A DNA stretch of 64,000 nt from Halovenus rubra. Its GTDB lineage: Archaea > Halobacteriota > Halobacteria > Halobacteriales > Haloarculaceae. Below, piece after piece: positions 1-64,000 of this stretch. The stretch spans positions 124,001 through 188,000 of the forward strand of contig NZ_JAODIY010000005.1 of NCBI RefSeq assembly GCF_026586665.1. The letters are read 5' to 3'. The notes under the pieces are model-generated. The model was not told where the DNA came from. It did no database searches and was given only the letters and a program-made list of their open reading frames with translations. The position numbers and the translations under genes were made by a program. The number at the start of each line of letters is the position of its first letter. Position 1 is the stretch's first letter.

Positions 1-1
1 A

Positions 2-487
2 GCAGTCCCTTTCTACCTTGTCGTCTTGCTGTTGGCTACCGTAACCGGCTTTTATTCGACGTGGCTGCAGCGACGACTCGTCGACCAAGACAAACTCCAG
101 CAGTACCGCGACCGCATGGAGAAATTAAGTGAGTACCGTCAGATGGCAAAAGAGAGTGATGACGAAGAAGCGATAAAACAACTCCAGGAAAAACAGCGAG
201 AGGCTGCCGGGAGTCAAATCGGCATGATGAAACTGCAGTTTCGCTCGACAGTCTGGATTATGCTTCTGACGATACCGATTTTCCTCTGGCTTCGGTGGAA
301 GGTCCGGGGCGGCCATCTCGGGGCTGACAAGGGTGAGTTAATACTTCCTCTGGCTGGTGATGTGACTTGGACACAGTCGCTTGCCGGACCAATGGCGACG
401 TGGATTGTCTGGTATTTCGTCTGTTCTATGGCGTCCAGACAGATTATCCAAAAACTTAGTGAGTTCTGGTTCGAGCGTTCCGGGTAG
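2..487 (+). CDS. EMC3/TMCO1-like (DUF106) membrane protein, 5' end missing
   Basis: The reading frame is open back to the left edge of the window, so the gene is truncated 5' and its first transmembrane helix is only partly present. Visible parts are the end of a hydrophobic segment, a charged helical stretch rich in K/R/E/Q, a second hydrophobic segment around VWIMLLTIPIFLWLRW, and a last one near GPMATWIVWYF. This order (helix, cytosolic coiled coil, two helices) is that of the archaeal DUF106 family, homologues of Oxa1/YidC/EMC3 membrane insertases. Family assignment is from pattern and motif; the insertase role is family knowledge. Confidence 0.8.
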   Translation, partial: AVPFYLVVLLLATVTGFYSTWLQRRLVDQDKLQQYRDRMEKLSEYRQMAKESDDEEAIKQLQEKQREAAGSQIGMMKLQFRSTVWIMLLTIPIFLWLRWKVRGGHLGADKGELILPLAGDVTWTQSLAGPMATWIVWYFVCSMASRQIIQKLSEFWFERSG

Positions 488-531
488 AAACACCTCCTGT
501 CTCGTGGTCGACCCGCGGAACGGCCATCTGG

Positions 532-1344
532 TCAGTAGTCACCGAGTACGCCGAGTCGGCGGGCACGTTTGGTTGCATATTGGAAGACAAGATAGCCCCC
601 GATCAGGTAACCAAACGCAACCGCGACGAGTGTTCCCAACTCGACCGCCGAGAACTCCCAGAGGCGTGTCCCATCGACCATCGCACGCTGGAGGAGTCCG
701 CTCCCATGGGCAAGTGGAAGAATGCGCAACAACGGCTGTTCGACTATTGGCGCAGAGATGAGCGGAATGAACAAAAACTGGAGGAGGTTTAGCCAGTTCC
801 CGACACGCTTGTACAGCACTGTAATGCCGCCCGCAGCAAAGCCAAGTCCAAGTACGGACAAAACACTAAGCGTCGCGATAGTAACCGTCGTGACAATATT
901 CAACGCAAGCGTCGTTCCAGTGAGAACGAGCATCACAACGAGCACAACAGCGGACGTGATGAATGTCCGAACAACTTTAGCAGCGCCTTTCAACAGGGCG
1001 ACAGGAGCAAACCCAAACGGCGTCATGATGTGGCGTTCGAGAGTCCCCCACTGCACCTCGCTCCCGATGTCGTTGGCGAGTGACTGGTAGGACCCAATCG
1101 AGAGCGTCCACAGAAAATAACCGACGATGATTCCTTCCAGTGAGTCGTTGAGCGCCTGACCGCTAAGTACTTGTCCACCAAAGAAAAGCACGCCAAAGAA
1201 AAACAGCGAGATGAAGACACCGCCGACTGCGTTGGCCGGATATCGGACGAAAAGAAGAAACTCTCGGTAAAGCACCGCTTTGATGAGTTGGAGGTAGCCA
1301 GCGGTCTGTTGTCTTTCCCCCACAGCGTTCTGGTGGGAACTCAT
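532..1344 (-). CDS. ABC-2 type transporter permease
   Basis: This 270-residue integral membrane protein has about six hydrophobic segments, beginning near residue 30 after a basic N-terminus, as in ABC-2 export permeases. Its start codon overlaps the stop of the upstream ATPase gene by 4 nt (ATGA), so the two are translationally coupled and form one exporter. The substrate cannot be told from sequence. It is transcribed convergently with the DUF106 gene. Confidence 0.88.
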   Translation of the reverse strand: MSSHQNAVGERQQTAGYLQLIKAVLYREFLLFVRYPANAVGGVFISLFFFGVLFFGGQVLSGQALNDSLEGIIVGYFLWTLSIGSYQSLANDIGSEVQWGTLERHIMTPFGFAPVALLKGAAKVVRTFITSAVVLVVMLVLTGTTLALNIVTTVTIATLSVLSVLGLGFAAGGITVLYKRVGNWLNLLQFLFIPLISAPIVEQPLLRILPLAHGSGLLQRAMVDGTRLWEFSAVELGTLVAVAFGYLIGGYLVFQYATKRARRLGVLGDY

Positions 1345-2396
1345 TCTAATTCACCGCCCACAGTGCGTGTATCTTGGTCGGTCAGGTCAAGGAAAAGGTC
1401 CTCAAGCCCAGGCTCGACAGTCATAACCCGTTCAGGCGTCACATCGCGTGCGCGAAGCCAGTCCATCAACTCATAGATACCGTCTCCTTCTGTTTCAACC
1501 TCGACACGTGCACCCGGTGAGAGCGCTTCGACGGTTGTCACTTCGAACATCTCGCGAAGCCTGCTGAGAATCTTTTCGTCGAAGTCTCCACTCACGATAC
1601 GGACACCGTAGACGTCAGTACTGCGAAGTAGCTCCTCGACGCTATCGTCTGCGACAAACTCGCCGTCGGACATGATAAGCACCCGGTCACAGACTGTCTC
1701 GATAACATCCATATTGTGACTGGACAGGACAACGGTGATGTCCTGCTCGGTGGCAAGCCGCCGGAGTTCGGTCTGCAGCGTTCGGGAACTCTCAACATCG
1801 AGTCCGAGCGTTGGCTCGTCAAGAAAGACAAGTTTTGCACCGCCAGCTAGCACGCTCGCCAGTGAGACTTTCTGTTTCATCCCCCGTGAGAGGTCCCGAA
1901 CAGCAACGTCGGCTTTCTCTTCGAGGTCGAGTTGCTCAAGCAGGCGCTGGTGCTCGTCAGCAACAGCGTCCGGATGAACCCCAGCGACTGTCGAAAAATA
2001 CCGAAGGTTCTCTCGAACAGTCAGCCGCCAATAGTCGTTGCGTGCACCTTCGAGCATCGCGTCGACCTGTGCGTATGCTGTCCGAGGTTGGTCGCGGATA
2101 TCGACCCCGTCAAGCCGAACAGTCCCGTCGTCGGGCAGCACCATCCCCAGAATCGACTTGATAAGGGTCGTTTTTCCCGCGCCATTTGGCCCAAGAAGCC
2201 CAACAATCGAGCCGGACTGAATTTCGAACGAGACGCTATCGACTGCCGTGACGGTTTCTGCTCCGTCACCGAACCGTTTGGAGAGATTGTCGACCTCCAG
2301 TGCAGCCTCTTCGGCGTCGTTCGACTGATTGTGACCTCTCTTGTGAGAACTCTCATCGACAGTCTTGTGGTCCAAGTTGCCTAAGTTTCCGTTCAT
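1341..2396 (-). CDS. ABC transporter ATP-binding protein
   Basis: A 351-residue ATPase that would energise the adjacent permease. Visible motifs are Walker A GPNGAGKTT (residues 69-77), signature LSRGMKQ (169-175), Walker B KLVFLDEP (188-195) with the following LGLD D-loop, and the H-loop histidine in SSHN (227). The first 30 residues are a polar extension with no similarity to the nucleotide-binding domain. About 100 residues after the domain form an extra C-terminal region common in ABC-2 exporter ATPases (CcmA/NatA type). The ATG at 2396 is the only good start before the domain. Substrate unknown. Confidence 0.92.
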   Translation of the reverse strand: MNGNLGNLDHKTVDESSHKRGHNQSNDAEEAALEVDNLSKRFGDGAETVTAVDSVSFEIQSGSIVGLLGPNGAGKTTLIKSILGMVLPDDGTVRLDGVDIRDQPRTAYAQVDAMLEGARNDYWRLTVRENLRYFSTVAGVHPDAVADEHQRLLEQLDLEEKADVAVRDLSRGMKQKVSLASVLAGGAKLVFLDEPTLGLDVESSRTLQTELRRLATEQDITVVLSSHNMDVIETVCDRVLIMSDGEFVADDSVEELLRSTDVYGVRIVSGDFDEKILSRLREMFEVTTVEALSPGARVEVETEGDGIYELMDWLRARDVTPERVMTVEPGLEDLFLDLTDQDTRTVGGELE

Positions 2397-2644
2397 TGCT
2401 GATGTGTTTTCGTTGTCGTTTTTTCGTCAGTACTTGGCCTTATTTGTGATTTGTCACGCGTATGTTTCTACATAACCGATACTTTCCTCGATTATAATAT
2501 ATCCGGTTCTCGTTGTATGGAACCATACCACAACTGGGTGGTCCTCTCACCAAGCAGGGTAGTCAGTGGCTGCCTACTGATAAATGTTATTTTGGAGTGA
2601 CAGTTTCCGGGGACATTATAACCGCATCGGCCAACAAACAGCGT

Positions 2645-3349
2645 ATGACGTTCAGTATCTGTGTTCGCGAGCAGTATGAAGACGACGAAGGAACTGAACA
2701 GTACCGGTTCGGTGTCGCCGTAACGACACGACTGGCCGGTGTCGGGACGCTTTGTCCGTTCGCCAACGAATATGGTGCTGTTGCGACACAGAGTCTCGTC
2801 AACGTCAATCTCGGTCGAACGGGAATCGAGTACCTCGAAGACGGGCTAGCTGTCGGCGATGCCCTAGAGGCACTGCTGCAGGCCGACGATGGGGAATCAC
2901 AACGCCAACTCCATGGTGTCGACAAAAACGGTGAGTTTGCCTTCTCGGGGGAAGAATGCAAAGGCTGGTTTGGCCACACCGTCGGCGAAAACTACACTGT
3001 TGCAGGAAACCTGCTTACCGGCGAATCGGTTATCGATGCCACTGCGGAGGCGTACGAGGAAAGTAAAGACGAGGACCGCCCGCTTGCGTTTCGTCTCGCA
3101 GATGCACTTGCCACAGGGCACGCTGAGGGCGGTGACAAACGAGAGGAGTTACACGTTCAAAGCGCCGCACTCCTTGTGCGGGATACACAGGAGTATCCGC
3201 TCGACCCCTCGTATAATGACATTCGAGTCGACGCCACAGAGACGCCAGTTGTGGACCTCCAAGAGACACTTGCACTGGCCCAAGAGGGCCACGAGATGGC
3301 GATGGAACGATACGAGGAAGAATATGAAGAAGACGAAATGACGGACTAA
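2645..3349 (+). CDS. DUF1028 family Ntn-hydrolase-like protein
   Basis: The 234-residue protein starts MTFSI, as DUF1028 members do; the frame extends upstream to 2513, but the ATG at 2645 matches the family start. Other family landmarks are the GAVATQS segment, the repeated basic/acidic helix before a GVVD-like stretch (GVDKNGEFAF), a GWFGHTVG segment, the GNLL motif and AEGGDKR near residue 170. DUF1028 proteins have an Ntn-hydrolase-like fold, but substrate and activity are not established. The C-terminal tail is very acidic (YEEEYEEDEMTD). Monocistronic by spacing. Confidence 0.85.
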   Translation: MTFSICVREQYEDDEGTEQYRFGVAVTTRLAGVGTLCPFANEYGAVATQSLVNVNLGRTGIEYLEDGLAVGDALEALLQADDGESQRQLHGVDKNGEFAFSGEECKGWFGHTVGENYTVAGNLLTGESVIDATAEAYEESKDEDRPLAFRLADALATGHAEGGDKREELHVQSAALLVRDTQEYPLDPSYNDIRVDATETPVVDLQETLALAQEGHEMAMERYEEEYEEDEMTD

Positions 3350-3515
3350 CGACTATTTGTCTACATTGTTGCCCTTTCTATATGGAGTGTAACGGTCTAC
3401 ACACAGATTGCTGCTCGTGGACTTCCCGAAGAGTGCAATAGTCGTTGTCCACTTTTTCACTCAGAGTGATTCCGATATTTATTTATTTTGACTATATCAA
3501 TTAGTACAGAAGCAT

Positions 3516-4344
3516 ATGAGCCTGACAGTCATCGCACACAAAGAGATTGCGGATACACACCGCTCATATACGTTGATTGGAACAACAGTACTTTTCACTA
3601 TTTGGGCCAGCTTTCTTGCTATAATCCAGTGGGTTCCAACTATCTATCGGGATAGTGAGCTGTCGACAGCCACGCTGGCGATGATGAATAGCATGCAACA
3701 GTCTGCGGTGGTTTTTGTCCCGTTTATCGGGCTGATGCTTGGGTACGCAGCAATCGTTTATGAACGGACGAATGGAAGTTACAAACTCCTGCTCAGCCTC
3801 CCACATACTCGCAGTGAGTTCGTTTTCGGGAAGTTCTTGGGCCGGACCGTTGTTCTCTGGACTGCCATCTCGGTGAGCTACGCTACTGCCGCGATTATCG
3901 CTGTGCTCACGTACAGTTCGTTTTCTCTCCGTATATTTCTCTTGTACACGCTGTTTACGCTACTCTACGGGGCGTATCGGAATCGGGTTGTCGGCATTTA
4001 TGCAGTCTAGAGGCAAGGCACTTGTAGCGGTAACTGGATTGTATGCACTGTTTTTGCTAGTTTGGGACGCATTTCTTGTACTCTTGCAGTTTGTGACAGT
4101 CGGCTCAGAGCTTCCGGAGAGTGGTCTCCCAGAGTGGATTCGATTTGTTGGATTATTGAATCCAACTGCAGCGTTTCCGGTCGCTACACGGGCATTTATC
4201 CCAGAATTCTCCGACCTGACACGACTGCCGGAATCGGATACAGTGTTTCTTCAGGACTGGGTTGGATTCGTTGTCCTTACGCTGTGGCTCGTTGTTCCGA
4301 TTGTCGTCGGGTATCTGCGATTCAATCGGGTTGATCTTGGGTAG
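3516..4344 (+). pseudogene. ABC-2 permease split by a frameshift
   Basis: Two adjacent frames together read as one ABC-2 type permease of about 275 residues. The first part (3516-4010) begins MSLTVIAHKEIADT and carries the first helices and the LSLPHTRSEFVFGKFLGR segment. The second (usable from about 3979 to 4344) continues with GIGLSAFMQSRGKALV and the last helices. The frame changes near 3976-3980, in GCGTATCGGAATC. Losing one AT from an ancestral TATATC would explain it, giving Tyr-Ile-Gly-Ile-Gly. No ATPase gene is adjacent. It could be a true pseudogene, a sequencing error or, less likely, recoding. Confidence 0.75.
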
Positions 4345-4436
4345 ACAGCCGAGATGAGTTGCTGCGTTATAAGCCGAGCGTCGGGTCGTTCTCTGTGGCG
4401 GTAACTATTTTATATCATGCGAACGTAAATTCAGAT

Positions 4437-4595
4437 ATGGTATCAGAAGCCGGTGTCAAACAGAAACAGTGTTTCAAGTGCCGGTTTGAGGCGGCTGCCG
4501 ACGCCGGGGAGTGGGTAACAACGACACATCCCTCGCTTGGAGACATTACACAGTGTCCGGAGTGTGGCTCGACAAACATCCACGGAATCGAATAG
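4437..4595 (+). CDS. Small CPxCG-type zinc-ribbon protein
   Basis: A 52-residue protein with two cysteine pairs, CFKC near residue 13 and CPECGS near residue 43, forming a likely single zinc ribbon. A TATA-like ATTTTATAT lies about 25 nt before the ATG at 4437, which suggests a leaderless transcript and favours this start over upstream in-frame codons. Haloarchaea encode many such very small zinc-finger proteins; individual functions are mostly unknown. Confidence 0.75.
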   Translation: MVSEAGVKQKQCFKCRFEAAADAGEWVTTTHPSLGDITQCPECGSTNIHGIE

Positions 4596-4658
4596 CTACC
4601 GACTGGCTTGCATTGCGACGACCGCAGCACTTTACGCCCGTCACTCCCGAGTACGCGT

Positions 4659-5204
4659 ATGACAGACCTTTCGTGGGAGACACTCGACTCGGACATCTCG
4701 TACACCTGTGGCGGATTTGATGTCATCAACGAACAGGTTCAGCTACCCGACGGAACGGCAGCCGAGTTTGACTATCTTTCTGAGAATCCAAGTGTGGTGG
4801 TATTACCGTTTACCTCCGACGGCGATGTGGTCCTCATCGAAGAGTGGCGACAGGCAGTCAAGCGACACAACAGGGGTCTCCCAGCCGGCGGTCTCGAAGG
4901 CGAGGAGTCACCCGAGGAGGCAGTCCACCGAGAACTCCGTGAGGAGACAGGATACGAAACTGACGCTATCGCACATCTAACGACGGTTGAACCGGCTAAC
5001 GGCTTCTCGGATGCTGTCTTTCACTACTATGTTGCAAACGATTGCAAGCCAACCGGGAGTCAACATCTCGATACGGACGAATCTATCGAGGTGAGAAAAG
5101 CGCCGTTTTCGGCGGTACTGGAATCAGTCCGGACCGGTGAGATACGGGACGGTCGCTCAGCACACGCCCTCCTCTATTACGCACTGTTTGAGCGTGACCT
5201 GTAG
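4659..5204 (+). CDS. Nudix hydrolase, ADP-ribose pyrophosphatase-like
   Basis: The 181-residue protein contains a complete Nudix box at residues 77-99 (G-x5-E-x7-RELREETGY), which coordinates the catalytic metal ions. The preceding VVVLPF and VVLIEEWRQAV segments match the ADP-ribose/nucleoside-diphosphate-sugar branch, which cleaves ADP-ribose to AMP and ribose phosphate. The start is the ATG at 4659 (MTDLSW); longer upstream versions of the frame have no domain support. It stands alone, 63 nt after the small zinc gene. Exact substrate is inferred only at subfamily level. Confidence 0.88.
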   Translation: MTDLSWETLDSDISYTCGGFDVINEQVQLPDGTAAEFDYLSENPSVVVLPFTSDGDVVLIEEWRQAVKRHNRGLPAGGLEGEESPEEAVHRELREETGYETDAIAHLTTVEPANGFSDAVFHYYVANDCKPTGSQHLDTDESIEVRKAPFSAVLESVRTGEIRDGRSAHALLYYALFERDL

Positions 5205-5490
5205 TGGGGCCGTTCGCGCTCTGGCAGTCACTCTATCCCACGGGTAACACTGTGTTCACTTCTTTCTTCTCCGAGACGTTGGGTAGTCACAACCTTTCAA
5301 ACGAGACGGTCAAGCGTCTGGTGTCAAACCTCTGGCCTGTTGGTGTCTCACTGAAGCGTTGTTTGCCGGTGTCGTATTCTGTGTTGAAACTGCCCATGTA
5401 TGACCCCGATGAGCGAAACTACGCACAGTATCGCGGTTTGACTGACATATACCCATAGATTCATCTGACTCCTTGCCTGAGTATTCCGTA

Positions 5491-8400
5491 ATGACTCATC
5501 GGATTCAGGTAGTCCATCTCGAAAATGAATCCGAAGCCAGAACGCTAACAGCCGAACAACTTGAAGGGGGAAACGACCGAATCGAGGTCACATCTGTCCC
5601 AACAGTAGACGAAGCGACTGAACGTTTGTCCGACATACCGGTCGACTGTGTACTTTCGGAGTACCAACTGCCAGAGTCTGATGGACTCGAATTCCTCTCG
5701 TGGGTCCGTGAGCGCTGGCCAGAACTGCCGTTTATTATGTATACGGCACACGATTCCGAAGCAGTCGCGTCTGAAGCACTGAGTGAAGGGGCCACAGACT
5801 ACATCAAAAAATCCAATCTGGGCGAGAACTACGAACTGCTTGCACAGCGAATCGTTACTGCGACTGAACAATACCGGGCGAACAAAAACAAGCGAACAGC
5901 AGATCTTGTCAGAGAGATTCAGTCAACTCTCGTTCAGGCACAAACCCGCGAAGAGATCGAGGACAAAGTCTGTACACTGCTCACTGACGCCAACCCGTAC
6001 GCTTTTTCCTGGATTGGCTCTGTCGACGTTGCACACAACAAAGTCGAAGCACGTGCCTCAGCAGGCGATAAAGATGGCTATCTCGATGCAATCGAGACCG
6101 CTATTGGGGACAGTACAATCGGGCAGGGACCGACAGGTGAAGCAATACGAACGCGCTCATCTCAAATTGTACAGGATATTTCGAACGACCCGGTGTCCGA
6201 ACCGTGGCGTAAGGAAGCACTCGACTGTGGCTACCGGTCGAGTGCCTCGGTTCCCATCGAGTACGAGAGAGATCTATACGGTGTGTTGAACGTGTATGCA
6301 GCCCATCAAGGGGCATTCGATACGGCCGAACTGGCGCTGCTCGAGGAAATTGCTGAGGCTGTTGCACACGCGATGCATCAGATACGTATACAAAACCGGT
6401 ACGAATCTCGCTATCAGTCGCTGTACGAGGATGCACCAGTGATGATTGCGCTGATACGCGCCGAGGAGGGTGAGCCAGTCATCGAGGACTGCAACCCACA
6501 GTTTGCTGCCAAGTTGGGGTACCCCACAGTAAACCTCTCTGGGGTCCCACTCGCTAACATATACTCCGATGAGTCGACAACGAAACTGCTCGATGAAGGA
6601 GGTCATCAGCGAGCCATCGACGGCGAATTCACACCAAGCGAACGTGAACTCATTACGGCCGACGGCGAGCGGCTGGTCACATTACTCCAAGCCTCACCGC
6701 GTCGTGACAAATCGGGGACCGTTGTTGGAACGTATGCAATGTTCGTAGACATCACCGACCGCAAACGAGCGCAGTCCGTCCTCGAACAGGCTGAAGCGAT
6801 GGAGACATCGATGGACGGGATGGGTATCCTCGACGGTAGTGGTGAGTTCGTGTATCTGAATCAGGCCTACGCGGAAATTCATGGCTACGATAAAACGGAC
6901 AGGCTACTTCACAGTACGTGGCAACAGCTCTATGACGACGATACAATTCAGCGATTCGAAGACGACATCATACCTGTAGTCGATGAGACTGGAGAGTGGC
7001 GGGGTGAAATAACCGGGCTACGAGCCGACGGGTCCACATTTCCACAGGAACTCTCGTTGACAAAACTCGACGATAACAGCTTTGTCGCTGTCGTGCGTGA
7101 CATCACCGAACAAAAAGAGCGCGAACAAACGCTTGAGAAAATCATCAGCCAGATTGATAAAATCATCGACGCCCGGTCAAAAGAACAGATGGGCGAAATC
7201 GCAATCAACATTGCCGAAGATGCGCTTGGTTCACCGCTAACCGGCGTCCATCTGTTATCGCCTGACCAACAGCGACTTGAATCAATTGCTTTAATTGATC
7301 AAATCCGCGGAGAGTTCTCGGAGCCACCAACGTACGAGCGCGCTGCTGATAACATCGTCAGCGAAGTCGTCTGGAACGCATTTGAGCAGGACGGGCCACA
7401 GTATATCGACGATACGCGAACATACCAGAATCTCGCGGAACAGACGCCGGCGCGGTCGGCTGTTTTGCAGCCGCTGGGCGACCACGGTATCTTGATTATC
7501 TCGCGGACCGAGACACATGGGTTTGACCGGACCGAGCGAAATTTTGCTGAAGTTCTCTCACAGGTACTTACGGCCGGGATGGACCGATGTGAGCGCGAGA
7601 AAGAACTTGACCGTGCCCAAGAACGGATGCGGGCCCTGTTCGACGAAGCACCGGACTCGATAACGGTCCACAACACAGACGGCGACATTGTCGACACCAA
7701 CGAGCAACTTACAGAGAAGCTCGGGTACACCCGTGACGAACTCACCTCGATGAATGTGCGCGATTTTGTGGCCACGGCCAATACCGAAGATACACAGGAA
7801 ATCTGGCGTGGTCTAGATATTGGCGAGACGCACAAGACAGAGATCACCCACAGGCGAAAAGATGGGTCGACATACCCCGTCGAGGTCTGGCTGTCGAAAG
7901 TCCAGACCGGAGGGAAACAACGCTTCATCGCACTCAGCCGAGATATTACTGAGCGCAAAGAACGCGAGCGAGAGCTAGAACGAAAGCGCGAGTTTCTACA
8001 ACGGACACAAGAAGTTTCTGAGGTCGGTGGCTGGGAGGCAGACCTCGAGAGTGAAACTTTGCGCTGGACCGATGAGGTGTACACAATTCACGGAAAGACA
8101 CGGGATTTCAAACCGGAGATAGATGACGCTATCGAGCTGTATCACCCGGAAGACCGCGAGACAATCAAGAAGCTGTTTGACCGGCTGACGACCGAAGGTG
8201 AGAGCTATGACCGCGAGTTGCGTATTGTCAGAGATGATGGCGAGGTTCGATGGGTGCGTGCACGCGGGACACCTCAATATGATGACGATGTAATCGTCGG
8301 CGCAAGAGGAACCTTCCAAGATATCACGGACCGTAAAGAACGCGAACAGCAGATTCAGAAGCTCAAAGAGCGACTTGAACTTGCGGTCGAAGGTGCCGAA

Positions 8401-10179
8401 ATCGGAGTCTGGGATTGGAACTTACGCACAGATGACGTGACTTACAACGAGCAGTGGGCAGCGATGCTCGGATACTCACTAGACGAAATAGACCAGAGCA
8501 TCGAAGCCTGGGAAAGGCGTGTCCATCCAGACGATCTCGACTCAGCCCAAGCGGAGCTAGATGCCCACTTTGCCGGCGAGGTTGACTACTATGACGCCGA
8601 GCACCGGATGCGGACGGCCGACGGCGAGTGGAAGTGGATACGCACGCTCGGAAGAGTGTTTAAACGGGACGACAATGAAAATCCAGTTCGTGCTGTTGGG
8701 ATTCATATCGATATCAACGGACCCAAACAGCGCGAACAGCAGTTAACACAGTTCCAAGCAGCCGTCGAACAGACTGCACAGGCAGTTTATATCCTCGACT
8801 CTGCGGGAGTAATTGAATACGTCAACCCAGCTGTTGCGGTCATTACCGGCTACACTGAAGACGAGAAACGTGGACAGACTGCCCAGTTCCTCGAAACCGG
8901 TTCTGATACCGATGAACCGTCTGCGTCTCTCTGGGAAACGATAACGGCCGGGGACCGCTGGGAGGATGAAATTCTCTACGAGCGGGCCGACGGCGAAGAG
9001 ATAATTCTCTATCTGACTATCTCACCAATCACGGGTGACGAAGAAAAGCCAACGAAGTTTGTGGCTGTCGCCCAAGATGTCACCGACCGCAAGGAGTACG
9101 AAAAGACACTCGAACAGGCACAGGAGACGCTCAGAGAAATAATCGACTTGGTGCCGGATCCAATCTTTGTGAAAGACAGGGATGGTACGTTCCTTCTGGC
9201 GAACGAGGCAACTGCGGAGGTCTATGGACAGGCCCCAGAGACACTCGAAGAAAAAAAAGAGTCTGCTGTCGTTCAGGATGAAGAGAAGATTGCGACGTAC
9301 CGACAACAGGACCGTGAGGTCATCGAGACTGGAGAGCCGATTCGGATTCCCGAACAGGACGTGATAACTGCCAACGGTGAGACGCGTATCTATCAGACAA
9401 CCAAGATTCCGTACAAAGTCCCCGAAGTCAAAGAGGTAGCAGCTCTCGGATACGCCCGTGACGTGACCGAAATCAAAGAGTACGAACGTCGACTCGAAAC
9501 TCAGCGTGATAACCTTGGCATCCTCAACCAGGTTGTCCGACACGACATTCGCAACCAACTCCAGCTTGTGTTAACGTATACTGAGGTTTTGCAGACAGAG
9601 CTCGGAGATGGGACTGACGAGTACATTACTCAGGTGCTTGAAGCGGCGCGCGATGCGATAAATATCACGAGAACGGCACGAGACGTTACTGAGGTGATGC
9701 TTCAGCCAGATATAGAGCAGCAATCGGTGCCACTGCGTTTCACGCTCGAAAACGAAATCGACGCCGTTCGCTCCAACAACCAACATGCACTAATCAAGAT
9801 CAAGGGAGCTATTCCCAGTGTCAAGGTGCTTGCCGATGATATGCTTGAGTCGGTGTTCCGGAACTTGTTGAGCAACGCAATCCAGCACAACGACAAGGAG
9901 GTCCCTGAAATAACGGTCTCGGCGAGTCAGAAAGAAGAGACAGTTGTGGTGCGAATCGCAGATAACGGGCCTGGTATACCCGACGAGCAGAAAGACGATA
10001 TTTTCCAGCAGGGTGAGATGGGTATCGACAGTGACGGGACGGGACTAGGACTGTATCTTGTCGACACACTCGTTGACCGCTACGACGGCAAGATTGAGGT
10101 CGCTGATAATGAACCCGAGGGCGCAGTGTTCGTGCTGGAACTCTCGACTGCAAAACAAGGGGAACTACAATCGCTTTGA
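5491..10179 (+). CDS. Large REC-GAF-multi-PAS sensor histidine kinase
   Basis: A soluble 1562-residue kinase. Approximate order: receiver domain 1-125, GAF 140-295, two PAS 305-545, second GAF 545-705, five PAS 707-1330 separated by DITDRKERE-type linkers, HisKA with the phosphoacceptor H1351 in VVRHDIRNQL, and an HATPase domain (N-box NLLSNAIQHN, G1 DNGPGIP, G2 GTGLGL). The position normally held by the receiver's phosphoacceptor aspartate is Glu57 (LSEYQLPESDG). There is no transmembrane segment, so it would sense cytosolic signals such as redox or small ligands. No partner regulator lies next to it. ATG at 5491 is preferred to the upstream TTG at 5473. Confidence 0.93.
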   Translation: MTHRIQVVHLENESEARTLTAEQLEGGNDRIEVTSVPTVDEATERLSDIPVDCVLSEYQLPESDGLEFLSWVRERWPELPFIMYTAHDSEAVASEALSEGATDYIKKSNLGENYELLAQRIVTATEQYRANKNKRTADLVREIQSTLVQAQTREEIEDKVCTLLTDANPYAFSWIGSVDVAHNKVEARASAGDKDGYLDAIETAIGDSTIGQGPTGEAIRTRSSQIVQDISNDPVSEPWRKEALDCGYRSSASVPIEYERDLYGVLNVYAAHQGAFDTAELALLEEIAEAVAHAMHQIRIQNRYESRYQSLYEDAPVMIALIRAEEGEPVIEDCNPQFAAKLGYPTVNLSGVPLANIYSDESTTKLLDEGGHQRAIDGEFTPSERELITADGERLVTLLQASPRRDKSGTVVGTYAMFVDITDRKRAQSVLEQAEAMETSMDGMGILDGSGEFVYLNQAYAEIHGYDKTDRLLHSTWQQLYDDDTIQRFEDDIIPVVDETGEWRGEITGLRADGSTFPQELSLTKLDDNSFVAVVRDITEQKEREQTLEKIISQIDKIIDARSKEQMGEIAINIAEDALGSPLTGVHLLSPDQQRLESIALIDQIRGEFSEPPTYERAADNIVSEVVWNAFEQDGPQYIDDTRTYQNLAEQTPARSAVLQPLGDHGILIISRTETHGFDRTERNFAEVLSQVLTAGMDRCEREKELDRAQERMRALFDEAPDSITVHNTDGDIVDTNEQLTEKLGYTRDELTSMNVRDFVATANTEDTQEIWRGLDIGETHKTEITHRRKDGSTYPVEVWLSKVQTGGKQRFIALSRDITERKERERELERKREFLQRTQEVSEVGGWEADLESETLRWTDEVYTIHGKTRDFKPEIDDAIELYHPEDRETIKKLFDRLTTEGESYDRELRIVRDDGEVRWVRARGTPQYDDDVIVGARGTFQDITDRKEREQQIQKLKERLELAVEGAEIGVWDWNLRTDDVTYNEQWAAMLGYSLDEIDQSIEAWERRVHPDDLDSAQAELDAHFAGEVDYYDAEHRMRTADGEWKWIRTLGRVFKRDDNENPVRAVGIHIDINGPKQREQQLTQFQAAVEQTAQAVYILDSAGVIEYVNPAVAVITGYTEDEKRGQTAQFLETGSDTDEPSASLWETITAGDRWEDEILYERADGEEIILYLTISPITGDEEKPTKFVAVAQDVTDRKEYEKTLEQAQETLREIIDLVPDPIFVKDRDGTFLLANEATAEVYGQAPETLEEKKESAVVQDEEKIATYRQQDREVIETGEPIRIPEQDVITANGETRIYQTTKIPYKVPEVKEVAALGYARDVTEIKEYERRLETQRDNLGILNQVVRHDIRNQLQLVLTYTEVLQTELGDGTDEYITQVLEAARDAINITRTARDVTEVMLQPDIEQQSVPLRFTLENEIDAVRSNNQHALIKIKGAIPSVKVLADDMLESVFRNLLSNAIQHNDKEVPEITVSASQKEETVVVRIADNGPGIPDEQKDDIFQQGEMGIDSDGTGLGLYLVDTLVDRYDGKIEVADNEPEGAVFVLELSTAKQGELQSL

Positions 10180-10319
10180 TACTGGATTTGCGTGTCGGCT
10201 GATAGTCGATAACTTTCACTCAGAGAAACGTCTAGTCGGAAAGTGATAGGAATGCCTGTCGCTGTGTCTGCCGGCCAAGAACACAATCCTTACCGCCCGT
10301 GCAACCGGAGCCGGTGGTA

Positions 10320-11828
10320 ATGCGGGACAACTTTGAAGTCCGGAAGTACGACGGTGCGGGGCGACTCGGCAAGCTTACGGTCCCACGGTCGGGCGTGACC
10401 GTCGAAACACCAGCCCTGCTACCAGTTGTCAATCCCCACGTTCAGACAATCTCGCCCGCACAGCTTGAGTCAGAGTTCGGCGCTGAGATTCTCATCACGA
10501 ACAGCTACATCATCTACGGGAGCGACCAGTTACGTGAGCCCGCAGTCGAAGAGGGGCTCCACGAGATGCTCGATTTCTCTGGCGCAATCATGACTGACTC
10601 GGGGTCGTTCCAGCTCGCGGAGTACGGCGATATCGACGTGACTACTGAGGAGATTCTTCAGTTCCAACACACCATTGGCTCGGATATTGGAACACCGGTT
10701 GACATCCCGACACCACCCGATGTTCCTCGTGAGCAGGCCAAAAGCGAGTGGGAGACAACCCGAGACCGTCTCAGTACTGCAGAGTCCGTCGATACCGACG
10801 AGATGCTGGTCACTGCGCCGGTTCAGGGGTCGACCTACCCCGAGTTGCGTGAGCGTGCTGCCCGGGAAGCAGCCGAGACGAGCCTCGATTTGTTCCCGCT
10901 CGGTGCGGTTGTCCCGTTGATGAACGAGTATCGGTACGACGACCTCGTCGAGGTGGTTGCAGCCTCGAAACGCGGTCTCCCCGAGAGTACGCCAGTCCAT
11001 CTGTTCGGAGCTGGCCATCCCATGATGTTCGCACTGGCTGCTGCGCTTGGCTGTGACCTGTTTGACTCTGCGGCTTACGCGTTGTACGCCCGAGACGACC
11101 GCTATCTCACGGTCCGAGGGACGCGACACCTCGAAGACCTCGAATACTTCCCGTGTGAGTGTGCCGTCTGCTCGGCACACACTCCCACAGAGGTCGAGCA
11201 GATGGACGAAGACGACCGACATCGTCTGCTCGCCGAACACAATCTTGCTGTCTCATTCGGAGAAATTCGGCGTGTCAAGCAGGCCATCCAAGCCGGGACG
11301 CTGTTTGAGCTCGTCGAAACCCGTGTTCGTGGTCACCCAACACTTGTTGATGGGTATCGTACTCTGCTCGATTACGCAGAGCAGCTTGGAACGACGGACC
11401 CAATCACGAAAGACTCCTTTTTCTATCTCTCGGCCGACAGCGCGCGCCGCCCTGAGGTCAATCGCTACCACGACCGGCTTGAGCGCCTCGATGTTCCAGA
11501 GCACCTCCTCATCACGACCGGTCAGCACAGTGACCGGTACGACGAAAGTTGGCGACTCGTCCCGCCTTTTGGTCCAGTCCCGCGAAGTCTCTCGGATGTG
11601 TACCCACTCACTGCTACCCGGCCCGAGCGCCTCGATAACGCGGCCTACGAGGCGGCGGCCGAGGGTGTTGCCCGACTTGTCGAGAGTAACCCAGAAACGA
11701 CGGTGACTGTCGTCCATGACGGCTGGCCTGATGGCGTGTTCACTACGATTTCGGATACCGTCGAAATTCACGACTACAAGCTTGAAGAGCAAACCGACGA
11801 TGCCTCCGACAGGGACTGTAACAGTTAA
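10320..11828 (+). CDS. tgtA: Archaeosine tRNA-guanine transglycosylase (TgtA)
   Basis: The 502-residue enzyme exchanges guanine-15 of tRNA for preQ0, the first base-exchange step of archaeosine synthesis. It starts [12 protein letters not shown] and shows the TGT barrel motif MTDSGSFQL with a catalytic aspartate, the [28 protein letters not shown] strand region (residues near 230-260) and the zinc site CECAVC followed by a histidine in LLAEHNL. The C-terminal region follows the archaeal enzyme. The frame opens slightly earlier at 10299, but the ATG at 10320 matches family starts. ArcS, the next enzyme of the pathway, is encoded 2.3 kb downstream. Confidence 0.95.
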
Positions 11829-11854
11829 TACCGCTTCACGACAAGGGCGCAGGT

Positions 11855-12634
11855 ATGGCAGTTGTTCTGGTCGGCGTCGGTGCTGATAGCGGTAACATTA
11901 CACCCGTTCCAAAACTCGGAGAAAACGGCCGGTTCGAGTTTCTCCCGATACCCGAAAAGGCACCAGCGACAACCGAAACCCGGACGCTGGGCTCGATGTC
12001 CCAGCGATACGGGGACGGCCCTTTGGCGGAGCTGGTCGACGGTATCAGGCCAAATAGCGACGAGGATTGGATTCGTGACGAAAAAAGAGTACGCACGCAT
12101 CCGGTTCACTACGACCCAAACCTCGAGGCGTTGACCTACGGGGAAGGAGGAAAAGACCAGAACGTCAACGCCATCGAGGAGCATCTCGGAGAGGGTGATA
12201 TCCTCGCATTTTACACCGGGCTAGAGACGGCAGGACGGATGCATCGGTACGTCTTTGGCTATTTCACACTTGCTGAGGACCCGATCATCATCAACCCGGA
12301 TACTGATGAGGAAAAAAAAGAGACAATCCTCGAAAACCACCCCGAAAACGGACATACCAAACGGTTCAAAGACAACGGCGAGTTGTACGCACTCGACCCG
12401 GAGATGTCACAAGGAGCCAGTCGTGTCGCAATCGTCGATGGCCGGAAACCGGGGAGGTTACTCGACCGTGCAGTCCGGCTTAGTGGCCCCGCAGACACAG
12501 GGAATTACTATATGAAAGACAGCATTGAGGAGACACTCAACCCTAATACAGCATATCTCGGCGGGTTCAAACCACCAATCCGGTGTGATATCTCGGCTGC
12601 CGACTTCGTCGAATTTGTCGAGAGCCAGCAGTAA
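11855..12634 (+). CDS. Nmad3-like protein beside tgtA
   Basis: A 259-residue soluble protein starting 26 nt after tgtA and probably co-transcribed. The layout resembles the Nucleotide modification associated domain 3 family: an N-terminal hydrophobic strand and Gly/Asp/Ser-rich turn (VGVGADSGNITPVP), the FLPIPE motif near residue 30, the DPNLEALTYG stretch near residue 88, then GEGDILAFYTGL followed by YVFGYF. I place it there by remembered family pattern, not by a search. If correct, its position between two archaeosine genes hints at nucleic-acid base modification; no catalytic residue can be named. Confidence 0.55.
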   Translation: MAVVLVGVGADSGNITPVPKLGENGRFEFLPIPEKAPATTETRTLGSMSQRYGDGPLAELVDGIRPNSDEDWIRDEKRVRTHPVHYDPNLEALTYGEGGKDQNVNAIEEHLGEGDILAFYTGLETAGRMHRYVFGYFTLAEDPIIINPDTDEEKKETILENHPENGHTKRFKDNGELYALDPEMSQGASRVAIVDGRKPGRLLDRAVRLSGPADTGNYYMKDSIEETLNPNTAYLGGFKPPIRCDISAADFVEFVESQQ

Positions 12635-12640
12635 CGACAC

Positions 12641-13585
12641 TCAGTCTGCGGCTGGAATACCGCGTTGGCGGCGAATCTCATCTTGGATGGCGCGACGCTT
12701 GATGAGGAGAAAGCCGGTAAAGATGAAAACAAACCCAGCAACTGTCGCCAGCGACACGCCTTCCGAGAGAAAAATCCAGCCTGAAATTGCCGCAAAGACT
12801 GGCGCGACGTAGGAGACAAGGTTAATTTCGATTGGTCCGAGCCGCTCCAGCAAGTCGAAATAGATGAGAAAGCCAAGCGCGCTAGCGACAACGGAGAGAT
12901 ACATCAGTGCGACCAGTGCCTCTGTTGTCCATTCGATGGCGGCGGGGGACTCGCCGAGTCCAAGCGCAAGGACATGCATCAACAGACCACCCAGTAACAT
13001 CGCCCACCCTTCCAGCGTCTCGATTTCGAGGCTCGCGTTGGAACGGCGAATGAGGACGCTCCCAAATGCAAACGACCCGGCCGCGATGAAGACGAGTAGT
13101 TTCGAGACGGTTCCCTGTCCGGCTAGGTTCGATGGGTCGGGGTTAGCGAGAACAACAACGCCAACTAAGCCAAGCAAGAGACCCAGAACGCCAACGACAG
13201 TGAGCCGTTCGGCAGGGAGGAGAACGCGAGCGAATCCGGTCGTCAGAACCGGACTGAGACTGACGAGAACAGCAGCAACCGCGCTTGTCACTTCGGCGTC
13301 AGTCTGGCCGATAAATAGGAAAGCGTGATAAACCGCGATGAGGAACACTGCACCGATTGTGACTTGCCCCCACTCGCTGCGTGTCGTCGGGACTGGGTTG
13401 TCGGCTACCCAGGCGGCATAGCCAAGCATGATGACGCCGGCTACATCGTAGCGAAGTGCCGCGAACGTTACTGCCGGAAAAAAGTCCAGCCCAAGATTGA
13501 TTGCCATGAATGCCGAGCCCCAGATGGCAGATAGCAACACAAACAACAGCGCGTTCCGTGATGTCCCCGTGAGCACAGAACCCAT
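12641..13585 (-). CDS. EamA/DMT family transporter
   Basis: A 314-residue protein with about ten hydrophobic helices in two similar halves, the EamA layout. The first half opens with LLSAIWGSAFMAINLGL, a typical EamA start; the second half begins near residue 155 and ends in the LIKRRA cytosolic tail. Members export amino acids or other small metabolites in the membrane; the substrate here is unknown. It converges with the Nmad3-like gene, leaving only 6 nt between stop codons. Confidence 0.88.
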   Translation of the reverse strand: MGSVLTGTSRNALLFVLLSAIWGSAFMAINLGLDFFPAVTFAALRYDVAGVIMLGYAAWVADNPVPTTRSEWGQVTIGAVFLIAVYHAFLFIGQTDAEVTSAVAAVLVSLSPVLTTGFARVLLPAERLTVVGVLGLLLGLVGVVVLANPDPSNLAGQGTVSKLLVFIAAGSFAFGSVLIRRSNASLEIETLEGWAMLLGGLLMHVLALGLGESPAAIEWTTEALVALMYLSVVASALGFLIYFDLLERLGPIEINLVSYVAPVFAAISGWIFLSEGVSLATVAGFVFIFTGFLLIKRRAIQDEIRRQRGIPAAD

Positions 13586-14140
13586 TTGACTTCGGGTATA
13601 CTATGCGTTTCGGAATGGGCTGTTCGGTCTGGTCTGTCCCGGAAAATACCTACCTTGTAGTTAGATTCTGTCCCTGCTCGTGTCTCTCTGATACTGTCTC
13701 ACTCTGTGTTTGAGAGACCTGACGAAGCCGGTACCACGATTGGGGTAGCTCTTGTCTGGGAGGGACTCGCCGAGGCTATCGACGAAGAGACTGTAATGAC
13801 AGTTGGAGCGATGGAACTCATAGAGACAGAGGCCACAACTATCACTGCTTTTCTTATCTGTGCTGGTTGTCTCTGTCTCTGGGCTGTACGATACTGGGCA
13901 GACAGAGCCAAGAGCCCCGCTTACTGGCGCACTACTGTTTGAGGCGATAGTTTACACGGCGGTCAATCCACTTCTCAGGGCTTTCGGTGGCGACATTAAT
14001 CGTCAGCTGGCGGCGTAATCTGGGGTTGGGTCTAACGAAATCGGAACCGACGAACTGTTATCGGACGCAAACGGATAACTGTGCATGAGCATCTTCGGTT
14101 CACGAGCTGAGAGACACTCCTATCGGCTGGAGGGGCACCG
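13586..14140. other. Intergenic stretch upstream of arcS
   Basis: About 555 nt between the divergent EamA and arcS genes. It must hold both promoters. I see no tRNA, repeat or conserved gene apart from one weak short frame (13706-13942, listed separately). Confidence 0.5.
13706..13942 (+). CDS. Possible small membrane protein (weak)
   Basis: A 78-residue frame with a GTG start, an acidic first half (VWEGLAEAIDEETV) and one plausible transmembrane helix (ITAFLICAGCLCLWAV) followed by a short polar tail. Frame and composition are compatible with a small haloarchaeal membrane protein, but there is no recognised family and no clear promoter, so it may be chance. Confidence 0.22.
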   Translation: MFERPDEAGTTIGVALVWEGLAEAIDEETVMTVGAMELIETEATTITAFLICAGCLCLWAVRYWADRAKSPAYWRTTV

Positions 14141-15892
14141 ATGACGGAGTACTTTGAGGTACACGAGCGAGATTCTGCTGCCCGCCTCGGCGAGTTACGT
14201 CTAAACCAGTCACGGCAGACACCTGCACTCGTTGACGACGTACTCGAAGACGCTGGTAGTCTCTGGGCAAGCGACCGTGACGTGCCTGAAAGCGATGAGT
14301 CGTCTCTAACTGTGCTCCCCCATCGTTCGCTCCCGGGTGGGACACCTGATGAGGTTCAGGACACCTTCGCTGTTGAGTATCCCGACGTAGAATATCCAAG
14401 CGCAGCAGCCGTCTCACCGGAGACAGCGGGCGACTACGGGGCAGATGCCTATGTTCTCTCGAATGCACAAGAGATTTCGGGACATGCCAACGCGTTTGTC
14501 GACACCATCATTGAGACACGAGACGCCATTCCCGCTGATACTGCTCTCTATCTTGCTGGCGTAGCAACACCTGCAAACGCCGCGATTCTTGCGTACGCTG
14601 GGGTTGACCTCGTTGATGCCGACCGCGCTGTCGTGAAAGGAACACAGGGGAAATACCTCACCACGGACGGTGAGCGCTTCCTGTCTGCGCTCGATGAGCT
14701 TCCGTGTTCCTGTCCCGCCTGTCAGGTGCCCCGCGATTCGTTCGACCGCGAGGCCTGTACAGAACACAACAAGAACGTGCTTCGGGCGGAACTGCGTCGC
14801 ATCCGCCAACGAATCCGAGAAGGGCGGCTTCGTGACTACATTGAAGGACAGTCTCGTCACGAGCAGTGGCACACCGCGGTGTTCCGCCGTCTTGACCAGC
14901 AATACGGCTACCTCGAAGAGCGAACACCTGTAGTTCGACAGGCTGACCTGACCGCGGCAACCGACGACACGCTTTCACGCGTCGAGATTCAGCGGTTTGC
15001 CAAGCGGGTGACCACGCGCTATCACAACCGGTTCGACAACCCGCTGGTACTGGTCCCGTGTTCGGCGCGAAAGCCCTACAGCGAGTCACAGAGCCACAGC
15101 CAGTTCCATGACGCTGTGCAGTTCCGCGCCCACACCGTCTCGATGACCTCTCCAATCGGTGTCGTTCCGCAGGAACTCGAACTCACTTACCCAGCACAGC
15201 ACTACGATACCGTCGTCACTGGCGAGTGGTCACCAACCGAGCGTGATTTCGTCGCAAACGTACTCGAAGCCTATCTCAAGCGCAACGAGTACCCCCGCAT
15301 TATCGCACACGTCTCTTGTGAGGGGTATCGCGACATCTGTGAACGCGTTGAGGACACACTCGGTCTCGACTTTGAGTACACTGCAGTTGACCATCCGACT
15401 GCGACTGAATCACTTGCCAATCTCGCCTCAACACTCGCTGACGAATTGAAGTACTCGAAACGCGAGCGTGAACATAACACAATCCGAGCCGTCGCGGACT
15501 ACCAGTTTGGCGACGGAGCGGGAGACGAACTGTTCGGTGAGTTTCAGACCGGCGCACGGTATCCCAAACTCCGTGTTAACTCCTCAGATGGCGAACAACT
15601 GGCAATGCTCGTCGCGGGCTACGGCGTCCTCTCGCTGACACCCGCCGGCGCGCGTCGGTGGGTCGACAGTAACGTACCAACGAAGCGCATCGAGATAGAC
15701 GCGTTCGTCCCGCATGGGTCTGTCCTTGCACCCGGTGTTGTCGATGCATCCCCGGAAATCCGCCCCGGCGACGAGGTTGTTATTGAGGGTCCCAAGGCCT
15801 TTGGCGTGGGCCGAGCGGCGATGTCTGGGTCGGCAATGGTTGAGAGCAGTCGGGGTATCGCAAGCTCCGTTCGTCACGTCGAAGAGCAGTAA
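14141..15892 (+). CDS. arcS: Archaeosine synthase ArcS (TgtA2)
   Basis: A 583-residue enzyme that converts preQ0 at position 15 of tRNA towards archaeosine, acting after TgtA. The N-terminal half is a degenerate TGT domain that keeps a zinc-site-like CSCPAC and downstream histidine. The core domain carries the ArcS signature PCSARKPYSESQSH at about residues 305-318. A PUA tRNA-binding domain occupies roughly 478-570 (from PKLRVNSSDGEQ to AFGVGRAAMSG). Together with tgtA upstream it supplies the archaeosine steps on tRNA. ATG at 14141 gives MTEYFEVHERD, parallel to the TGT N-terminus. Confidence 0.94.
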   Translation: MTEYFEVHERDSAARLGELRLNQSRQTPALVDDVLEDAGSLWASDRDVPESDESSLTVLPHRSLPGGTPDEVQDTFAVEYPDVEYPSAAAVSPETAGDYGADAYVLSNAQEISGHANAFVDTIIETRDAIPADTALYLAGVATPANAAILAYAGVDLVDADRAVVKGTQGKYLTTDGERFLSALDELPCSCPACQVPRDSFDREACTEHNKNVLRAELRRIRQRIREGRLRDYIEGQSRHEQWHTAVFRRLDQQYGYLEERTPVVRQADLTAATDDTLSRVEIQRFAKRVTTRYHNRFDNPLVLVPCSARKPYSESQSHSQFHDAVQFRAHTVSMTSPIGVVPQELELTYPAQHYDTVVTGEWSPTERDFVANVLEAYLKRNEYPRIIAHVSCEGYRDICERVEDTLGLDFEYTAVDHPTATESLANLASTLADELKYSKREREHNTIRAVADYQFGDGAGDELFGEFQTGARYPKLRVNSSDGEQLAMLVAGYGVLSLTPAGARRWVDSNVPTKRIEIDAFVPHGSVLAPGVVDASPEIRPGDEVVIEGPKAFGVGRAAMSGSAMVESSRGIASSVRHVEEQ

Positions 15893-15932
15893 CCGGATAC
15901 AGATACAAGAGCATGGAGCATGAAACCCAACT

Positions 15933-16094
15933 ATGTCAGCAGGTGGCTCCGGCAAACAACTCGAGTGTCGCTGCACGCGGTGCAAGTACAACAACAACGG
16001 ACAGTGTGGTTATACTGGGCGAGTAGTCATTGACACAAACGGCGAGTGTCAGTCCCGCGAGGATAGCTTCGGTAACGGTCCTGGTCCCTTCTAG
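15933..16094 (+). CDS. 53-residue cysteine-rich protein, DUF1540-like
   Basis: A short gene starting at the ATG at 15933, 40 nt after arcS. The protein has five cysteines arranged C-x-C-x2-C-x-Y-N3-G-x-C, then G-x-C near residue 39, with a Gly-rich end (GNGPGPF). The spacing resembles the small DUF1540 family, thought to bind a metal, but I cannot confirm this. Its stop codon and that of pus10 on the other strand lie within the same palindrome CTAG at 16091-16094, so the two genes overlap tail to tail by 4 nt. Confidence 0.6.
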   Translation: MSAGGSGKQLECRCTRCKYNNNGQCGYTGRVVIDTNGECQSREDSFGNGPGPF

Positions 16095-17428
16095 CGGAAG
16101 TACTCGGGGTCCTCGAAGGATTCTTCGGTCCCAGTAACGTCAAGCACGTCAAGTGCTGTCACCGTCGCTTTCACGCTGAGTTCACCCGCAAGACTCGGTT
16201 CAGTTCGGCCTTCGTCACTGCTCACGAGTTCTTTGACGTACAGTCCACCTTCGCCGTGGACCTCGATTGTTGCATGGTCGTCAGCCTGTGGCGTGCCTTC
16301 GATTTCACTCTCTTCGCTTCTCATCTCCGGGCTCTGGTCTGGTTTGCCGAGGTGGCCGGATATCCCATACACCTCTCGGGTACGCGTCTTCGCAGCCCGG
16401 CGGTGGGCCACCCGCTGTGGGGTGTCCTGGTAAATCGTTGCGCCATCAAGCGCGTCGAGTGCGTCCTGTAACGCTGTTTTTGCCACGCTATCCTCGAACT
16501 CGACGGTCATCCGGTAGGTTTTGCTCGCGTCGAGTTCCTTGACACGCTCGACCATCTCGTAGGTTGCAAGCCGTATTCCCTCGACCTCGGCTTTTCCGTC
16601 GGCAAACTCGTTCATCTCGGCTTCCAGTGTCTCTTCATCGACAGCACGAACGCGTGGCTCGTCGATTTCAATGACGAACGGGCGACCTGATTGGAGCATC
16701 AGGGCGTCTACATCCTCGCGGCCAGCGCCGTGAAACGTTGCTGACTCCCCTTCCATTGCTTCACAAACGACAGGGGCCGTAAGTTGTTCGACACTCTCGT
16801 CGTACCGATAGCCCGAGCCATCACAGCCCTCGCAGGGCTGTCCTTGAACGCGACCGGTCCCGTTGCAGTCGTTACAGGGCCATCTCGTCTGTGGGATATC
16901 CCGCTCTAGCTTTCGGTAGCGCCCGTAGACGAACGCGGAGTTGACGGTAATGTCTACCTCGTCGGTTGCAAGGTCACAGAGAATCTGCACATCGGGCCGC
17001 CCGAGGTCAACCTCTGTCTCGGTCTGTTGTCCAAACCGCTTCCCAACCTCACGGTTGTACTCTTTTTTCATGCGCTCGCCGGCATCGGGCTCAAGACCCG
17101 AGTCATCACGAAGTAGCTTGTCGTTCTCTTCAAGTAGCGGCGGGACTTTCGTGCCAACTTGGTAGGTATCGAACTCGTAGCCCCGGACTGCAGTGGCGGC
17201 TTGCTCGGCCCACCAGTCGAACCGGTCACACTCGTCCTCACAGACCCAGCACATCCCGTCCTGTTGGTCAAAGTCGTCATCGTCTTCAAGAGCAAGCGCG
17301 ACCCGTAGGCCCCGTCCACGTTCGGCATTGCCGAGTCCGAAACTCCGGTCTGCCACGAGTCGACCGAGGCAGTTGTTACACACCGGCCCGGTGGCGAGTG
17401 CACGCCGGGCGATATCCAGTACTGTCAT
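16091..17428 (-). CDS. pus10: tRNA pseudouridine synthase Pus10
   Basis: Pus10 makes pseudouridine 54 and 55 in the T-loop of archaeal tRNAs. The protein (445 residues from this start) has an N-terminal zinc module CNNC plus CWVC, a THUMP-like region, then the catalytic domain with Asp239 in GREDVDALM. A second Cys-rich insert (CNDC and CEGC in a DnaJ-like Cys-Gly pattern) lies before it. The frame extends upstream to 17503, but the ATG at 17428 (MTVLDIARRAL) leads straight into the zinc module; the longer start remains possible. It ends 4 nt inside the opposing small gene. Confidence 0.92.
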   Translation of the reverse strand: MTVLDIARRALATGPVCNNCLGRLVADRSFGLGNAERGRGLRVALALEDDDDFDQQDGMCWVCEDECDRFDWWAEQAATAVRGYEFDTYQVGTKVPPLLEENDKLLRDDSGLEPDAGERMKKEYNREVGKRFGQQTETEVDLGRPDVQILCDLATDEVDITVNSAFVYGRYRKLERDIPQTRWPCNDCNGTGRVQGQPCEGCDGSGYRYDESVEQLTAPVVCEAMEGESATFHGAGREDVDALMLQSGRPFVIEIDEPRVRAVDEETLEAEMNEFADGKAEVEGIRLATYEMVERVKELDASKTYRMTVEFEDSVAKTALQDALDALDGATIYQDTPQRVAHRRAAKTRTREVYGISGHLGKPDQSPEMRSEESEIEGTPQADDHATIEVHGEGGLYVKELVSSDEGRTEPSLAGELSVKATVTALDVLDVTGTEESFEDPEYFR

Positions 17429-17565
17429 TACCGGAGCGTCGGCCTTACCGCGTAATTCCCTTTCGGAGTTACCGTCATCTCCTGTCGTCGAACCGAATGG
17501 CACCTTTCAGTGTGGGCCAACATCTGAACCAAAGAGGCTATCAAACCGATGTACAATGACATGGT

Positions 17566-19704
17566 ATGGCACAGTTAGAACTCGACGATTTCTATGATCT
17601 GTCGACGCCACAGCAGGTCGCCGTTTCGCCCGACGGTGACCGCGTCGCGTTTGTTACACAGGAGTTCGACCCGGACGAAGACCAGAGTCGAACGTCGCTA
17701 TTTGTTGTCCCTACTGACGGCTCTCGGGACCCTCACCGACTGACTCGCGCCTCCGACGCTGGTATGCCGACGTGGTCGCCCGACGGCCGCTATCTCGGAT
17801 TTATTGCCGCCCGTGACTCCGATGTCGAACGGTCTGTCGGCCGTGACGATGACGACGAGTCCGACGATACTGACAAATCTGAGGGTGAAGCTACTGACGA
17901 CACCTCTGAGGAAGACGGTGACGAAGATGATGTTGCTGACACAGATGGCAAGAACGGTAACGATGGCCCAAAGCCACAGGTCTGGGCCTTCGATATGGAA
18001 CTGGGAGGTGACGCTATCCAGCTCACGGACAGCGATGAGGGTGTCCGTGAGTTTGACTGGGGCCCCAACAGCGAGCGACTTGTCGTTTCGGCACGGGACC
18101 CAACTGATGATGAACAGGAGATGCTCGACCAACGCCGGGATGACGGCCCCATCGAGATTGAGCGCCTCCAGCACAAAGCCGACGGTCAGGGCTGGCTCGA
18201 TGACGTGACTACCTATCTTTTCGTTGTCGACATTGATACCGGAGACAAGCAACGCCTCGACGACGCATTCGGTCAGGGTGCTCGCGAACCGCTGTTTGGT
18301 CTCCAGCCCGCATGGGGACATAGCGGACGTATCGCCTTTGGCAGTAACCGGACAGAGAATCCCGACGATTCCGGGGTTATTGATCTCTATACTATTGACC
18401 CCGATGGAAACAATATACGCAAGCTAACAGACTCGACACGACAAGTATACGGGTACGAGTGGAGTCCCAACGGAGAACGACTTGCGTTCGTTTCGGGAGA
18501 CCCAAACAACTGGTACAAGCCGGGACAACTGTGTGTCGCCAACCCTGATGGAACTGAGAGTCCACCGTTGCGTTCGGTGACAGACTCGCTTGACCGGACG
18601 ATTGCAATGCCTCCGTCATGGCTTAGTGCCGACCAGATACTCTTATCTATCGGTGATGAGGGGCACACACGCTTTGTTCGTGTCTCAGCGACCGAAGACA
18701 CGCCAGACCAGACGTTTCCGGCGCTCACACGTGACCGGACGCTTGGATTTTCAGATGCAGCGGGTGGCACTGTCGCCACCGTCATCTCGGATCCACAGGC
18801 AGGCAGCGACGTGTTCGCGCTCGAAGCAACTGACCTCGACGATGAAGACCCTGACTCGCTGACGTGCCTCTCAGAGCTGAACGCCGGCCTGCTCGATGGA
18901 CTGGAGATGCCGGATTGCCGTCGTGTGACGACCGAGAACAGTGACGGTATCGAAGTCGAAGCGATTACCTACCTGCCCCCGGATTTCGACCCCGAGACGG
19001 ACGGACCGCGGCCAGTCATTGCCTCTATTCACGGCGGGCCAATGGCCTACGACGCGCCGACGTTCCAGTTCGCATTCACGTACTGGACGAACAAGGGATA
19101 CGTCGTCTATCGCCCGAATTACCGCGGTTCAACCTCTTATGGGCAGGAGTTTGCGGAAACACTCAAGGGTACACGGGGCGACCTCGAAACCGATGACGTC
19201 GTTTCTTTGCTTGACGAACTTGCTGACCGTGGCTGGGTCGACGACGAGCGAAGTCTGGTAACTGGCTTCTCCTATGGGGGTATCACAACAGCGAATGTTG
19301 TTACACGGAGTGACCGCTTCGCTGCCGCTGGGGCTGAACACGGCATCTATGATTTTCGCTCGACGTTTGGAACCGACGATAACCACCTCTGGCACGACTG
19401 GGAGTTCGGGCTGCCATGGGAAGAGCCCGAACTGTTCGAGGAGATTTCTTCGATTACGGACGTAGACCAAATTGAGACGCCACTGCTGGTCAACGCCGGC
19501 GAGAACGACTGGCGGTGTCCACCGACACAGGCCGAGCAACTGTATGTCAGCGTCCGCAAGCAAGGTGTTCCCGCGAAACTGGTCATCTATCAGGACGAAC
19601 ACCACAACATTAGCACGCCTGACCGCGCCATCCACCGGCTTGAATCCCTTACCGAGTGGTTCCAAGAACATGACCCAGGGTCCGAAGTCGGCGACGAAGA
19701 GTAA
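17566..19704 (+). CDS. S9 family serine peptidase (acylaminoacyl-peptidase type)
   Basis: A 712-residue enzyme of prolyl oligopeptidase type: an N-terminal beta-propeller region with repeated SPDG/PNGERLAF blades (to about residue 430), then an alpha/beta hydrolase. The triad is Ser569 in GFSYGG, Asp648 in GENDWR and a histidine at 679/680 in DEHHNIS. It would release acyl-amino acids or cleave short peptides in the cytosol; no signal peptide is seen. A highly acidic loop of about 50 residues (roughly 90-140, rich in D/E/S/T) is inserted in the propeller. Monocistronic. Confidence 0.92.
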   Translation: MAQLELDDFYDLSTPQQVAVSPDGDRVAFVTQEFDPDEDQSRTSLFVVPTDGSRDPHRLTRASDAGMPTWSPDGRYLGFIAARDSDVERSVGRDDDDESDDTDKSEGEATDDTSEEDGDEDDVADTDGKNGNDGPKPQVWAFDMELGGDAIQLTDSDEGVREFDWGPNSERLVVSARDPTDDEQEMLDQRRDDGPIEIERLQHKADGQGWLDDVTTYLFVVDIDTGDKQRLDDAFGQGAREPLFGLQPAWGHSGRIAFGSNRTENPDDSGVIDLYTIDPDGNNIRKLTDSTRQVYGYEWSPNGERLAFVSGDPNNWYKPGQLCVANPDGTESPPLRSVTDSLDRTIAMPPSWLSADQILLSIGDEGHTRFVRVSATEDTPDQTFPALTRDRTLGFSDAAGGTVATVISDPQAGSDVFALEATDLDDEDPDSLTCLSELNAGLLDGLEMPDCRRVTTENSDGIEVEAITYLPPDFDPETDGPRPVIASIHGGPMAYDAPTFQFAFTYWTNKGYVVYRPNYRGSTSYGQEFAETLKGTRGDLETDDVVSLLDELADRGWVDDERSLVTGFSYGGITTANVVTRSDRFAAAGAEHGIYDFRSTFGTDDNHLWHDWEFGLPWEEPELFEEISSITDVDQIETPLLVNAGENDWRCPPTQAEQLYVSVRKQGVPAKLVIYQDEHHNISTPDRAIHRLESLTEWFQEHDPGSEVGDEE

Positions 19705-19786
19705 CGCTCGCGTCGAGTACACAGCACACTGATTCTGACAGGAAACCGAAAACGGTGTGTACGTACCGACAGTATCGTCGGTCACG

Positions 19787-20215
19787 ATGTACCGAGACGT
19801 GCTGGTTCCGACTGACGGCAGCGAAACCATCGAGCGTGTATTCGAGCATACGGCGGAGGTCACTGACACGGCGGGAACTGTCCACCTCCTCTATGTTATC
19901 GACGACCAAGTGTTTCTCACACTGGCAGATGAGATGCAAGACGACGTTCTCGTCGACCTACGCGAGGAGGGCGCAAGCGCCGTCCGTGCGGCACGGGAAC
20001 CGCTTGAGCAGAGGGGGTATGAGGTGTCGACGAGTATCCGAGAAGGGAAGCCGGCGGACGAAATCAACGCCTACGTCGAGGAACACGATATTGACCTCGT
20101 CACGATGGGAACGCGAGGCGACGAGTACACCCAGAATATGCTCGGCAGTACCGCACAAAACGTGGTTACGAACTGTCCAGCACCTGTACTCACTGTCGAC
20201 CTCAGAGAGAACTGA
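19787..20215 (+). CDS. UspA universal stress protein
   Basis: A 142-residue single-domain UspA protein beginning MYRDVLVPTDGS and ending with the ATP-binding loop region GTRGDEYTQNMLGSTAQ followed by CPAPVLTV. Such proteins are cytosolic, usually dimeric, and often bind ATP; the role is in stress survival. The ATG at 19787 is chosen because the domain begins there; the frame extends 30 nt upstream. A T6 run follows the gene at 20233-20238. Confidence 0.9.
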   Translation: MYRDVLVPTDGSETIERVFEHTAEVTDTAGTVHLLYVIDDQVFLTLADEMQDDVLVDLREEGASAVRAAREPLEQRGYEVSTSIREGKPADEINAYVEEHDIDLVTMGTRGDEYTQNMLGSTAQNVVTNCPAPVLTVDLREN

Positions 20216-20232
20216 CTGCTGTCTGAGGCCGC

Positions 20233-20238
20233 TTTTTT
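20233..20238 (+). terminator. T-run terminator after uspA
   Basis: Six consecutive T residues 18 nt after the stop codon of the UspA gene; oligo-T runs of this kind terminate archaeal transcription. Confidence 0.5.
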
Positions 20239-20724
20239 ACGTTCGAGTTACTCGGTAACACGTCTATGGCTATCGCTCTGGGAGTTCCCAGTGACAGACA
20301 ATTGTCCAAGGCAGCGTACGATGGGATTATTCGGAGATTTGCCTGCTACATCGAGATATTCCTGACCAGTGGTGGTACTTATTTTCTACTCTCAGCGCAG
20401 AAGAGACAGTCTTAATCGCACCGTCGAGGAGAACCACAAGCTGGGGGACAGACAGCCACCCAAACCACTCGCGCGCCGTCGTCGCGCGCCACCTGTATCG
20501 GAAAAATATCAGATATGACGCAACATTAGGCAGGTAATACTTGACACATCTATACAAATTGATATATAACTAGTCTGTGACCAGTTTCGGTGGATAGAAA
20601 CTCTCAAACGTATGATTATCAGGATTTTAACCACCCAATCAGATATTCAGACGGGCCCAGAAGGCACTTTCACGGCCAGAAAACACCTACAAACCTGCAA
20701 ACTCACTGGAAAGAATCCGGCGAA

Positions 20725-20730
20725 TTTATA
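20725..20730 (+). promoter_or_regulatory. TATA box of the pilin gene
   Basis: TTTATA about 29 nt before the ATG at 20759, at the distance expected for a leaderless or very short leader haloarchaeal transcript. Confidence 0.45.
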
Positions 20731-20758
20731 CCATGGTAGAGTAGTATATAGAATCGCA

Positions 20759-21358
20759 ATGGAACTCAAGAATTTGTTCAAAGAAGATGACGCAGTGTCA
20801 CCCGTGATTGGTGTGATTCTGATGGTCGCTATTACGGTTATTCTGGCGGCTGTTATTGCGTCCTTCGTGATTGGACTTGGCGACACCGCAGGGGAAACGC
20901 AACCGCAAGCAACATGGGAATCAAACTACGTTGAGGTTGGGGTTAGCAACTGGAGCAGTCCAAGTAATTCTACGGTGAACGCAGCAGACCTTAATTATGT
21001 AAATGCTGTTGACCACACTTACGCCACACCTCAGTTCCTAGGTAATTGGCGGAGTACGTCTGGTGGTCCGGGTCCAGCGAGCACCTCGAATGGAACGCTC
21101 TCATTTACCGTGAAATCTGGAACTGATGGTGTTCCGGTTGACAACCTCTACGTCCGTGGCGACGGAATAATTGAGGATGCAGAGTCGGGTGTCGGTACGA
21201 CAGATGAGATTAAACTGACGAATCTTAACACAACGGACAGCTTCTCCGCAAGCCAAGGCTTCATGATTGCGGTGACGAGCGACTACGACCTTGAACTCGT
21301 CTGGGACACTGGCGACGATAACGCCATTCTCGTCGACGCACAAGGCCCTGACGCATAA
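20759..21358 (+). CDS. Archaeal type IV pilin (DUF1628/pilin N family)
   Basis: A 199-residue pilin precursor. After an acidic leader (MELKNLFKEDDA) comes the diagnostic SPVIGVILMVAITVILAAV motif, where the PibD prepilin peptidase would cut just before SPVIG, leaving an N-terminal hydrophobic helix that packs the pilus core. The rest is a Thr/Ser/Asn-rich extracellular beta domain with several N-x-S/T sites that could be glycosylated. It stands alone, without pilB/pilC assembly genes, as many haloarchaeal pilin genes do. Surface adhesion is the likely role, by family. Confidence 0.92.
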   Translation: MELKNLFKEDDAVSPVIGVILMVAITVILAAVIASFVIGLGDTAGETQPQATWESNYVEVGVSNWSSPSNSTVNAADLNYVNAVDHTYATPQFLGNWRSTSGGPGPASTSNGTLSFTVKSGTDGVPVDNLYVRGDGIIEDAESGVGTTDEIKLTNLNTTDSFSASQGFMIAVTSDYDLELVWDTGDDNAILVDAQGPDA

Positions 21359-21382
21359 CGCACGACGACCAACCCACCGTAC

Positions 21383-21389
21383 TTTTTTT
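21383..21389 (+). terminator. T7 terminator after the pilin gene
   Basis: Seven consecutive T residues 25 nt downstream of the pilin stop codon. Confidence 0.55.
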
Positions 21390-21483
21390 GCGTGAGAAAA
21401 CCACCGAACAGTGACGACACAGTGTACCCAACGCAGATACGTGGTGAATCTATTCTCCGGTGGTCTCCCACATCTCTAACCAA

Positions 21484-21886
21484 TTACAACCGACCAATAG
21501 CAGCGTTCTCACTGTCTGTCGTTATCAGACACTCCCGAAACTGGTTCGCGATGACTAGCACGTAGCGTGCCATCGTCTCCTGTGCCCGTGACAGCCTTTC
21601 AGTGGCTGGGAATTGGCATACCGTATGTCCTGCCTTCGTCGGATTGTGGCGGCTCTTCGCTCCGTGTGAGGACAGCTGACTTGTCACCGTAGTTGTCGAG
21701 ATGCTCATAGGACCTGAGCCACGCCGTACAGGCATGTTGGTAGTCACTGCCGTTGGGTAACAGTCGGGTGCCGTCGACGAGCCAGTGCTGGCATACATCG
21801 AGTACAGGAGACCATCGTCGGGGATGCTGGTACCGTTGCCAACCATGGTGGTCGGGTGCTGAAAGCGTTTCAGTGGTTGTTTCCAT
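21484..21886 (-). pseudogene. Decayed reading frame of unknown function
   Basis: Coding-like segments sit in two frames. One (21886-21599) reads METTTETLSAPDHHGW and later LVDGTRLLPNGSDYQHAC and AVLTRSEEPPQSDEG. A second frame carries RLSRAQETMARYVLVIANQF to a stop at 21484. Neither covers a recognisable domain, and the switch suggests a frameshifted, degraded gene. No function is proposed. Confidence 0.3.
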
Positions 21887-21935
21887 GGCTGCCTGCCGGC
21901 GAAGACCGTGACGAGTCTTGGTGTGATAGACACCA

Positions 21936-22198
21936 CTAGTCTGGCTGTCCCAAACCCACCGTTACCTTGTTAGCAACACAGTGAGACTGTAGCTCACCGG
22001 TATCGTCAAAACCAACAACATCGAACTGTATACCTGTGACCGCGATGGTCTTCACGGTAACCTCCCTGTTTCTACTCGGCCAATCGACCAGTCGACTTCA
22101 ACACGCTCGTTACTGGTAATCTCGTAGAGGGGTGTCGCAGGAACGAATCCTCTGAAGGCTTCACGTTCTAGCGGGAATAACTGACCGCCGCTAACTCT
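21936..22198 (-). pseudogene. Two overlapping small coding remnants
   Basis: On the minus strand a frame without a start codon (22198-22052) reads GGQLFPLEREAFRGFVPATP and continues to SNERVEVDWSIGR before stopping. A second 39-residue frame starts with GTG at 22055 inside its stop codon (GTGA overlap) and ends at 21936. The overlap and amino-acid composition look like genuine coding DNA, but the first is truncated 5' and neither is recognised. They probably belong to the same decayed island as the neighbours. Confidence 0.3.
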
Positions 22199-22249
22199 CT
22201 AGACATAAATTCCGTAAGACCGAATACATATCTCTGTTGAGTCGATACT

Positions 22250-22456
22250 GTGCTCTCTGAATCGCCACCACGCTACGGTGTGGCAACGATACTGATTATT
22301 GGCAGCTGTTCGTTGATTGGGCTCTTGGGTTCCATCGAGCAAGCGGGCGAGACAGGACCGTTGAAAACGTGGCTCTGGATAGGAATGGGGCTTGCTGGAC
22401 TCTATTTGCTTACTGTTATCGCCAACGGTGTCGACCAGCTTAATCCGGATCACTGA
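22250..22456 (+). CDS. Small two-helix membrane protein
   Basis: A 68-residue frame with a GTG start and two hydrophobic segments (GVATILIIGSCSLIGLLGS and WLWIGMGLAGLYLLTVIA) separated by a short polar loop. This hairpin layout is common among small haloarchaeal membrane proteins. No family is recognised. It lies inside the degraded stretch between the pilin and tRNA-Ala genes. Confidence 0.45.
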   Translation: MLSESPPRYGVATILIIGSCSLIGLLGSIEQAGETGPLKTWLWIGMGLAGLYLLTVIANGVDQLNPDH

Positions 22457-22479
22457 CTGTTCAGTGCCGCCGCCGATTC

Positions 22480-22725
22480 GTCGTTCATCGCTACTCTCTC
22501 CCAAGCACTCTGGACTCCCATATCCCTTGTAGTGGCCCAGGTAGGCGGCCGCTGAGACTGTTGTGTGCGTTTTTCTGACACCCATGTTGGACACGCAGGG
22601 CGGGTTTCATCACTGTTGGGGTCCAGGCGGTGAAGCGTGTCGGCGTACCGAGACCGATTGTGCACGACTGTCTCGGACACACCCTGCTGGACCTCGCCTG
22701 TGGCCGCTCTACTTACGGCAAACAC
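22480..22725 (-). pseudogene. Frameshifted copy of the island gene at 59264
   Basis: From the GTG at 22725 the frame reads VFAVSRAATGEVQQGVSETV and then NRSRYADTLHRLDPNSDETR, matching the protein at 59264-59503 almost residue for residue. After SEK the match moves to another frame (TTVSAAAYLGHYKGYGSPEC). The shift coincides with a five-base homopolymer at 22570-22574. This copy is therefore broken, whereas the one near tRNA-Ile is intact. Function of the family is unknown. Confidence 0.65.
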
Positions 22726-22891
22726 CTCCAGTTCCCTCGGAAAAACCACGGGACACAGACTCTCGACTAACGGAACAGAATTCCCTCCTTCAAAATCGGT
22801 TTTTCTTTCGCTACTAACCTCTGAGTAATTTGCCATTAGAGTGGCTATACCATTTAAAGAGGCGAAACCTCGGAACGAAGAAAGGTCGTAG

Positions 22892-22963
22892 TGGACTCGT
22901 CGGGATTTGAACCCGAGGCCTCTTCCTTGCGAAGGAAGCGATCTACCACTGATCTACGAGCCC
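22892..22963 (-). tRNA. tRNA-Ala (anticodon CGC)
   Basis: A complete cloverleaf without intron: acceptor strands GGGCTCG and CGAGTCC plus discriminator A, anticodon stem CTTCC/GGAAG around loop TTCGCAA (anticodon CGC), and T-loop TTCAAAT. No CCA is encoded. It lies downstream of the uS10 gene on the same strand. Confidence 0.92.
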
Positions 22964-23006
22964 GCGAAATGCCCCTGCGCGTGGGGCCCGTGCCGGCGTG
23001 GCACGT

Positions 23007-23315
23007 TCAGTCTTCGAGGACGATCTCGATCGACACGTCGTTGGGAACCTGAATGCGCATCAATTGACGCAACGCGCGTTCGTCCGCGTCAATATCGATG
23101 AGGCGTTTGTGGACGCGCATCTCCCAGTGCTCCCACGTCGCAGTCCCCTCTCCGTCGGGGGACTTCCGCGCGGGGATTTCAAGCGTTTTCGTCGGCAGCG
23201 GAACTGGGCCCGAGAGCTTGACACCGGTCTTGTCGGCGATGTCCTGAACCTCGCCACAGATGCTGTCAAGATCTTCAGGGCTAGTTCCGGCCAGCCTGAC
23301 GCGTGCTTGCTGCAT
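23007..23315 (-). CDS. rpsJ: 30S ribosomal protein uS10
   Basis: A 102-residue small-subunit ribosomal protein beginning [17 protein letters not shown], with the [19 protein letters not shown] loop that packs in the 30S head and the [17 protein letters not shown] segment. The start follows the EF-1alpha stop by 3 nt, so the two are co-transcribed, a gene order conserved in archaea. tRNA-Ala follows. Confidence 0.96.
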
Positions 23316-23318
23316 GGA

Positions 23319-24587
23319 TTACCGCTCGTTGACCGACAGGACCTGTCCGGCAGCGACTGTCTGGCCCATGTCGCGGATTGCGAACGAGCCGAGCTCGCTG
23401 ATCTCGGAGGACGGCTCAAGGCTGAGAGGCTTTTGTGGTCGAACCGTGACCTTTGCGGCGTCACCGGACTGGATGAAGTCAGGGTCTTCCTCGGCAACCT
23501 CGCCGGTCGATGGGTCGATTTTTGCGTCGATGGATTCGATAGTACAGGCGACCTGTGCAGTGTGAGCGTGGAACACCGGCGTGTAACCGGCGGTGATGAC
23601 GCTCGGGTGCTGCATCACGACAACCTGGGCTTCGAAGGTTTCGGCGACCGACGGCGGGTCGTCGGCGGGACCACAAACGTCGCCACGACGGATGTCGTCC
23701 TTACCGATGCCGCGGACATTGAATCCAACGTTGTCACCGGGGTTGGCACTTGGCACCTCTTCGTGGTGCATCTCGATGGTCTTGACCTCGCCACCGACAT
23801 CGCTGGGCTGGAAACTGACGTTGTCGCCCGTGTTCATCGTTCCCGTCTCGATACGGCCAACCGGGACCGTACCGATACCGGAGATAGTGTACACGTCCTG
23901 GATTGGCAGTCGGAGCGGCGCGTCCGTCGGCGGCGCGGGCTCAGGAAGGCCGTTAAGTGCTTCCAGTAGCGTCTGCCCATCGTACCAAGGCGTGTTGTCG
24001 GATTCTTCAGAAACATTGTCGCCCTCGAACGCCGAGGTCGGAATAAAGCTCGCCTTGCTTCCGTCGAATGCGACCTGCTTGAGGAGCTGTTTGACTTCCT
24101 CGATGGTCTGCTCGAAGTCGGACTCGTCGTAGTCGACGAGGTCCATCTTGTTGACAGCGACAATCAGCTCGTCGATACCCAGCGTCTTCGAGAGGAAGAC
24201 GTGCTCCTGAGTCTGCGGTTGGACACCATCGTCCGCTGCGACCACAAGCACAGCGTTATCGGCCTGGCTTGCGCCCGTGATCATGTTCTTCACGAAGTCA
24301 CGGTGTCCGGGACAGTCGACGATTGTGAAGTAGTATTCGTCGGTGTCGAACTCTTGATGTGCGATGTCAATCGTGACACCACGCTCTCGCTCCTCAGCGA
24401 GGTTGTCCATGACGTAGGCGAACTCGAATCCGCCCTTGCCTTTCTCTTCGGCTTCTTCTTTGTGCTGTTCGATGACGTGCTCCGGTACGTTCTCGGTCTC
24501 GTACAGGAGTCGTCCGACCATTGTACTCTTTCCGTGGTCTACGTGGCCAATCACGGCCAAGTTCTGGTGTGGTTTACCTTCGCTCAT
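23319..24587 (-). CDS. tef1a: Translation elongation factor 1-alpha
   Basis: The GTPase delivers aminoacyl-tRNA to the ribosomal A site. GTP-binding motifs are GHVDHGKS (G1, residues 14-21), DCPGHRDF (G3) and NKMD (G4), followed by the two beta-barrel domains with [13 protein letters not shown]. It is 422 residues from the start MSEGKPHQN; an in-frame ATG 9 nt upstream is a less likely start. The gene heads an operon with uS10. A TATA-like TTTTATG lies roughly 50 nt upstream. Confidence 0.97.
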
Positions 24588-24715
24588 ATGTCTCACGCGC
24601 AGAGGCGCTCTATCCGAGATTTAACCTTGTGCCTCATAAAACCATTTCGATACAGTCTGTAGAGTGTCCGGGCTCCTTCCGGCGATTCTGTGAGGCGATA
24701 CCATGGGACGACGAG

Positions 24716-25660
24716 TCAATTTTCCAGTTCTCGAAGGTCGCCCATAATCGCAGTTGCCGTTTCAGGACCACCGGCACCCCGACCTGAAATATTGAGCGTC
24801 CCGGCGTGGGTTGTTTCGAATTGGACAATATTCTGTGTCCCAGTCACGGCCAGTGTCCCGTGTTCGTCGACGAGTCGCGGGCCAACCCGGACACCGCTGT
24901 CGTCGACTTCTCCGATAAGCCGGATTGTCGAGCCGTCCTGCTGTGCCAACTCCAGCGCGCTTGCTGGAATCTCACTGATTCCTGTGACCGATACATCGTC
25001 AAGCGTGAACTCCGTCTCCATCAGGACGTTTCCAAGGATAGCGCATTTCAGTGCTGCATCGGTTCCCTCGACGTCGAATGTGGGGTCTGTCTCTGCCACA
25101 CCGATATCCTGTGCCTCAGCTAATGCGTGCTCATACGCGAGCCCTTCAGCTGTCATCCGCGAGAGAATAAAGTTTGCAGTCCCGTTCAACACGCCACGAA
25201 CGGCGGTGACCTGTTTGGCACCCACGTTGTCAATGGTCGAAAACACCGGGATTGCGCCGGCAACAGTGGCTTCGAAGCGGACACGGCCCTCACTCTCTCG
25301 CTCACGCGCTTGCACATCCGCGTACCGTTCAGCTACTGGCCCTTTATTCGCGAGGACGACATCGCGATCACGGTCAAGTGCTGTCTGGACGTGCCCGAAC
25401 GCCGGTTGTGCGTCGTCCAGTGTTGTCGGCGACGCCTCAACGAGAACATCGTAGCTACTGTCGAGAGCTTCTTGGGCTGTTGCTGAGCCGACGACACCAT
25501 CGTTGCGCTTTCGTTGAAGAACTGTCTCGCTGTCGAGACCGTTGGCATCGATAGCGCCTGTGCTTGAATCAGCAACGGCAGTGACCGTATGTCCGTACTC
25601 CTCTGCTAGCTCGACAACTGCTTTCCCAACTGCGCCAGCGCCGACGACTGCGAGTTTCAT
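24716..25660 (-). CDS. hom: Homoserine dehydrogenase
   Basis: NAD(P)-dependent reduction of aspartate semialdehyde to homoserine, on the threonine/methionine route. The 314-residue protein opens with the Rossmann motif VVGAGAVGKAV. It contains the LANKGPVA segment and the family region VRGVLNGTANFILSRM, followed by EAQDIGVAETDPTFDVEGTD with substrate-binding acidic residues and a lysine in AALKCAIL. It has no C-terminal ACT domain; that function is probably supplied by the separate ACT gene, whose stop overlaps this start by 4 nt. Confidence 0.94.
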   Translation of the reverse strand: MKLAVVGAGAVGKAVVELAEEYGHTVTAVADSSTGAIDANGLDSETVLQRKRNDGVVGSATAQEALDSSYDVLVEASPTTLDDAQPAFGHVQTALDRDRDVVLANKGPVAERYADVQARERESEGRVRFEATVAGAIPVFSTIDNVGAKQVTAVRGVLNGTANFILSRMTAEGLAYEHALAEAQDIGVAETDPTFDVEGTDAALKCAILGNVLMETEFTLDDVSVTGISEIPASALELAQQDGSTIRLIGEVDDSGVRVGPRLVDEHGTLAVTGTQNIVQFETTHAGTLNISGRGAGGPETATAIMGDLRELEN

Positions 25661-26187
25661 GCACTCTCACCCGTGGTCAGTGGCTCAACAACTGAAAGGC
25701 CCCGCTTTTCAGCGATTTCCTGCAGTGTCGCGAGTGTCTCGGCTGTTTCCTCGTTCTCTGTTGCAAGATGAACGCGTGCGCTCGACAGTCCCCCTGCCCC
25801 TTCTGGAGCCGCGAGTGTCACATCGCGGACTGTTGCATCCGTTGACTGCTCGATACTTGTCAATGTCTCAGAAATATCGCCGTCGATTCCCTGTCCGAAC
25901 AGAATCGCTGTCACCTCTTCTGTGTAATACTGCGAGCCTGCCCGGACGACGGTGACATCTGCGTCACGAAGTGCTGTGACGATTGCTTCTAACTGCTCTG
26001 GTGTGGCTGCCAGATCGACTTCCACCGGAATATGACCACGCGGTGTAAGATTACCGCGCTCGTGGAACACTGAACGAAGGTTCCCGCCATGCTCTGCAAT
26101 CGGCTCTAGTGCTCTTCGCAACTCACCCGGTCTATCAGGGAGTTCCAACCGGACAGTAAACATCTGCCTGTCGACGGAGTCACTCAT
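25657..26187 (-). CDS. ACT-domain protein paired with homoserine dehydrogenase
   Basis: A 176-residue soluble protein with an N-terminal ACT fold (FTVRLELPDRPGELRRALEP, HGGNLRSVFHERG) and a second, more divergent ACT-like half (VRDVTLAAPEGAGGLSSARV). ACT domains bind amino acids, so it probably senses an end product such as threonine and controls the adjacent dehydrogenase. Translational coupling (ATGA overlap) supports a complex or joint regulation, which is inference. Confidence 0.88.
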   Translation of the reverse strand: MSDSVDRQMFTVRLELPDRPGELRRALEPIAEHGGNLRSVFHERGNLTPRGHIPVEVDLAATPEQLEAIVTALRDADVTVVRAGSQYYTEEVTAILFGQGIDGDISETLTSIEQSTDATVRDVTLAAPEGAGGLSSARVHLATENEETAETLATLQEIAEKRGLSVVEPLTTGESA

Positions 26188-26462
26188 TGTTATCCCAACA
26201 CCCAGCCGTGTTCAAATACGCTCTCGTCCCCATGTAGTTTCGTTACGATGCGGTGTATCAATAAGTGTCTCGTCATGGCTGAAAGTATTGAAACAACCGA
26301 AAGCTGTTTATCAAAGTAAACACTGCCTGAACTTGGGACTTCTGGCTACTGTCACACCGTGAATTTTGCATCTTCTATCGGTCTCTCCGTAGGCTGGGTG
26401 AGCCATGGGCCCAAACGCTCTTGGACACAAACCACAAACCGCTGGCCCGCGTATGATTTAGC

Positions 26463-27455
26463 GTGGCAGGGCCACTTCGATTCCGTCATTCACCAGATAG
26501 CTGGGACCCAAATCGCATTGAGAGTTCCCTCTATCGCCCGCTTGACGACAAGTTCGGTGCAGCGCTTGAACCGCCCGGAGTCAACCCACCGCCAAAATAC
26601 GAGGCACAGCGCCTAGAGATGGATAACGGCGACCTCGCACTGTTTGCTTGGACCGATAGTGATGCCTACTGGCTGGGTAATACCGAGACACCAAAAGCAC
26701 TTTGGCGGACTGAGAAATACAGATTCGCTGAAGTCGAGTATCCGTTGGCTCGGTGGGCACAGCGAGAGTTGCTCCGTGACCTCGAAGCGAGCGACCCCTG
26801 GCTTACTGCGTATGACCACATCACGTGGTTCTTTCTTCCGGTATTTTTCTCCAAAGATGGTCGAGAGACGACCAGAGCGTTCTTTCGGGACCACGCCGCT
26901 GGCTTCCCAGATGCAGACCGTAAGGCCGGACTCACCTTTTATGAACAACTGCTCTCGGCTGGAACGCTTGACGACCACCGGTATACGATGGCAACAAAAC
27001 TCGGGACAAGCGAACAACTCGACCTCGTTCGGATGCGGGCGGCCATGGCCGAACTGAATACGGCGAAGTTACTGGCCGACGCAGGCCACGCGTTTACGCC
27101 GGAAATCACTCTCGAATCCGGATATGCGCTTGATTTTCGCGTCGACGAGACAGGGACACTTGTCGAGGTAACGAGGCCAGAGCCACCAGCACGGCGACGG
27201 GCGGGGACTCCCGCAAGCGCGCTCCGAGAGACTGTTGACGGCAAGACTGGAACCCAGCTAAAGGCCCACCCGGGAACAATCCTTTTTGTCGATTGTACTT
27301 CGTTCCGTGACGATGAGTGGTTTGCTATCCGTGATGCACAACCATCGGTGGGCTACACGCCAGCCGTCGTCTACAGAATGCGGCCCGGAAAACCGCCGTC
27401 AGGGTACGTGATTGGTGAACCAAATCTAGATGTGGAACCACAGCTAAAATCTTGA
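26463..27455 (+). CDS. DUF5784-like haloarchaeal protein with nuclease-like C-terminus
   Basis: A 330-residue soluble protein, GTG start, beginning MAGPLRFRHSPDSWDPNRIE. The N-terminal two thirds (residues 1-190) is the haloarchaeal conserved part (YWLGNTETPKALWRTEKYRF, FFLPVFFSKDGRETTRAFF), which I associate with DUF5784. The C-terminal part has a PD-(D/E)XK-like arrangement: Glu197 in a helix, Asp224 in GYALDFRV and Glu235 in LVEVTRP. The usual lysine is replaced by Thr-Arg. Nuclease activity is therefore a hypothesis. Confidence 0.7.
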   Translation: MAGPLRFRHSPDSWDPNRIESSLYRPLDDKFGAALEPPGVNPPPKYEAQRLEMDNGDLALFAWTDSDAYWLGNTETPKALWRTEKYRFAEVEYPLARWAQRELLRDLEASDPWLTAYDHITWFFLPVFFSKDGRETTRAFFRDHAAGFPDADRKAGLTFYEQLLSAGTLDDHRYTMATKLGTSEQLDLVRMRAAMAELNTAKLLADAGHAFTPEITLESGYALDFRVDETGTLVEVTRPEPPARRRAGTPASALRETVDGKTGTQLKAHPGTILFVDCTSFRDDEWFAIRDAQPSVGYTPAVVYRMRPGKPPSGYVIGEPNLDVEPQLKS

Positions 27456-27580
27456 GTCGGCTCTGTTCGTGGTGTGAAAACGCTCGACATACTAACGAAA
27501 TGATTTAAGTAGATTCGCGAAAAGCGTACAGTCAACGATTCCGCACGTCCGCCCAGAACCCCGGCGTCAGACCCTTAACT

Positions 27581-28837
27581 ATGTCCCCTCCACCTGACAC
27601 CAACACAGACGCACAAGCAGAGACGACACTCGAACAGCAAGCCAGTTCTAGCCACGACAGACAGTTCGAAGCTGTCAGTTTCGATACGAAACGTACTGCA
27701 ACTGGATTGTCCTGGATAGTTGTCCCCACACTCATAACAGCGGTTCTCAGCGTACTCATTGTCAGTGCGATCTACAGTGTCTGGACAGAATCTGACACTC
27801 TCCCGATTGCAGGATTCGAAGTCGAGATTCTCAACTGGCTGTACGGACTCGCACTGCTTTTTGTCACTATACTTGTCACCAAACGTGTCATCACTTCACC
27901 TGAGAGAACAGCAAAATTCCTTGGCCGCATTCGTCGTCAAAAGACCGTTCTTGTGGCGGCTGTGACCGCTCTCTTTCTGTTTTTGATCGGCTCTATTGTT
28001 CCTTTTCTTACGAACGAACCACTACTCGACCCACTTATCTCTCTCCAGCCACCCGGCTGGTCGTCAGTATCTGAAGTTTTCGTGCCCACGTGTCACGGAA
28101 CAGTTGTTGACGGACAGTGTCAGGGAACGGCCTCCTATCCGCTGGGAACGAATGCTCTTGGTCAAGACGTGCTAGCAATGGGCTGGCTTGGACTGAACAC
28201 GACACTTCAGGTTGCGATGACAGCGTCAACCATCGCGGCGACGTTTGGCGTCGTTGTCGGAGTTAGCGCCGGCTATCTTGGTGGTCGTGTCGACGAGATG
28301 TTGATGCGATACGTCGACATTCAGCGCGCACTCCCGGCGTTTTTCCTGTACATTCTGCTAGTGCTCCGGTTTGGACGGAGCTATCCGCTAATGATTCTCG
28401 TCTTTGGGCTGCTATCATGGGGCGGTATCGCCCGGGTCGTCCGAAGCGAGGTCATTCAACTGAAAACGACCTCGTTCGTTCAGGCAGCACAGCTATCTGG
28501 TGCCGAGGCCAAGACGATAATCAGACGGCACATTCTCCCGGCAGTAACGGGAACTGTTCTTACTACAGTCGCTGTCTTGTTCGCAAAATTCGCCGTTTAT
28601 GAGGCTGCACTGGCGTTTCTTTGGTTAACCGAAATCGATGCTGTCTCGCTCGGCAGCGAGATTGCAACAGCAGTTGGTCGGCAGGCGGGCGACAATACTG
28701 TTGCTGGGGGGTCAACGTTCGATTGGTGGAGTGTGCCTTGGGTCGTCTACGTGCCAGCCGGCATTCTCTGTACACTGTTGTTGGTCGTGAGTTTCCTCGG
28801 TGACAGGGTTCAGGAGATGGTTGACCCGCGAACGTAA
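27581..28837 (+). CDS. dppC: Dipeptide-type ABC transporter permease (DppC-like)
   Basis: A 418-residue inner-membrane permease. The first 130 residues are a polar extension plus three extra hydrophobic helices; the core (from about residue 180) contains LGTNALGQDVLAM, characteristic of DppC/OppC, and the EAA loop SGAEAKTIIRRHILPAV that contacts the ATPase. It should pair with the DppB-like protein encoded head-to-tail on the opposite strand (2 nt between stops) and with the lipoprotein at 29995. No DppD/DppF ATPase gene is in the window. Confidence 0.88.
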   Translation: MSPPPDTNTDAQAETTLEQQASSSHDRQFEAVSFDTKRTATGLSWIVVPTLITAVLSVLIVSAIYSVWTESDTLPIAGFEVEILNWLYGLALLFVTILVTKRVITSPERTAKFLGRIRRQKTVLVAAVTALFLFLIGSIVPFLTNEPLLDPLISLQPPGWSSVSEVFVPTCHGTVVDGQCQGTASYPLGTNALGQDVLAMGWLGLNTTLQVAMTASTIAATFGVVVGVSAGYLGGRVDEMLMRYVDIQRALPAFFLYILLVLRFGRSYPLMILVFGLLSWGGIARVVRSEVIQLKTTSFVQAAQLSGAEAKTIIRRHILPAVTGTVLTTVAVLFAKFAVYEAALAFLWLTEIDAVSLGSEIATAVGRQAGDNTVAGGSTFDWWSVPWVVYVPAGILCTLLLVVSFLGDRVQEMVDPRT

Positions 28838-28839
28838 TT

Positions 28840-29862
28840 TCACTCGTTCCTGTCGAGACGTGGGTCGAGCGCGACAGCGATGACATCCTCGAAAACGCTT
28901 GCGAGGATAATTGTTAGCGAGATCAAAAACGTTACCGTGAGTGCAAGTGGCGCATCATTGACACTGATGGCCCGCCAAGCGACCTCGCCGAGGCCAGGAA
29001 CTTTGAGCACGGCTTCGACAACGAACACAGAGACAAGGAGCAACCCAAGCACTTCCGCGACAAACAACGAGGCGAGCGGGACTACGGTTGCACGGAGGAT
29101 ATGTCGCGCGAACCGCCATCGACCGACGCCTTTCGCGCGCAGCATCTTCGTGAGGTCAGTATCGAGATGTTCGCCGGTTAACGTCCGAACCTGACGAATC
29201 TGTACTGCGGCCACATGTGTCCCAAGAATGAGCGAAGCAACCACCAGCCAGAACAGGTTCCATTCGGCAAAGAATCCAGCCTCAATATCGTAGAACCGAC
29301 CGTCGATCTCATAGATACGACGCTCGAAATAACCGACTAGTAACGCACCGGCCAGAAAGTTCGGAACCGCGAGCAGCAGATACGAAAGTGTCCTGATAAA
29401 GCGGTCGGACCACTGCCCCCGTTTGCGAGCCGCGATGTAGCCAAAACCCGTCGAGATGGCTGTTCCACCCAAGATAGCAGGGGTTAGGTAAGCGACAGTT
29501 ATCGGGGCACGTTCGGCCAGCAACGCCGTGACAGGCTCGCCATACCGTTGTGAGATGCCCCAGTCGAGCGTTACAAGTGACTGGACCCAATCGACATACT
29601 GCACGTAGACCGGGTCTCCGGGATTCCAGAACGGCTCAGACCCAGAGAAGTTCCCGGCAAACGTCTGTTGAGTCAGGTCGCCAATCGAGTATGCAAACAA
29701 AAACAGTACAACTGTCACAACAAGGCTCGCACTGCCTGCCCACACGAGTCGATACCCCAGATACCGTTTCCAGTTCACGTTGATGAACGCATGCCGGAGA
29801 AACCTAAAGTGTGGGGTAGCCACAAGGATATTTTGAGCTACCTGTTGAGTGACTGTAACCAA
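28840..29862 (-). CDS. dppB: Dipeptide-type ABC transporter permease (DppB-like)
   Basis: A 340-residue permease with about six helices, the DppB hallmark APITVAYLTPAILGG and EAA loop MLRAKGVGRWRFARHILRA, then VVEAVLKVPGLGEVAWRAI, typical of the second subunit. It is convergent with dppC, an unusual arrangement because these subunits usually sit in one operon. The gene is divergent from the binding-protein gene at 29995, which leaves 132 nt for two promoters. Confidence 0.88.
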   Translation of the reverse strand: MVTVTQQVAQNILVATPHFRFLRHAFINVNWKRYLGYRLVWAGSASLVVTVVLFLFAYSIGDLTQQTFAGNFSGSEPFWNPGDPVYVQYVDWVQSLVTLDWGISQRYGEPVTALLAERAPITVAYLTPAILGGTAISTGFGYIAARKRGQWSDRFIRTLSYLLLAVPNFLAGALLVGYFERRIYEIDGRFYDIEAGFFAEWNLFWLVVASLILGTHVAAVQIRQVRTLTGEHLDTDLTKMLRAKGVGRWRFARHILRATVVPLASLFVAEVLGLLLVSVFVVEAVLKVPGLGEVAWRAISVNDAPLALTVTFLISLTIILASVFEDVIAVALDPRLDRNE

Positions 29863-29994
29863 TCGACGATGTCACAAACGGGTTTTCGCCGGCGATTAGG
29901 GCACTCAGATCTCATAACCGCTTGAGAGCGAGACGCCGGGTGGCGCCAATCACCACTGTTATGTATGATTCCGATGCTTATGTAACCAATTACG

Positions 29995-31788
29995 ATGAGT
30001 GAGGAACAGGACAAGCGAGCCACCCGTGTTAGCCGACGGGCAGTACTCGCATCAACAGCTATCGGCTCCGCCGGGCTTGCCGGCTGCTTGGGCCGACTGC
30101 GGACAGTCAGGAACCAAGACATTCCTGACCAACTATCGCTTAAAGTGCTGACAGTTCCTGGTGACGATGATGCTGTCGCAACCCAAATCGGCCGCATGCT
30201 TGCGGACAATCTCAATACAATCGGCGTGAACGTCGACCTCCAGCTATTTCCTGAAGATGAACTTCGTCGGAAAGTGCTTGTCAACCAGGAATATGACCTA
30301 TTCATCTCGGCCTACCAGAACATCGAGCGACCGGATGCACTCCGTCCGCTGTTGCACTCCTCGTTTGTTGGCGAAGTTGGGTGGCAAAACCCGTTCGAAT
30401 TTACGGATATTGGCATCGACGAACTACTCGAAGCGCAACAACAGCAGCGTGGCTCACAGCGCCGCCGAACGGTCGTCGACTTACAACACGAAATTGTACG
30501 AAAGCAGCCGTTTATCCCCGTCGCAGTTCCGGATCTGATTCGTGCATCCCGAACTGAAGAGTTTACTAACTGGCGGTGGTCATCCCGGGACCTCTCACAG
30601 TCACTCGTCAGAGTCAATAGTCGCGAAGCTGACACTGATACCCTTCCACTGGTCTCGACTGACGCACAGATAACACGAAGCCTCAACCCGATTGCAATTC
30701 AATCGCGGAACAAGGGACAGATTTCCGGCCTATTTTACGATTCACTGGGCCGATACATCGATGGAACTGTCGAGCCCTGGGCTGCCACAGGCTGGGACCT
30801 CTCAACCACTGATGAGGAAACCACGCTCACGGTAACGCTGCGGCCCGAGCTAACCTTTCATGATGGCACTCCACTGACAGCTGATGATGTCGCTTTCACA
30901 GTCGAACTTCTGCAAGATACGAGCCTCGGCGAGTTCGAGGTACCAGTACCGGCGCCACGGTTCCGTGGACGCTCTTCGATGGTTGAAAGCGTTACTGTAC
31001 TCGACGACAGAACAGTCAAGTTAGCATTTTCCAATGTAAATCCACAGACAGCAGTTCGAATACTGACAGTCCCAATCTTTCCGGAACACGTATGGAGAAG
31101 CAAGGCGCGCCCAGCAGAGATTGCAGGCGTCGACATTTCCGAAGCGGTGACGGAAGCGCTCGTCTGGCAAAACCCCGAGCCGATTGGCAGTGGGCCCTTC
31201 AAGTTCGAATCGAGCGTCGAAGATGAGGAACTGGTCGTCCAGCGTAACGATGCCCACTTGCTCCATCGGAACCCTACTGCACTTCCCAAGCAGGTCGCCG
31301 AACGGTTTGCCGATGGTATCCCATTCAATCGGCTTCGTATCCAGATTGTTCGTTCGGACGATGCTGCGCTTGGGTTGCTTACGAGTGGGAGCGTCGATGC
31401 CACTGTCTCAAACCTGGGGCCCAGCGTTGTACCGCGAATTGGCCGCGAGCAGAGCGTCGAACTCCATGTCGAGCGGTCGCCGAGTCTGTACATAATCGGC
31501 TGTAACACGCTGAAAGAACCGCTCGGGAACCCACACTTCAGGCGACTCATTGCACGCCTTATTGATAAGGAAACAATTCGTGAGGAGGTGTTTGGTGGAT
31601 TCGCTCGGCCAGCGACGAGTCCGCTGACGGGTACCGAGTGGGTACCTTCTGACCTCCGATGGGCCGGTGTCGACCCGGAACTTCCCTTCTTTGGCACCAA
31701 CGGATCGCTCGATATCGAGGAAATCCACAGCTACCTACGCGACGCCGGCTTCGAGTTTTCTGACAACGATAACCTACTCCAACAATGA
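29995..31788 (+). CDS. Oligopeptide-type binding lipoprotein with permuted lobes
   Basis: A 597-residue Tat-exported lipoprotein: VSRRAVLAS twin arginine then lipobox LAGC. The order of parts is unusual. Residues about 45-200 (VGINV-type DLQLFPEDELRRKVLVNQEYDLF, FIPVAVPDLIRA) resemble the C-terminal half of SBP_bac_5 proteins. The normal N-terminal half begins near 218 (SLNPIAI, LTFHDGTPLTADDVAFTVELL) and the chain ends at LRDAGFEF, where ordinary members would continue. This looks like a circular permutation. It should bind peptides or similar ligands for the DppB/DppC permeases. Confidence 0.85.
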   Translation: MSEEQDKRATRVSRRAVLASTAIGSAGLAGCLGRLRTVRNQDIPDQLSLKVLTVPGDDDAVATQIGRMLADNLNTIGVNVDLQLFPEDELRRKVLVNQEYDLFISAYQNIERPDALRPLLHSSFVGEVGWQNPFEFTDIGIDELLEAQQQQRGSQRRRTVVDLQHEIVRKQPFIPVAVPDLIRASRTEEFTNWRWSSRDLSQSLVRVNSREADTDTLPLVSTDAQITRSLNPIAIQSRNKGQISGLFYDSLGRYIDGTVEPWAATGWDLSTTDEETTLTVTLRPELTFHDGTPLTADDVAFTVELLQDTSLGEFEVPVPAPRFRGRSSMVESVTVLDDRTVKLAFSNVNPQTAVRILTVPIFPEHVWRSKARPAEIAGVDISEAVTEALVWQNPEPIGSGPFKFESSVEDEELVVQRNDAHLLHRNPTALPKQVAERFADGIPFNRLRIQIVRSDDAALGLLTSGSVDATVSNLGPSVVPRIGREQSVELHVERSPSLYIIGCNTLKEPLGNPHFRRLIARLIDKETIREEVFGGFARPATSPLTGTEWVPSDLRWAGVDPELPFFGTNGSLDIEEIHSYLRDAGFEFSDNDNLLQQ

Positions 31789-32654
31789 CTCTCCTCATTC
31801 AATACCTCCAACTGGTAACAGTCGTGACTGTCTGTCTCGGCGTTGGCCTATACACAATTGTCGGACCTGCCCGAATCCGCTCATTTTACGTCGATTACCG
31901 AACTCGTCTCTGCCATGGTTTAGCCCATCTCAGTGTACTGGGTACTGTGTTTGGAATCAGTATGTACTGGCGACCGATTGGCGGTGAAGTCTCTTGGACC
32001 CTAGAGTATAACATCACACATACACTTTACAGCATCGAAGGTTATCTGGTCCCGACAATTCAAGAATTGGCGACGACGAAGTTAACGTGGGCTCTCTCGC
32101 TTGTGTACGTATTCGGGTATGTCTTTTTGGTTCTCTTTCCGCTGGTTTCATACCTGTTTCTTGACACGCTCCGGCCGTTCCGTGTGACCGCGCTATCGTA
32201 CATTATCAACTATCTTATCGGATTGGGAAGTTACACACTGTTTATCGCATATGGACCACGGAACTACATGCCCGGAGAGGTCCGTGGTCTCATGTACGAA
32301 GTCTGGCCCGAAATCGAAGCGTTGACCACACACATCAACACGAACACCAACGTGTTTCCCTCACTTCATACGTCGCTTGCTGTTACAGTTGCATTGCTTG
32401 CGTGGTATACGCGAGACAGTTACCCAAGATGGTTCTACTTGGCTTCGGCCCTTGCCGGAACAATTGCCTTCTCGACGATGTATCTCGGTCTTCACTGGGG
32501 CACCGATGTTGTAACTGGGGCAGCCCTCGGTATCACCAGCGTCTGGGCCGCCTCATACCTCGCCGCGGAGTCTGATGAGCAGAGCCGAATTACCACAACG
32601 GGGCAACAGCTATTCGCAACTGCTGGTGACTACATCAAACAGTACCGGCCATGA
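31785..32654 (+). CDS. PAP2-family membrane phosphatase
   Basis: A 289-residue protein with about six transmembrane helices. PAP2 signature parts are FPSLHT with His195 and LHWGTD with His237 and Asp241 (H-x3-D), the usual histidine nucleophile and acid/base pair. These enzymes remove phosphate from lipid or isoprenoid phosphates at the membrane, or act as phosphotransferases. The start overlaps the upstream binding-protein gene by 4 nt, so they share an mRNA, although a functional link is not obvious. Substrate unknown. Confidence 0.88.
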   Translation: MTLLIQYLQLVTVVTVCLGVGLYTIVGPARIRSFYVDYRTRLCHGLAHLSVLGTVFGISMYWRPIGGEVSWTLEYNITHTLYSIEGYLVPTIQELATTKLTWALSLVYVFGYVFLVLFPLVSYLFLDTLRPFRVTALSYIINYLIGLGSYTLFIAYGPRNYMPGEVRGLMYEVWPEIEALTTHINTNTNVFPSLHTSLAVTVALLAWYTRDSYPRWFYLASALAGTIAFSTMYLGLHWGTDVVTGAALGITSVWAASYLAAESDEQSRITTTGQQLFATAGDYIKQYRP

Positions 32655-32776
32655 CTGTGTCTGGCTGAAATACAGGATAGGAACCATTGATATGTAGAAA
32701 TATTGCATTTCTAGGGCCTAAGAGTGGTATTTTCCGATGTCGTGCTATTTTAATACAAGGGATATATATTCCTTAT

Positions 32777-33835
32777 ATGGTATTCGACGCACCTGACCAC
32801 AGGGACCACGAGCAGGTAACACACTTTACAGATGAAGAGACGGGGCTAGAGGCAATCATTTCGATTCATGACACGACGCTGGGACCGAGCCTCGGTGGCA
32901 CGCGTATTCTTGATTACGATACCGAAGAAGAGGCACTCACAGACGTACTCCGTCTCTCTCGTGCGATGACATACAAAGCTGCCGCCGCAGACCTCCATCT
33001 TGGTGGCGGCAAGGCTGTCATCATTGGTGACCCTGAGGAAATAAAAACAGACGCACTGATGCGGGCATACGGTCGTGCCGTTGACTGTCTTGACGGCCGA
33101 TATATCACGTCTGTCGATGTCAACTCTGGTGTCAAGGATATGGAACTTATCGAGAGCCAGACCGACCACGTGGTTGGAACGAGTGACGGACTTGGGGACC
33201 CGTCGCCAATCACCGCACACGGTGTACTTCACGGACTCAAAGCCTGTGTCGAACACGTCTACGGAACGGATACGCTTTCAGATATTGACGTTGCAGTGCA
33301 AGGCCTCGGAAAAGTTGGTCACGGGCTTGCTGTCGGACTGGCCGAACGCGGTGCCTCGGTGACTGTCACAGATATTAACGAAGACAAGATGGCAGAGTTT
33401 ACTGCTGAGTACGACGCGGAGGCGGTTGCCCCTGACGATATCTATGATGTCGACTGTGATGTGTTTGCGCCGTGTGCTTTCGGTGGCGCAATCAACGACG
33501 ACACGCTTCCGCGTCTGACGTGTGATATCGTGGCCGGCGCAGCGAATAACATCCTCGCGGACGAGGAACGACACTCCGAGATGCTCAAAGACGAGGGTAT
33601 TCTGTATGCACCTGACTACGTTATCAACGCTGGCGGCCTCATTACGGTCTACCACGAGCATCAGGGCGGTACCGAGGAACAGGCCTTCGAGGACGCCAAA
33701 GCGATTGGCGACCGTCTTCAGACAATGATTGAACGAGCCGAAGACGAGGATATAACGGTTCTCGACGCGGCAGACGCATACGCCGAAGAGCGAATCGGAA
33801 ACCAAGATCGGACAACGCCTGCCCGGTCCTGGTAG
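32777..33835 (+). CDS. Leucine/phenylalanine/valine dehydrogenase family enzyme
   Basis: A 352-residue member of the Glu/Leu/Phe/Val dehydrogenase superfamily, which deaminates a branched or aromatic amino acid with NAD. It shows GPSLGGTRI, MTYKAAAADLHLGGGKAV with the substrate-binding and catalytic lysines, the NAD motif GLGKVG and AGAANNIL. The ATG at 32777 is preferred to the frame start at 32687: a TATA-like TTTTAATA about 25 nt before it fits a leaderless start. The exact substrate within the family cannot be fixed. Confidence 0.9.
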   Translation: MVFDAPDHRDHEQVTHFTDEETGLEAIISIHDTTLGPSLGGTRILDYDTEEEALTDVLRLSRAMTYKAAAADLHLGGGKAVIIGDPEEIKTDALMRAYGRAVDCLDGRYITSVDVNSGVKDMELIESQTDHVVGTSDGLGDPSPITAHGVLHGLKACVEHVYGTDTLSDIDVAVQGLGKVGHGLAVGLAERGASVTVTDINEDKMAEFTAEYDAEAVAPDDIYDVDCDVFAPCAFGGAINDDTLPRLTCDIVAGAANNILADEERHSEMLKDEGILYAPDYVINAGGLITVYHEHQGGTEEQAFEDAKAIGDRLQTMIERAEDEDITVLDAADAYAEERIGNQDRTTPARSW

Positions 33836-33882
33836 AAAGTCAGTCACCGGACGTTTTTATTGACCGCCCCGAAACGGAGAGT

Positions 33883-35145
33883 ATGACACTCGACCCCGTC
33901 CACGTGGACGGTATCGCGCAACTCGCGCGCCGGGTCACGAAAGAAGTCGACGATCAAGACCACACTGACATTGCCCAAGAGGCCTTCGAAGAGTTCCTCA
34001 ACCCGCTGTTGGACCGCGATGGGGAGATCATTCTGGAACCTCTTGATGAGCTCAGCAGGCGACAGGTTGCCGTTGATGACGTGGCGCTCACCGAGTCACC
34101 GTTCCCGACACAGCATGGACTCGATGCCGGAACAATCAACCCAACAACGTTCAAGAACGGGCTGGTCATCGATGTCTCTCAGGCCGCGATGGCTGCTGTT
34201 CCCTCGGATATCGACCTGCATCGTGCCCGGACAATTGTCATGACTGTCCACACGAACGACGACACAATCGACGTACAAGACGCTGATTGGCGGATGGACG
34301 ACGAGGGGTATGCGCGACGGCGTGTTCTGCACGCACCACGAGTCGACCGCTACGAGCAAACTGTCGTCCACGCACTGGCGCTGTATCGTGCCGAGAGCGA
34401 GCATGCCCTTGACCAGACAGACGTTGTCGACGACCTGCTGATTCTTGACGGCCCAATCTATCCAACAGGGCTGTTGAAGTGGGTTGAACGCGACCCCGAA
34501 CTCAAACGACTCATCATCGAGCGGTCGGAGTTCACCGATGTCATCGAGAACTATCTCGAACTCGTCGAAGCGTTTGCAACACGTGATGTGCCCCTCGTTG
34601 GGTTCGTCAAGAACAGTAGCTCGAAGGCTCTGACACGCGAACTCCGACGATCGGTTGGCGCACCGTGGCTCAACGACGAGGCGTTTTTCCGTCGAGTACT
34701 CGAACGGACCGATGATGACGGCGACCTCCGAACTGACGCACTGACGTTTACAAACTGGTTTCGCTCACGCGCCGGAACGGATGCGGTTCTCTCTGATGAA
34801 ACACTTTCATTGGATCACAGCCGAACACTGGACGACGAGGCGTACGAAGTCACCTTCTTCGTTGTCTACGACCCGCGGGAAGACCTTGTCTACCGCATTG
34901 AGTCACCACACTGTGTTACCCGCGATGAGAAGACCAGAGAGCAGTTGACAACACAGATACTTGCAGAGGTTGCCCGGGAGCGTGGGCCCCCACTAGCAGT
35001 TGAGAAAGCAGACGAGTTGGCACGCATCGACCGTGAGGGAAAGCAAACGCTCCGCCAGCGCATCGAAACAACCTTTGAGACGAGTCGCCAGCGGAGCTAC
35101 AACGATAAACGGTGGGGCCCAATCGAGGGAATGGATATCGAGTAA
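33883..35145 (+). CDS. nurA: NurA-family 5'-3' nuclease
   Basis: A 420-residue soluble protein with the NurA domain: the metal-binding aspartate strand LVIDVS near residue 85, LILDGPIYP near residue 187, PLVGFVKNSSS near residue 240, and the closing region around VTFFVVYDP. NurA works with HerA and Mre11/Rad50 in DNA end resection in archaea. Neither HerA nor Rad50 is encoded here. A TATA-like TTTTTATT about 27 nt before the ATG suggests leaderless transcription. Confidence 0.85.
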   Translation: MTLDPVHVDGIAQLARRVTKEVDDQDHTDIAQEAFEEFLNPLLDRDGEIILEPLDELSRRQVAVDDVALTESPFPTQHGLDAGTINPTTFKNGLVIDVSQAAMAAVPSDIDLHRARTIVMTVHTNDDTIDVQDADWRMDDEGYARRRVLHAPRVDRYEQTVVHALALYRAESEHALDQTDVVDDLLILDGPIYPTGLLKWVERDPELKRLIIERSEFTDVIENYLELVEAFATRDVPLVGFVKNSSSKALTRELRRSVGAPWLNDEAFFRRVLERTDDDGDLRTDALTFTNWFRSRAGTDAVLSDETLSLDHSRTLDDEAYEVTFFVVYDPREDLVYRIESPHCVTRDEKTREQLTTQILAEVARERGPPLAVEKADELARIDREGKQTLRQRIETTFETSRQRSYNDKRWGPIEGMDIE

Positions 35146-35480
35146 CGGTGCTAACTCGACAACGAAGGGACTCACCGGCTGCGCTGTCGTTTTATACGTT
35201 CCGAAGGGATTAACCAACGACATACAGCCCGAGAGGTGTTTACTCACTCCGGCTGAAAGAAAACAAAAATGCGACTGTTCGATACCCTGTTTGACGAAGA
35301 TGCGAAATAACAACTGACTACAAACGCCGCGGAATCGAAGTACGCCATTGTCCTAAACGATGACCCGGACAACAGTTGGCATTGAGCGATTGGTATACAC
35401 ATGTCACGTCTGTTGCAGAACTCATAAACAACGGCGACGAAATTATGACAACTGGCTAGTTGCCGATGTGTACGCCTTTC
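35146..35480. other. Intergenic stretch with possible gene remnants
   Basis: About 335 nt downstream of nurA. Short frames look faintly coding: MRLFDTLFDEDAK followed by a stop and QLTTNAAESKYAIVLNDDP, then SDWYTHVTSVAELINNGDE in another frame. They may be pieces of a decayed gene. Nothing identifiable. Confidence 0.3.
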
Positions 35481-35792
35481 TCAGCGATGGGCCTCGAATA
35501 CGTTCCTGATGAGTTTCGTTTCAGCGGTTCGCAGGCGTTGAGATGTCGCCGACTTTGAGATGCCGAGTTGTTTGGCGAGCGTCGACAACTCTACCTTGCG
35601 TGGTCGCTCGTAGTACCCTTCGTGTAGAGCGAATTCGAGCGTCTCACGCTGCTTGTCGGTCAGCGTCCCTAACTCAAGCGTAACTACCTGGTCGTCGGTA
35701 AGTGTTGCTGGCATAATCTTCGCTGTTGTGGTGTCGACGCTCGCGTGCTGTATCGTCTGAAGGAGGTCCTGCAGTGCCTCCTGACCTGTCAC
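35481..35792 (-). CDS. Bat-type HTH protein, N-terminally short
   Basis: A 103-residue protein, essentially the C-terminal HTH_10 DNA-binding domain of bacterio-opsin-activator-like regulators: LTDKQRETLEFALHEGYYER then LSTLAKQLGISKSATSQRLR. Usual members are about 200 residues or more, with an N-terminal sensor region. Here an in-frame TGA lies shortly before the GTG start, and the preceding residues (QVVLEVTGQEAL) look like the inside of a longer ancestor. It may be a truncated pseudogene or a minimal regulator. It lies upstream of doxX on the same strand side but converges with nothing else. Confidence 0.65.
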   Translation of the reverse strand: MTGQEALQDLLQTIQHASVDTTTAKIMPATLTDDQVVTLELGTLTDKQRETLEFALHEGYYERPRKVELSTLAKQLGISKSATSQRLRTAETKLIRNVFEAHR

Positions 35793-35924
35793 CTCTAATA
35801 CAACCTGTCACGGCTTGCTTCTGTCTGAGTTGTACATTTGTCTTTTGTGTGTCGAAAGGCTGAGCGACCGAGTACTGTTCGTACACGCGACAAAAGTCTA
35901 CCTGAACCCGCTAGACAAGGGTGA

Positions 35925-36509
35925 TTAGCCGAGTAGATACCGAAGCCACCTGTTGTTCTGGACGATACCTATCTCCTCAATGATGGAATCAAGCCCGACG
36001 ACACGGCCAGCACCCCAGGCACCCAACCCAAACAGTAACAGCAGGTAGACGAACGTGCTGTCGACGACGTAACCGTGCTCAACTGGGAGACCCGCCATGA
36101 GACCGTCCTGCCAAGCAGCAGTCCAGAAGAACAACATCTGGATACCACCCATCAACGCAGCGAATCGGACCAACACGCCAAACAGAAGCGCTATCCCGAT
36201 GAGCACCTGTCCGGTCACGACTAGGGGATCAACGACTGCCGCGAAATCTGCAAACCACATGAAAAGTCCATGTAACGGGTTTGAACCGGGGACAGCGTTT
36301 TCAAGGAATCCTCGAGATGACCAGACAACGGGGTCACCCCAGCCGCCTTCGGACCACTTTTCGAGACCGGCTTGTAAGAATACCCACGCCATCACGATTC
36401 GCAGGCTAAGCAGAGAGTATCCTAACCACGTCCCTGAGTAATTGAACGAAACATCTCGTCCGAGGAGTTCAGTATCAAGTATCTTATCATCCGACTGTTT
36501 AGTTGCCAT
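35925..36509 (-). CDS. DoxX/DoxD-like membrane protein
   Basis: A 194-residue four-helix membrane protein with the DoxX pattern: LRIVMAWVFLQAGLEKW at the first helix, FADFAAVVDPLVVTGQVLIG, then LGGIQMLFFW-type and VYLLLLFGLGAWG helices. DoxD/DoxX proteins form part of thiosulfate:quinone oxidoreductase in some archaea and have varied redox or stress roles elsewhere. No sulfur-oxidation genes are nearby, so only the family is called. It is divergent from the transducer gene. Confidence 0.85.
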   Translation of the reverse strand: MATKQSDDKILDTELLGRDVSFNYSGTWLGYSLLSLRIVMAWVFLQAGLEKWSEGGWGDPVVWSSRGFLENAVPGSNPLHGLFMWFADFAAVVDPLVVTGQVLIGIALLFGVLVRFAALMGGIQMLFFWTAAWQDGLMAGLPVEHGYVVDSTFVYLLLLFGLGAWGAGRVVGLDSIIEEIGIVQNNRWLRYLLG

Positions 36510-36872
36510 TGGTCCTCACCTACGTGACAATACATCGAGATGTATAATACAGATTCTCCTGTATATTGGTCTTCTTTACGTACAATCCGCCGATTATACA
36601 GATTCGTATCCGAATGAATGCTGTCTGTGTACCTGCGCTCTTTGACTAAAACCACTATATACAGATTTAGTCTGTTACATAGGAGTTTATGTCAGTATTA
36701 TCAGCGTTTTTATATCGTAGCTCCATGGTTGCACCTGATGTTCATCTCACTGGGACAGCGATGCCAGTACAACTGCACTATCAACTTGGAGGTCAGCAAT
36801 AGCGTTGACACGTCTGTTCTGTTCTGTGGGCCGAGTACATCGCTGGCTGGCAACGGTGAGAGGTGAGTTCCG
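36510..36872. promoter_or_regulatory. Divergent promoter region with repeated ATACAGATT
   Basis: About 360 nt, AT-rich, between divergent doxX and the transducer gene. The motif ATACAGATT occurs at 36547, 36596 and 36659 on the plus strand. The first is followed by a partly self-complementary CTGTATAT. These may be regulator sites or simply promoter-like AT-rich elements. No gene is evident. Confidence 0.35.
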
Positions 36873-38810
36873 TTGTCTTCATCCCCACTCAGACCGCTCA
36901 AACAGTTGATTCCAAGCGTTATTCGCAAACATTACCTCGCAAAGTTTGGCTTGATTATCCTTGTAGTGATTCTTGCCACTGGTGGTGCCGGATTTTATTT
37001 TCAGCAAGAAGCATCAGCGGAGCTAACTACCCAAGTACACAACCAAATGGAGACTGTCGCGAGCCAAGAGGGAGATAAACTCACACAGTGGACGGATGAG
37101 CACCGCCAACACGTCAGGACACTGTCACGCGATTCAGTGTTTGGTTCCGGTGACCGAACAGAGATCGCCACAACACTTCTCTTTCTCCACGAAGATCAGC
37201 CTGATTCCGTTACTGCTATCCACTACGTCAATACCAACACCGGTGAGGTTCTCGAAAGCACAGCCAAGAATTGGAAAGGAGCCAATATAAACGACACACT
37301 GCAGTGGCGGGACAGTCCTGGGCTGGAATTTCGATTTACTCAATCTGTTGGCTCTTCACAGGTGTTCCAGTCTGACGGTGTGGACAAAATGGCGTTTACA
37401 AGCCCAACACACGCCAATACTGACAGCAGGGCTGTCGTAACTATGGTCAACACGGCGGAGATAACCGAGTCATTTCGGAACCCAATCGAGGGTGGTTACA
37501 CACAGGTCATCAATAGCCAGCGTACTATCGAGTTAGCGAAGGAGCCAGAACAGATGCTGACCACCTACCGTGGCGCGACGGCTACCGCGCTCATCGACAG
37601 GGAGAAATCAGGAGTTGTAGAACTAGCGGAGACAGATGAAGTCGTTGCCTATGCACCTGTTTCAGGCATCAACTGGGTTGTCGTTACACATGCTCCCCAA
37701 TCGAACGCCTACACGGTCATCTCAGCAGTCCGTAGTGAGTTTCTGTTTGTCATCGGCATTGCACTCGCGGGCTTTCTCATCCTCTCAGTTACCATTGGTC
37801 GCAACACTGTACGATCTCTCAACAGGCTAGAAACCAAGGCTACAGCGCTTGCCAACGGGAATGTCCAGACAGATATCGAACAGACAGACCGGATTGACGA
37901 AGTGGGGCGTCTCACTAATTCGTTCCAAGAAACACAGGCGTATCTTGAGACGGCCACAAAACAGACCGATGCAATCGCGACTCAAGACTTTGACGCCCCG
38001 GTCCTTGATGAAGAGGTACCCGGGACACTTGGCGACTCTCTTGACCGGACACGAACTGACCTAGAACAGTCGATCAAGGCACTTGAATTCGCACGCAAAG
38101 AAACGGAGACTGCTAGGAAAGAGGCCGAAGAGATGGCCACAGCCCTCACCGAGCAGGCAGCGGCGTACTCTGAGACGATGGAGCAAGTCAGCGACGGTGA
38201 CATGACTCAGCGCATGACTGTCGATGGCAGGGAAGCGGCGATGGATCGGATTGGCACTGAATTTAACGAGATGGTTGATGAATTGGAGAAGACGATTGGA
38301 CAACTCCAGAGTTACGTCGACGAGGTTGAGACAGCAGGAGCGGAAGTTGAACACAGCGTCAATACAGTACGGACAGCCAGTGAACAGATTGCAAGCTCCA
38401 TTCAAAAGATATCTGATGATGCCCATAACCAGCGAGAACAGTTCGAGCATCTTTCGGAAACTCTTGGGGAGATTACAACTGAGATGGATAGTATCGCAGC
38501 GGAGACGGAACGGTCAGATATTAAGCAATTGTCGAAGCAACTCAAAGAAACTGAATCAGCAGTTACTGAGATGATTGACCTCAGCCAGCAGACGATGTCC
38601 GAAGCACAAACGGTTGCTGGAGCAGCACAGGAACAGGCTGCGGAACTCAACGGCGTCGCCGAACGAGCGGATGATCTCCAGCGCTATGCAGAACCGTTAC
38701 GAATAATCCTCGAGCAGTTCGAGACTGAGCAACAACACGAGTTTGTTCTCTCTATTGGGTCTACTGGGTCAATGAGCCCATCAAAACTGCCCGGTGCAGA
38801 CGAACAATAG
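36873..38810 (+). CDS. HAMP transducer-like protein lacking the signalling tip
   Basis: A 645-residue transducer homologue: helix 1 near residues 25-45, an extracellular sensing domain to about 285 (Cache-like YVNTNTGEVLES), helix 2 near 290-310, a HAMP domain (LNRLETKATALANGN), a linker and second HAMP-like unit (VSDGDMTQRM). The C-terminal coiled coil holds the start (VRTASEQIASSIQKISDDA) and end (TVAGAAQEQAAELNGV) of a methyl-accepting domain. The conserved hairpin tip that binds CheA/CheW (the NxxALNAxIEAARAGE region) is not present; the two arms join near SDIKQLSKQL. Its output is unclear. Confidence 0.85.
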   Translation: MSSSPLRPLKQLIPSVIRKHYLAKFGLIILVVILATGGAGFYFQQEASAELTTQVHNQMETVASQEGDKLTQWTDEHRQHVRTLSRDSVFGSGDRTEIATTLLFLHEDQPDSVTAIHYVNTNTGEVLESTAKNWKGANINDTLQWRDSPGLEFRFTQSVGSSQVFQSDGVDKMAFTSPTHANTDSRAVVTMVNTAEITESFRNPIEGGYTQVINSQRTIELAKEPEQMLTTYRGATATALIDREKSGVVELAETDEVVAYAPVSGINWVVVTHAPQSNAYTVISAVRSEFLFVIGIALAGFLILSVTIGRNTVRSLNRLETKATALANGNVQTDIEQTDRIDEVGRLTNSFQETQAYLETATKQTDAIATQDFDAPVLDEEVPGTLGDSLDRTRTDLEQSIKALEFARKETETARKEAEEMATALTEQAAAYSETMEQVSDGDMTQRMTVDGREAAMDRIGTEFNEMVDELEKTIGQLQSYVDEVETAGAEVEHSVNTVRTASEQIASSIQKISDDAHNQREQFEHLSETLGEITTEMDSIAAETERSDIKQLSKQLKETESAVTEMIDLSQQTMSEAQTVAGAAQEQAAELNGVAERADDLQRYAEPLRIILEQFETEQQHEFVLSIGSTGSMSPSKLPGADEQ

Positions 38811-38985
38811 CTAGCCATTTCGACCTGCGTTTCAATGTGTAAAAAGCGCGATGAAAGCTCTCTTTATGACACTATGTCACTACTATCGAACCGGTACTCT
38901 CTCTCATTTTCTAGGACGCATTTCAACCACCCACCATAGCTGGGATAACCTCTCTTTTTATCTGTGGGAGTATTCCCCGACAGAA

Positions 38986-39126
38986 ATGAGTCGCTCTACA
39001 GACTCCACGTTTGTCTGTCCTGACTGCAACGGACCGATTGACGTCACCACCTCTACGCGCGAAGCCATCCTCAAAAGCGGTTGCCCTCGATGTGCTACAC
39101 CTGTCTCACCCGACGATTTCGCTTGA
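38986..39126 (+). CDS. 46-residue zinc-ribbon protein
   Basis: A very short protein (MSRSTDSTFVCPDCN) with CPDC and CPRC pairs 22 residues apart, expected to bind one zinc. A TATA-like CTTTTTATC lies about 30 nt upstream of the ATG at 38986. The longer open frame upstream (from 38851) has no features. Function unknown. Confidence 0.65.
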   Translation: MSRSTDSTFVCPDCNGPIDVTTSTREAILKSGCPRCATPVSPDDFA

Positions 39127-39303
39127 GTACTGCTGGGTGCCTGTTGGTATCTCGGCGTTTGATTGGCTTGCCGATGGTTCCGTGCCGGATTCGTATGACA
39201 ACTGCTGTCGAGAGCATCATGCTGTCGTTGGCCAGTTTTCTCAATATCACTGTCTGACGACTGTCTGACACCATTTAATTATGATGTGGGTCATAGTAAG
39301 TGT

Positions 39304-39534
39304 ATGCGCATACGTCGAGGCGAGTTAGAGCGGATACGGTCGGTGCTTGAACAGACCGACCGGGAACAGCCGATGACGGCGCGCGAGATTCTTGAAGTAC
39401 TCGACGAGCACGGCGAAGAGTTCGAGAGCGCACACCGTGTCGCAACGATTCTTGGTCGACACGCTCAGAACGGAACTGTCGAGGTAATCCGTGACCAACC
39501 CTACCGCTACCGGTTCATCGAAGAGCATAATTGA
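39304..39534 (+). CDS. Small helix-turn-helix protein
   Basis: A 76-residue protein of three predicted helices plus a short beta wing (TVEVIRDQPYRYRFIE), the size of a winged-helix domain: LERIRSVLEQ, MTAREILEVLDEHGEEF, SAHRVATILGRHAQNG. Probably a DNA-binding regulator; no named family is recognised. A T6 run follows at 39550-39555, and TATA-like ATTTAATTA lies about 28 nt upstream. Confidence 0.65.
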   Translation: MRIRRGELERIRSVLEQTDREQPMTAREILEVLDEHGEEFESAHRVATILGRHAQNGTVEVIRDQPYRYRFIEEHN

Positions 39535-39549
39535 CGGTCCCGTTGCTCA

Positions 39550-39555
39550 TTTTTT
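39550..39555 (+). terminator. T6 terminator after the small HTH gene
   Basis: Six consecutive T residues 16 nt after the stop codon of the small HTH gene. Confidence 0.45.
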
Positions 39556-39708
39556 GTTGTTACAACCTCACTGATAGCGTGACCTGACTGCAGTGGTCGA
39601 ACGTAACTAACTCGGTTGTGTCTGTCCGAGCGACTCTGATAAACTCACAACTGCGGAAAAGTTTTCCCAGATAAAAATCTTTTTCAGCGGCTACCGGGTA
39701 GTACGTGT

Positions 39709-39960
39709 ATGGTCAACAAAGACGACCTGCGCGAGCAGTTCATCGAAGCGTTTGAAGGAGCAGATTACCCGATCAAAAGCCCTATGGACCTCGTTCCGGC
39801 ACTCCCGCAGGGTCCGTCAACGACGTTCGAGTCAGGCGACTTCTCGATGACTGCAATGGAACTGAACACAAAAATTAGCGGAGGCGACTGGCCCTACGAC
39901 GACGTCGAAGCGTTCGTTGACGACGTCATTGACCAGCTTGAAGACCAAGACCTCTTCTAA
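39709..39960 (+). CDS. MTH865-like small protein
   Basis: An 83-residue EF-hand-like fold protein of the MTH865 family, recognised from the N-terminal LREQFIEAFEGADYPIKSP, the PALPQGPSTTFESGDFSM motif and the C-terminal helix VDDVIDQLEDQDLF. The family is solved structurally in Methanothermobacter but its role is unknown. A TATA-like ATAAAAATC lies about 35 nt upstream. Monocistronic. Confidence 0.8.
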   Translation: MVNKDDLREQFIEAFEGADYPIKSPMDLVPALPQGPSTTFESGDFSMTAMELNTKISGGDWPYDDVEAFVDDVIDQLEDQDLF

Positions 39961-40072
39961 GCGACTAAGATTCGAGTCTTCTCAGACGGTTTTGCACCGG
40001 ACTGTGCTAGGCGTCGCCTACCCTGTCTGAGAAAGTAATGTACTTGTATGTCCAATCGGTAAGATTGCGTGA

Positions 40073-40175
40073 AGCCTTGTGGTGTAGTGGCCAATCATAG
40101 CGGCCTTTGGACGCATTCGGTTGTTCCGTCTGCGGAAGATAGCCGCTGACGCTGGTTCGAATCCAGCCAAGGCTA
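40073..40175 (+). tRNA. tRNA-Gln (anticodon TTG) with intron
   Basis: Acceptor strands AGCCTTG and CAAGGCT plus discriminator A; T-arm GCTGG/CCAGC around TTCGAAT. The anticodon stem GCGGC/GCCGC closes a loop CTTTGG+A with anticodon TTG, interrupted after position 37 by an intron of about 30 nt (40111-40140) at the canonical archaeal site. Haloarchaeal tRNA-Gln(TTG) introns of similar length are known; the splicing endonuclease removes them at a bulge-helix-bulge. A T6 run at 40179-40184 follows. Confidence 0.9.
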
Positions 40176-40178
40176 CTG

Positions 40179-40184
40179 TTTTTT
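40179..40184 (+). terminator. T6 terminator after tRNA-Gln
   Basis: Six consecutive T residues 4 nt past the tRNA 3' end. Confidence 0.5.
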
Positions 40185-40256
40185 GAACACGCGCTGTCGA
40201 AGACCTCGCGATTGTGCACTCGGTAGGGTTAATGTGCTTCCAGCCAAGAAAGCGGT

Positions 40257-41669
40257 ATGAGCATCCACGTTGCTATTATCGGTGCCTATGGAAGTGCAGG
40301 TGCTGCAGCCGCAGGCAAACTCGTCGACGAGTCGGAGGTCGAGCTGACACTCATCGATGACGGGGACCCCGGTGGCGGCCTCTGTATTCTTCGGGGTTGT
40401 ATGCCATCGAAAGAGGTACTTTCAGCAGGGGCACATCGCTATCAGGCACGCCATGACGACCGGCTCGAAGGCAATCTTCCTGATGTCAACCTTGACCGTG
40501 TTGTCGAGCGCAAGGACGACCACACACTCGGATGGGCTGGCCATCGTCGTGACTCAGTCCAGGAGTATGCTGAACAAGAGAACGTGACGTTCATCCGAGA
40601 CACTGCGACGTTCGTCGATGACCACGTTATCGAAGCCGGAGGCGAAACAATCGAACCTGACTACGTTGTCGTTGCTACTGGCTCGTCAGTGAATGTCCCT
40701 GATGTCCCCGGTATTGAGGATATTGACTACATGACTAGTGCAGACGTACTTGACGCCACGTCATTCCCCGATTCAGGTATCGTCATGGGGCTTGGGTATA
40801 TCGGTCTGGAGATGGTCCCCTATCTTGCCGAGGCCGGTGAGATGGATATCACTGCAGTCGAACACGATAACCAGCCAATCGACGAAGCGCCGCCGGCGTT
40901 CGGGCAAGCTATCCTCGATATTTACCGTGAGGACTTCGATGTCGAAATCCCGACGAACGTCCACGAGCAACGGCTCGAACCGACCGAAGATGGCGGTGTA
41001 CGACTCGTTTTAACAGATGACGATGGGAGCGAGATGGTCAGGGAAGCCGACCAACTGTTCTGTTTTACTGGTCGCCGCCCGTCGCTTGACCGCCTTGGAC
41101 TGGAGAACACCAGACTCGAACCTGAAGGCTGGTGGGTCGAAGAGACTATGCAGGCCACTGATGACGAGCGTGTGTTCGTCGTTGGCGATGTGAATATGAA
41201 AGAGCCAATTCTTCACGTCGCAAAAGAACAAGCGTTCCAGGCGGCCGAAAATATCCTTGCACACGCAAACAGTCGAGAACTGGGAACCTACGATAACGTG
41301 CACCATCACGTCATTTTCTCGGGTCTTGGGGTCTATCCGTTCGCACGGGTCGGTCACACAGAAGAGTCCGCACAAGCAGAAGGCCACAGAGTTATCACAG
41401 TGACACGACAGGCAGCTGACGATGGGGTGTTCAAAACTAAAGACGTGCCCGCCGGCCTGGCAACGCTTGTTGTCGACCGCAACGATGGGACCGTGCTCGG
41501 CTATCAAGGACTGCATTACCACGCTGACGTGATGGCCAAAACGCTCCAGGTAATTGTCGAGCTTGGCCTCGACGTTCGGGACGTTCCGGACCGCGCGTAC
41601 CACCCGACAACGCCAGAGATCCTTGACGGCCTGTTCCGTGAAGCTGCTGAGGCAGTCGAAGACGACTGA
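40257..41669 (+). CDS. Dihydrolipoamide dehydrogenase-like flavoprotein
   Basis: A 470-residue FAD- and NAD(P)-dependent disulfide oxidoreductase. It has an N-terminal FAD fold (IIGAYGSAG), redox cysteines C43 and C48 in CILRGC followed by MPSK, an NAD fold near residue 180 (VMGLGYIGLE), the second FAD motif VFVVGDV, and a C-terminal His449...Glu454 dyad in HPTTPE, as in lipoamide dehydrogenase and mercuric reductase. No 2-oxoacid dehydrogenase or lipoyl genes are adjacent, so it may be a paralogue acting on another disulfide. Confidence 0.88.
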   Translation: MSIHVAIIGAYGSAGAAAAGKLVDESEVELTLIDDGDPGGGLCILRGCMPSKEVLSAGAHRYQARHDDRLEGNLPDVNLDRVVERKDDHTLGWAGHRRDSVQEYAEQENVTFIRDTATFVDDHVIEAGGETIEPDYVVVATGSSVNVPDVPGIEDIDYMTSADVLDATSFPDSGIVMGLGYIGLEMVPYLAEAGEMDITAVEHDNQPIDEAPPAFGQAILDIYREDFDVEIPTNVHEQRLEPTEDGGVRLVLTDDDGSEMVREADQLFCFTGRRPSLDRLGLENTRLEPEGWWVEETMQATDDERVFVVGDVNMKEPILHVAKEQAFQAAENILAHANSRELGTYDNVHHHVIFSGLGVYPFARVGHTEESAQAEGHRVITVTRQAADDGVFKTKDVPAGLATLVVDRNDGTVLGYQGLHYHADVMAKTLQVIVELGLDVRDVPDRAYHPTTPEILDGLFREAAEAVEDD

Positions 41670-41672
41670 CTG

Positions 41673-42116
41673 TTAGCTATCTCGCTCACCCGCAAGTGCT
41701 TCGTCTCTGAGCTCCCGACACTCTTGGGAGCCGACGGACAACGTCTCAACCGTGACTGGTGACTGGTTTTTGTCGACGGCAACGAAAACAAAATAGGAAT
41801 CAGTCGTCTGTTCGCGCTCACCGGTTCGCGGGTTTTCGCGGTACACTTGTACGCGGACTCGGATACTACTCTCGCCGGTATCGTACGCATAGGATTCGAT
41901 AACGCAGGTATCTCCCTGCGGCACTGGTCGTCTGAAATCGAGGTCGCTGATGTGTGCGGTGACACAACTCGTGCCTGCATGTCGCATCGCGCTCATCGCC
42001 CCAACCTCGTCCATCCATTTCACGACATTGCCCCCGTGGGCCGTCGCGTGATTGTTCGTGTCGTTGGGTTGGACCCGCTCTCGGTTTTCGATATGTGTCT
42101 CACTCACACTCGTCAT
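41673..42116 (-). CDS. Acyl-CoA thioesterase (hotdog, YciA-like)
   Basis: A 147-residue hotdog-fold enzyme that hydrolyses acyl-CoA to free acid and CoA. The motif VQPNDTNNHATAHGGNVVKW, followed by MDEVGAMSAMRHAGTSCVTA, is characteristic of the YciA/BFIT thioesterase family, with the Asn/Asp-Gly-Gly active-site region on the central helix. It ends 4 nt after the oxidoreductase on the opposite strand (convergent). It fits the acyl-CoA genes that follow. Confidence 0.88.
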   Translation of the reverse strand: MTSVSETHIENRERVQPNDTNNHATAHGGNVVKWMDEVGAMSAMRHAGTSCVTAHISDLDFRRPVPQGDTCVIESYAYDTGESSIRVRVQVYRENPRTGEREQTTDSYFVFVAVDKNQSPVTVETLSVGSQECRELRDEALAGERDS

Positions 42117-42226
42117 ACTATTTTATGGTATGTGTTAGCAAAAAGAGCGGCGCACGCTGTGAGGCAGACACCCATCGTTTTTCATCCATGATACTATTTT
42201 GCTCCGTCACAAAGTATCAGTTGATA

Positions 42227-43321
42227 ATGGGTCGTTTCGACGGACCGAACCGACAGTCACGGCGGGCTATTCTCGCCGTCGCCAGTACAGTTGCGACAGC
42301 TGGCTGTCTAGATACACTCCAGACTGGTGGCTCAGATGGTAAACAGTCACAGACTGATACGGCAGTTGACGGGGCAACCGATACTAAACTGTCCGACGAA
42401 CAGACAGCGACGGAGACAGAAACACCCGAGTCACACCCCTTGGCGGGCCGAACAGCAGTAGTCAGTATCGAACAGGTTGAGGCTGACCGCACGCGTCTTG
42501 AACAACTGCTCGGTGAGGCAATCACGTTCTGGAACGAGAACCACGAGCAGTATCTCTCCTATACAACGACCCTCGAATACAAACCTGCAGCAGACGACCC
42601 GACTATCGCTGTCTCAGAACGCTCCTCAATCGACGACTGTGGTATCCACGATGGCGGCGATTTTGCTGGCTGTGCGACGTATCTCACCGCTGGTGATGAT
42701 GAAGGGCTACCAGCAGATGTGCGACTGGTCCCAGACGAGAGTGACTGGCTGTACCGGATGGTCATCAAACACGAATTGGGTCACGTACTAGGGCTTAGTC
42801 ACGAAGACGAGCCTGCAAACATCATGGCAACTGCTATCAAAAAACGCTTTCCAGAGTTCGAGAAACGCCAGACAGTTTTGGATCTCCGCGACCAGTGGGT
42901 TATGGAGTACAACGCCGCTGCTGACACTCTCTCGACGGCGTTTGACCACGCCGAAAACGGCGAGTACGAGGCGGCTGCACGCGAGTACGAGACCGCCGGA
43001 GAGCAGTATCGGGCTGCCGCCAAACTGATAACATCGGCGTCTGAGACGGCAACGGAACTGAGTACATTCGAGCCTGCCAACCGTGACCGGCTTCTCGAAA
43101 TGCTCGATTCAGAACAGGCGTTTGTCGACTCGATGCAGTCAGCAATCAAACGACTGCACGCGGGGAGTAAGCAGATTGTCGCCGATGAGGACGGGTACGA
43201 GACGTACAACAAAGGCGTAGACCTATACAACGCGACGATACAACAGTCACTGCCCGAAACTGAGGCATACATCGCGGCAGTCGGACTGGTGCATATCACC
43301 GTCGAATCTGACGACGAGTGA
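42227..43321 (+). CDS. Matrixin-like zinc metalloprotease lipoprotein
   Basis: A 364-residue exported protein: twin-arginine-type SRRAILAVAS signal then lipobox TAGC, so it is anchored outside the cell membrane. After a Thr/Asp-rich linker comes a metzincin domain with the zinc motif HELGHVLGLSH (His182, Glu183, His186, His192) and a Met-turn at Met200 (NIMAT), the matrixin/M10 arrangement. A helical C-terminal half with repeated YE/AA segments follows. Cysteines in DDCGIHDGGDFAGC could form a disulfide. The ATG at 42227 fits the signal peptide. Confidence 0.82.
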   Translation: MGRFDGPNRQSRRAILAVASTVATAGCLDTLQTGGSDGKQSQTDTAVDGATDTKLSDEQTATETETPESHPLAGRTAVVSIEQVEADRTRLEQLLGEAITFWNENHEQYLSYTTTLEYKPAADDPTIAVSERSSIDDCGIHDGGDFAGCATYLTAGDDEGLPADVRLVPDESDWLYRMVIKHELGHVLGLSHEDEPANIMATAIKKRFPEFEKRQTVLDLRDQWVMEYNAAADTLSTAFDHAENGEYEAAAREYETAGEQYRAAAKLITSASETATELSTFEPANRDRLLEMLDSEQAFVDSMQSAIKRLHAGSKQIVADEDGYETYNKGVDLYNATIQQSLPETEAYIAAVGLVHITVESDDE

Positions 43322-43322
43322 G

Positions 43323-43793
43323 TTACTCTTTGGCGTCGCGGTTGTAGATGAGGAACTTCATATCGCCCTCGAAAACTGCCACGTCGTCCTGATTGGTTAC
43401 CACGGTGTCGATAGTCACCATGTTAGCATCGTCGACGCTGTCTATTTCCTTTTTCTCGATGACCTCCATCTCCATTGAGATGGTGTCGTCCATGTAGACG
43501 GGTTCGTTGACATCCATGTAGTTCATTCCGAGGAACGCGTAGACAGTCCGCTCGACGATACCTGTCCGGTAGACAAACCCGGTCGCAAGAGTGAACGTCA
43601 TCGGGCCGTGGGCGACACGGGCACCGAACGGTCCGTCTTTGGCGTACTCGCTGTTGCTATGGAGCTCTGTCCAGTCTCCAGTGAACATAGAATGGAGTGT
43701 AAAGTCCGACTCAGTAACTGTTCGTCCGACCGTCTCGAAGGTCTGCCCTACTTCGAAATCTTCCCAGTGGTGTGGCTCATAGCTGTAGGCCAT
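43323..43793 (-). CDS. MaoC-family (R)-hydratase-like protein
   Basis: A 156-residue hotdog protein of the MaoC family. The hydratase motif is present: FTGDWTELHSNSEYAK followed by PFGARVAHGPMTFTLATG. Members hydrate enoyl-CoA with R stereochemistry and link beta-oxidation to polyhydroxyalkanoate synthesis in some haloarchaea, though not all are catalytic. The stop sits 1 nt from the metalloprotease stop (convergent). Confidence 0.88.
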   Translation of the reverse strand: MAYSYEPHHWEDFEVGQTFETVGRTVTESDFTLHSMFTGDWTELHSNSEYAKDGPFGARVAHGPMTFTLATGFVYRTGIVERTVYAFLGMNYMDVNEPVYMDDTISMEMEVIEKKEIDSVDDANMVTIDTVVTNQDDVAVFEGDMKFLIYNRDAKE

Positions 43794-43891
43794 ATCCGTG
43801 TTCTCTCAGAGAGCCAGTAAATACGTTCCGTTCGTACATGCCTCCGGCCAGGGTCGGCCACAGTTAAGACTCCGCGTAGAGAAGTATTGCT

Positions 43892-44647
43892 ATGCACACG
43901 ACGACCGATGAGGGCGTGCTCTACATTACCTTTGACAGACCGGAGTCGCTGAATGCATTCAACGGCGAGGAAGCGACTGCTCTCGCGGATGCAGTGGCAG
44001 ATGCCGAGCCCGGGAGCCACGATGCTGTTGTTCTTACTGGGAAAGGAGAAGCCTTCAGCGCAGGCGGCGATATCGAGGCGATGGCCGAGCGCGAGGAGAC
44101 ACCACGGGCTGCGTACGAACGATACAATCGCACGTACGGGCGAGTCGCTGAGGAACTGTTTCGGTGTCCTGTTCCTGTCGTCGCCAAAATCAACGGTGAC
44201 GCTGTCGGGGCAGGCCTCGCAGTGACCGCTCTCTCTGACTTTGCGTATGCTGTCGAGACCGCGACCTTCGGCTGTGCGTTCGTCCATGTCGGGTTGATTC
44301 CCGACACCGGCGGCTCGTATCTCCTGCCGAAACTGGTTGGGCTGCGGGCTGCCAAGCGCCTCGCCTTTACCGGCGAGTACTTTGACGCGACGGAGGCTGC
44401 TGACCTGGGACTGATAACTGAGACCGTCAGCGCCGACGAACTTGATAGTCGTGTTTCTGCCCTTCTCGATACACTCGGTGACCGGCCAACTGAAACAATC
44501 GCACTGGCAAAAGAGGCCATACACAACAACCTCGGACGACAGTGGGACGATGCAAGAGACCACGAGACGATGTTACAGATACAGGCCTACGGCTCCAAAT
44601 CTCACGAAGAAGGCGTTGCAGAGTTCCTTTCGGACGGCAGCGAGTAA
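43892..44647 (+). CDS. Enoyl-CoA hydratase/isomerase
   Basis: A 251-residue crotonase-fold enzyme of beta-oxidation. It has the oxyanion-hole strands AFSAGGDIEAMA near residue 52, GDAVGAGLAVTALSDF near residue 110, and the catalytic-acid region VGLIPDTGGSYLLPKLVG. It is 29 nt upstream of the thiolase gene and likely co-transcribed. The order hydratase then thiolase fits fatty-acid or branched-chain acyl-CoA degradation. A second paralogue lies at 52816. Confidence 0.9.
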   Translation: MHTTTDEGVLYITFDRPESLNAFNGEEATALADAVADAEPGSHDAVVLTGKGEAFSAGGDIEAMAEREETPRAAYERYNRTYGRVAEELFRCPVPVVAKINGDAVGAGLAVTALSDFAYAVETATFGCAFVHVGLIPDTGGSYLLPKLVGLRAAKRLAFTGEYFDATEAADLGLITETVSADELDSRVSALLDTLGDRPTETIALAKEAIHNNLGRQWDDARDHETMLQIQAYGSKSHEEGVAEFLSDGSE

Positions 44648-44676
44648 ATAAATGGGCTCCGTGCATAGATAGTTGT

Positions 44677-45858
44677 ATGCAGGATGCCTATATCGTCGAT
44701 GCAGTCCGGACACCCTTTGGCAAACATGGGGGGTCGTTCAGGGACACACACCCACAAGACTTGGCCGCCGAACCGCTTCGGGCACTCAATGAACGGAACA
44801 GTCTCAACGGCGGCAACCCTGTCGAGGACGTTATCTATGGCTGTGTCTCGCCTGTTGGGGAGCAGGGAGTTAACATCGGGCGTCTGGCACCGCTTATTGC
44901 TGGGTGGGGCGAGGAGATGCCCGGTGTGCAACTGAACCGGATGTGTGGCTCAGGCCAGCAGGCGGTCAACTTCGCTTCCGGGAACGTCCGCGGTGGCCTC
45001 TCGGACGTGCTCGTGGCCGGTGGGGTCGAACATATGACTCGCGTCCCGCTCGCGAGCGACGTTGATACTGACGGCCAGCATTACGCCGACGAAAGTATCG
45101 TTACTGAAACATACTTCGAGCATTTTGATGAGCTGACAACACAGGGAGAGGGGGCAGAACGCATTGCTCAACAGCACGGACACGACCGCGAAGATGTCGA
45201 CCAACTCGCGGTCGACTCACAGCGGCGCTGGGGCGAGGCTGTCGACTCCGGGGCCTACGACGAGCAAGTCGTGCCCGTCGAGACAACTCTCGATGGGGAG
45301 TCTGTCGTCGTAGACGAAGACGAACATCCGCGTCCTGAAACGACTCTCTCGACATTAGGTGACTTACCGCTGGTCTTCCGTGAGGAACAAGCGGGTGTCG
45401 TTCACGCCGGTAACGCTTCGGGAATTGTTGACGGCGCGGCAGGCGTCCTTGTCGCTGCTGGTACTGCCTGCGAGGAACACGGCTGGAAGCCGATGGCTCG
45501 TATTGTCGATACTCACGTCGTCGGTGTCGACCCAGCGACAATGTTGACGGGACCGATACCGGCAACAGAGCGTATTCTTGAGGAAAACGACCTTTCGGTC
45601 GACGACATCGACCGCTTCGAGGTAAACGAAGCATTTGCCCCGGTCGTTACCGCGTGGTTGGATGAAACTGGGGCAGACTGGGACCGGACGAACGTCTGGG
45701 GTGGCGCAATCGCTCACGGGCACCCACTTGGAGCAACTGGCGCAGCACTGCTTGGGAAACTTCCATACCAGTTGCAGGCGTGTAACGGGCGGTACGGTAT
45801 CGCCACAATGTGTATCGGATTCGGGCAGGGGATTGCGACCCTCATCGAGCGTGTATGA
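44677..45858 (+). CDS. Thiolase (acetyl-CoA acyltransferase)
   Basis: A 393-residue thiolase. Active-site elements are Cys90 in RMCGSG (acyl-enzyme), GHPLGATGA near residue 350 with the base histidine, and CIGFGQG with the second cysteine near residue 380. The enzyme cleaves 3-ketoacyl-CoA or condenses acetyl-CoA. The frame opens 135 nt earlier, overlapping the hydratase, but the ATG at 44677 (MQDAYIVDAVRTPFG) is the canonical thiolase start. Confidence 0.93.
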   Translation: MQDAYIVDAVRTPFGKHGGSFRDTHPQDLAAEPLRALNERNSLNGGNPVEDVIYGCVSPVGEQGVNIGRLAPLIAGWGEEMPGVQLNRMCGSGQQAVNFASGNVRGGLSDVLVAGGVEHMTRVPLASDVDTDGQHYADESIVTETYFEHFDELTTQGEGAERIAQQHGHDREDVDQLAVDSQRRWGEAVDSGAYDEQVVPVETTLDGESVVVDEDEHPRPETTLSTLGDLPLVFREEQAGVVHAGNASGIVDGAAGVLVAAGTACEEHGWKPMARIVDTHVVGVDPATMLTGPIPATERILEENDLSVDDIDRFEVNEAFAPVVTAWLDETGADWDRTNVWGGAIAHGHPLGATGAALLGKLPYQLQACNGRYGIATMCIGFGQGIATLIERV

Positions 45859-45986
45859 GACGTATCGTGGTCACCATCACATTCTGCACACGGCTGTCTG
45901 TTGAAGCAGATGGGTTGTGATACGTTCCTCTCTCTGTTGACGATGAAACCGATATTTAGAACACGCTCGCTCTCGGAGGTACAGCC

Positions 45987-46973
45987 ATGGTAACTGCAAG
46001 CGCCCCCGGCAAAGTCTATCTCTTCGGGGAGCACGCTGTCGTCTACGGCGAACCGGCGGTGCCGTGTGCAATCGGACTGCGCGCAAGCGTGACAGCGGAG
46101 GAACGCTCGGCGGGAATGCGTATCCAGGCGAGTGACCTCTCGCTGGATGGGTTCACTGTCGAGTACGACGGCGAGGGAAGAGACCATCCCGACATCGATG
46201 TCCCTGACACGCTTGTCCAAGCGGCGATGGGATACGTCGACGAAGCCGTTACACAGGTCAGAGAGGCCGCTGACGCCCCTGAGGCGAGCTTCGAAATCAC
46301 CATCGAGAGCGAGATACCACTGGGTGCGGGACTTGGCTCCTCTGCAGCTGTTGCGGCCGCGGCAATTGAAGCTGGAACACGAGAACTTGGCGTCGAGATT
46401 ACGCCGACCGAGATAGCTGAGCGAGCGTACCGAGTCGAGAACACCGTCCAAGACGGGCAAGCATCCCGTGCGGACACGTTCTGTTCGACGATGGGCGGAG
46501 CAGTCCGCGTTGAGGGCGACGACTGCCACTCTATCGAGTCGCCTGACCTCCCGTTTGTCATCGGATACGACGGGGGAGCAGGTGATACGGGTGCACTCGT
46601 GGCTGGCGTCCGAGAGCGACGCAAAGAGTACGAGTTCGCTGCCGACACCATCGAAGCAATTGGCGATGTTGTCCGGCGTGGCGAGCAGGCCCTCACGGCG
46701 AATGATACCGAGGAAATCGGCAATCTGATGGATTTTAACCACGGATTGTTGTCGGCCCTCGGTGTCTCCTCACGAACGCTCGATTCGATGGTTTGGGCAG
46801 CGCGTAACGCTGGCTGCCTCGGAGCGAAGCTGACCGGAGCCGGTGGCGGCGGCTGTATCGTCGCGCTTGACCCGACTCCCGAGACGTTGACTGCGCTCGA
46901 ATACACACACGGCTGTGAGGAAGCCTTCCGTGCGGAGTTGGACACGGACGGCGTCCGCGTCGAATCGGAGTAA
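45987..46973 (+). CDS. mvk: Mevalonate kinase
   Basis: A 328-residue GHMP kinase that phosphorylates mevalonate for archaeal isoprenoid lipids. It begins APGKVYLFGEHAVVYGEPAV (substrate loop), has the ATP-binding GAGLGSSAAVAAAA motif near residue 112, and the GHMP C-terminal motif GAKLTGAGGGGC near residue 275. It is followed after 6 nt by ipk, so both form one transcription unit. Confidence 0.95.
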   Translation: MVTASAPGKVYLFGEHAVVYGEPAVPCAIGLRASVTAEERSAGMRIQASDLSLDGFTVEYDGEGRDHPDIDVPDTLVQAAMGYVDEAVTQVREAADAPEASFEITIESEIPLGAGLGSSAAVAAAAIEAGTRELGVEITPTEIAERAYRVENTVQDGQASRADTFCSTMGGAVRVEGDDCHSIESPDLPFVIGYDGGAGDTGALVAGVRERRKEYEFAADTIEAIGDVVRRGEQALTANDTEEIGNLMDFNHGLLSALGVSSRTLDSMVWAARNAGCLGAKLTGAGGGGCIVALDPTPETLTALEYTHGCEEAFRAELDTDGVRVESE

Positions 46974-46979
46974 CTGCCC

Positions 46980-47762
46980 ATGAGTACAACTCATTCGCTG
47001 ACTGTTCTCAAACTCGGCGGCAGCCTTATCACGCACAAAGACCAGCGCGAAACGGTCGACTGGAACTCACTGGACCGCGCTTGCGCCACAATCGGGACTT
47101 TCCTCGGCGATCTGCCCGATGAACACCGGCTTATTATCGTCCACGGTGGCGGCAGCTTCGGCCACCACAACGCTGCAGAACACGGCGTCTCCAGCACTGA
47201 AGGAAGTACAGACGCTCGGGCATTGACGGCGATTCATCATGCGATGGGTGAACTAAACGGTGCAGTGCTTGGCGGACTCCATGACCACGGTATCGACGCG
47301 CTCCCAGTTCGCCCACTGTCAGTGGCTGCACAGGATGGACCCCTTCAGTTCCCAACGGCGTCCGTCGAGGCCATGCTAGATGAGGGATTCGTCCCGGTGA
47401 CACATGGTGATGTCGTCGTAGACGACCGAAAGGGGGGAACGATTCTGAGTGGCGACGACATTGTCGTCTCACTGGCACGCACGCTCGGCGCTGACCGGGT
47501 CGGTCTCTGTTCGACGGTCCCTGGCGTCCTCGACGACGACGACGCGGTTATTTCACAGGTCGATACGTACGACGACGTCGCGTCGGTGCTGGGGGGCAGT
47601 GACGCGACTGACGTGACTGGGGGGATGGCACATAAGGTCCGTCAGCTTCTGGCACTCGATGCAGCCGCCGCTATCTTTGCACTCGACGACCTCTCCCAAT
47701 TTCTGGAACACGGGACAGCAGGAACCGTTATTTCCGGACACGACGAGGAGAGGAGTCACTGA
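46980..47762 (+). CDS. ipk: Isopentenyl phosphate kinase
   Basis: A 260-residue amino-acid-kinase-fold enzyme that converts isopentenyl phosphate to isopentenyl diphosphate, the terminal step of the archaeal mevalonate pathway. Motifs are LKLGGSLITHK at the N-terminus, HGGGSFGHHNA with the catalytic histidine, TILSGDDIVVSLA and DVTGGMAHKV near the end. It lies between mvk and the isoprenoid gene idsA farther on. Confidence 0.94.
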   Translation: MSTTHSLTVLKLGGSLITHKDQRETVDWNSLDRACATIGTFLGDLPDEHRLIIVHGGGSFGHHNAAEHGVSSTEGSTDARALTAIHHAMGELNGAVLGGLHDHGIDALPVRPLSVAAQDGPLQFPTASVEAMLDEGFVPVTHGDVVVDDRKGGTILSGDDIVVSLARTLGADRVGLCSTVPGVLDDDDAVISQVDTYDDVASVLGGSDATDVTGGMAHKVRQLLALDAAAAIFALDDLSQFLEHGTAGTVISGHDEERSH

Positions 47763-47825
47763 CTCCGGGTTGTCGCCTCGCGGTTCGTCGGAATTTATTT
47801 AGTCGTCGTTGTTGATGCAATTGAT

Positions 47826-49136
47826 ATGAATACTGTTGATGTCGGAGAGAGTCTGACGTATGGGTTCAAATTATTTGTCTATCTCCTTGGAATCGCCGTA
47901 GTTGGTGGTGGTGGGATGGCACTTGGCGGCGCGCTCGCCGGTCCCGAAATTATCGATGGGACAGTGACAGATAATCTCAGCTCACCCGAGTTATTGGGTG
48001 GAGCCGTACTCGGCATACTCGGGCTGACTGTCTGGCTTTCGGGCTCGCTTGGACTGACCTACAAACTCCTCGCCGACGCAGTTCAACGGGGAACCCCTGC
48101 TGCAACAGACCTGACTGCTGACTCACAAGAAACTAATCAGAAGCCGACGGTTCAACGACCGCCCGAACCAGTAGGACCGTCGCCGGGCGAGCAGGCAGCC
48201 CGTCAGTTCGGCCGCGGTTCGACCGTTCCAAGCGCCGCCAACGTTCCGGACAGAGCACGACACCCAGTTGCTGAATCTGACTCGGGGACGGCCCAGACGA
48301 CCGAGAAGCAGCCTGTGGACACCACCACTCAGCCTCCTGAGCCGGCCGTAGAGACCGAGTCGCCAGACGAGACCGGTGTCACTGAGGATAACTCACCGAC
48401 AAAACCCGAGTCAACACCCAACGAACCACCGACCGATGGAGACGACTCGACGACAGAACAACAGCCGGCGACCGATGTCACTGAGTCGATGGCTGCTGAC
48501 AGCACGGACAGTGCTGTCGCTGAGGATAGTCCTTCTCAGACAACAAAACGGGAGTCCGACGACGCGTCGGCTAGTCCGGGTGACCCGAAACTCTTCGATG
48601 AGAGTGAGGAAGCCCCAGAAGAGAGACCGGACACGGCTGAGACTGAAGACACAACCGGCGAAACGGACGACGCCTCAACGGAACGGACGGCAGAGGAAAT
48701 TGCGTTCGGTACGGGTGAAAAACCAGCTTCCGAGGTGCCAGCGACACAGGAAGCAGGTCCCGACTCGGCTGACCAGTCTACGCCGGAACACGCCGACGAC
48801 AATGAACGTGACACGCCGACGGAAACTGGCTCTATTCCCCCCTACGAAGAGATGGATGAATCTGAGCTGGCAGAGTCTAGTGAACACGAGTCTATCCGGC
48901 AGGAGACTGACTCCACACAGGGAGCCAACAGTAAAACCGAGGACGAATCGGATGCTGAGAACGGTTCCGTAGATTCAGATACTCTGCTTTCGCCTTCTCA
49001 TAGCGAGGACGACCAAACCGAGACGCCCAAACCAGAGGTGGGAGACGATGCTGACGAAACCGACGAGCACGCCGAGGACACAAACAGTGATGATGCCGAC
49101 GATAACTCCGACACCGGAATGGACCCACTTTCCTGA
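47826..49136 (+). CDS. Membrane protein with a long acidic disordered tail
   Basis: A 436-residue protein. The first 90 residues contain two hydrophobic helices (LFVYLLGIAVVGGGGMALGG and AVLGILGLTVWLSGSLGLTY). From about residue 100 to the end the chain is almost wholly D/E/T/S/P with no hydrophobic core, a disordered acidic tail of some 330 residues that is probably cytoplasmic. The N-terminal helix pair is reminiscent of conserved haloarchaeal proteins near cheF, but no function is known. A TATA-like TTTATTTAG lies 27 nt upstream. Confidence 0.7.
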   Translation: MNTVDVGESLTYGFKLFVYLLGIAVVGGGGMALGGALAGPEIIDGTVTDNLSSPELLGGAVLGILGLTVWLSGSLGLTYKLLADAVQRGTPAATDLTADSQETNQKPTVQRPPEPVGPSPGEQAARQFGRGSTVPSAANVPDRARHPVAESDSGTAQTTEKQPVDTTTQPPEPAVETESPDETGVTEDNSPTKPESTPNEPPTDGDDSTTEQQPATDVTESMAADSTDSAVAEDSPSQTTKRESDDASASPGDPKLFDESEEAPEERPDTAETEDTTGETDDASTERTAEEIAFGTGEKPASEVPATQEAGPDSADQSTPEHADDNERDTPTETGSIPPYEEMDESELAESSEHESIRQETDSTQGANSKTEDESDAENGSVDSDTLLSPSHSEDDQTETPKPEVGDDADETDEHAEDTNSDDADDNSDTGMDPLS

Positions 49137-49220
49137 CCCCATCGAAACGGCGCGGTAAGCAACGAGTCACAAAGGTTGAAGATGGTCCTGGCCTTACGGT
49201 TCTGGTAGACAATATACTCA

Positions 49221-50093
49221 ATGTCATCAGTGCTTGCGGATTTTGTGGCCCACTTTACGTCCGAGACAGCCGACTGGGACGACCCAACAGAGGGACGTAT
49301 CTTGTTGAGTGAATCACAGCTTGTCTTGGCCAAAGACGAAGAACAAAAAGAAGTAATTGGGCTAGACCAGGTGTTCGATATCAATACGGAGACAACGCCG
49401 AAGTTTGTTGAGCCGATGCCGGGACGACCGGTAACTGTCGCCTATCAGAGCGGAAATAACCGTGTAACTGCCGTTGTTTCCGCAGATAAGACGACGAGCA
49501 AAAAATTCGAGACAGTGTTGTTCAAAGGGTTACTTAGCGGGACCTACATGGTGCTCAAACATCCAGCGAAAGTTGGTGGGCGTGTCATGGACACAGAGTT
49601 TCAGGGGGGTATCATGGGGCTGTCGACAAATGCTGTCACGTTCGAAATTGATGAGGGACCGGTGACGATTCCGTTAGACAGTGTCGTAGATTTCTCCCGT
49701 GAACAGCGGACTGTCAACGGTGAAAACCGGCCGGTGCTCGTAGTTAGTCACATGGATAACGGCGAAGCACTCGAAACCGTCGCAGCGAGCGACTCATCGC
49801 GGATTCTGTCGATTCTTGGTCGATATTTCAGGGGTACATACGAAGAGTTGCTCGCCTCGCTCCAGCAAATATCACTCTCAAATGCCGAGACGGAGGCGTT
49901 GACAACTATCTACTCAACTGGAGATATGGATGTCTCACTGCCAAGCGTTCTGGGGATGGACCCAAAGAAGGTAAAACGCGTGTTACACTCACTGCACGAT
50001 AATGGCCTCATCGAAGCGGGCGAGAATGGTCCGGTGTTGACTGCCAAAGGCCAGATTGTTGTCAACGAATATCTCGAACGAGTCAACGAGTAG
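49221..50093 (+). CDS. cheF: Taxis protein CheF (DUF439)
   Basis: A 290-residue protein of the archaeal CheF family, which connects the Che system (CheY, CheD, CheC2) to the archaellum motor. The N-terminal domain holds [20 protein letters not shown] and [18 protein letters not shown]; the C-terminal domain carries a winged-helix-like part ([20 protein letters not shown]). In haloarchaea cheF genes usually sit by che/arl clusters; here it is next to lipid and RNA genes and no other che gene is in the window. Confidence 0.85.
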
Positions 50094-50164
50094 CGCCGCG
50101 CTCCCGCCTGCTTTCGGGCACTGGGATTCCAACCAACGTTCTTTTAAGGCTTGCGGTAGCATAT

Positions 50165-50345
50165 ACGCGTATCCGAGCGAACGGTCGCCCCGGGAAACGA
50201 TACGGGCGACCGGCGTGCCGCCGGAAGACGACGTGCTTGGCCGTTTGGCCAGCACGCCAGACGGTGGCCGACCGACAGAGTCGGGACTCCACACGACCGG
50301 AGAGACGGTCGTGCTGGCAGTCGCCGGGCCACCCGGGAGACGACC
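50165..50345 (+). ncRNA. Candidate structured RNA between cheF and rnj
   Basis: A GC-rich block after a TATA-like CTTTTAAG at about 50140-50147. It can fold into a 9-bp stem (50182-50190 with 50204-50212), a hairpin of 6+4 bp (50232-50242 with 50247-50256), and a three-way junction closed by 50256-50260/50314-50318. The junction encloses an extended hairpin (50264-50272 with 50280-50292) and a perfect 7-bp hairpin (50293-50299 with 50306-50312). A last stem is 50320-50328/50332-50344. It could be an independent RNA or the leader of rnj. Not matched to any RNA family I can recall. Confidence 0.45.
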
Positions 50346-50361
50346 GCCTCGGCGTAACACA

Positions 50362-51708
50362 ATGGAAATCGAAATCGCAACAATCGGCGGTTACGAAGCG
50401 GTTGGACGCCAGATGACGGCAGTCCGAGCAGGTGACGATGTCGTCATTTTCGACATGGGTCTTAACCTCTCGAAGGTACTGATTCACGACAACGTTGAAA
50501 CCGAGCGAATGCACTCGCTTGACCTCATCGACATGGGTGCGATTCCGGATGACCGCGTCATGTCCGATCTCGAAGGCGACGTTAAAGCAATCGTCCCCAC
50601 CCACGGCCACCTCGACCACATCGGTGCAATCTCGAAGCTAGCTCACCGGTACGACGCGCCAATCGTCGCATCGCCGTTCACGATTGAACTGGTCAAACAA
50701 GGGATTCAAAGCGAGGAGAAGTTCGGCGTCGAGAACGACCTCGTCAAGATGGAAGCCGGCGAGACGATGCGTATCGGTGACCACAACGAACTTGAATTCG
50801 TCAACGTCACTCACTCTATCATCGATGCAATCAATCCGGTGCTTCACACACCCGAAGGGTCGATTGTTTATGGACTCGACAAACGTATCGACCACACGCC
50901 AGTCATCGGCGACCCTATCGACATGGAGCGGTTCCGTGAGATTGGCCGCGAGGATAACGGTGTCCTCTGTTATATCGAGGACTGTACGAACGCTGGAAAG
51001 AAAGGACGCACCCCGAGCGAGGCGACTGCTCGTCGCCACCTCAAAGATGTCATGTACAGCGTTGAGGATTACGACGGCGGTATCGTCGCGACGACGTTCT
51101 CCTCGCACATTGCCCGCGTGAAGTCCCTCGTCGAGTTCGCCGACGACATCGGACGCCAGCCCGTTTTGCTTGGGCGGTCGATGGAAAAATACTCCGGCAC
51201 CGCTGAACGACTCGACTTCGTTGATTTCCCCGAGGACCTCGGGATGTACGGCCACCGCAAATCCGTCGACCGGACGTTCAAGCGAATCATGAACGAGGGC
51301 AAAGAGGACTTCTTGCCCATCGTGACCGGTCATCAGGGAGAACCACGAGCGATGCTGACCCGGATGGGCCGGGGCGAAACGCCGTTCGAACTCGATGATG
51401 GCGACAAGGTCATATTCTCTGCCCGCGTGATTCCTGAACCGACCAACGAGGGACAGCGCTACCAGTCTGAGAAACTCCTCAGTATGCAGGGTGCACGCAT
51501 CTACGACGACATCCACGTTTCGGGCCACCTCAACCGCGAGGGCCACTACCAGATGCTTGACGCGCTCCAGCCCCAGCATATTGTCCCGGCACATCAAGAC
51601 CTCTCTGGTTTCTCCTCGTACGTCGACCTCGCGGAAGACGAGGGCTACAAAACAGGTCGTGACCTCCACATCTCACGCAACGGGCAGATGATTCAGCTGG
51701 TCGAGTAA
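50362..51708 (+). CDS. rnj: Ribonuclease J (archaeal)
   Basis: A 448-residue metallo-beta-lactamase/beta-CASP exoribonuclease acting 5' to 3' on RNA. The zinc-site motif is HGHLDHIGA near residue 79, further conserved parts are [35 protein letters not shown] and ISGHL-type [14 protein letters not shown], and HIVPAHQDL near the end. The open frame runs upstream to 50056, but RNase J proteins start close to [14 protein letters not shown], so the ATG at 50362 is chosen. It is coupled to idsA (4-nt spacing). Confidence 0.92.
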
Positions 51709-51711
51709 ACG

Positions 51712-52746
51712 ATGACACGACAGCAGGCAGTCGAAGGCACTATTGCACGGTGTCGACAGCAGGTCAACGATGCAATTCAGGAGGACCTCCCGGTTTCACA
51801 GCCCGAACGGCTCTACGAGGCGTCACGATATCTTCTCGATGCCGGCGGGAAGCGGCTGCGCCCGACAATTCTCCTCCTTTCGGCTGACTCGCTTGCTGAT
51901 GCAGTCCCCGACGCGAAACCGTACCGTCAGTTCCCGGCTGCTGACAGCAAGCAGGTCGATGTACTTTCGGCCGCGGTCAGTATTGAGATCATCCAGTCGT
52001 TTACTCTCATCCACGACGACATCATGGACGACGACGACATGCGTCGCGGTGTCCCGGCTGTCCACCGCGAGTACGATGTGTCAACAGCAATCCTTGCTGG
52101 TGACACGCTTTACTCGACGGCCTTCGAGAATATTCTTCGGACCGGTGCACCGCCAGACAGGTCAGTGCGGGCACTCTCAGAACTTGCGACAACCTGTACC
52201 GAAATCTGCGAGGGTCAATCGCTCGATATTGAGTTCGAGAGCAGGGGCCATGTCACGCCCGAGGAGTATTTGGAGATGGTCGAACTAAAGACGGCGGTAC
52301 TGTACGCCGCTGCAGCCTCCATCCCGGCAGTATTGTTGGGATACAACGATGCAGTCGACCCACTACACAGCTATGGGCTTGATATCGGCCGGGCCTTCCA
52401 GATTCAGGACGACCTGCTGGATTTGACGACGCCAACAGAGAAACTCGGCAAACAACGGGGAAGCGACCTTGTCGAGAACAAACAGACGCTCATTACTGTC
52501 CACGCGCGACAGCAAGGCGTTGACGTGGATTCGCTTGTCGAATCGGATTCCGTTGATGAGGTCTCAGAGGCAGAAATTGTAGAGGCTGTCGGCGTACTCG
52601 AAGACGCTGGCAGCATCGAGTATGCCCGCCAGACAGCTCGTGACTTCGTTCAAAGCGGAAAGGAACGGCTCGATGTTCTCCCCGATAACGAGGCTCGTGA
52701 GCGTCTTTTCGACATCGCTGACTATCTGGTCGAGCGAGACTACTGA
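51712..52746 (+). CDS. idsA: Geranylgeranyl diphosphate synthase
   Basis: A 344-residue trans-prenyltransferase that adds isopentenyl units to make C20 (or longer) chains for archaeal lipids. The first aspartate-rich motif is in HDDIMDDDDMRRG near residue 101 and the second in QIQDDLLDLT near residue 231, with GKRLRPT at the N-terminus. It follows rnj by 3 nt and completes the isoprenoid set with mvk and ipk. Confidence 0.94.
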   Translation: MTRQQAVEGTIARCRQQVNDAIQEDLPVSQPERLYEASRYLLDAGGKRLRPTILLLSADSLADAVPDAKPYRQFPAADSKQVDVLSAAVSIEIIQSFTLIHDDIMDDDDMRRGVPAVHREYDVSTAILAGDTLYSTAFENILRTGAPPDRSVRALSELATTCTEICEGQSLDIEFESRGHVTPEEYLEMVELKTAVLYAAAASIPAVLLGYNDAVDPLHSYGLDIGRAFQIQDDLLDLTTPTEKLGKQRGSDLVENKQTLITVHARQQGVDVDSLVESDSVDEVSEAEIVEAVGVLEDAGSIEYARQTARDFVQSGKERLDVLPDNEARERLFDIADYLVERDY

Positions 52747-52815
52747 CAGACCTCCGTGAGCCCGAACTGAACGCGTCGGGGCACTTTTATCAGCACGCCT
52801 CCGAACAACGCGGTA

Positions 52816-53604
52816 ATGGAGACAATCGAGTACGAGATTCACGACCAGCGAGCGACAATCACAATTACGAACCCTGAGCTTCGAAACGCGCTGACTCTCG
52901 ATACAGCAACTGCGATATCTGATGCGCTGGCTCAAATCGAGGATAGCAACGCCCGCTGTGTCGTCTTGCAGGGCTCGTCAGGGACGTTCTGTGCTGGTGG
53001 CGACATTGAACTGATGATGGAAGGGTTGACCAGCGAACGCGATACTGCAGAACTCATGGAGGAAGCGGCCTACCCCATCAACCGAACCGTCCAACGTGTC
53101 TATGAGTGTCCGCTGCCGACAATAGCGAAAGTCGATGGGGCGGCGTTTGGTGCCGGCGCATCGCTGGCAATCGCCTGTGATGTCGTGCTCGCGAGCGAAC
53201 AGGCAACCATGAGTTTCGGCTTCCGTCGCGTTGGTCTGTCGGTCGACTCAGGAACCTCGTATCTCCTGCCGCGGATCGTCGGCGAGAGTACTGCAAAGGA
53301 CCTCGTTTACTCAGGCGACCTGCTCGATGCAGCCGAGGCAGCAGAGTTAGGACTGTTCAACCGCGTCTACCCGACCGACACGTTCGATGAGAAGGCAAAC
53401 CAGTACGTCGAGAACGTCACAACAGGTCCAACAGTGGGATTAAAACACTCGAAACAGCTCCTCCAGCGTGGACTTGACCGTTCCTTTGAGGAAGTAATTG
53501 ATGCCGAAGTGGATGCTATCGAGACCGCATTCCAGACCGACGATTTCGCCGAAGGCGTCGAGTCGTTCCTCGACGAAAGCACGCCGACGTTTGAGGGAGA
53601 GTAG
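52816..53604 (+). CDS. Enoyl-CoA hydratase/isomerase paralogue
   Basis: A 262-residue crotonase-fold enzyme: GTFCAGGDIELMMEG near residue 55, DGAAFGAGASLAIACDVV near residue 110, and VGLSVDSGTSYLLPRIVG with the acid residue region altered to Asp-Ser-Gly-Thr. It resembles the protein at 43892 but is a separate paralogue. It begins 69 nt after idsA; metabolic partner not evident. Confidence 0.88.
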   Translation: METIEYEIHDQRATITITNPELRNALTLDTATAISDALAQIEDSNARCVVLQGSSGTFCAGGDIELMMEGLTSERDTAELMEEAAYPINRTVQRVYECPLPTIAKVDGAAFGAGASLAIACDVVLASEQATMSFGFRRVGLSVDSGTSYLLPRIVGESTAKDLVYSGDLLDAAEAAELGLFNRVYPTDTFDEKANQYVENVTTGPTVGLKHSKQLLQRGLDRSFEEVIDAEVDAIETAFQTDDFAEGVESFLDESTPTFEGE

Positions 53605-53622
53605 CTCTGACCTGTGTCGCCG

Positions 53623-53901
53623 TTATAGCTTGTTTTCTGCGTCTTCGGCGAGTTCTTTCATCCGCTTGCCGACACGCCCAGCGTCGGAAAACTCGTCGTC
53701 GCTCATCGCGTTTGCGAGGGCGTTTCCGAGCACGAAAACAGCATGCTTGTGTTCGCTTTTGGACATATGAACGTCGTCCGGGGTAACTTCAATTTCGTCG
53801 TACTGGTCAAAGAGAGTATCGTCTGTGGTCTCAAGGCTGTCGAAGTACTCCATGATGATGACCATCTGCTCGTGGAGTTCTAGCAGTTCGTCCTTGTGCA
53901 T
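53623..53901 (-). CDS. UPF0058 family protein
   Basis: A 92-residue protein of the archaeal UPF0058 family, beginning MHKDELLELHEQMV and with the family signature SKSEHKHAVFVLGNALANAM followed by GRVGKRMKELAEDAE. Uncharacterised function; highly conserved in haloarchaea. An upstream in-frame start at 53913 adds four residues. Confidence 0.88.
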   Translation of the reverse strand: MHKDELLELHEQMVIIMEYFDSLETTDDTLFDQYDEIEVTPDDVHMSKSEHKHAVFVLGNALANAMSDDEFSDAGRVGKRMKELAEDAENKL

Positions 53902-54002
53902 TGTTGTATCCAATAAAGAGGTATCGGTTCAAGTATGTTTGGTCTTTGCTCGAACCGTACTCAGAAGGCTGTTCGCGGCCAAACCGAGTGCAACTCGAAG
54001 AG

Positions 54003-54218
54003 CTAGAAGACGTACTCGTCGTCGTGGCCCATCATACCGTCATCTTCATACCCAGGTTCATCTTCATCGTCGACTGGGCCGCTCGTCTTGTAGGCTTTCA
54101 CGCCAGTGGCGACCAGTTCCTCGATAGCTTCCTCACGGTTGAGGAACTCTCCCTCGTCGACGAGCTGGGTGATCTGCATTTCGAGGTGCTCCGGGATAGT
54201 AATCTCTACCTTTGGCAT
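54003..54218 (-). CDS. Ribbon-helix-helix DNA-binding protein
   Basis: A 71-residue protein. The first 45 residues form a ribbon-helix-helix domain (MPKVEITIPEHLEMQITQLV, then LNREEAIEELVATGV), a MetJ/Arc-like dimeric DNA binder. The tail is acidic (DDEDEPGYEDDGMMGHDDE). It likely regulates transcription; the target is unknown. It is 280 nt before the divergent menF gene. Confidence 0.8.
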   Translation of the reverse strand: MPKVEITIPEHLEMQITQLVDEGEFLNREEAIEELVATGVKAYKTSGPVDDEDEPGYEDDGMMGHDDEYVF

Positions 54219-54408
54219 CTAACGTGCGACTCTTTGCCTGAGGTGTATTTAAAACTAACGGGGAGTATCATTTGCAACAGTAGACTAACTCCTTCCGGGT
54301 CTTGTTCGTGTTCTGTCGCCGTTTTTTCGAGTTTCCCTTGCTGGACTCTGGTTGTCCCTCGAAGCCAATAGTCAGGCTCAAAGGGCCTGCGTCGTAAACC
54401 CAACAGAG

Positions 54409-55752
54409 ATGGAGTCTACCCGTGGTGATGAGGTGGCTGCTGGCGAGCCCTGTGTGGTTCAGGGCTGTGCCATCGAGATGCCGTCGCTCCGCTCGGCGCT
54501 GGAACTATTCGACGCGCCACGGACAGGGTGGGTCGCGCCGACAACCTCGGTCGTTGCTGGAGGCACAACTGCGACACTTACCGCAACTGGTGCCTGTCGG
54601 TTTGAGAAACTTCGGACCGATGCCAGGGCGTTGTTCAGACGCGTCGATACACCTGACACGCTTCCTGATGGAGCACGCCCCCGACTGTTTGGCGGCTTCT
54701 CGTTTACCGGAACTGAGAGAGACACGAATAGAACGATGGAGAATGAACCCTGGGCGGCGTATCCAGACGCACATTTCGTGCTTCCAGCGGTTCAAGTAAG
54801 TGTTACCTCAGATGGAACGTGGCTGACGACGACAGCGCTCGGGGCAGACGCGAAAATGAAAGCCAGCGAGCGACTCACCCGCTGGCGTGACCGTCTCACG
54901 GCTATCCCCGAGTTCGACCGTGGTAATCCGCCCGGTGTCCAAAGCCAGCAACACACACCGACACTCCCCGGCTGGCGGGACGGCGTCGAGTCTGTCATCG
55001 ACCGAATTGACCGCGGAGCTGTGAAAAAAATCGTTCTAGCAAAAGCGCTGTCTGCGCGTCTTGACCGCGAGCTGAGCGTTGTCGACGTGCTTGCCCGGCT
55101 TGGTGAGTCTTACCCCGGCTGTTACCGATTCCTCTTTGAACCGGCCGGCGGTGCGACTTTCTTCGGGGCAACTCCCGAGCGACTAGTCAGTCTTCGTGGA
55201 CGGACTGTCGATACGGAAGCGCTTGCTGGGTCGATTGGCCGTGGCGAAACAGACGATGAGGACGACTGGCTCGAACAAGAACTCCGTAAAAGCGACAAGA
55301 ACAATCACGAACACGACTTAGTTGTTGATACGATACACCGGCAACTCGATAGTGTAACCGACAGCGTCGAAACTGGTTCTCGGACCGTTCGAAAACTATC
55401 AACCGTCCAGCACCTCCAGACACCGATTCGAGGGACACTCGACGGCGATAGACACGTGCTTGAACTGGTCGAACGCCTCCATCCAACGCCCGCAGTCGGC
55501 GGCCTCCCGCCTGTTGGGGCAACCAGAGCTATTGAGGAACTCGAAGGGTTCGACCGCGGCTGGTATGCCTCTCCAGTCGGGTGGATGGACGCAGATGGCA
55601 ACGGGACGTTTGTAGTTGCGATACGCTCGGCAGTTGCCAAAGCAACGGAGGTCCGACTGTTCGCTGGTGCAGGTATCGTCTCCGACAGCAATCCAGATGA
55701 AGAGTGGGATGAACTCCGGTTGAAGTTTCGTCCCATTCTCGATGAGCTATGA
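54409..55752 (+). CDS. menF: Isochorismate synthase MenF
   Basis: A 447-residue chorismate-utilising enzyme that makes isochorismate for menaquinone. The catalytic core shows AVKKIVLAKALSA, AGSIGRGETDDE, the RKLSTVQHLQTPIRG motif near residue 340, HPTPAVGG and FAGAGIV. It overlaps menD by 4 nt (ATGA), so the two are coupled. ATG at 54409 is preferred; an upstream TTG at 54352 would add 19 residues. Menaquinone is the haloarchaeal respiratory quinone. Confidence 0.92.
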   Translation: MESTRGDEVAAGEPCVVQGCAIEMPSLRSALELFDAPRTGWVAPTTSVVAGGTTATLTATGACRFEKLRTDARALFRRVDTPDTLPDGARPRLFGGFSFTGTERDTNRTMENEPWAAYPDAHFVLPAVQVSVTSDGTWLTTTALGADAKMKASERLTRWRDRLTAIPEFDRGNPPGVQSQQHTPTLPGWRDGVESVIDRIDRGAVKKIVLAKALSARLDRELSVVDVLARLGESYPGCYRFLFEPAGGATFFGATPERLVSLRGRTVDTEALAGSIGRGETDDEDDWLEQELRKSDKNNHEHDLVVDTIHRQLDSVTDSVETGSRTVRKLSTVQHLQTPIRGTLDGDRHVLELVERLHPTPAVGGLPPVGATRAIEELEGFDRGWYASPVGWMDADGNGTFVVAIRSAVAKATEVRLFAGAGIVSDSNPDEEWDELRLKFRPILDEL

Positions 55753-57497
55753 CCGCGCCAAATCGGAACACGCTCTGGGCTGCAGTGCTTGTTGACGAAC
55801 TGTCTGCCTGTGGCGTCGAGGCTGTCTGTCTCTCGCCGGGGTCGCGGTCGACACCGCTGACAGTTGCCTTTGCCAACCACGCTGATATCGAGACGTTCTC
55901 CCACCTTGATGAGCGTTCCAGTGCGTTTTTCGCACTTGGCCGCGCTCGACGGACGGGGACACCGACAGCGTTGGTCTGTACGTCTGGCACTGCAGCGGCA
56001 AACTTTCACCCCGCAATTCTTGAAGCCAGCGAGAGTCGCGTTCCACTCATCGCACTTACTGCAGACAGGCCACCAGAACTCAGAGACAGTGGCGCGAACC
56101 AGACAACCGACCAACTCAAACTGTACGGTGATGCAGTCCGGTGGTTCAAGGACCTCCCGAAACCCGAACCTGACGACCGGAAACTTCGGTCGCTCCGCGT
56201 GACGGCGGCCCGGGCTGTTGGGGCTGCAAGTGGGATGCCAGCGGGGCCGGTCCACCTGAATGTCCCATTTCGAAAACCGCTAGAACCAACCCCTGTTGAG
56301 GGTGACATCCCGACCAATTTTGCCACGGAGGCTCCGCTGGCCGTCAATGGACGGGACGGTCCGTTTGTGGAAACGACACGGGGACGACAGACTGTCGACA
56401 CAGCGGACCGCGACCGTCTCGCCGCGACGCTTGCCGACACAACGCGCGGTCTTATCGTTTGTGGACCGGCTGACAGCCCGACACCATCCCGTGAGTCACT
56501 TGCTGCTCTGGCCGGGGCGACCGGCTTCCCAGTCCTTGCAGACCCACTCTCTGGCCATCGATTCAGTCCGACTGTCGACACTGCACCGCTATGTGGCGGT
56601 TACGATTCGTATCTCGACGACACAGACTGGCCGGCACCGGAAGTTGTGCTTCGGTTTGGTGGGTCACCAACATCCAAAACACTCCGGAAATATCTCGCAG
56701 ATATTGAGACCAGACAGTTTATTGTCGACCCTGCAGGTCAGTGGCCCGAAGCGGAGTTTACCGCAACAGATCTTGTCGTTGCTGACCCGTCACACCTTGC
56801 TGAGTCACTCGCTGATACTGTCGACAACTCAACAACGGCGTACCGGGACCGATTTGCAGCAGCCGAGCGTCGCTACTGGGACCTTGTCGATGCGGCTCGC
56901 AGTGAACAGTTGTTCGAGGGTGGTGTCGTTGCCTCGGTGGCTGAGAACGCGCCAGACAACGGGACACTATTTGTCTCGAACAGCATGCCGATACGTGATC
57001 TTGACCGGTTTGGACGACCGCGGGCAATCCCGCTGACGGTCCTTGGTAACCGTGGCGTCAGTGGTATTGACGGCATCATTTCGACGGCACTGGGTGCGGG
57101 CAGTGCGACAGCGACCCCTCTCGTGGTTGTGACGGGTGACCTCGCCTACTACCACGACATGAACGGGCTACTAGCACTTTCCCGCGTTGGCGTCGATGCA
57201 ACGATTGTGCTTATCGACAACGATGGTGGCGGTATCTTCCATAAACTACCAATTGAGGCGTTTGACCCGCCGTTTACTGCGGAGTTCAGAACACCCCACG
57301 GACTGGACTTTGAGCTAACAGGCGATCTGTACGGGCTTGAATTCTGTCGAACACCCGACGAAGCAAGCTTTGTGTCGGCGTTTCAGAAGTCCCTTGACAG
57401 AGACGGGACACAGGTACTCTCAGTCGAGGTTGACGGCGAATCTAGTCACCGATTCCGCGAGCGACTCCACGAACGAGTCCAATCTGAGATTCAGTAA
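55749..57497 (+). CDS. menD: SEPHCHC synthase MenD
   Basis: The 582-residue thiamine-diphosphate enzyme condenses isochorismate with 2-oxoglutarate-derived succinic semialdehyde, the first committed menaquinone step. Features are SPGSRSTPL at the N-terminus, CTSGTAAANFHP, the cofactor-binding GNRGVSGIDG near residue 435, and the Mg/ThDP motif GDLAYYHDMNGL then NDGGGIF. The length is typical. It forms a two-gene unit with menF. Confidence 0.95.
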   Translation: MTAPNRNTLWAAVLVDELSACGVEAVCLSPGSRSTPLTVAFANHADIETFSHLDERSSAFFALGRARRTGTPTALVCTSGTAAANFHPAILEASESRVPLIALTADRPPELRDSGANQTTDQLKLYGDAVRWFKDLPKPEPDDRKLRSLRVTAARAVGAASGMPAGPVHLNVPFRKPLEPTPVEGDIPTNFATEAPLAVNGRDGPFVETTRGRQTVDTADRDRLAATLADTTRGLIVCGPADSPTPSRESLAALAGATGFPVLADPLSGHRFSPTVDTAPLCGGYDSYLDDTDWPAPEVVLRFGGSPTSKTLRKYLADIETRQFIVDPAGQWPEAEFTATDLVVADPSHLAESLADTVDNSTTAYRDRFAAAERRYWDLVDAARSEQLFEGGVVASVAENAPDNGTLFVSNSMPIRDLDRFGRPRAIPLTVLGNRGVSGIDGIISTALGAGSATATPLVVVTGDLAYYHDMNGLLALSRVGVDATIVLIDNDGGGIFHKLPIEAFDPPFTAEFRTPHGLDFELTGDLYGLEFCRTPDEASFVSAFQKSLDRDGTQVLSVEVDGESSHRFRERLHERVQSEIQ

Positions 57498-57508
57498 CGG
57501 TGGCCGAC

Positions 57509-58375
57509 TCAGCCAGCAGTTATTGGCCGGATAGCGATGCGTGTCAACGTGGAAAGACCAAGCGGGAAGACGACTGCCGTGACGGCAAAGACGCTCTGTA
57601 ACGAGAGGATGTCGAAGCCAAGCCCACCAAACAAAAGTGGTGGAAGTAAGATAGTCCAGCTGCCAAAGACGAGTATACCGATTTCGGGGACGCTTTGCAG
57701 GAAGGCGATGACAAAGATGACACAGGCCGCAATAAAGAGGTTGATCCCAAGCGGAAATCGCGGGGTGAGCGCACCAAAGAGCAATACAGGATAAACGAGA
57801 AATGTCGTCCCAAGCAACACGAACGCGTGTTGGTTGCCAAAGAAACCATCAAACCCTAGTGCATCTACGCCCCGCTCGACTGCATACGCACGGTCGCTAC
57901 TCCAGACGTGCCATGCCCTATCGTTCTGTCCGGACGACTCTGCTTGTGTACTCTCCTCGTCAGTGCGTGCCCATGCTGCCCCTGATCCAACATTTTCCGT
58001 GTTTGAAGTGGCTGTGCCCCGTGCCTGGCGCTTGCGTTCTCGGTTTCCGTAGGTGGCTTTTGTCCTGCTTTTGTTTCGTCTTTTATCTGTTTCACTGACA
58101 GTCTCGCTCCAGTCGTCCGCTTTCGGCCCGGAGGTCGCTGTCTCGGTACTTGCACTGACGTAGGACTCGTGTCCCTGACGGTCATATCGCTTGCGCTCTG
58201 TTTGGTCAGTGAGTGTCTCCTTTGCTTCGATGAGTTCTTTGGTCTGCTCGCTGGCGTCGTCACTGTCGCTGACGTCCGGGTGTGACTCCTTGAGTCGCTC
58301 GCGGTATGCTTGCTGAATTTCTGCGGTCGACGCACTCTCGGATACCCCGAGCAACTCATAGTAACGCTCGGCCAT
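57509..58375 (-). CDS. J-domain protein with membrane helices
   Basis: A 288-residue protein. The N-terminal J-domain has the HPD motif (His32-Pro-Asp34) that stimulates Hsp70 ATPase. A central Arg/Lys/Thr/Glu-rich disordered part (about 80-170) precedes three or four hydrophobic helices in the last 110 residues (AFVLLGTTFLVYPVLLFGA and IFVIAFLQSVPEIGILVF). It is not canonical DnaJ (no G/F region or zinc fingers); it probably recruits DnaK to the membrane. It converges with menD. Confidence 0.85.
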   Translation of the reverse strand: MAERYYELLGVSESASTAEIQQAYRERLKESHPDVSDSDDASEQTKELIEAKETLTDQTERKRYDRQGHESYVSASTETATSGPKADDWSETVSETDKRRNKSRTKATYGNRERKRQARGTATSNTENVGSGAAWARTDEESTQAESSGQNDRAWHVWSSDRAYAVERGVDALGFDGFFGNQHAFVLLGTTFLVYPVLLFGALTPRFPLGINLFIAACVIFVIAFLQSVPEIGILVFGSWTILLPPLLFGGLGFDILSLQSVFAVTAVVFPLGLSTLTRIAIRPITAG

Positions 58376-58489
58376 TCGAAACTATATGTATTCAGTAGCA
58401 GGCTCTGCGGTAAAAATACTACTGACACACCAGTCCTCGGTCAATCTGTGTAACGGAGTAAACCAAATACGTGGAGAAACTGCTGTGTC

Positions 58490-58915
58490 TTAGTCTTCGA
58501 TGGTGGTCTTTTCGATGTCTGTCTCCTCGCCAAAGTAGATACTGGCGCCATCTTTGGCGACTTTTTCGGCGAGAACAGCACACTTGACACGCATCGGCGA
58601 GATATCGACCCCGAGCATTTCAGTCATGTCGTCGCGGTCCATCTCTTGTAGTTCGGGGATAGTCTTACCGACGAGCATCTCCGAAAGCATCGAGGCAGCG
58701 GCCTGCGAGATTGCACAGCCGTCGCCTCGGAACGCGAGGTTTTCGATGACCTCATCTTCGTCGTCGAGTTGCACGTCGACTTCGATCGTGTCACCACACA
58801 TCGGATTTTCGCCGACGTGGGTGAACGTCGGCTCCTCTAGCTCTCCGTAGTTCCGCGGGTTCTTGTAGTGGTCCAAAATCTGCTGTCGGTACATGTCGGA
58901 GCCGCCTATTCCCAT
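58490..58915 (-). CDS. sufU: SufU/IscU-type Fe-S cluster scaffold
   Basis: A 141-residue scaffold for iron-sulfur cluster assembly. It begins MYRQQILDHYKNPRNYGELEEP (from residue 8) and keeps three cluster/zinc cysteines: MCGDT, GDGCAISQAA and RVKCAV, with Asp after the first cysteine as in SufU. The first ATG at 58915 gives seven extra residues (MGIGGSD); the second at 58894 is also plausible. Suf operon partners are not adjacent. Confidence 0.9.
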   Translation of the reverse strand: MGIGGSDMYRQQILDHYKNPRNYGELEEPTFTHVGENPMCGDTIEVDVQLDDEDEVIENLAFRGDGCAISQAAASMLSEMLVGKTIPELQEMDRDDMTEMLGVDISPMRVKCAVLAEKVAKDGASIYFGEETDIEKTTIED

Positions 58916-59024
58916 AGCTATCTTTTCTTTGTGTCGGTGACAGTAAAAGAGTTCCGTCAGGGGCTTTTCTGGGTGATACCGATGCGATAGAGTTTAGTTC
59001 GATGACCCAGTATGCCCGGACAGC

Positions 59025-59099
59025 GGGCCTGTAGCTCAGTTTGGTAAGAGCCCCCGGCTCATAACCGGGTATGCGGTGGTTCAAATCCGCCCGGGCCCA
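59025..59099 (+). tRNA. tRNA with CAT anticodon, probably tRNA-Ile2
   Basis: A complete 75-nt cloverleaf without intron: acceptor GGGCCTG/CGGGCCC plus A, D-stem GCTC/GAGC, anticodon arm CCCGG/CCGGG around CTCATAA (anticodon CAT), T-loop TTCAAAT. The GGGCC acceptor and the absence of the elongator-Met intron known in haloarchaea favour isoleucine tRNA, in which C34 is modified to agmatidine by TiaS to read AUA. Initiator Met is excluded by the acceptor; elongator Met is not fully excluded. Confidence 0.75.
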
Positions 59100-59263
59100 C
59101 TCCCATTTTACCCGACGACTGACCCACTTACCTCCGGGTATAGCGGGTCTGAAATGCTATAATTCGGCAGATTCACGTTCTCAGAATCGGCCGAAAAATG
59201 TTACGTTCACTCACTCGGCTACCGATTACAACACCGTCGGGCGATTAGCGTTAGCCGAAGGCG

Positions 59264-59503
59264 ATGGCCGTGAGTAAAGCGGTCACCGGAGAGGTTGAGC
59301 AGGATGTCTCCGAGACTGTCGTGAGAAACCGGTCTCGATACGCCGATCTACTCCACCGCCCGGACCCTGACAGCGACGACACGCGCCCGGCGTGTCCGAC
59401 TCGGGAATCAGAGAAAGAGTACACGACCGTTCCGGCCGCCGCCTACTTGGGGCACTACAAGCTCTGTGGGAATCCAGCGTGTTTCGGGGGTGATTGGCGG
59501 TGA
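59264..59503 (+). CDS. Conserved island protein of unknown function (intact copy)
   Basis: A 79-residue protein starting 165 nt after the tRNA. It reads GEVEQDVSETVVRNRSRYAD with Cys-containing PACPT, then TTVPAAAYLGHYKLCGNPAC at the end, suggesting a small metal site. The frameshifted region at 22480-22725 is its homologue. Its stop overlaps the next start (GTGA). It has no recognised domain and is probably part of an integrated element. No function is proposed. Confidence 0.6.
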   Translation: MAVSKAVTGEVEQDVSETVVRNRSRYADLLHRPDPDSDDTRPACPTRESEKEYTTVPAAAYLGHYKLCGNPACFGGDWR

Positions 59504-59810
59504 CTTACCAGTCGCCGCTGTTCAACTTCGAGGATGACTTGGCGGAACTGACCGACGCCGAGCGTGAAGTCTACCAAGCCGTTGAACAGGACGGTATCGG
59601 TCCACGACCGTTTCCACGAGGTGACACAATCCGGCGTTATCGTAGAACAGACTGGCGACCAGTACACGATAACCGTCACCGACCAGAATACCGAACTGGA
59701 CGGTGGACGCGAAAAGTCCCAAGTAGACGCGCTTGCCCGTGCGAAGCGCATCTGTGACGAATACGGTGTTGAGGTGCTGTTCAAATACGAGCGTACAGGG
59801 TCGCGGTGGC
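59500..59810 (+). pseudogene. Fused or frameshifted island reading frame
   Basis: From the GTG at 59500, overlapping the previous stop, the frame reads FNFEDDLAELTDAEREVYQA and VEQDGIGPR, a start typical of haloarchaeal HTH-type proteins. Coding character then moves to another frame near 59600, HDRFHEVTQSGVIVEQTGDQ, followed by KSQVDALARAKRICDEYGVE and VLFKYERTGSRW. Coding-like sequence ends near 59810, where opposite-strand lipoprotein sequence begins. It appears to be a gene cut and rejoined; a T8 run lies at 59940-59947. Confidence 0.45.
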
Positions 59811-59939
59811 GGCGAGTGCCGTCGTCGATGAGTCGTCACTGCCGCCCAGACAGCCCCCAAGGAGGCCGCCACCGAGAATTGCCCCACTGCCTTTGATAGC
59901 ATCTCTGCGTTCGGTACTTCGTGTTGAATCGCGGCACTG
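59781..59939 (-). pseudogene. Truncated remnant of a third lipoprotein gene
   Basis: On the minus strand, just downstream of the lipoprotein gene at 59952, a frame without a start codon reads TERRDAIKGSGAILGGGLLG, then GC and LGGSDDSSTT before a stop at 59781. This is a twin-arginine lipoprotein signal very like those of the two adjacent binding proteins (RRDYVKYGGAIIGGSLLAGC). The mature domain is missing. It appears to be the 5' end of a third gene of the cluster, cut off at about 59805 where the island sequence begins. Confidence 0.6.
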
Positions 59940-59947
59940 TTTTTTTT
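59940..59947 (+). terminator. T8 run at the island edge
   Basis: Eight T residues on the plus strand downstream of the island frame; a possible terminator for plus-strand transcription running toward the iron-protein genes. Confidence 0.35.
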
Positions 59948-59951
59948 ATCG

Positions 59952-61193
59952 TTAGAACTTTCCGTTGATGATGTTCGCGACCCGCTCACGGTCGAACAGC
60001 CGTTCGTCGACCGGGATTTCCGGATAGGAGTCTTCGCTTCCATCGGCGGGCCACTCTCCGAAGATGTCCGGATACAGCTGTTTCGCCGTCATCTCAAGTT
60101 GGAACAGATGCATTAGGGGTCCCTGGAACGGCGTCCCGGAACTGTACACGCGGTCGCTCTGTACGGCTGTGAGTTCGCTTCCGACGGAGTGGTCTTCCAG
60201 CGTCTTGCGAATCGCAGCCACGTCGAAAAAGCCGCTGATACCCTGACTGTGGAGGATTACGTCCGGGTTGGCTGCCAGCATCGCTTCATAGTCGAGGCGT
60301 CCGTCTTCGTTCTCGTTGTATGTCTGGTCGCTGTCGGCGAATGCATCCTGAACACCGAACGGTCGGAGGTGAGCTTTGGCGAACCCAGGGTTATTCAATT
60401 TGTAGGGGCGGAACGTACCGTCACTAAACACGATGAGGCCGACCGTCGGTCGCTCGGACTCCGGCGGGAGGTTCGCCCGAATCCTGCCGTACAGTTCCTC
60501 ATACTCAGACCGAAACGCCTCGAACCGTCGGCCCTCGCGGAAGACCCCAGCGACCCGCTCCGAGAGTTCCCACAGGGTGTAATATCGGTAGTCCTCGCGA
60601 CAGCCTTCGGGTGGCTGCGTGTGCTCACGGCTGTAGCGGTTTCCGAACCAGGGTCCGATATTTTCTCGCACCTCTTCGATGTCCTCTTGCTCCCAGTTCT
60701 GTGCGAAACTCCTCAGCCAGCACGGGTCCTGAAAGTGGACGTCCGCATCAAGGTCGTAGAACAGTTCCTTGTCGACTCCGTCGCTCCACGCTGCTCTGAG
60801 GTCATCACTCTCGATCGACGCCCCATCGATGGCGTCATAGTAGTAGTTCATCGATGTCACGTACGCGTCGGGAGCCCCGAGTGACGCGATGGCGTCCCTG
60901 TGACCGAACGCAACCGCCATGTCGGCGTAGTGCGGACTGTATGCGTAGGCCGTCTCAGGGACCTCCTCGAAGATCACCTCGCCCATCGGCGCCATCCGTA
61001 CCGAGTAGGTATCTTCGGTCGCGGTCTGGGTGGGTGTCGCAGTGTCGGTGCCCGTCTCCGACGGGGTGGGCGTCCCCTCCGAGCTGGAGTCGCTGGTACA
61101 GCCAGCCAGCAAGCTACCGCCGATGATGGCCCCGCCATACTTCACGTAGTCTCTGCGCGTCGGTGCCTCGGTGGTTTCGGTGTCGTCGTTCAT
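59952..61193 (-). CDS. Iron-type ABC binding lipoprotein (second of pair)
   Basis: A 413-residue Tat lipoprotein: TRRDYVKYGGAIIGG then lipobox LAGC, a Thr/Ser/Pro-rich linker, and a periplasmic-binding-protein (TroA/FepB-type) domain. Landmarks shared with the upstream gene are ENIGPWFGN, YYTLWEL, LNNPGF, NPDVILHSQG, LFQLEMTAKQLYP and RVANIINGKF. These haloarchaeal proteins are annotated as Fe(III) or siderophore binders; the ligand is not proven. It starts 2 nt after the upstream paralogue's stop, so the two are one transcript. The frame extends upstream to 61295, but that part overlaps the first gene and is rejected. Confidence 0.87.
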   Translation of the reverse strand: MNDDTETTEAPTRRDYVKYGGAIIGGSLLAGCTSDSSSEGTPTPSETGTDTATPTQTATEDTYSVRMAPMGEVIFEEVPETAYAYSPHYADMAVAFGHRDAIASLGAPDAYVTSMNYYYDAIDGASIESDDLRAAWSDGVDKELFYDLDADVHFQDPCWLRSFAQNWEQEDIEEVRENIGPWFGNRYSREHTQPPEGCREDYRYYTLWELSERVAGVFREGRRFEAFRSEYEELYGRIRANLPPESERPTVGLIVFSDGTFRPYKLNNPGFAKAHLRPFGVQDAFADSDQTYNENEDGRLDYEAMLAANPDVILHSQGISGFFDVAAIRKTLEDHSVGSELTAVQSDRVYSSGTPFQGPLMHLFQLEMTAKQLYPDIFGEWPADGSEDSYPEIPVDERLFDRERVANIINGKF

Positions 61194-61195
61194 TG

Positions 61196-62413
61196 TTAGA
61201 GATCTCCGTTGATGATGTTCGCTACACGCTGGTGGTTGAACAGTTGTTCTTCGGGCGAGAAGTCGGGATACAGGCCGCCATCGTATGACGGCCATTCACC
61301 GAATTGCTCGGGATACAGCTCCTTGGCGGCCATTTCCAGCTGGAAGAGGTTCAGAATCGGACCCTCGTATTGGATCGCCTGCGGGTGGATCCTATCGTTC
61401 TCGACTGCCGGAATCTCTTGTGTAACCGGATCGTTTTTGAGTTCGTTCTCGATCTCGACCCAGTTTCCACGCTCTCCCATCGAACCGGTGCGGAGAATGA
61501 CGTCCGGCTCGGCCGCGACGAGCGTTTCCCGATCGATCCGTTGGAACCGTTGAAGATCCGGGAAGGCATCGTTCGCTCTGAGCGGGCGGGTACTCGAACG
61601 ATAGAACCCTGGGGCATTCAGGCTGTACGCCCAGATTCCGTCGCTCAGGCCGGTCCGGGCGATATGTACGTGTGCCGTCCGTGGACGTTCCTTCTGTGGC
61701 GGGAGGTTCGATTGGATGGTCGAGATGAGATTCGAGTGGATCTCCGAAAGTGCCTGATACCGTCGCTCTTCCTGGAATACCTTCGAGACTTTCTCGAAGA
61801 TCTCCCAGAGCGTGTAGTACTGGTACTCGTCGGCCCACGGTTGCGGAGCTTCTCTGTGTTGCCCGCTGAGTGTGTTTCCGAACCAGGGGCCGATGTTCTC
61901 GCGGACTTCTTCGATGTCCGCTGTGTCCCAACTGTCCATCTGCGCGGCGACGTACGCCGGATCCGTGAGGTGAATGTCGCTATCGAGATTATAGAGTGTC
62001 TCTTTGCCCGCATTCCAAGAATTGGCGAGATCCGACCAGTCGACGGAAACGCCATCGAGGCGTTCGAGGAATATTGGGTAGAGCTTGTCGAAGTCCTCTT
62101 GGGTGTACATCGCATTAATGGCGTCGCCGTATCCGAGTGCGAGTGCCATATCGGCGTGATGGACGAGGACAGTGAAGATGCTCTGTGGGGGTTCCTCAAA
62201 TTCGACCGTCCCGACAGGCGACATCGTCACTGAATATGACTCGTCCTCAGCCGTTGTCTGAGAACCAGTGGTTTCGTTTGTGTCGGTCGAAGTGGATGCT
62301 GGATCAGTATTGCCCGAGCAGCCGGCGAGAAGACTGCCGCCGATGATGGCCCCGCCGTACTTCATGTAGTCCCTGCGCTTCGGTGCCTCGTAATGTTCTG
62401 AATCGTCTGCCAT
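61196..62413 (-). CDS. Iron-type ABC binding lipoprotein (first of pair)
   Basis: A 405-residue Tat lipoprotein (KRRDYMKYGG signal, lipobox LAGC) and binding domain homologous along its length to the downstream gene (ENIGPWFGN, YYTLWEIFEKV, LNAPGFYR, EPDVILRTGS, LFQLEMAAKELYP, RVANIINGDL). It heads the operon. The DtxR-like palindrome and TATA box lie immediately upstream, so it is expected to be expressed under iron starvation. No permease or ATPase genes are present, so the transporter core must be encoded elsewhere. Confidence 0.87.
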   Translation of the reverse strand: MADDSEHYEAPKRRDYMKYGGAIIGGSLLAGCSGNTDPASTSTDTNETTGSQTTAEDESYSVTMSPVGTVEFEEPPQSIFTVLVHHADMALALGYGDAINAMYTQEDFDKLYPIFLERLDGVSVDWSDLANSWNAGKETLYNLDSDIHLTDPAYVAAQMDSWDTADIEEVRENIGPWFGNTLSGQHREAPQPWADEYQYYTLWEIFEKVSKVFQEERRYQALSEIHSNLISTIQSNLPPQKERPRTAHVHIARTGLSDGIWAYSLNAPGFYRSSTRPLRANDAFPDLQRFQRIDRETLVAAEPDVILRTGSMGERGNWVEIENELKNDPVTQEIPAVENDRIHPQAIQYEGPILNLFQLEMAAKELYPEQFGEWPSYDGGLYPDFSPEEQLFNHQRVANIINGDL

Positions 62414-62416
62414 ACT

Positions 62417-62442
62417 GTTTAGGCCAGCCTAAACTCTTAAAA
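62417..62442 (-). promoter_or_regulatory. DtxR-like operator and TATA box of the iron operon
   Basis: GTTTAGGC-CA-GCCTAAAC (62417-62434) is a perfect 8-bp inverted repeat with a 2-nt spacer, resembling DtxR/SirR/Idr boxes (TTAGG...CCTAA). It lies 3 nt upstream of the ATG at 62413, and a TATA-like TTTTAAG is at 62436-62442 on the minus strand. A bound repressor would cover the transcription start, giving iron-dependent repression of a leaderless mRNA. Confidence 0.7.
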
Positions 62443-62462
62443 TGGTTTTGAAACTCCGACAG

Positions 62463-62602
62463 CCTGTTCTGTTGAATAGTCCTCTCTGAGTGAGGGTTGA
62501 GCGTCTTCAGCTCTGAGATCGCGGGGCTCACCCACTCACGAGCAGGCCCAAATTCAACTGGTATAGCCAACCACCGCTATTCAACAGAGCACCTACAACA
62601 GG
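62463..62602. mobile_element. MITE-like element with terminal inverted repeats
   Basis: A 140-bp non-coding element bounded by inverted repeats: TCTGTTGAATAG (62468-62479) exactly complements CTATTCAACAGA (62577-62588), and outside them CCTGTT pairs with AACAGG (62597-62602). The interior has no usable coding frame. Ends of this type are seen in haloarchaeal insertion sequences, so a transposase-less derivative is likely. A target duplication is not obvious. Confidence 0.55.
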
Positions 62603-62775
62603 AAAGAGAGACTTCCATGCATGATTGTGAAGAAGAATATGGCTCCGATGGCGCCAATGGGGGAGTGTTTCCAGAGTGTCGAGAAGTCGCCAGCCTTGAC
62701 TTTTGCCACTAAATCGGCAGCTCTAAGCTTTGATAATCACCTTGAGACATGTGGATAGCCAGTTCGAAAAACAGA

Positions 62776-63045
62776 TTACTCTTCTTCGTCGGGTTGGCGG
62801 ACAACGATACCGACGAGTTTGCTAGCCAACAGTGCTGGCAAATCGCTGGGTGTCGTGATGTACTGGTCGGCGACGACCATCGCGAATGCCACACCAAGTA
62901 GTGTGGCTCCGATTGTAAGATTGCCGTCAATGAGGACTCCTGCACCAGCAAATGCGGGCGGAATCGCAACGAGAGCAATTGTCACCCACCCGAACATCTC
63001 TAGAATCCCTCGTGCCATTAACACTCCTAAATGTGGGGTAGACAT
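62776..63045 (-). CDS. Small conserved-type membrane protein
   Basis: An 89-residue protein with two hydrophobic segments (MFGWVTIALVAIPPAFAGAG and LTIGATLLGVAFAMVVAD) and a charged C-terminus (VVRQPDEEE). A start at 63018 (MARGILEMFGW) is the alternative to 63045. No family function is known to me; the layout resembles small haloarchaeal membrane proteins of unknown role. Confidence 0.6.
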   Translation of the reverse strand: MSTPHLGVLMARGILEMFGWVTIALVAIPPAFAGAGVLIDGNLTIGATLLGVAFAMVVADQYITTPSDLPALLASKLVGIVVRQPDEEE

Positions 63046-63173
63046 ACGGTTAACGCTCTCTTGACCTCTTGGACTGCGATACCTCGCTGATGCGTTTACC
63101 TACTCAATTTCGGGGCCCAGTGTAGTGCGATGCGTCCAAAAACCCGTCTCTTGAAATGAGTAATACAGACGAT

Positions 63174-63968
63174 TCACTCATCGAGAAGAGCGTTACAGTC
63201 GGCCGCAAGCTTAGTCGCCCTCTCAATTGCTGCCGCTAGGGCTGTTGCGTCCTCGGTTTGATGCACTAATGAGCGATTTGCGTGCATCACGTTGTTCCGG
63301 TATCTCGCTATTGAGTCGAAACAGTCTCTGCAACTGTTTTTCGAGGTGAATCCCAGTCCGGTTCGCAGACGGCTGATGTTGGTAACAACTACCTTCAGGT
63401 CCGTCAAATTCATAAACTCGCTTAGATGAAGCTCCGTGTTCGCATCCTGCTCTTCACGCCAGCGTTTGATAGCTCGTGTTGTGTTGCGGTTGTCAGCATA
63501 AACCTCAGCTAACTCGGCGCTCCCAAATTCGCTTTCGAGAAACCTGGATACCGAGTTGGCTACCTTCGCAAAATAGGGATACAGCCGCTGTTTAGCAACA
63601 CGGCTGTTTAGATCCGCGAGAGTCATGAATCTGTAACAGGCCGTATCTGGATGGGTGACAATTACGAATGGATACTCGGTCAGGACGTTAAGACAGCGTA
63701 GCACAGTGCTCTCATACGAGACGTGTTGGGCACGGTCAACTTGGTTTACCGTATCATCGGCAACGTCAAGATACTCTCGCAAGTCGTACGGCCGTACCGG
63801 GACGTAGTCATAGCTTTTCGAGAGAAAGCGCTGTCGTTCGCGCCGCCGTTGTTCTGTGTGCTCCACATCAGTCTTTGCGACGAATTCAATCGGTGAACTG
63901 ATATCCTGTGCAGGAACCTCATTCGGATAGATGACGACTTCTTCAACGGCCTCGCTATCCCAGTACAT
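63174..63968 (-). CDS. CBS-like plus HEPN-like protein
   Basis: A 264-residue soluble protein. A CBS-like segment (residues about 90-125: LTEYPFVIVTHPDTACYRFM then TLADLNSR) is followed by helical sequence (LYPYFAKVANSVSRFLESEF). The C-terminal helical part contains YRNNVMHANR with Arg224-x4-His229, the R-x4-6-H motif of HEPN RNases and the Swt1-type HEPN group. The N-terminal 60 residues are basic and unassigned. It might be a ligand-gated RNase or stress/defence factor; the mechanism is inferred from motif only. The ATG is at 63968, close to the window end. Confidence 0.6.
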   Translation of the reverse strand: MYWDSEAVEEVVIYPNEVPAQDISSPIEFVAKTDVEHTEQRRRERQRFLSKSYDYVPVRPYDLREYLDVADDTVNQVDRAQHVSYESTVLRCLNVLTEYPFVIVTHPDTACYRFMTLADLNSRVAKQRLYPYFAKVANSVSRFLESEFGSAELAEVYADNRNTTRAIKRWREEQDANTELHLSEFMNLTDLKVVVTNISRLRTGLGFTSKNSCRDCFDSIARYRNNVMHANRSLVHQTEDATALAAAIERATKLAADCNALLDE

Positions 63969-64000
63969 CTGTTGTCATACTCGCAGGTGAACTGTAAAAT

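What the first reader, a model, noticed from the sequence alone, without database searches (positions are those of the whole stretch)
50150..50350. Multibranched RNA fold between cheF and the RNase J gene
The 268-nt gap before rnj is packed with complementary segments: a 9-bp stem (50182-50190/50204-50212), a hairpin at 50232-50256, a three-way junction closed by 50256-50260/50314-50318 with two internal hairpins (one a perfect 7-bp stem at 50293-50312), and a final stem at 50320-50344. A TATA-like box at about 50140 would start transcription near 50165. Some stems compete, so the final fold is uncertain. It may be a stable small RNA or a leader by which RNase J controls its own mRNA. It is not obviously SRP RNA, RNase P RNA or a tRNA: the diagnostic motifs of those were looked for and not found.
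Basis: partly seen in the sequence, partly recalled or inferred. Interest (0 to 1): 0.68.

Follow-up and report, generated by a model that had tools for sequence, protein, structure and literature searches.

The report
Structured RNA leader of archaeal RNase J
Directly in front of the gene for RNase J, a central RNA-degrading enzyme, this salt-loving archaeon and nearly all its examined relatives carry an undescribed folded RNA segment that ties the message's start to the enzyme's start codon and can take two shapes, so the enzyme may sense and limit its own production.

Summary
The cheF-rnj gap encodes a highly structured RNA: fold z-score -5, against none below -4 in 160 control windows of the same DNA. 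It matches no Rfam family, and SRP and RNase P RNA lie elsewhere in the genome. It is the 5' leader of rnj, not a free small RNA. A TATA box lies a fixed 31-32 nt before the first stem, which puts the transcript's 5' end at that stem. The last stem strand ends 9 nt before the ATG. A covariance model trained only on the window's genus (Halovenus) finds it across the family, once per genome at strict scores and always directly upstream of rnj. Helices show compensatory changes (0 of 500 shuffles as good). A local hairpin and the rod compete and both are conserved, so the RNA looks bistable. Other haloarchaeal families carry a different conserved leader at the same place, and the RNase J paralog has a third, also closing 5' end to start codon. 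Autoregulation of RNase J is the best mechanism, but it is inferred; no transcript data exist here.

The parts
50142..50147 (+). TATA box (TTTTAA) of the rnj promoter
   Evidence: TATA start is 31 or 32 nt before CCGAG in 101 of the 110 class A loci where the pattern was found; in the window 50142 to 50173 = 31 nt
50170..50361 (+). predicted 5' leader RNA of rnj (start inferred from TATA spacing, about 192 nt)
   Evidence: fold z -5; CM R1 1.3e-26 here and directly upstream of rnj in other genomes; covariation
50173..50177 (+). P1 5' strand CCGAG, pairs with 50348-50352
   Evidence: invariant in 14/14 Halovenus; P1 forms in 89% of 123 MFE folds against 36% with shuffled interior
50182..50191 (+). 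strand a; pairs with a' (local hairpin, 50204-50212) or with b' (closed rod, 50337-50346)
50204..50215 (+). strand a'; pairs with a, or with b (50210-50215/50322-50327; alternative register 50205-50210/50320-50325)
50217..50268 (+). arm P3 with kink-turn: C-stem 50217-50223/50262-50268, bulge 50224-50226, sheared G50227.A50261 and A50228.G50260, distal stem 50230-50242/50247-50258
   Evidence: GA/GA invariant in 14/14; 9 of the 10 doubly changed pairs are in the C-stem and proximal distal stem; strict k-turn pattern in 11/15 Halovenus and 2/2 f10 leaders against 3% of shuffles
50272..50284 (+). hairpin P4 50272-50276/50280-50284
   Evidence: 100% paired, one-sided changes only
50292..50313 (+). 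hairpin P5 50292-50299/50306-50313
   Evidence: 4 of 8 pairs with changes on both sides
50320..50328 (+). strand b, pairs with a' in the closed rod
   Evidence: own partner better than swapped partner in 18 of 23 groups, p = 0.005
50337..50346 (+). strand b', pairs with a in the closed rod
   Evidence: 50190/50338 CG:7 AU:3 and 50191/50337 CG:11 UA:2; own better than swapped in 18 of 23 groups, p = 0.001
50348..50352 (+). P1 3' strand CUCGG, ends 9 nt before the ATG; its GG is part of the Shine-Dalgarno-like GGAGGU in many relatives
   Evidence: 5-mer SD match in last 16 nt in 43/124 leaders against 11% background
50362..51708 (+). rnj, RNase J (448 aa)
   Evidence: TIGR00649 426 bits, cut-off 400; PF22505 RNase_J_b_CASP
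49221..50093 (+). cheF, upstream neighbour
   Evidence: PF04283 CheF-arch 4e-49

Best explanation
The region is the 5' leader of the rnj mRNA, a cis-acting structured RNA. Transcription starts about 25 nt after the TATA box, so the 5' end lies at the first strand of helix P1. In the main ('closed') form the leader folds into an interrupted rod: P1 ties the 5' end to the segment just before the start codon, a:b' and a':b continue the rod, and it encloses three arms (P3 with a kink-turn in this genus, P4, P5). In the second ('local') form strand a pairs with the nearby a' instead, which unzips the rod and frees the 5' end and the initiation region. Proposed function (inferred): negative feedback on RNase J. 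The leader's state and its survival report RNase J activity, either by the enzyme or its complex binding or cutting the leader, or by 5'-3' decay starting when the 5' end is freed, so that mRNA stability and translation start fall when the enzyme is plentiful. Shown here: conservation, structure, position, two competing foldings. Inferred: transcription start, the switching, the controlling factor. My confidence: structured cis leader about 0.95; two functional conformations about 0.6; RNase J feedback about 0.45.
For: Fold outlier. DNA conserved 69-86% within the genus upstream of rnj. CM R1, built from Halovenus only, has matches in 90 of 146 family genomes; I compared all 47 hits with E up to 2e-5 with the rnj positions, and all lie within about 250 nt upstream of rnj on its strand. 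Covariation: 36 doubly changed cells against 11.2 shuffled, 0/500; closed form 17 doubly changed pairs against 9.0, 0/500. Closed fold has lower energy in 115 of 118 leaders and P1 is in the free MFE in 108 of 118; P1 89% against 36% in interior shuffles. All three competing pairings prefer their own partner across 23 groups. Window: closed -104.8, local -104.1 kcal/mol. Fixed TATA-P1 spacing. RNase J paralog leaders also close 5' CCGA with UCGG before the ATG, 19 of 20 folds. aRNase J is essential in Haloferax volcanii, which lacks an exosome (PMC10470531), and RNase E feedback through its own 5' UTR is a known precedent (PMC10989929).
Against: No transcript, start-site or probing data were available. 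A family-wide covariation test with a phylogenetic null found no pair significant over all pairs (best structural pair E = 0.18); much of P1 and P2 does not vary within the genus, so it gives no covariation. The two folds differ by only 0.7 kcal/mol in the window, within model error, and by 7.4 on average over the family, which could mean one form dominates. Complementarity of a with both a' and b' could partly reflect duplicated sequence rather than a switch. The window itself has no good Shine-Dalgarno match. Nothing here shows that RNase J acts on the leader. Energies are for 37 C and 1 M NaCl, not a haloarchaeal cytoplasm.
Confidence: 0.5

Rival explanations
1. A cis-regulatory leader whose switch is set by something other than RNase J: a protein such as L7Ae binding the kink-turn of P3, an ion, temperature or a small molecule, acting mainly on translation start because P1 abuts the initiation region.
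For: Kink-turn with invariant GA/GA in the genus and in f10 and G183; archaeal L7Ae is known to bind k-turns in mRNA leaders (PMC5539422, PMC6298567); Shine-Dalgarno-like bases overlap P1 in many relatives.
Against: The k-turn is missing from most genera that keep the leader. The architecture follows RNase J in both paralogs, which points to the product. Two unrelated-looking leader classes on the same gene do not suit a single small-molecule aptamer.
Confidence: 0.27
2. The leader is cut off the mRNA and accumulates as a stable, separate small RNA with a function of its own in trans.
For: Very stable fold, closed ends, high conservation; the 3' strand of P1 ends 9 nt before the ATG, so cleavage there would release a compact RNA.
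Against: One copy per genome at strict scores and always attached to rnj; interior arms change fast between genera; no terminator between P1 and the ATG.
Confidence: 0.12
3. A passive protective structure: the leader only shields the 5' end of the mRNA of a 5'-3' exonuclease from that exonuclease and has no regulated states.
For: The predicted 5' end is paired in all three leader classes.
Against: A short 5' hairpin would do; about 190 nt with conserved arms and a conserved competing pairing asks for more.
Confidence: 0.12
4. No functional RNA: GC-rich palindromic DNA that folds well by chance, or an N-terminal extension of RNase J (open TTG frame 50056-51708).
For: The frame is open through the leader in the window; GC-rich bacteria give chance pattern hits.
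Against: Compensatory changes, fold outlier, lengths scattered over all three frames with in-frame stops in 57 of 124.
Confidence: 0.02

Closest known systems
rne 5' UTR (RNase E leader, Rfam rne5), bacteria
   Same: Long structured 5' leader of a central RNase gene through which the enzyme can feed back on its own mRNA (precedent: PMC10989929 abstract).
   Different: No sequence or structure match (Rfam scans); unrelated enzyme (metallo-beta-lactamase/beta-CASP fold), archaea, and here the 5' end is paired to the initiation region and two folds compete.
L7Ae-binding kink-turn leaders of archaeal mRNAs (PMC5539422, PMC6298567)
   Same: Archaeal 5' leader with a k-turn; P3 of this leader has the C-stem, 3-nt bulge, GA/GA and distal stem.
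   Different: There the k-turn is the regulatory element of the l7ae mRNA; here it sits in one of three arms and is absent in most genera with the leader.
Translational riboswitches and bistable attenuators
   Same: Two mutually exclusive pairings, one of them next to the start codon.
   Different: No Rfam aptamer match; no ligand known; conserved core is helical rather than a ligand pocket in class A.
Class B rnj leader of other haloarchaeal families (this work)
   Same: Same position between TATA and rnj ATG, 5' end paired in the f3 members (CGAAACCCGCGG/CCGCGG..GUUUCG).
   Different: Different conserved core (GACGYGCUGYAAGACGCCGGGGCC); no detectable sequence homology to class A.

Membership tests
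Any Rfam 15 family | covariance-model score at or above gathering threshold | tested here: not met
   no hit in 50090-50370; best sub-threshold hit RCNMV_TE_DR1 25 bits against gathering 80, a plant-virus element, judged chance; none for class B leaders
Archaeal SRP RNA (RF01857) | CM match at the locus | tested here: not met
   the genome's SRP RNA is at C5:213525-213835
Archaeal RNase P RNA (RF00373) | CM match at the locus | tested here: not met
   the genome's RNase P RNA is at C48:439819-440191
Autoregulatory ribonuclease mRNA leader (rne-like, as a kind) | conserved structured leader located in cis to the RNase gene | tested here: met
   all 47 CM hits with E up to 2e-5 are upstream of rnj
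Autoregulatory ribonuclease mRNA leader (rne-like, as a kind) | expression through the leader responds to the enzyme's level | not testable with these tools
   needs a reporter in an rnj-depletion strain
Kink-turn (L7Ae-binding) RNA | C-stem, 3-nt bulge, tandem G.A/A.G, non-canonical stem | tested here: met
   P3 of Halovenus: GA/GA invariant 14/14, strict pattern 11/15 against 3% in shuffles; not met in most other genera
Kink-turn (L7Ae-binding) RNA | binds L7Ae | not testable with these tools
   no binding data
Riboswitch / bistable leader | two mutually exclusive conserved pairings | tested here: inconclusive
   a:a', a':b and a:b' all favour own partners and the two folds differ by 0.7 kcal/mol in the window, but the phylogeny-aware test lacks power
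Independent small RNA | own terminator or occurrence away from rnj | tested here: not met
   single cis copy at strict scores; no U-run between P1 and ATG

The most novel reading that the evidence does not exclude
Haloarchaeal RNase J genes, both paralogs, are governed by an order-wide set of RNA leaders that tie the mRNA's 5' end to its start codon and switch between two folds to sense RNase J activity. This would be an autoregulatory RNase leader in archaea with a mechanism (bistable rod closing the 5' end of the message of a 5'-3' exonuclease) not described in bacteria.
Probability: 0.4. Interest if true: 0.88.

Novelty: new variant of a known kind. Interest (0 to 1): 0.78.

Why it matters
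Most haloarchaeal mRNAs are leaderless, and 5' UTRs longer than 150 nt are rare (97 cases in Haloferax volcanii, PMC4983044). A conserved leader of about 190 nt on an essential RNase in a group without an exosome (PMC10470531) is therefore a strong sign of RNA-based control of RNA decay in archaea, where little is known. It gives testable elements (P1, a/a'/b/b', k-turn) that could be tried in culturable haloarchaea, and a new RNA family for annotation.

Tried and rejected
Homology between the class A leader (window) and class B leaders by profile search: not supported, scores equal to shuffled sequence, although one f10 leader looked similar by eye. R-scape-like test with a phylogeny-preserving null over 123 leaders: no pair significant over all pairs, because the conserved helices vary little and the 3' segment aligns poorly between genera. 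K-turn as a general feature: rejected outside Halovenus, f10 and G183. Scan of viral contigs with the class A pattern: 5 hits, none followed by the RNase J start. CM hit in G195: read as chance, it appears to lie inside an unrelated coding gene. Pattern hits in actinobacteria and in Halorientalis: not upstream of rnj, chance in GC-rich DNA. First fold-background run timed out and was repeated smaller. Literature searches found no description of an rnj leader.

Full report
WHAT IS THERE. cheF ends at 50093 and rnj begins with ATG 50362 (identities by Pfam/NCBIfam). The sequence between folds as RNA to -105.7 kcal/mol, z = -5.0. In 160 control windows of the same 64 kb the lowest z is -3.96. Rfam gives nothing and the genome's SRP and RNase P RNAs are elsewhere.

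IT IS A LEADER TIED TO RNASE J. The DNA is 69-86% identical in the same genus, always before rnj. The genus is Halovenus: relative G100 has the contig length of Halovenus salina JCM 30072. I fetched the upstream region of rnj from about 130 genomes of the family and from other families. In 124 distinct leaders of the window's type the TATA box starts 31 or 32 nt before the motif CCGAG in 101 of the 110 where my TATA pattern matched. The strand CUCGG ends about 10 nt before the ATG. Leader lengths scatter over all three frames and 57 of 124 have in-frame stops, so it is not coding. A covariance model from 14 Halovenus sequences (R1) finds matches in 90 of 146 family genomes. Comparing coordinates with the rnj search, every one of the 47 matches with E up to 2e-5 lies within about 250 nt upstream of rnj on its strand (G129 checked). 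Weaker matches include chance hits. Outside the family it finds two f10 genomes and one f3 genome, G183, again directly upstream of rnj.

STRUCTURE. In a sequence-only alignment of 14 Halovenus leaders, the 5' domain (P2, P3, P4) is 93.5% paired, with 36 doubly changed cells against 11.2 in shuffles, 0/500 as good, and far above every slid version. P3 carries a kink-turn: 3-nt bulge and GA/GA invariant in all 14. The same strict pattern is in both f10 leaders, against 3% of shuffles, but not in most other genera. The 5' strand of P1 pairs with the strand next to the ATG. P1 appears in 89% of free MFE folds of 123 leaders but in 36% when the interior is shuffled.

TWO FOLDS. Together with P1 the second option makes a rod from the 5' end to the start codon. 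Both are conserved. Across 23 groups (genera or families) each pairing is stronger with its own partner than with partners swapped from other groups: a:a' 23/23, a':b 18/23 (p = 0.005), a:b' 18/23 (p = 0.001). In Halovenus, pairs 50190/50338 (CG to AU) and 50191/50337 (CG to UA) change together, which only the rod explains. Whole-structure counts for the rod: 17 doubly changed pairs against 9.0 shuffled, 0/500. The rod is the lower-energy fold in 115 of 118 leaders, but in the window it leads by only 0.7 kcal/mol. I therefore read the leader as probably bistable; this is inference from complementarity, not proof.

LIMITS OF THE COVARIATION. A family-wide test with a phylogeny-preserving null found nothing significant over all pairs; the best structural pair, 50185-50209 (U-A/C-G), has E = 0.18. 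The family-wide case rests on the model hits, the pairing-swap test and the fold statistics; true covariation support is within Halovenus.

BEYOND THE WINDOW. In families f2, f3, f4, f6, f7 and f9 nearly all rnj genes examined have a different, strongly conserved leader at the same place (class B; core GACGYGCUGYAAGACGCCGGGGCC), whose 5' end is also paired in the f3 members. It has no Rfam match and no detectable sequence homology to the window's class. The second RNase J paralog, where present, has a third leader (class C), UAACCGAAACACGYGYUGUCCC ... GGGAUCGCUCUGAUCGGACC-ATG. Its predicted folds close 5' CCGA with UCGG just before the ATG in 19 of 20. Model R1 does not match it. That a similar closed architecture accompanies both paralogs points to RNase J as the regulated and perhaps regulating partner.

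MECHANISM. Established knowledge: RNase J family enzymes act from the 5' end and as endonucleases; aRNase J is essential in H. volcanii, which has no exosome (PMC10470531); long leaders are rare in haloarchaea (PMC4983044); RNase E regulates itself through its 5' UTR (PMC10989929). My proposal is negative feedback: the closed rod hides the 5' end and abuts the initiation region, the local form exposes both, and RNase J or its complex shifts or cuts the leader when abundant. The steps shown are position, structure and the two pairings. Start site, switching and the sensor are inferred.

NOVELTY. I found no description of this leader in the paper library or in Rfam; subscription journals and supplementary tables were not searched, so a start-site table may already list the long UTR. 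As a kind it belongs with structured autoregulatory leaders; the closed, probably bistable rod on an archaeal RNase is a new variant.

Noticed in passing
L143-L206 (families f2, f3, f4, f6, f7), last 200 nt before rnj: A second leader class (class B) with an extremely conserved core, AUAGCGGGAUGGCCGACGCGCUGCAAGACGCCGGGGCC, and a closing helix CGAAACCCGCGG/CCGCGG..GUUUCG in f3; no Rfam match.
   Followed up: partly
L337-L359, upstream of the RNase J paralog (rnj2): A third conserved leader (class C), UAACCGAAACACG..GUCCC...GGGAU..UGAUCGG-ATG, closing the 5' end to the start codon as in class A.
   Followed up: partly
L333 (G183, family f3): One f3 genome carries the window's class A leader, with k-turn, before rnj instead of class B; possible transfer or replacement of the rnj locus.
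   Followed up: partly
window 40073-40175 (+): Rfam finds a tRNA of 103 nt that ARAGORN misses; probably an intron-containing tRNA.
   Followed up: no
window 47826-49136 (+): 436-aa protein with hydrophobic N-terminal segments and a long acidic Ser/Thr/Glu/Asp-rich tail, no Pfam match, between an amino-acid-kinase family gene (possibly isopentenyl phosphate kinase) and cheF.
   Followed up: no
window 46980-52746: An amino-acid-kinase family gene and a polyprenyl synthetase flank cheF and rnj, so rnj sits in what may be an isoprenoid gene cluster; the gene just upstream of the leader appears to differ between genera.
   Followed up: no
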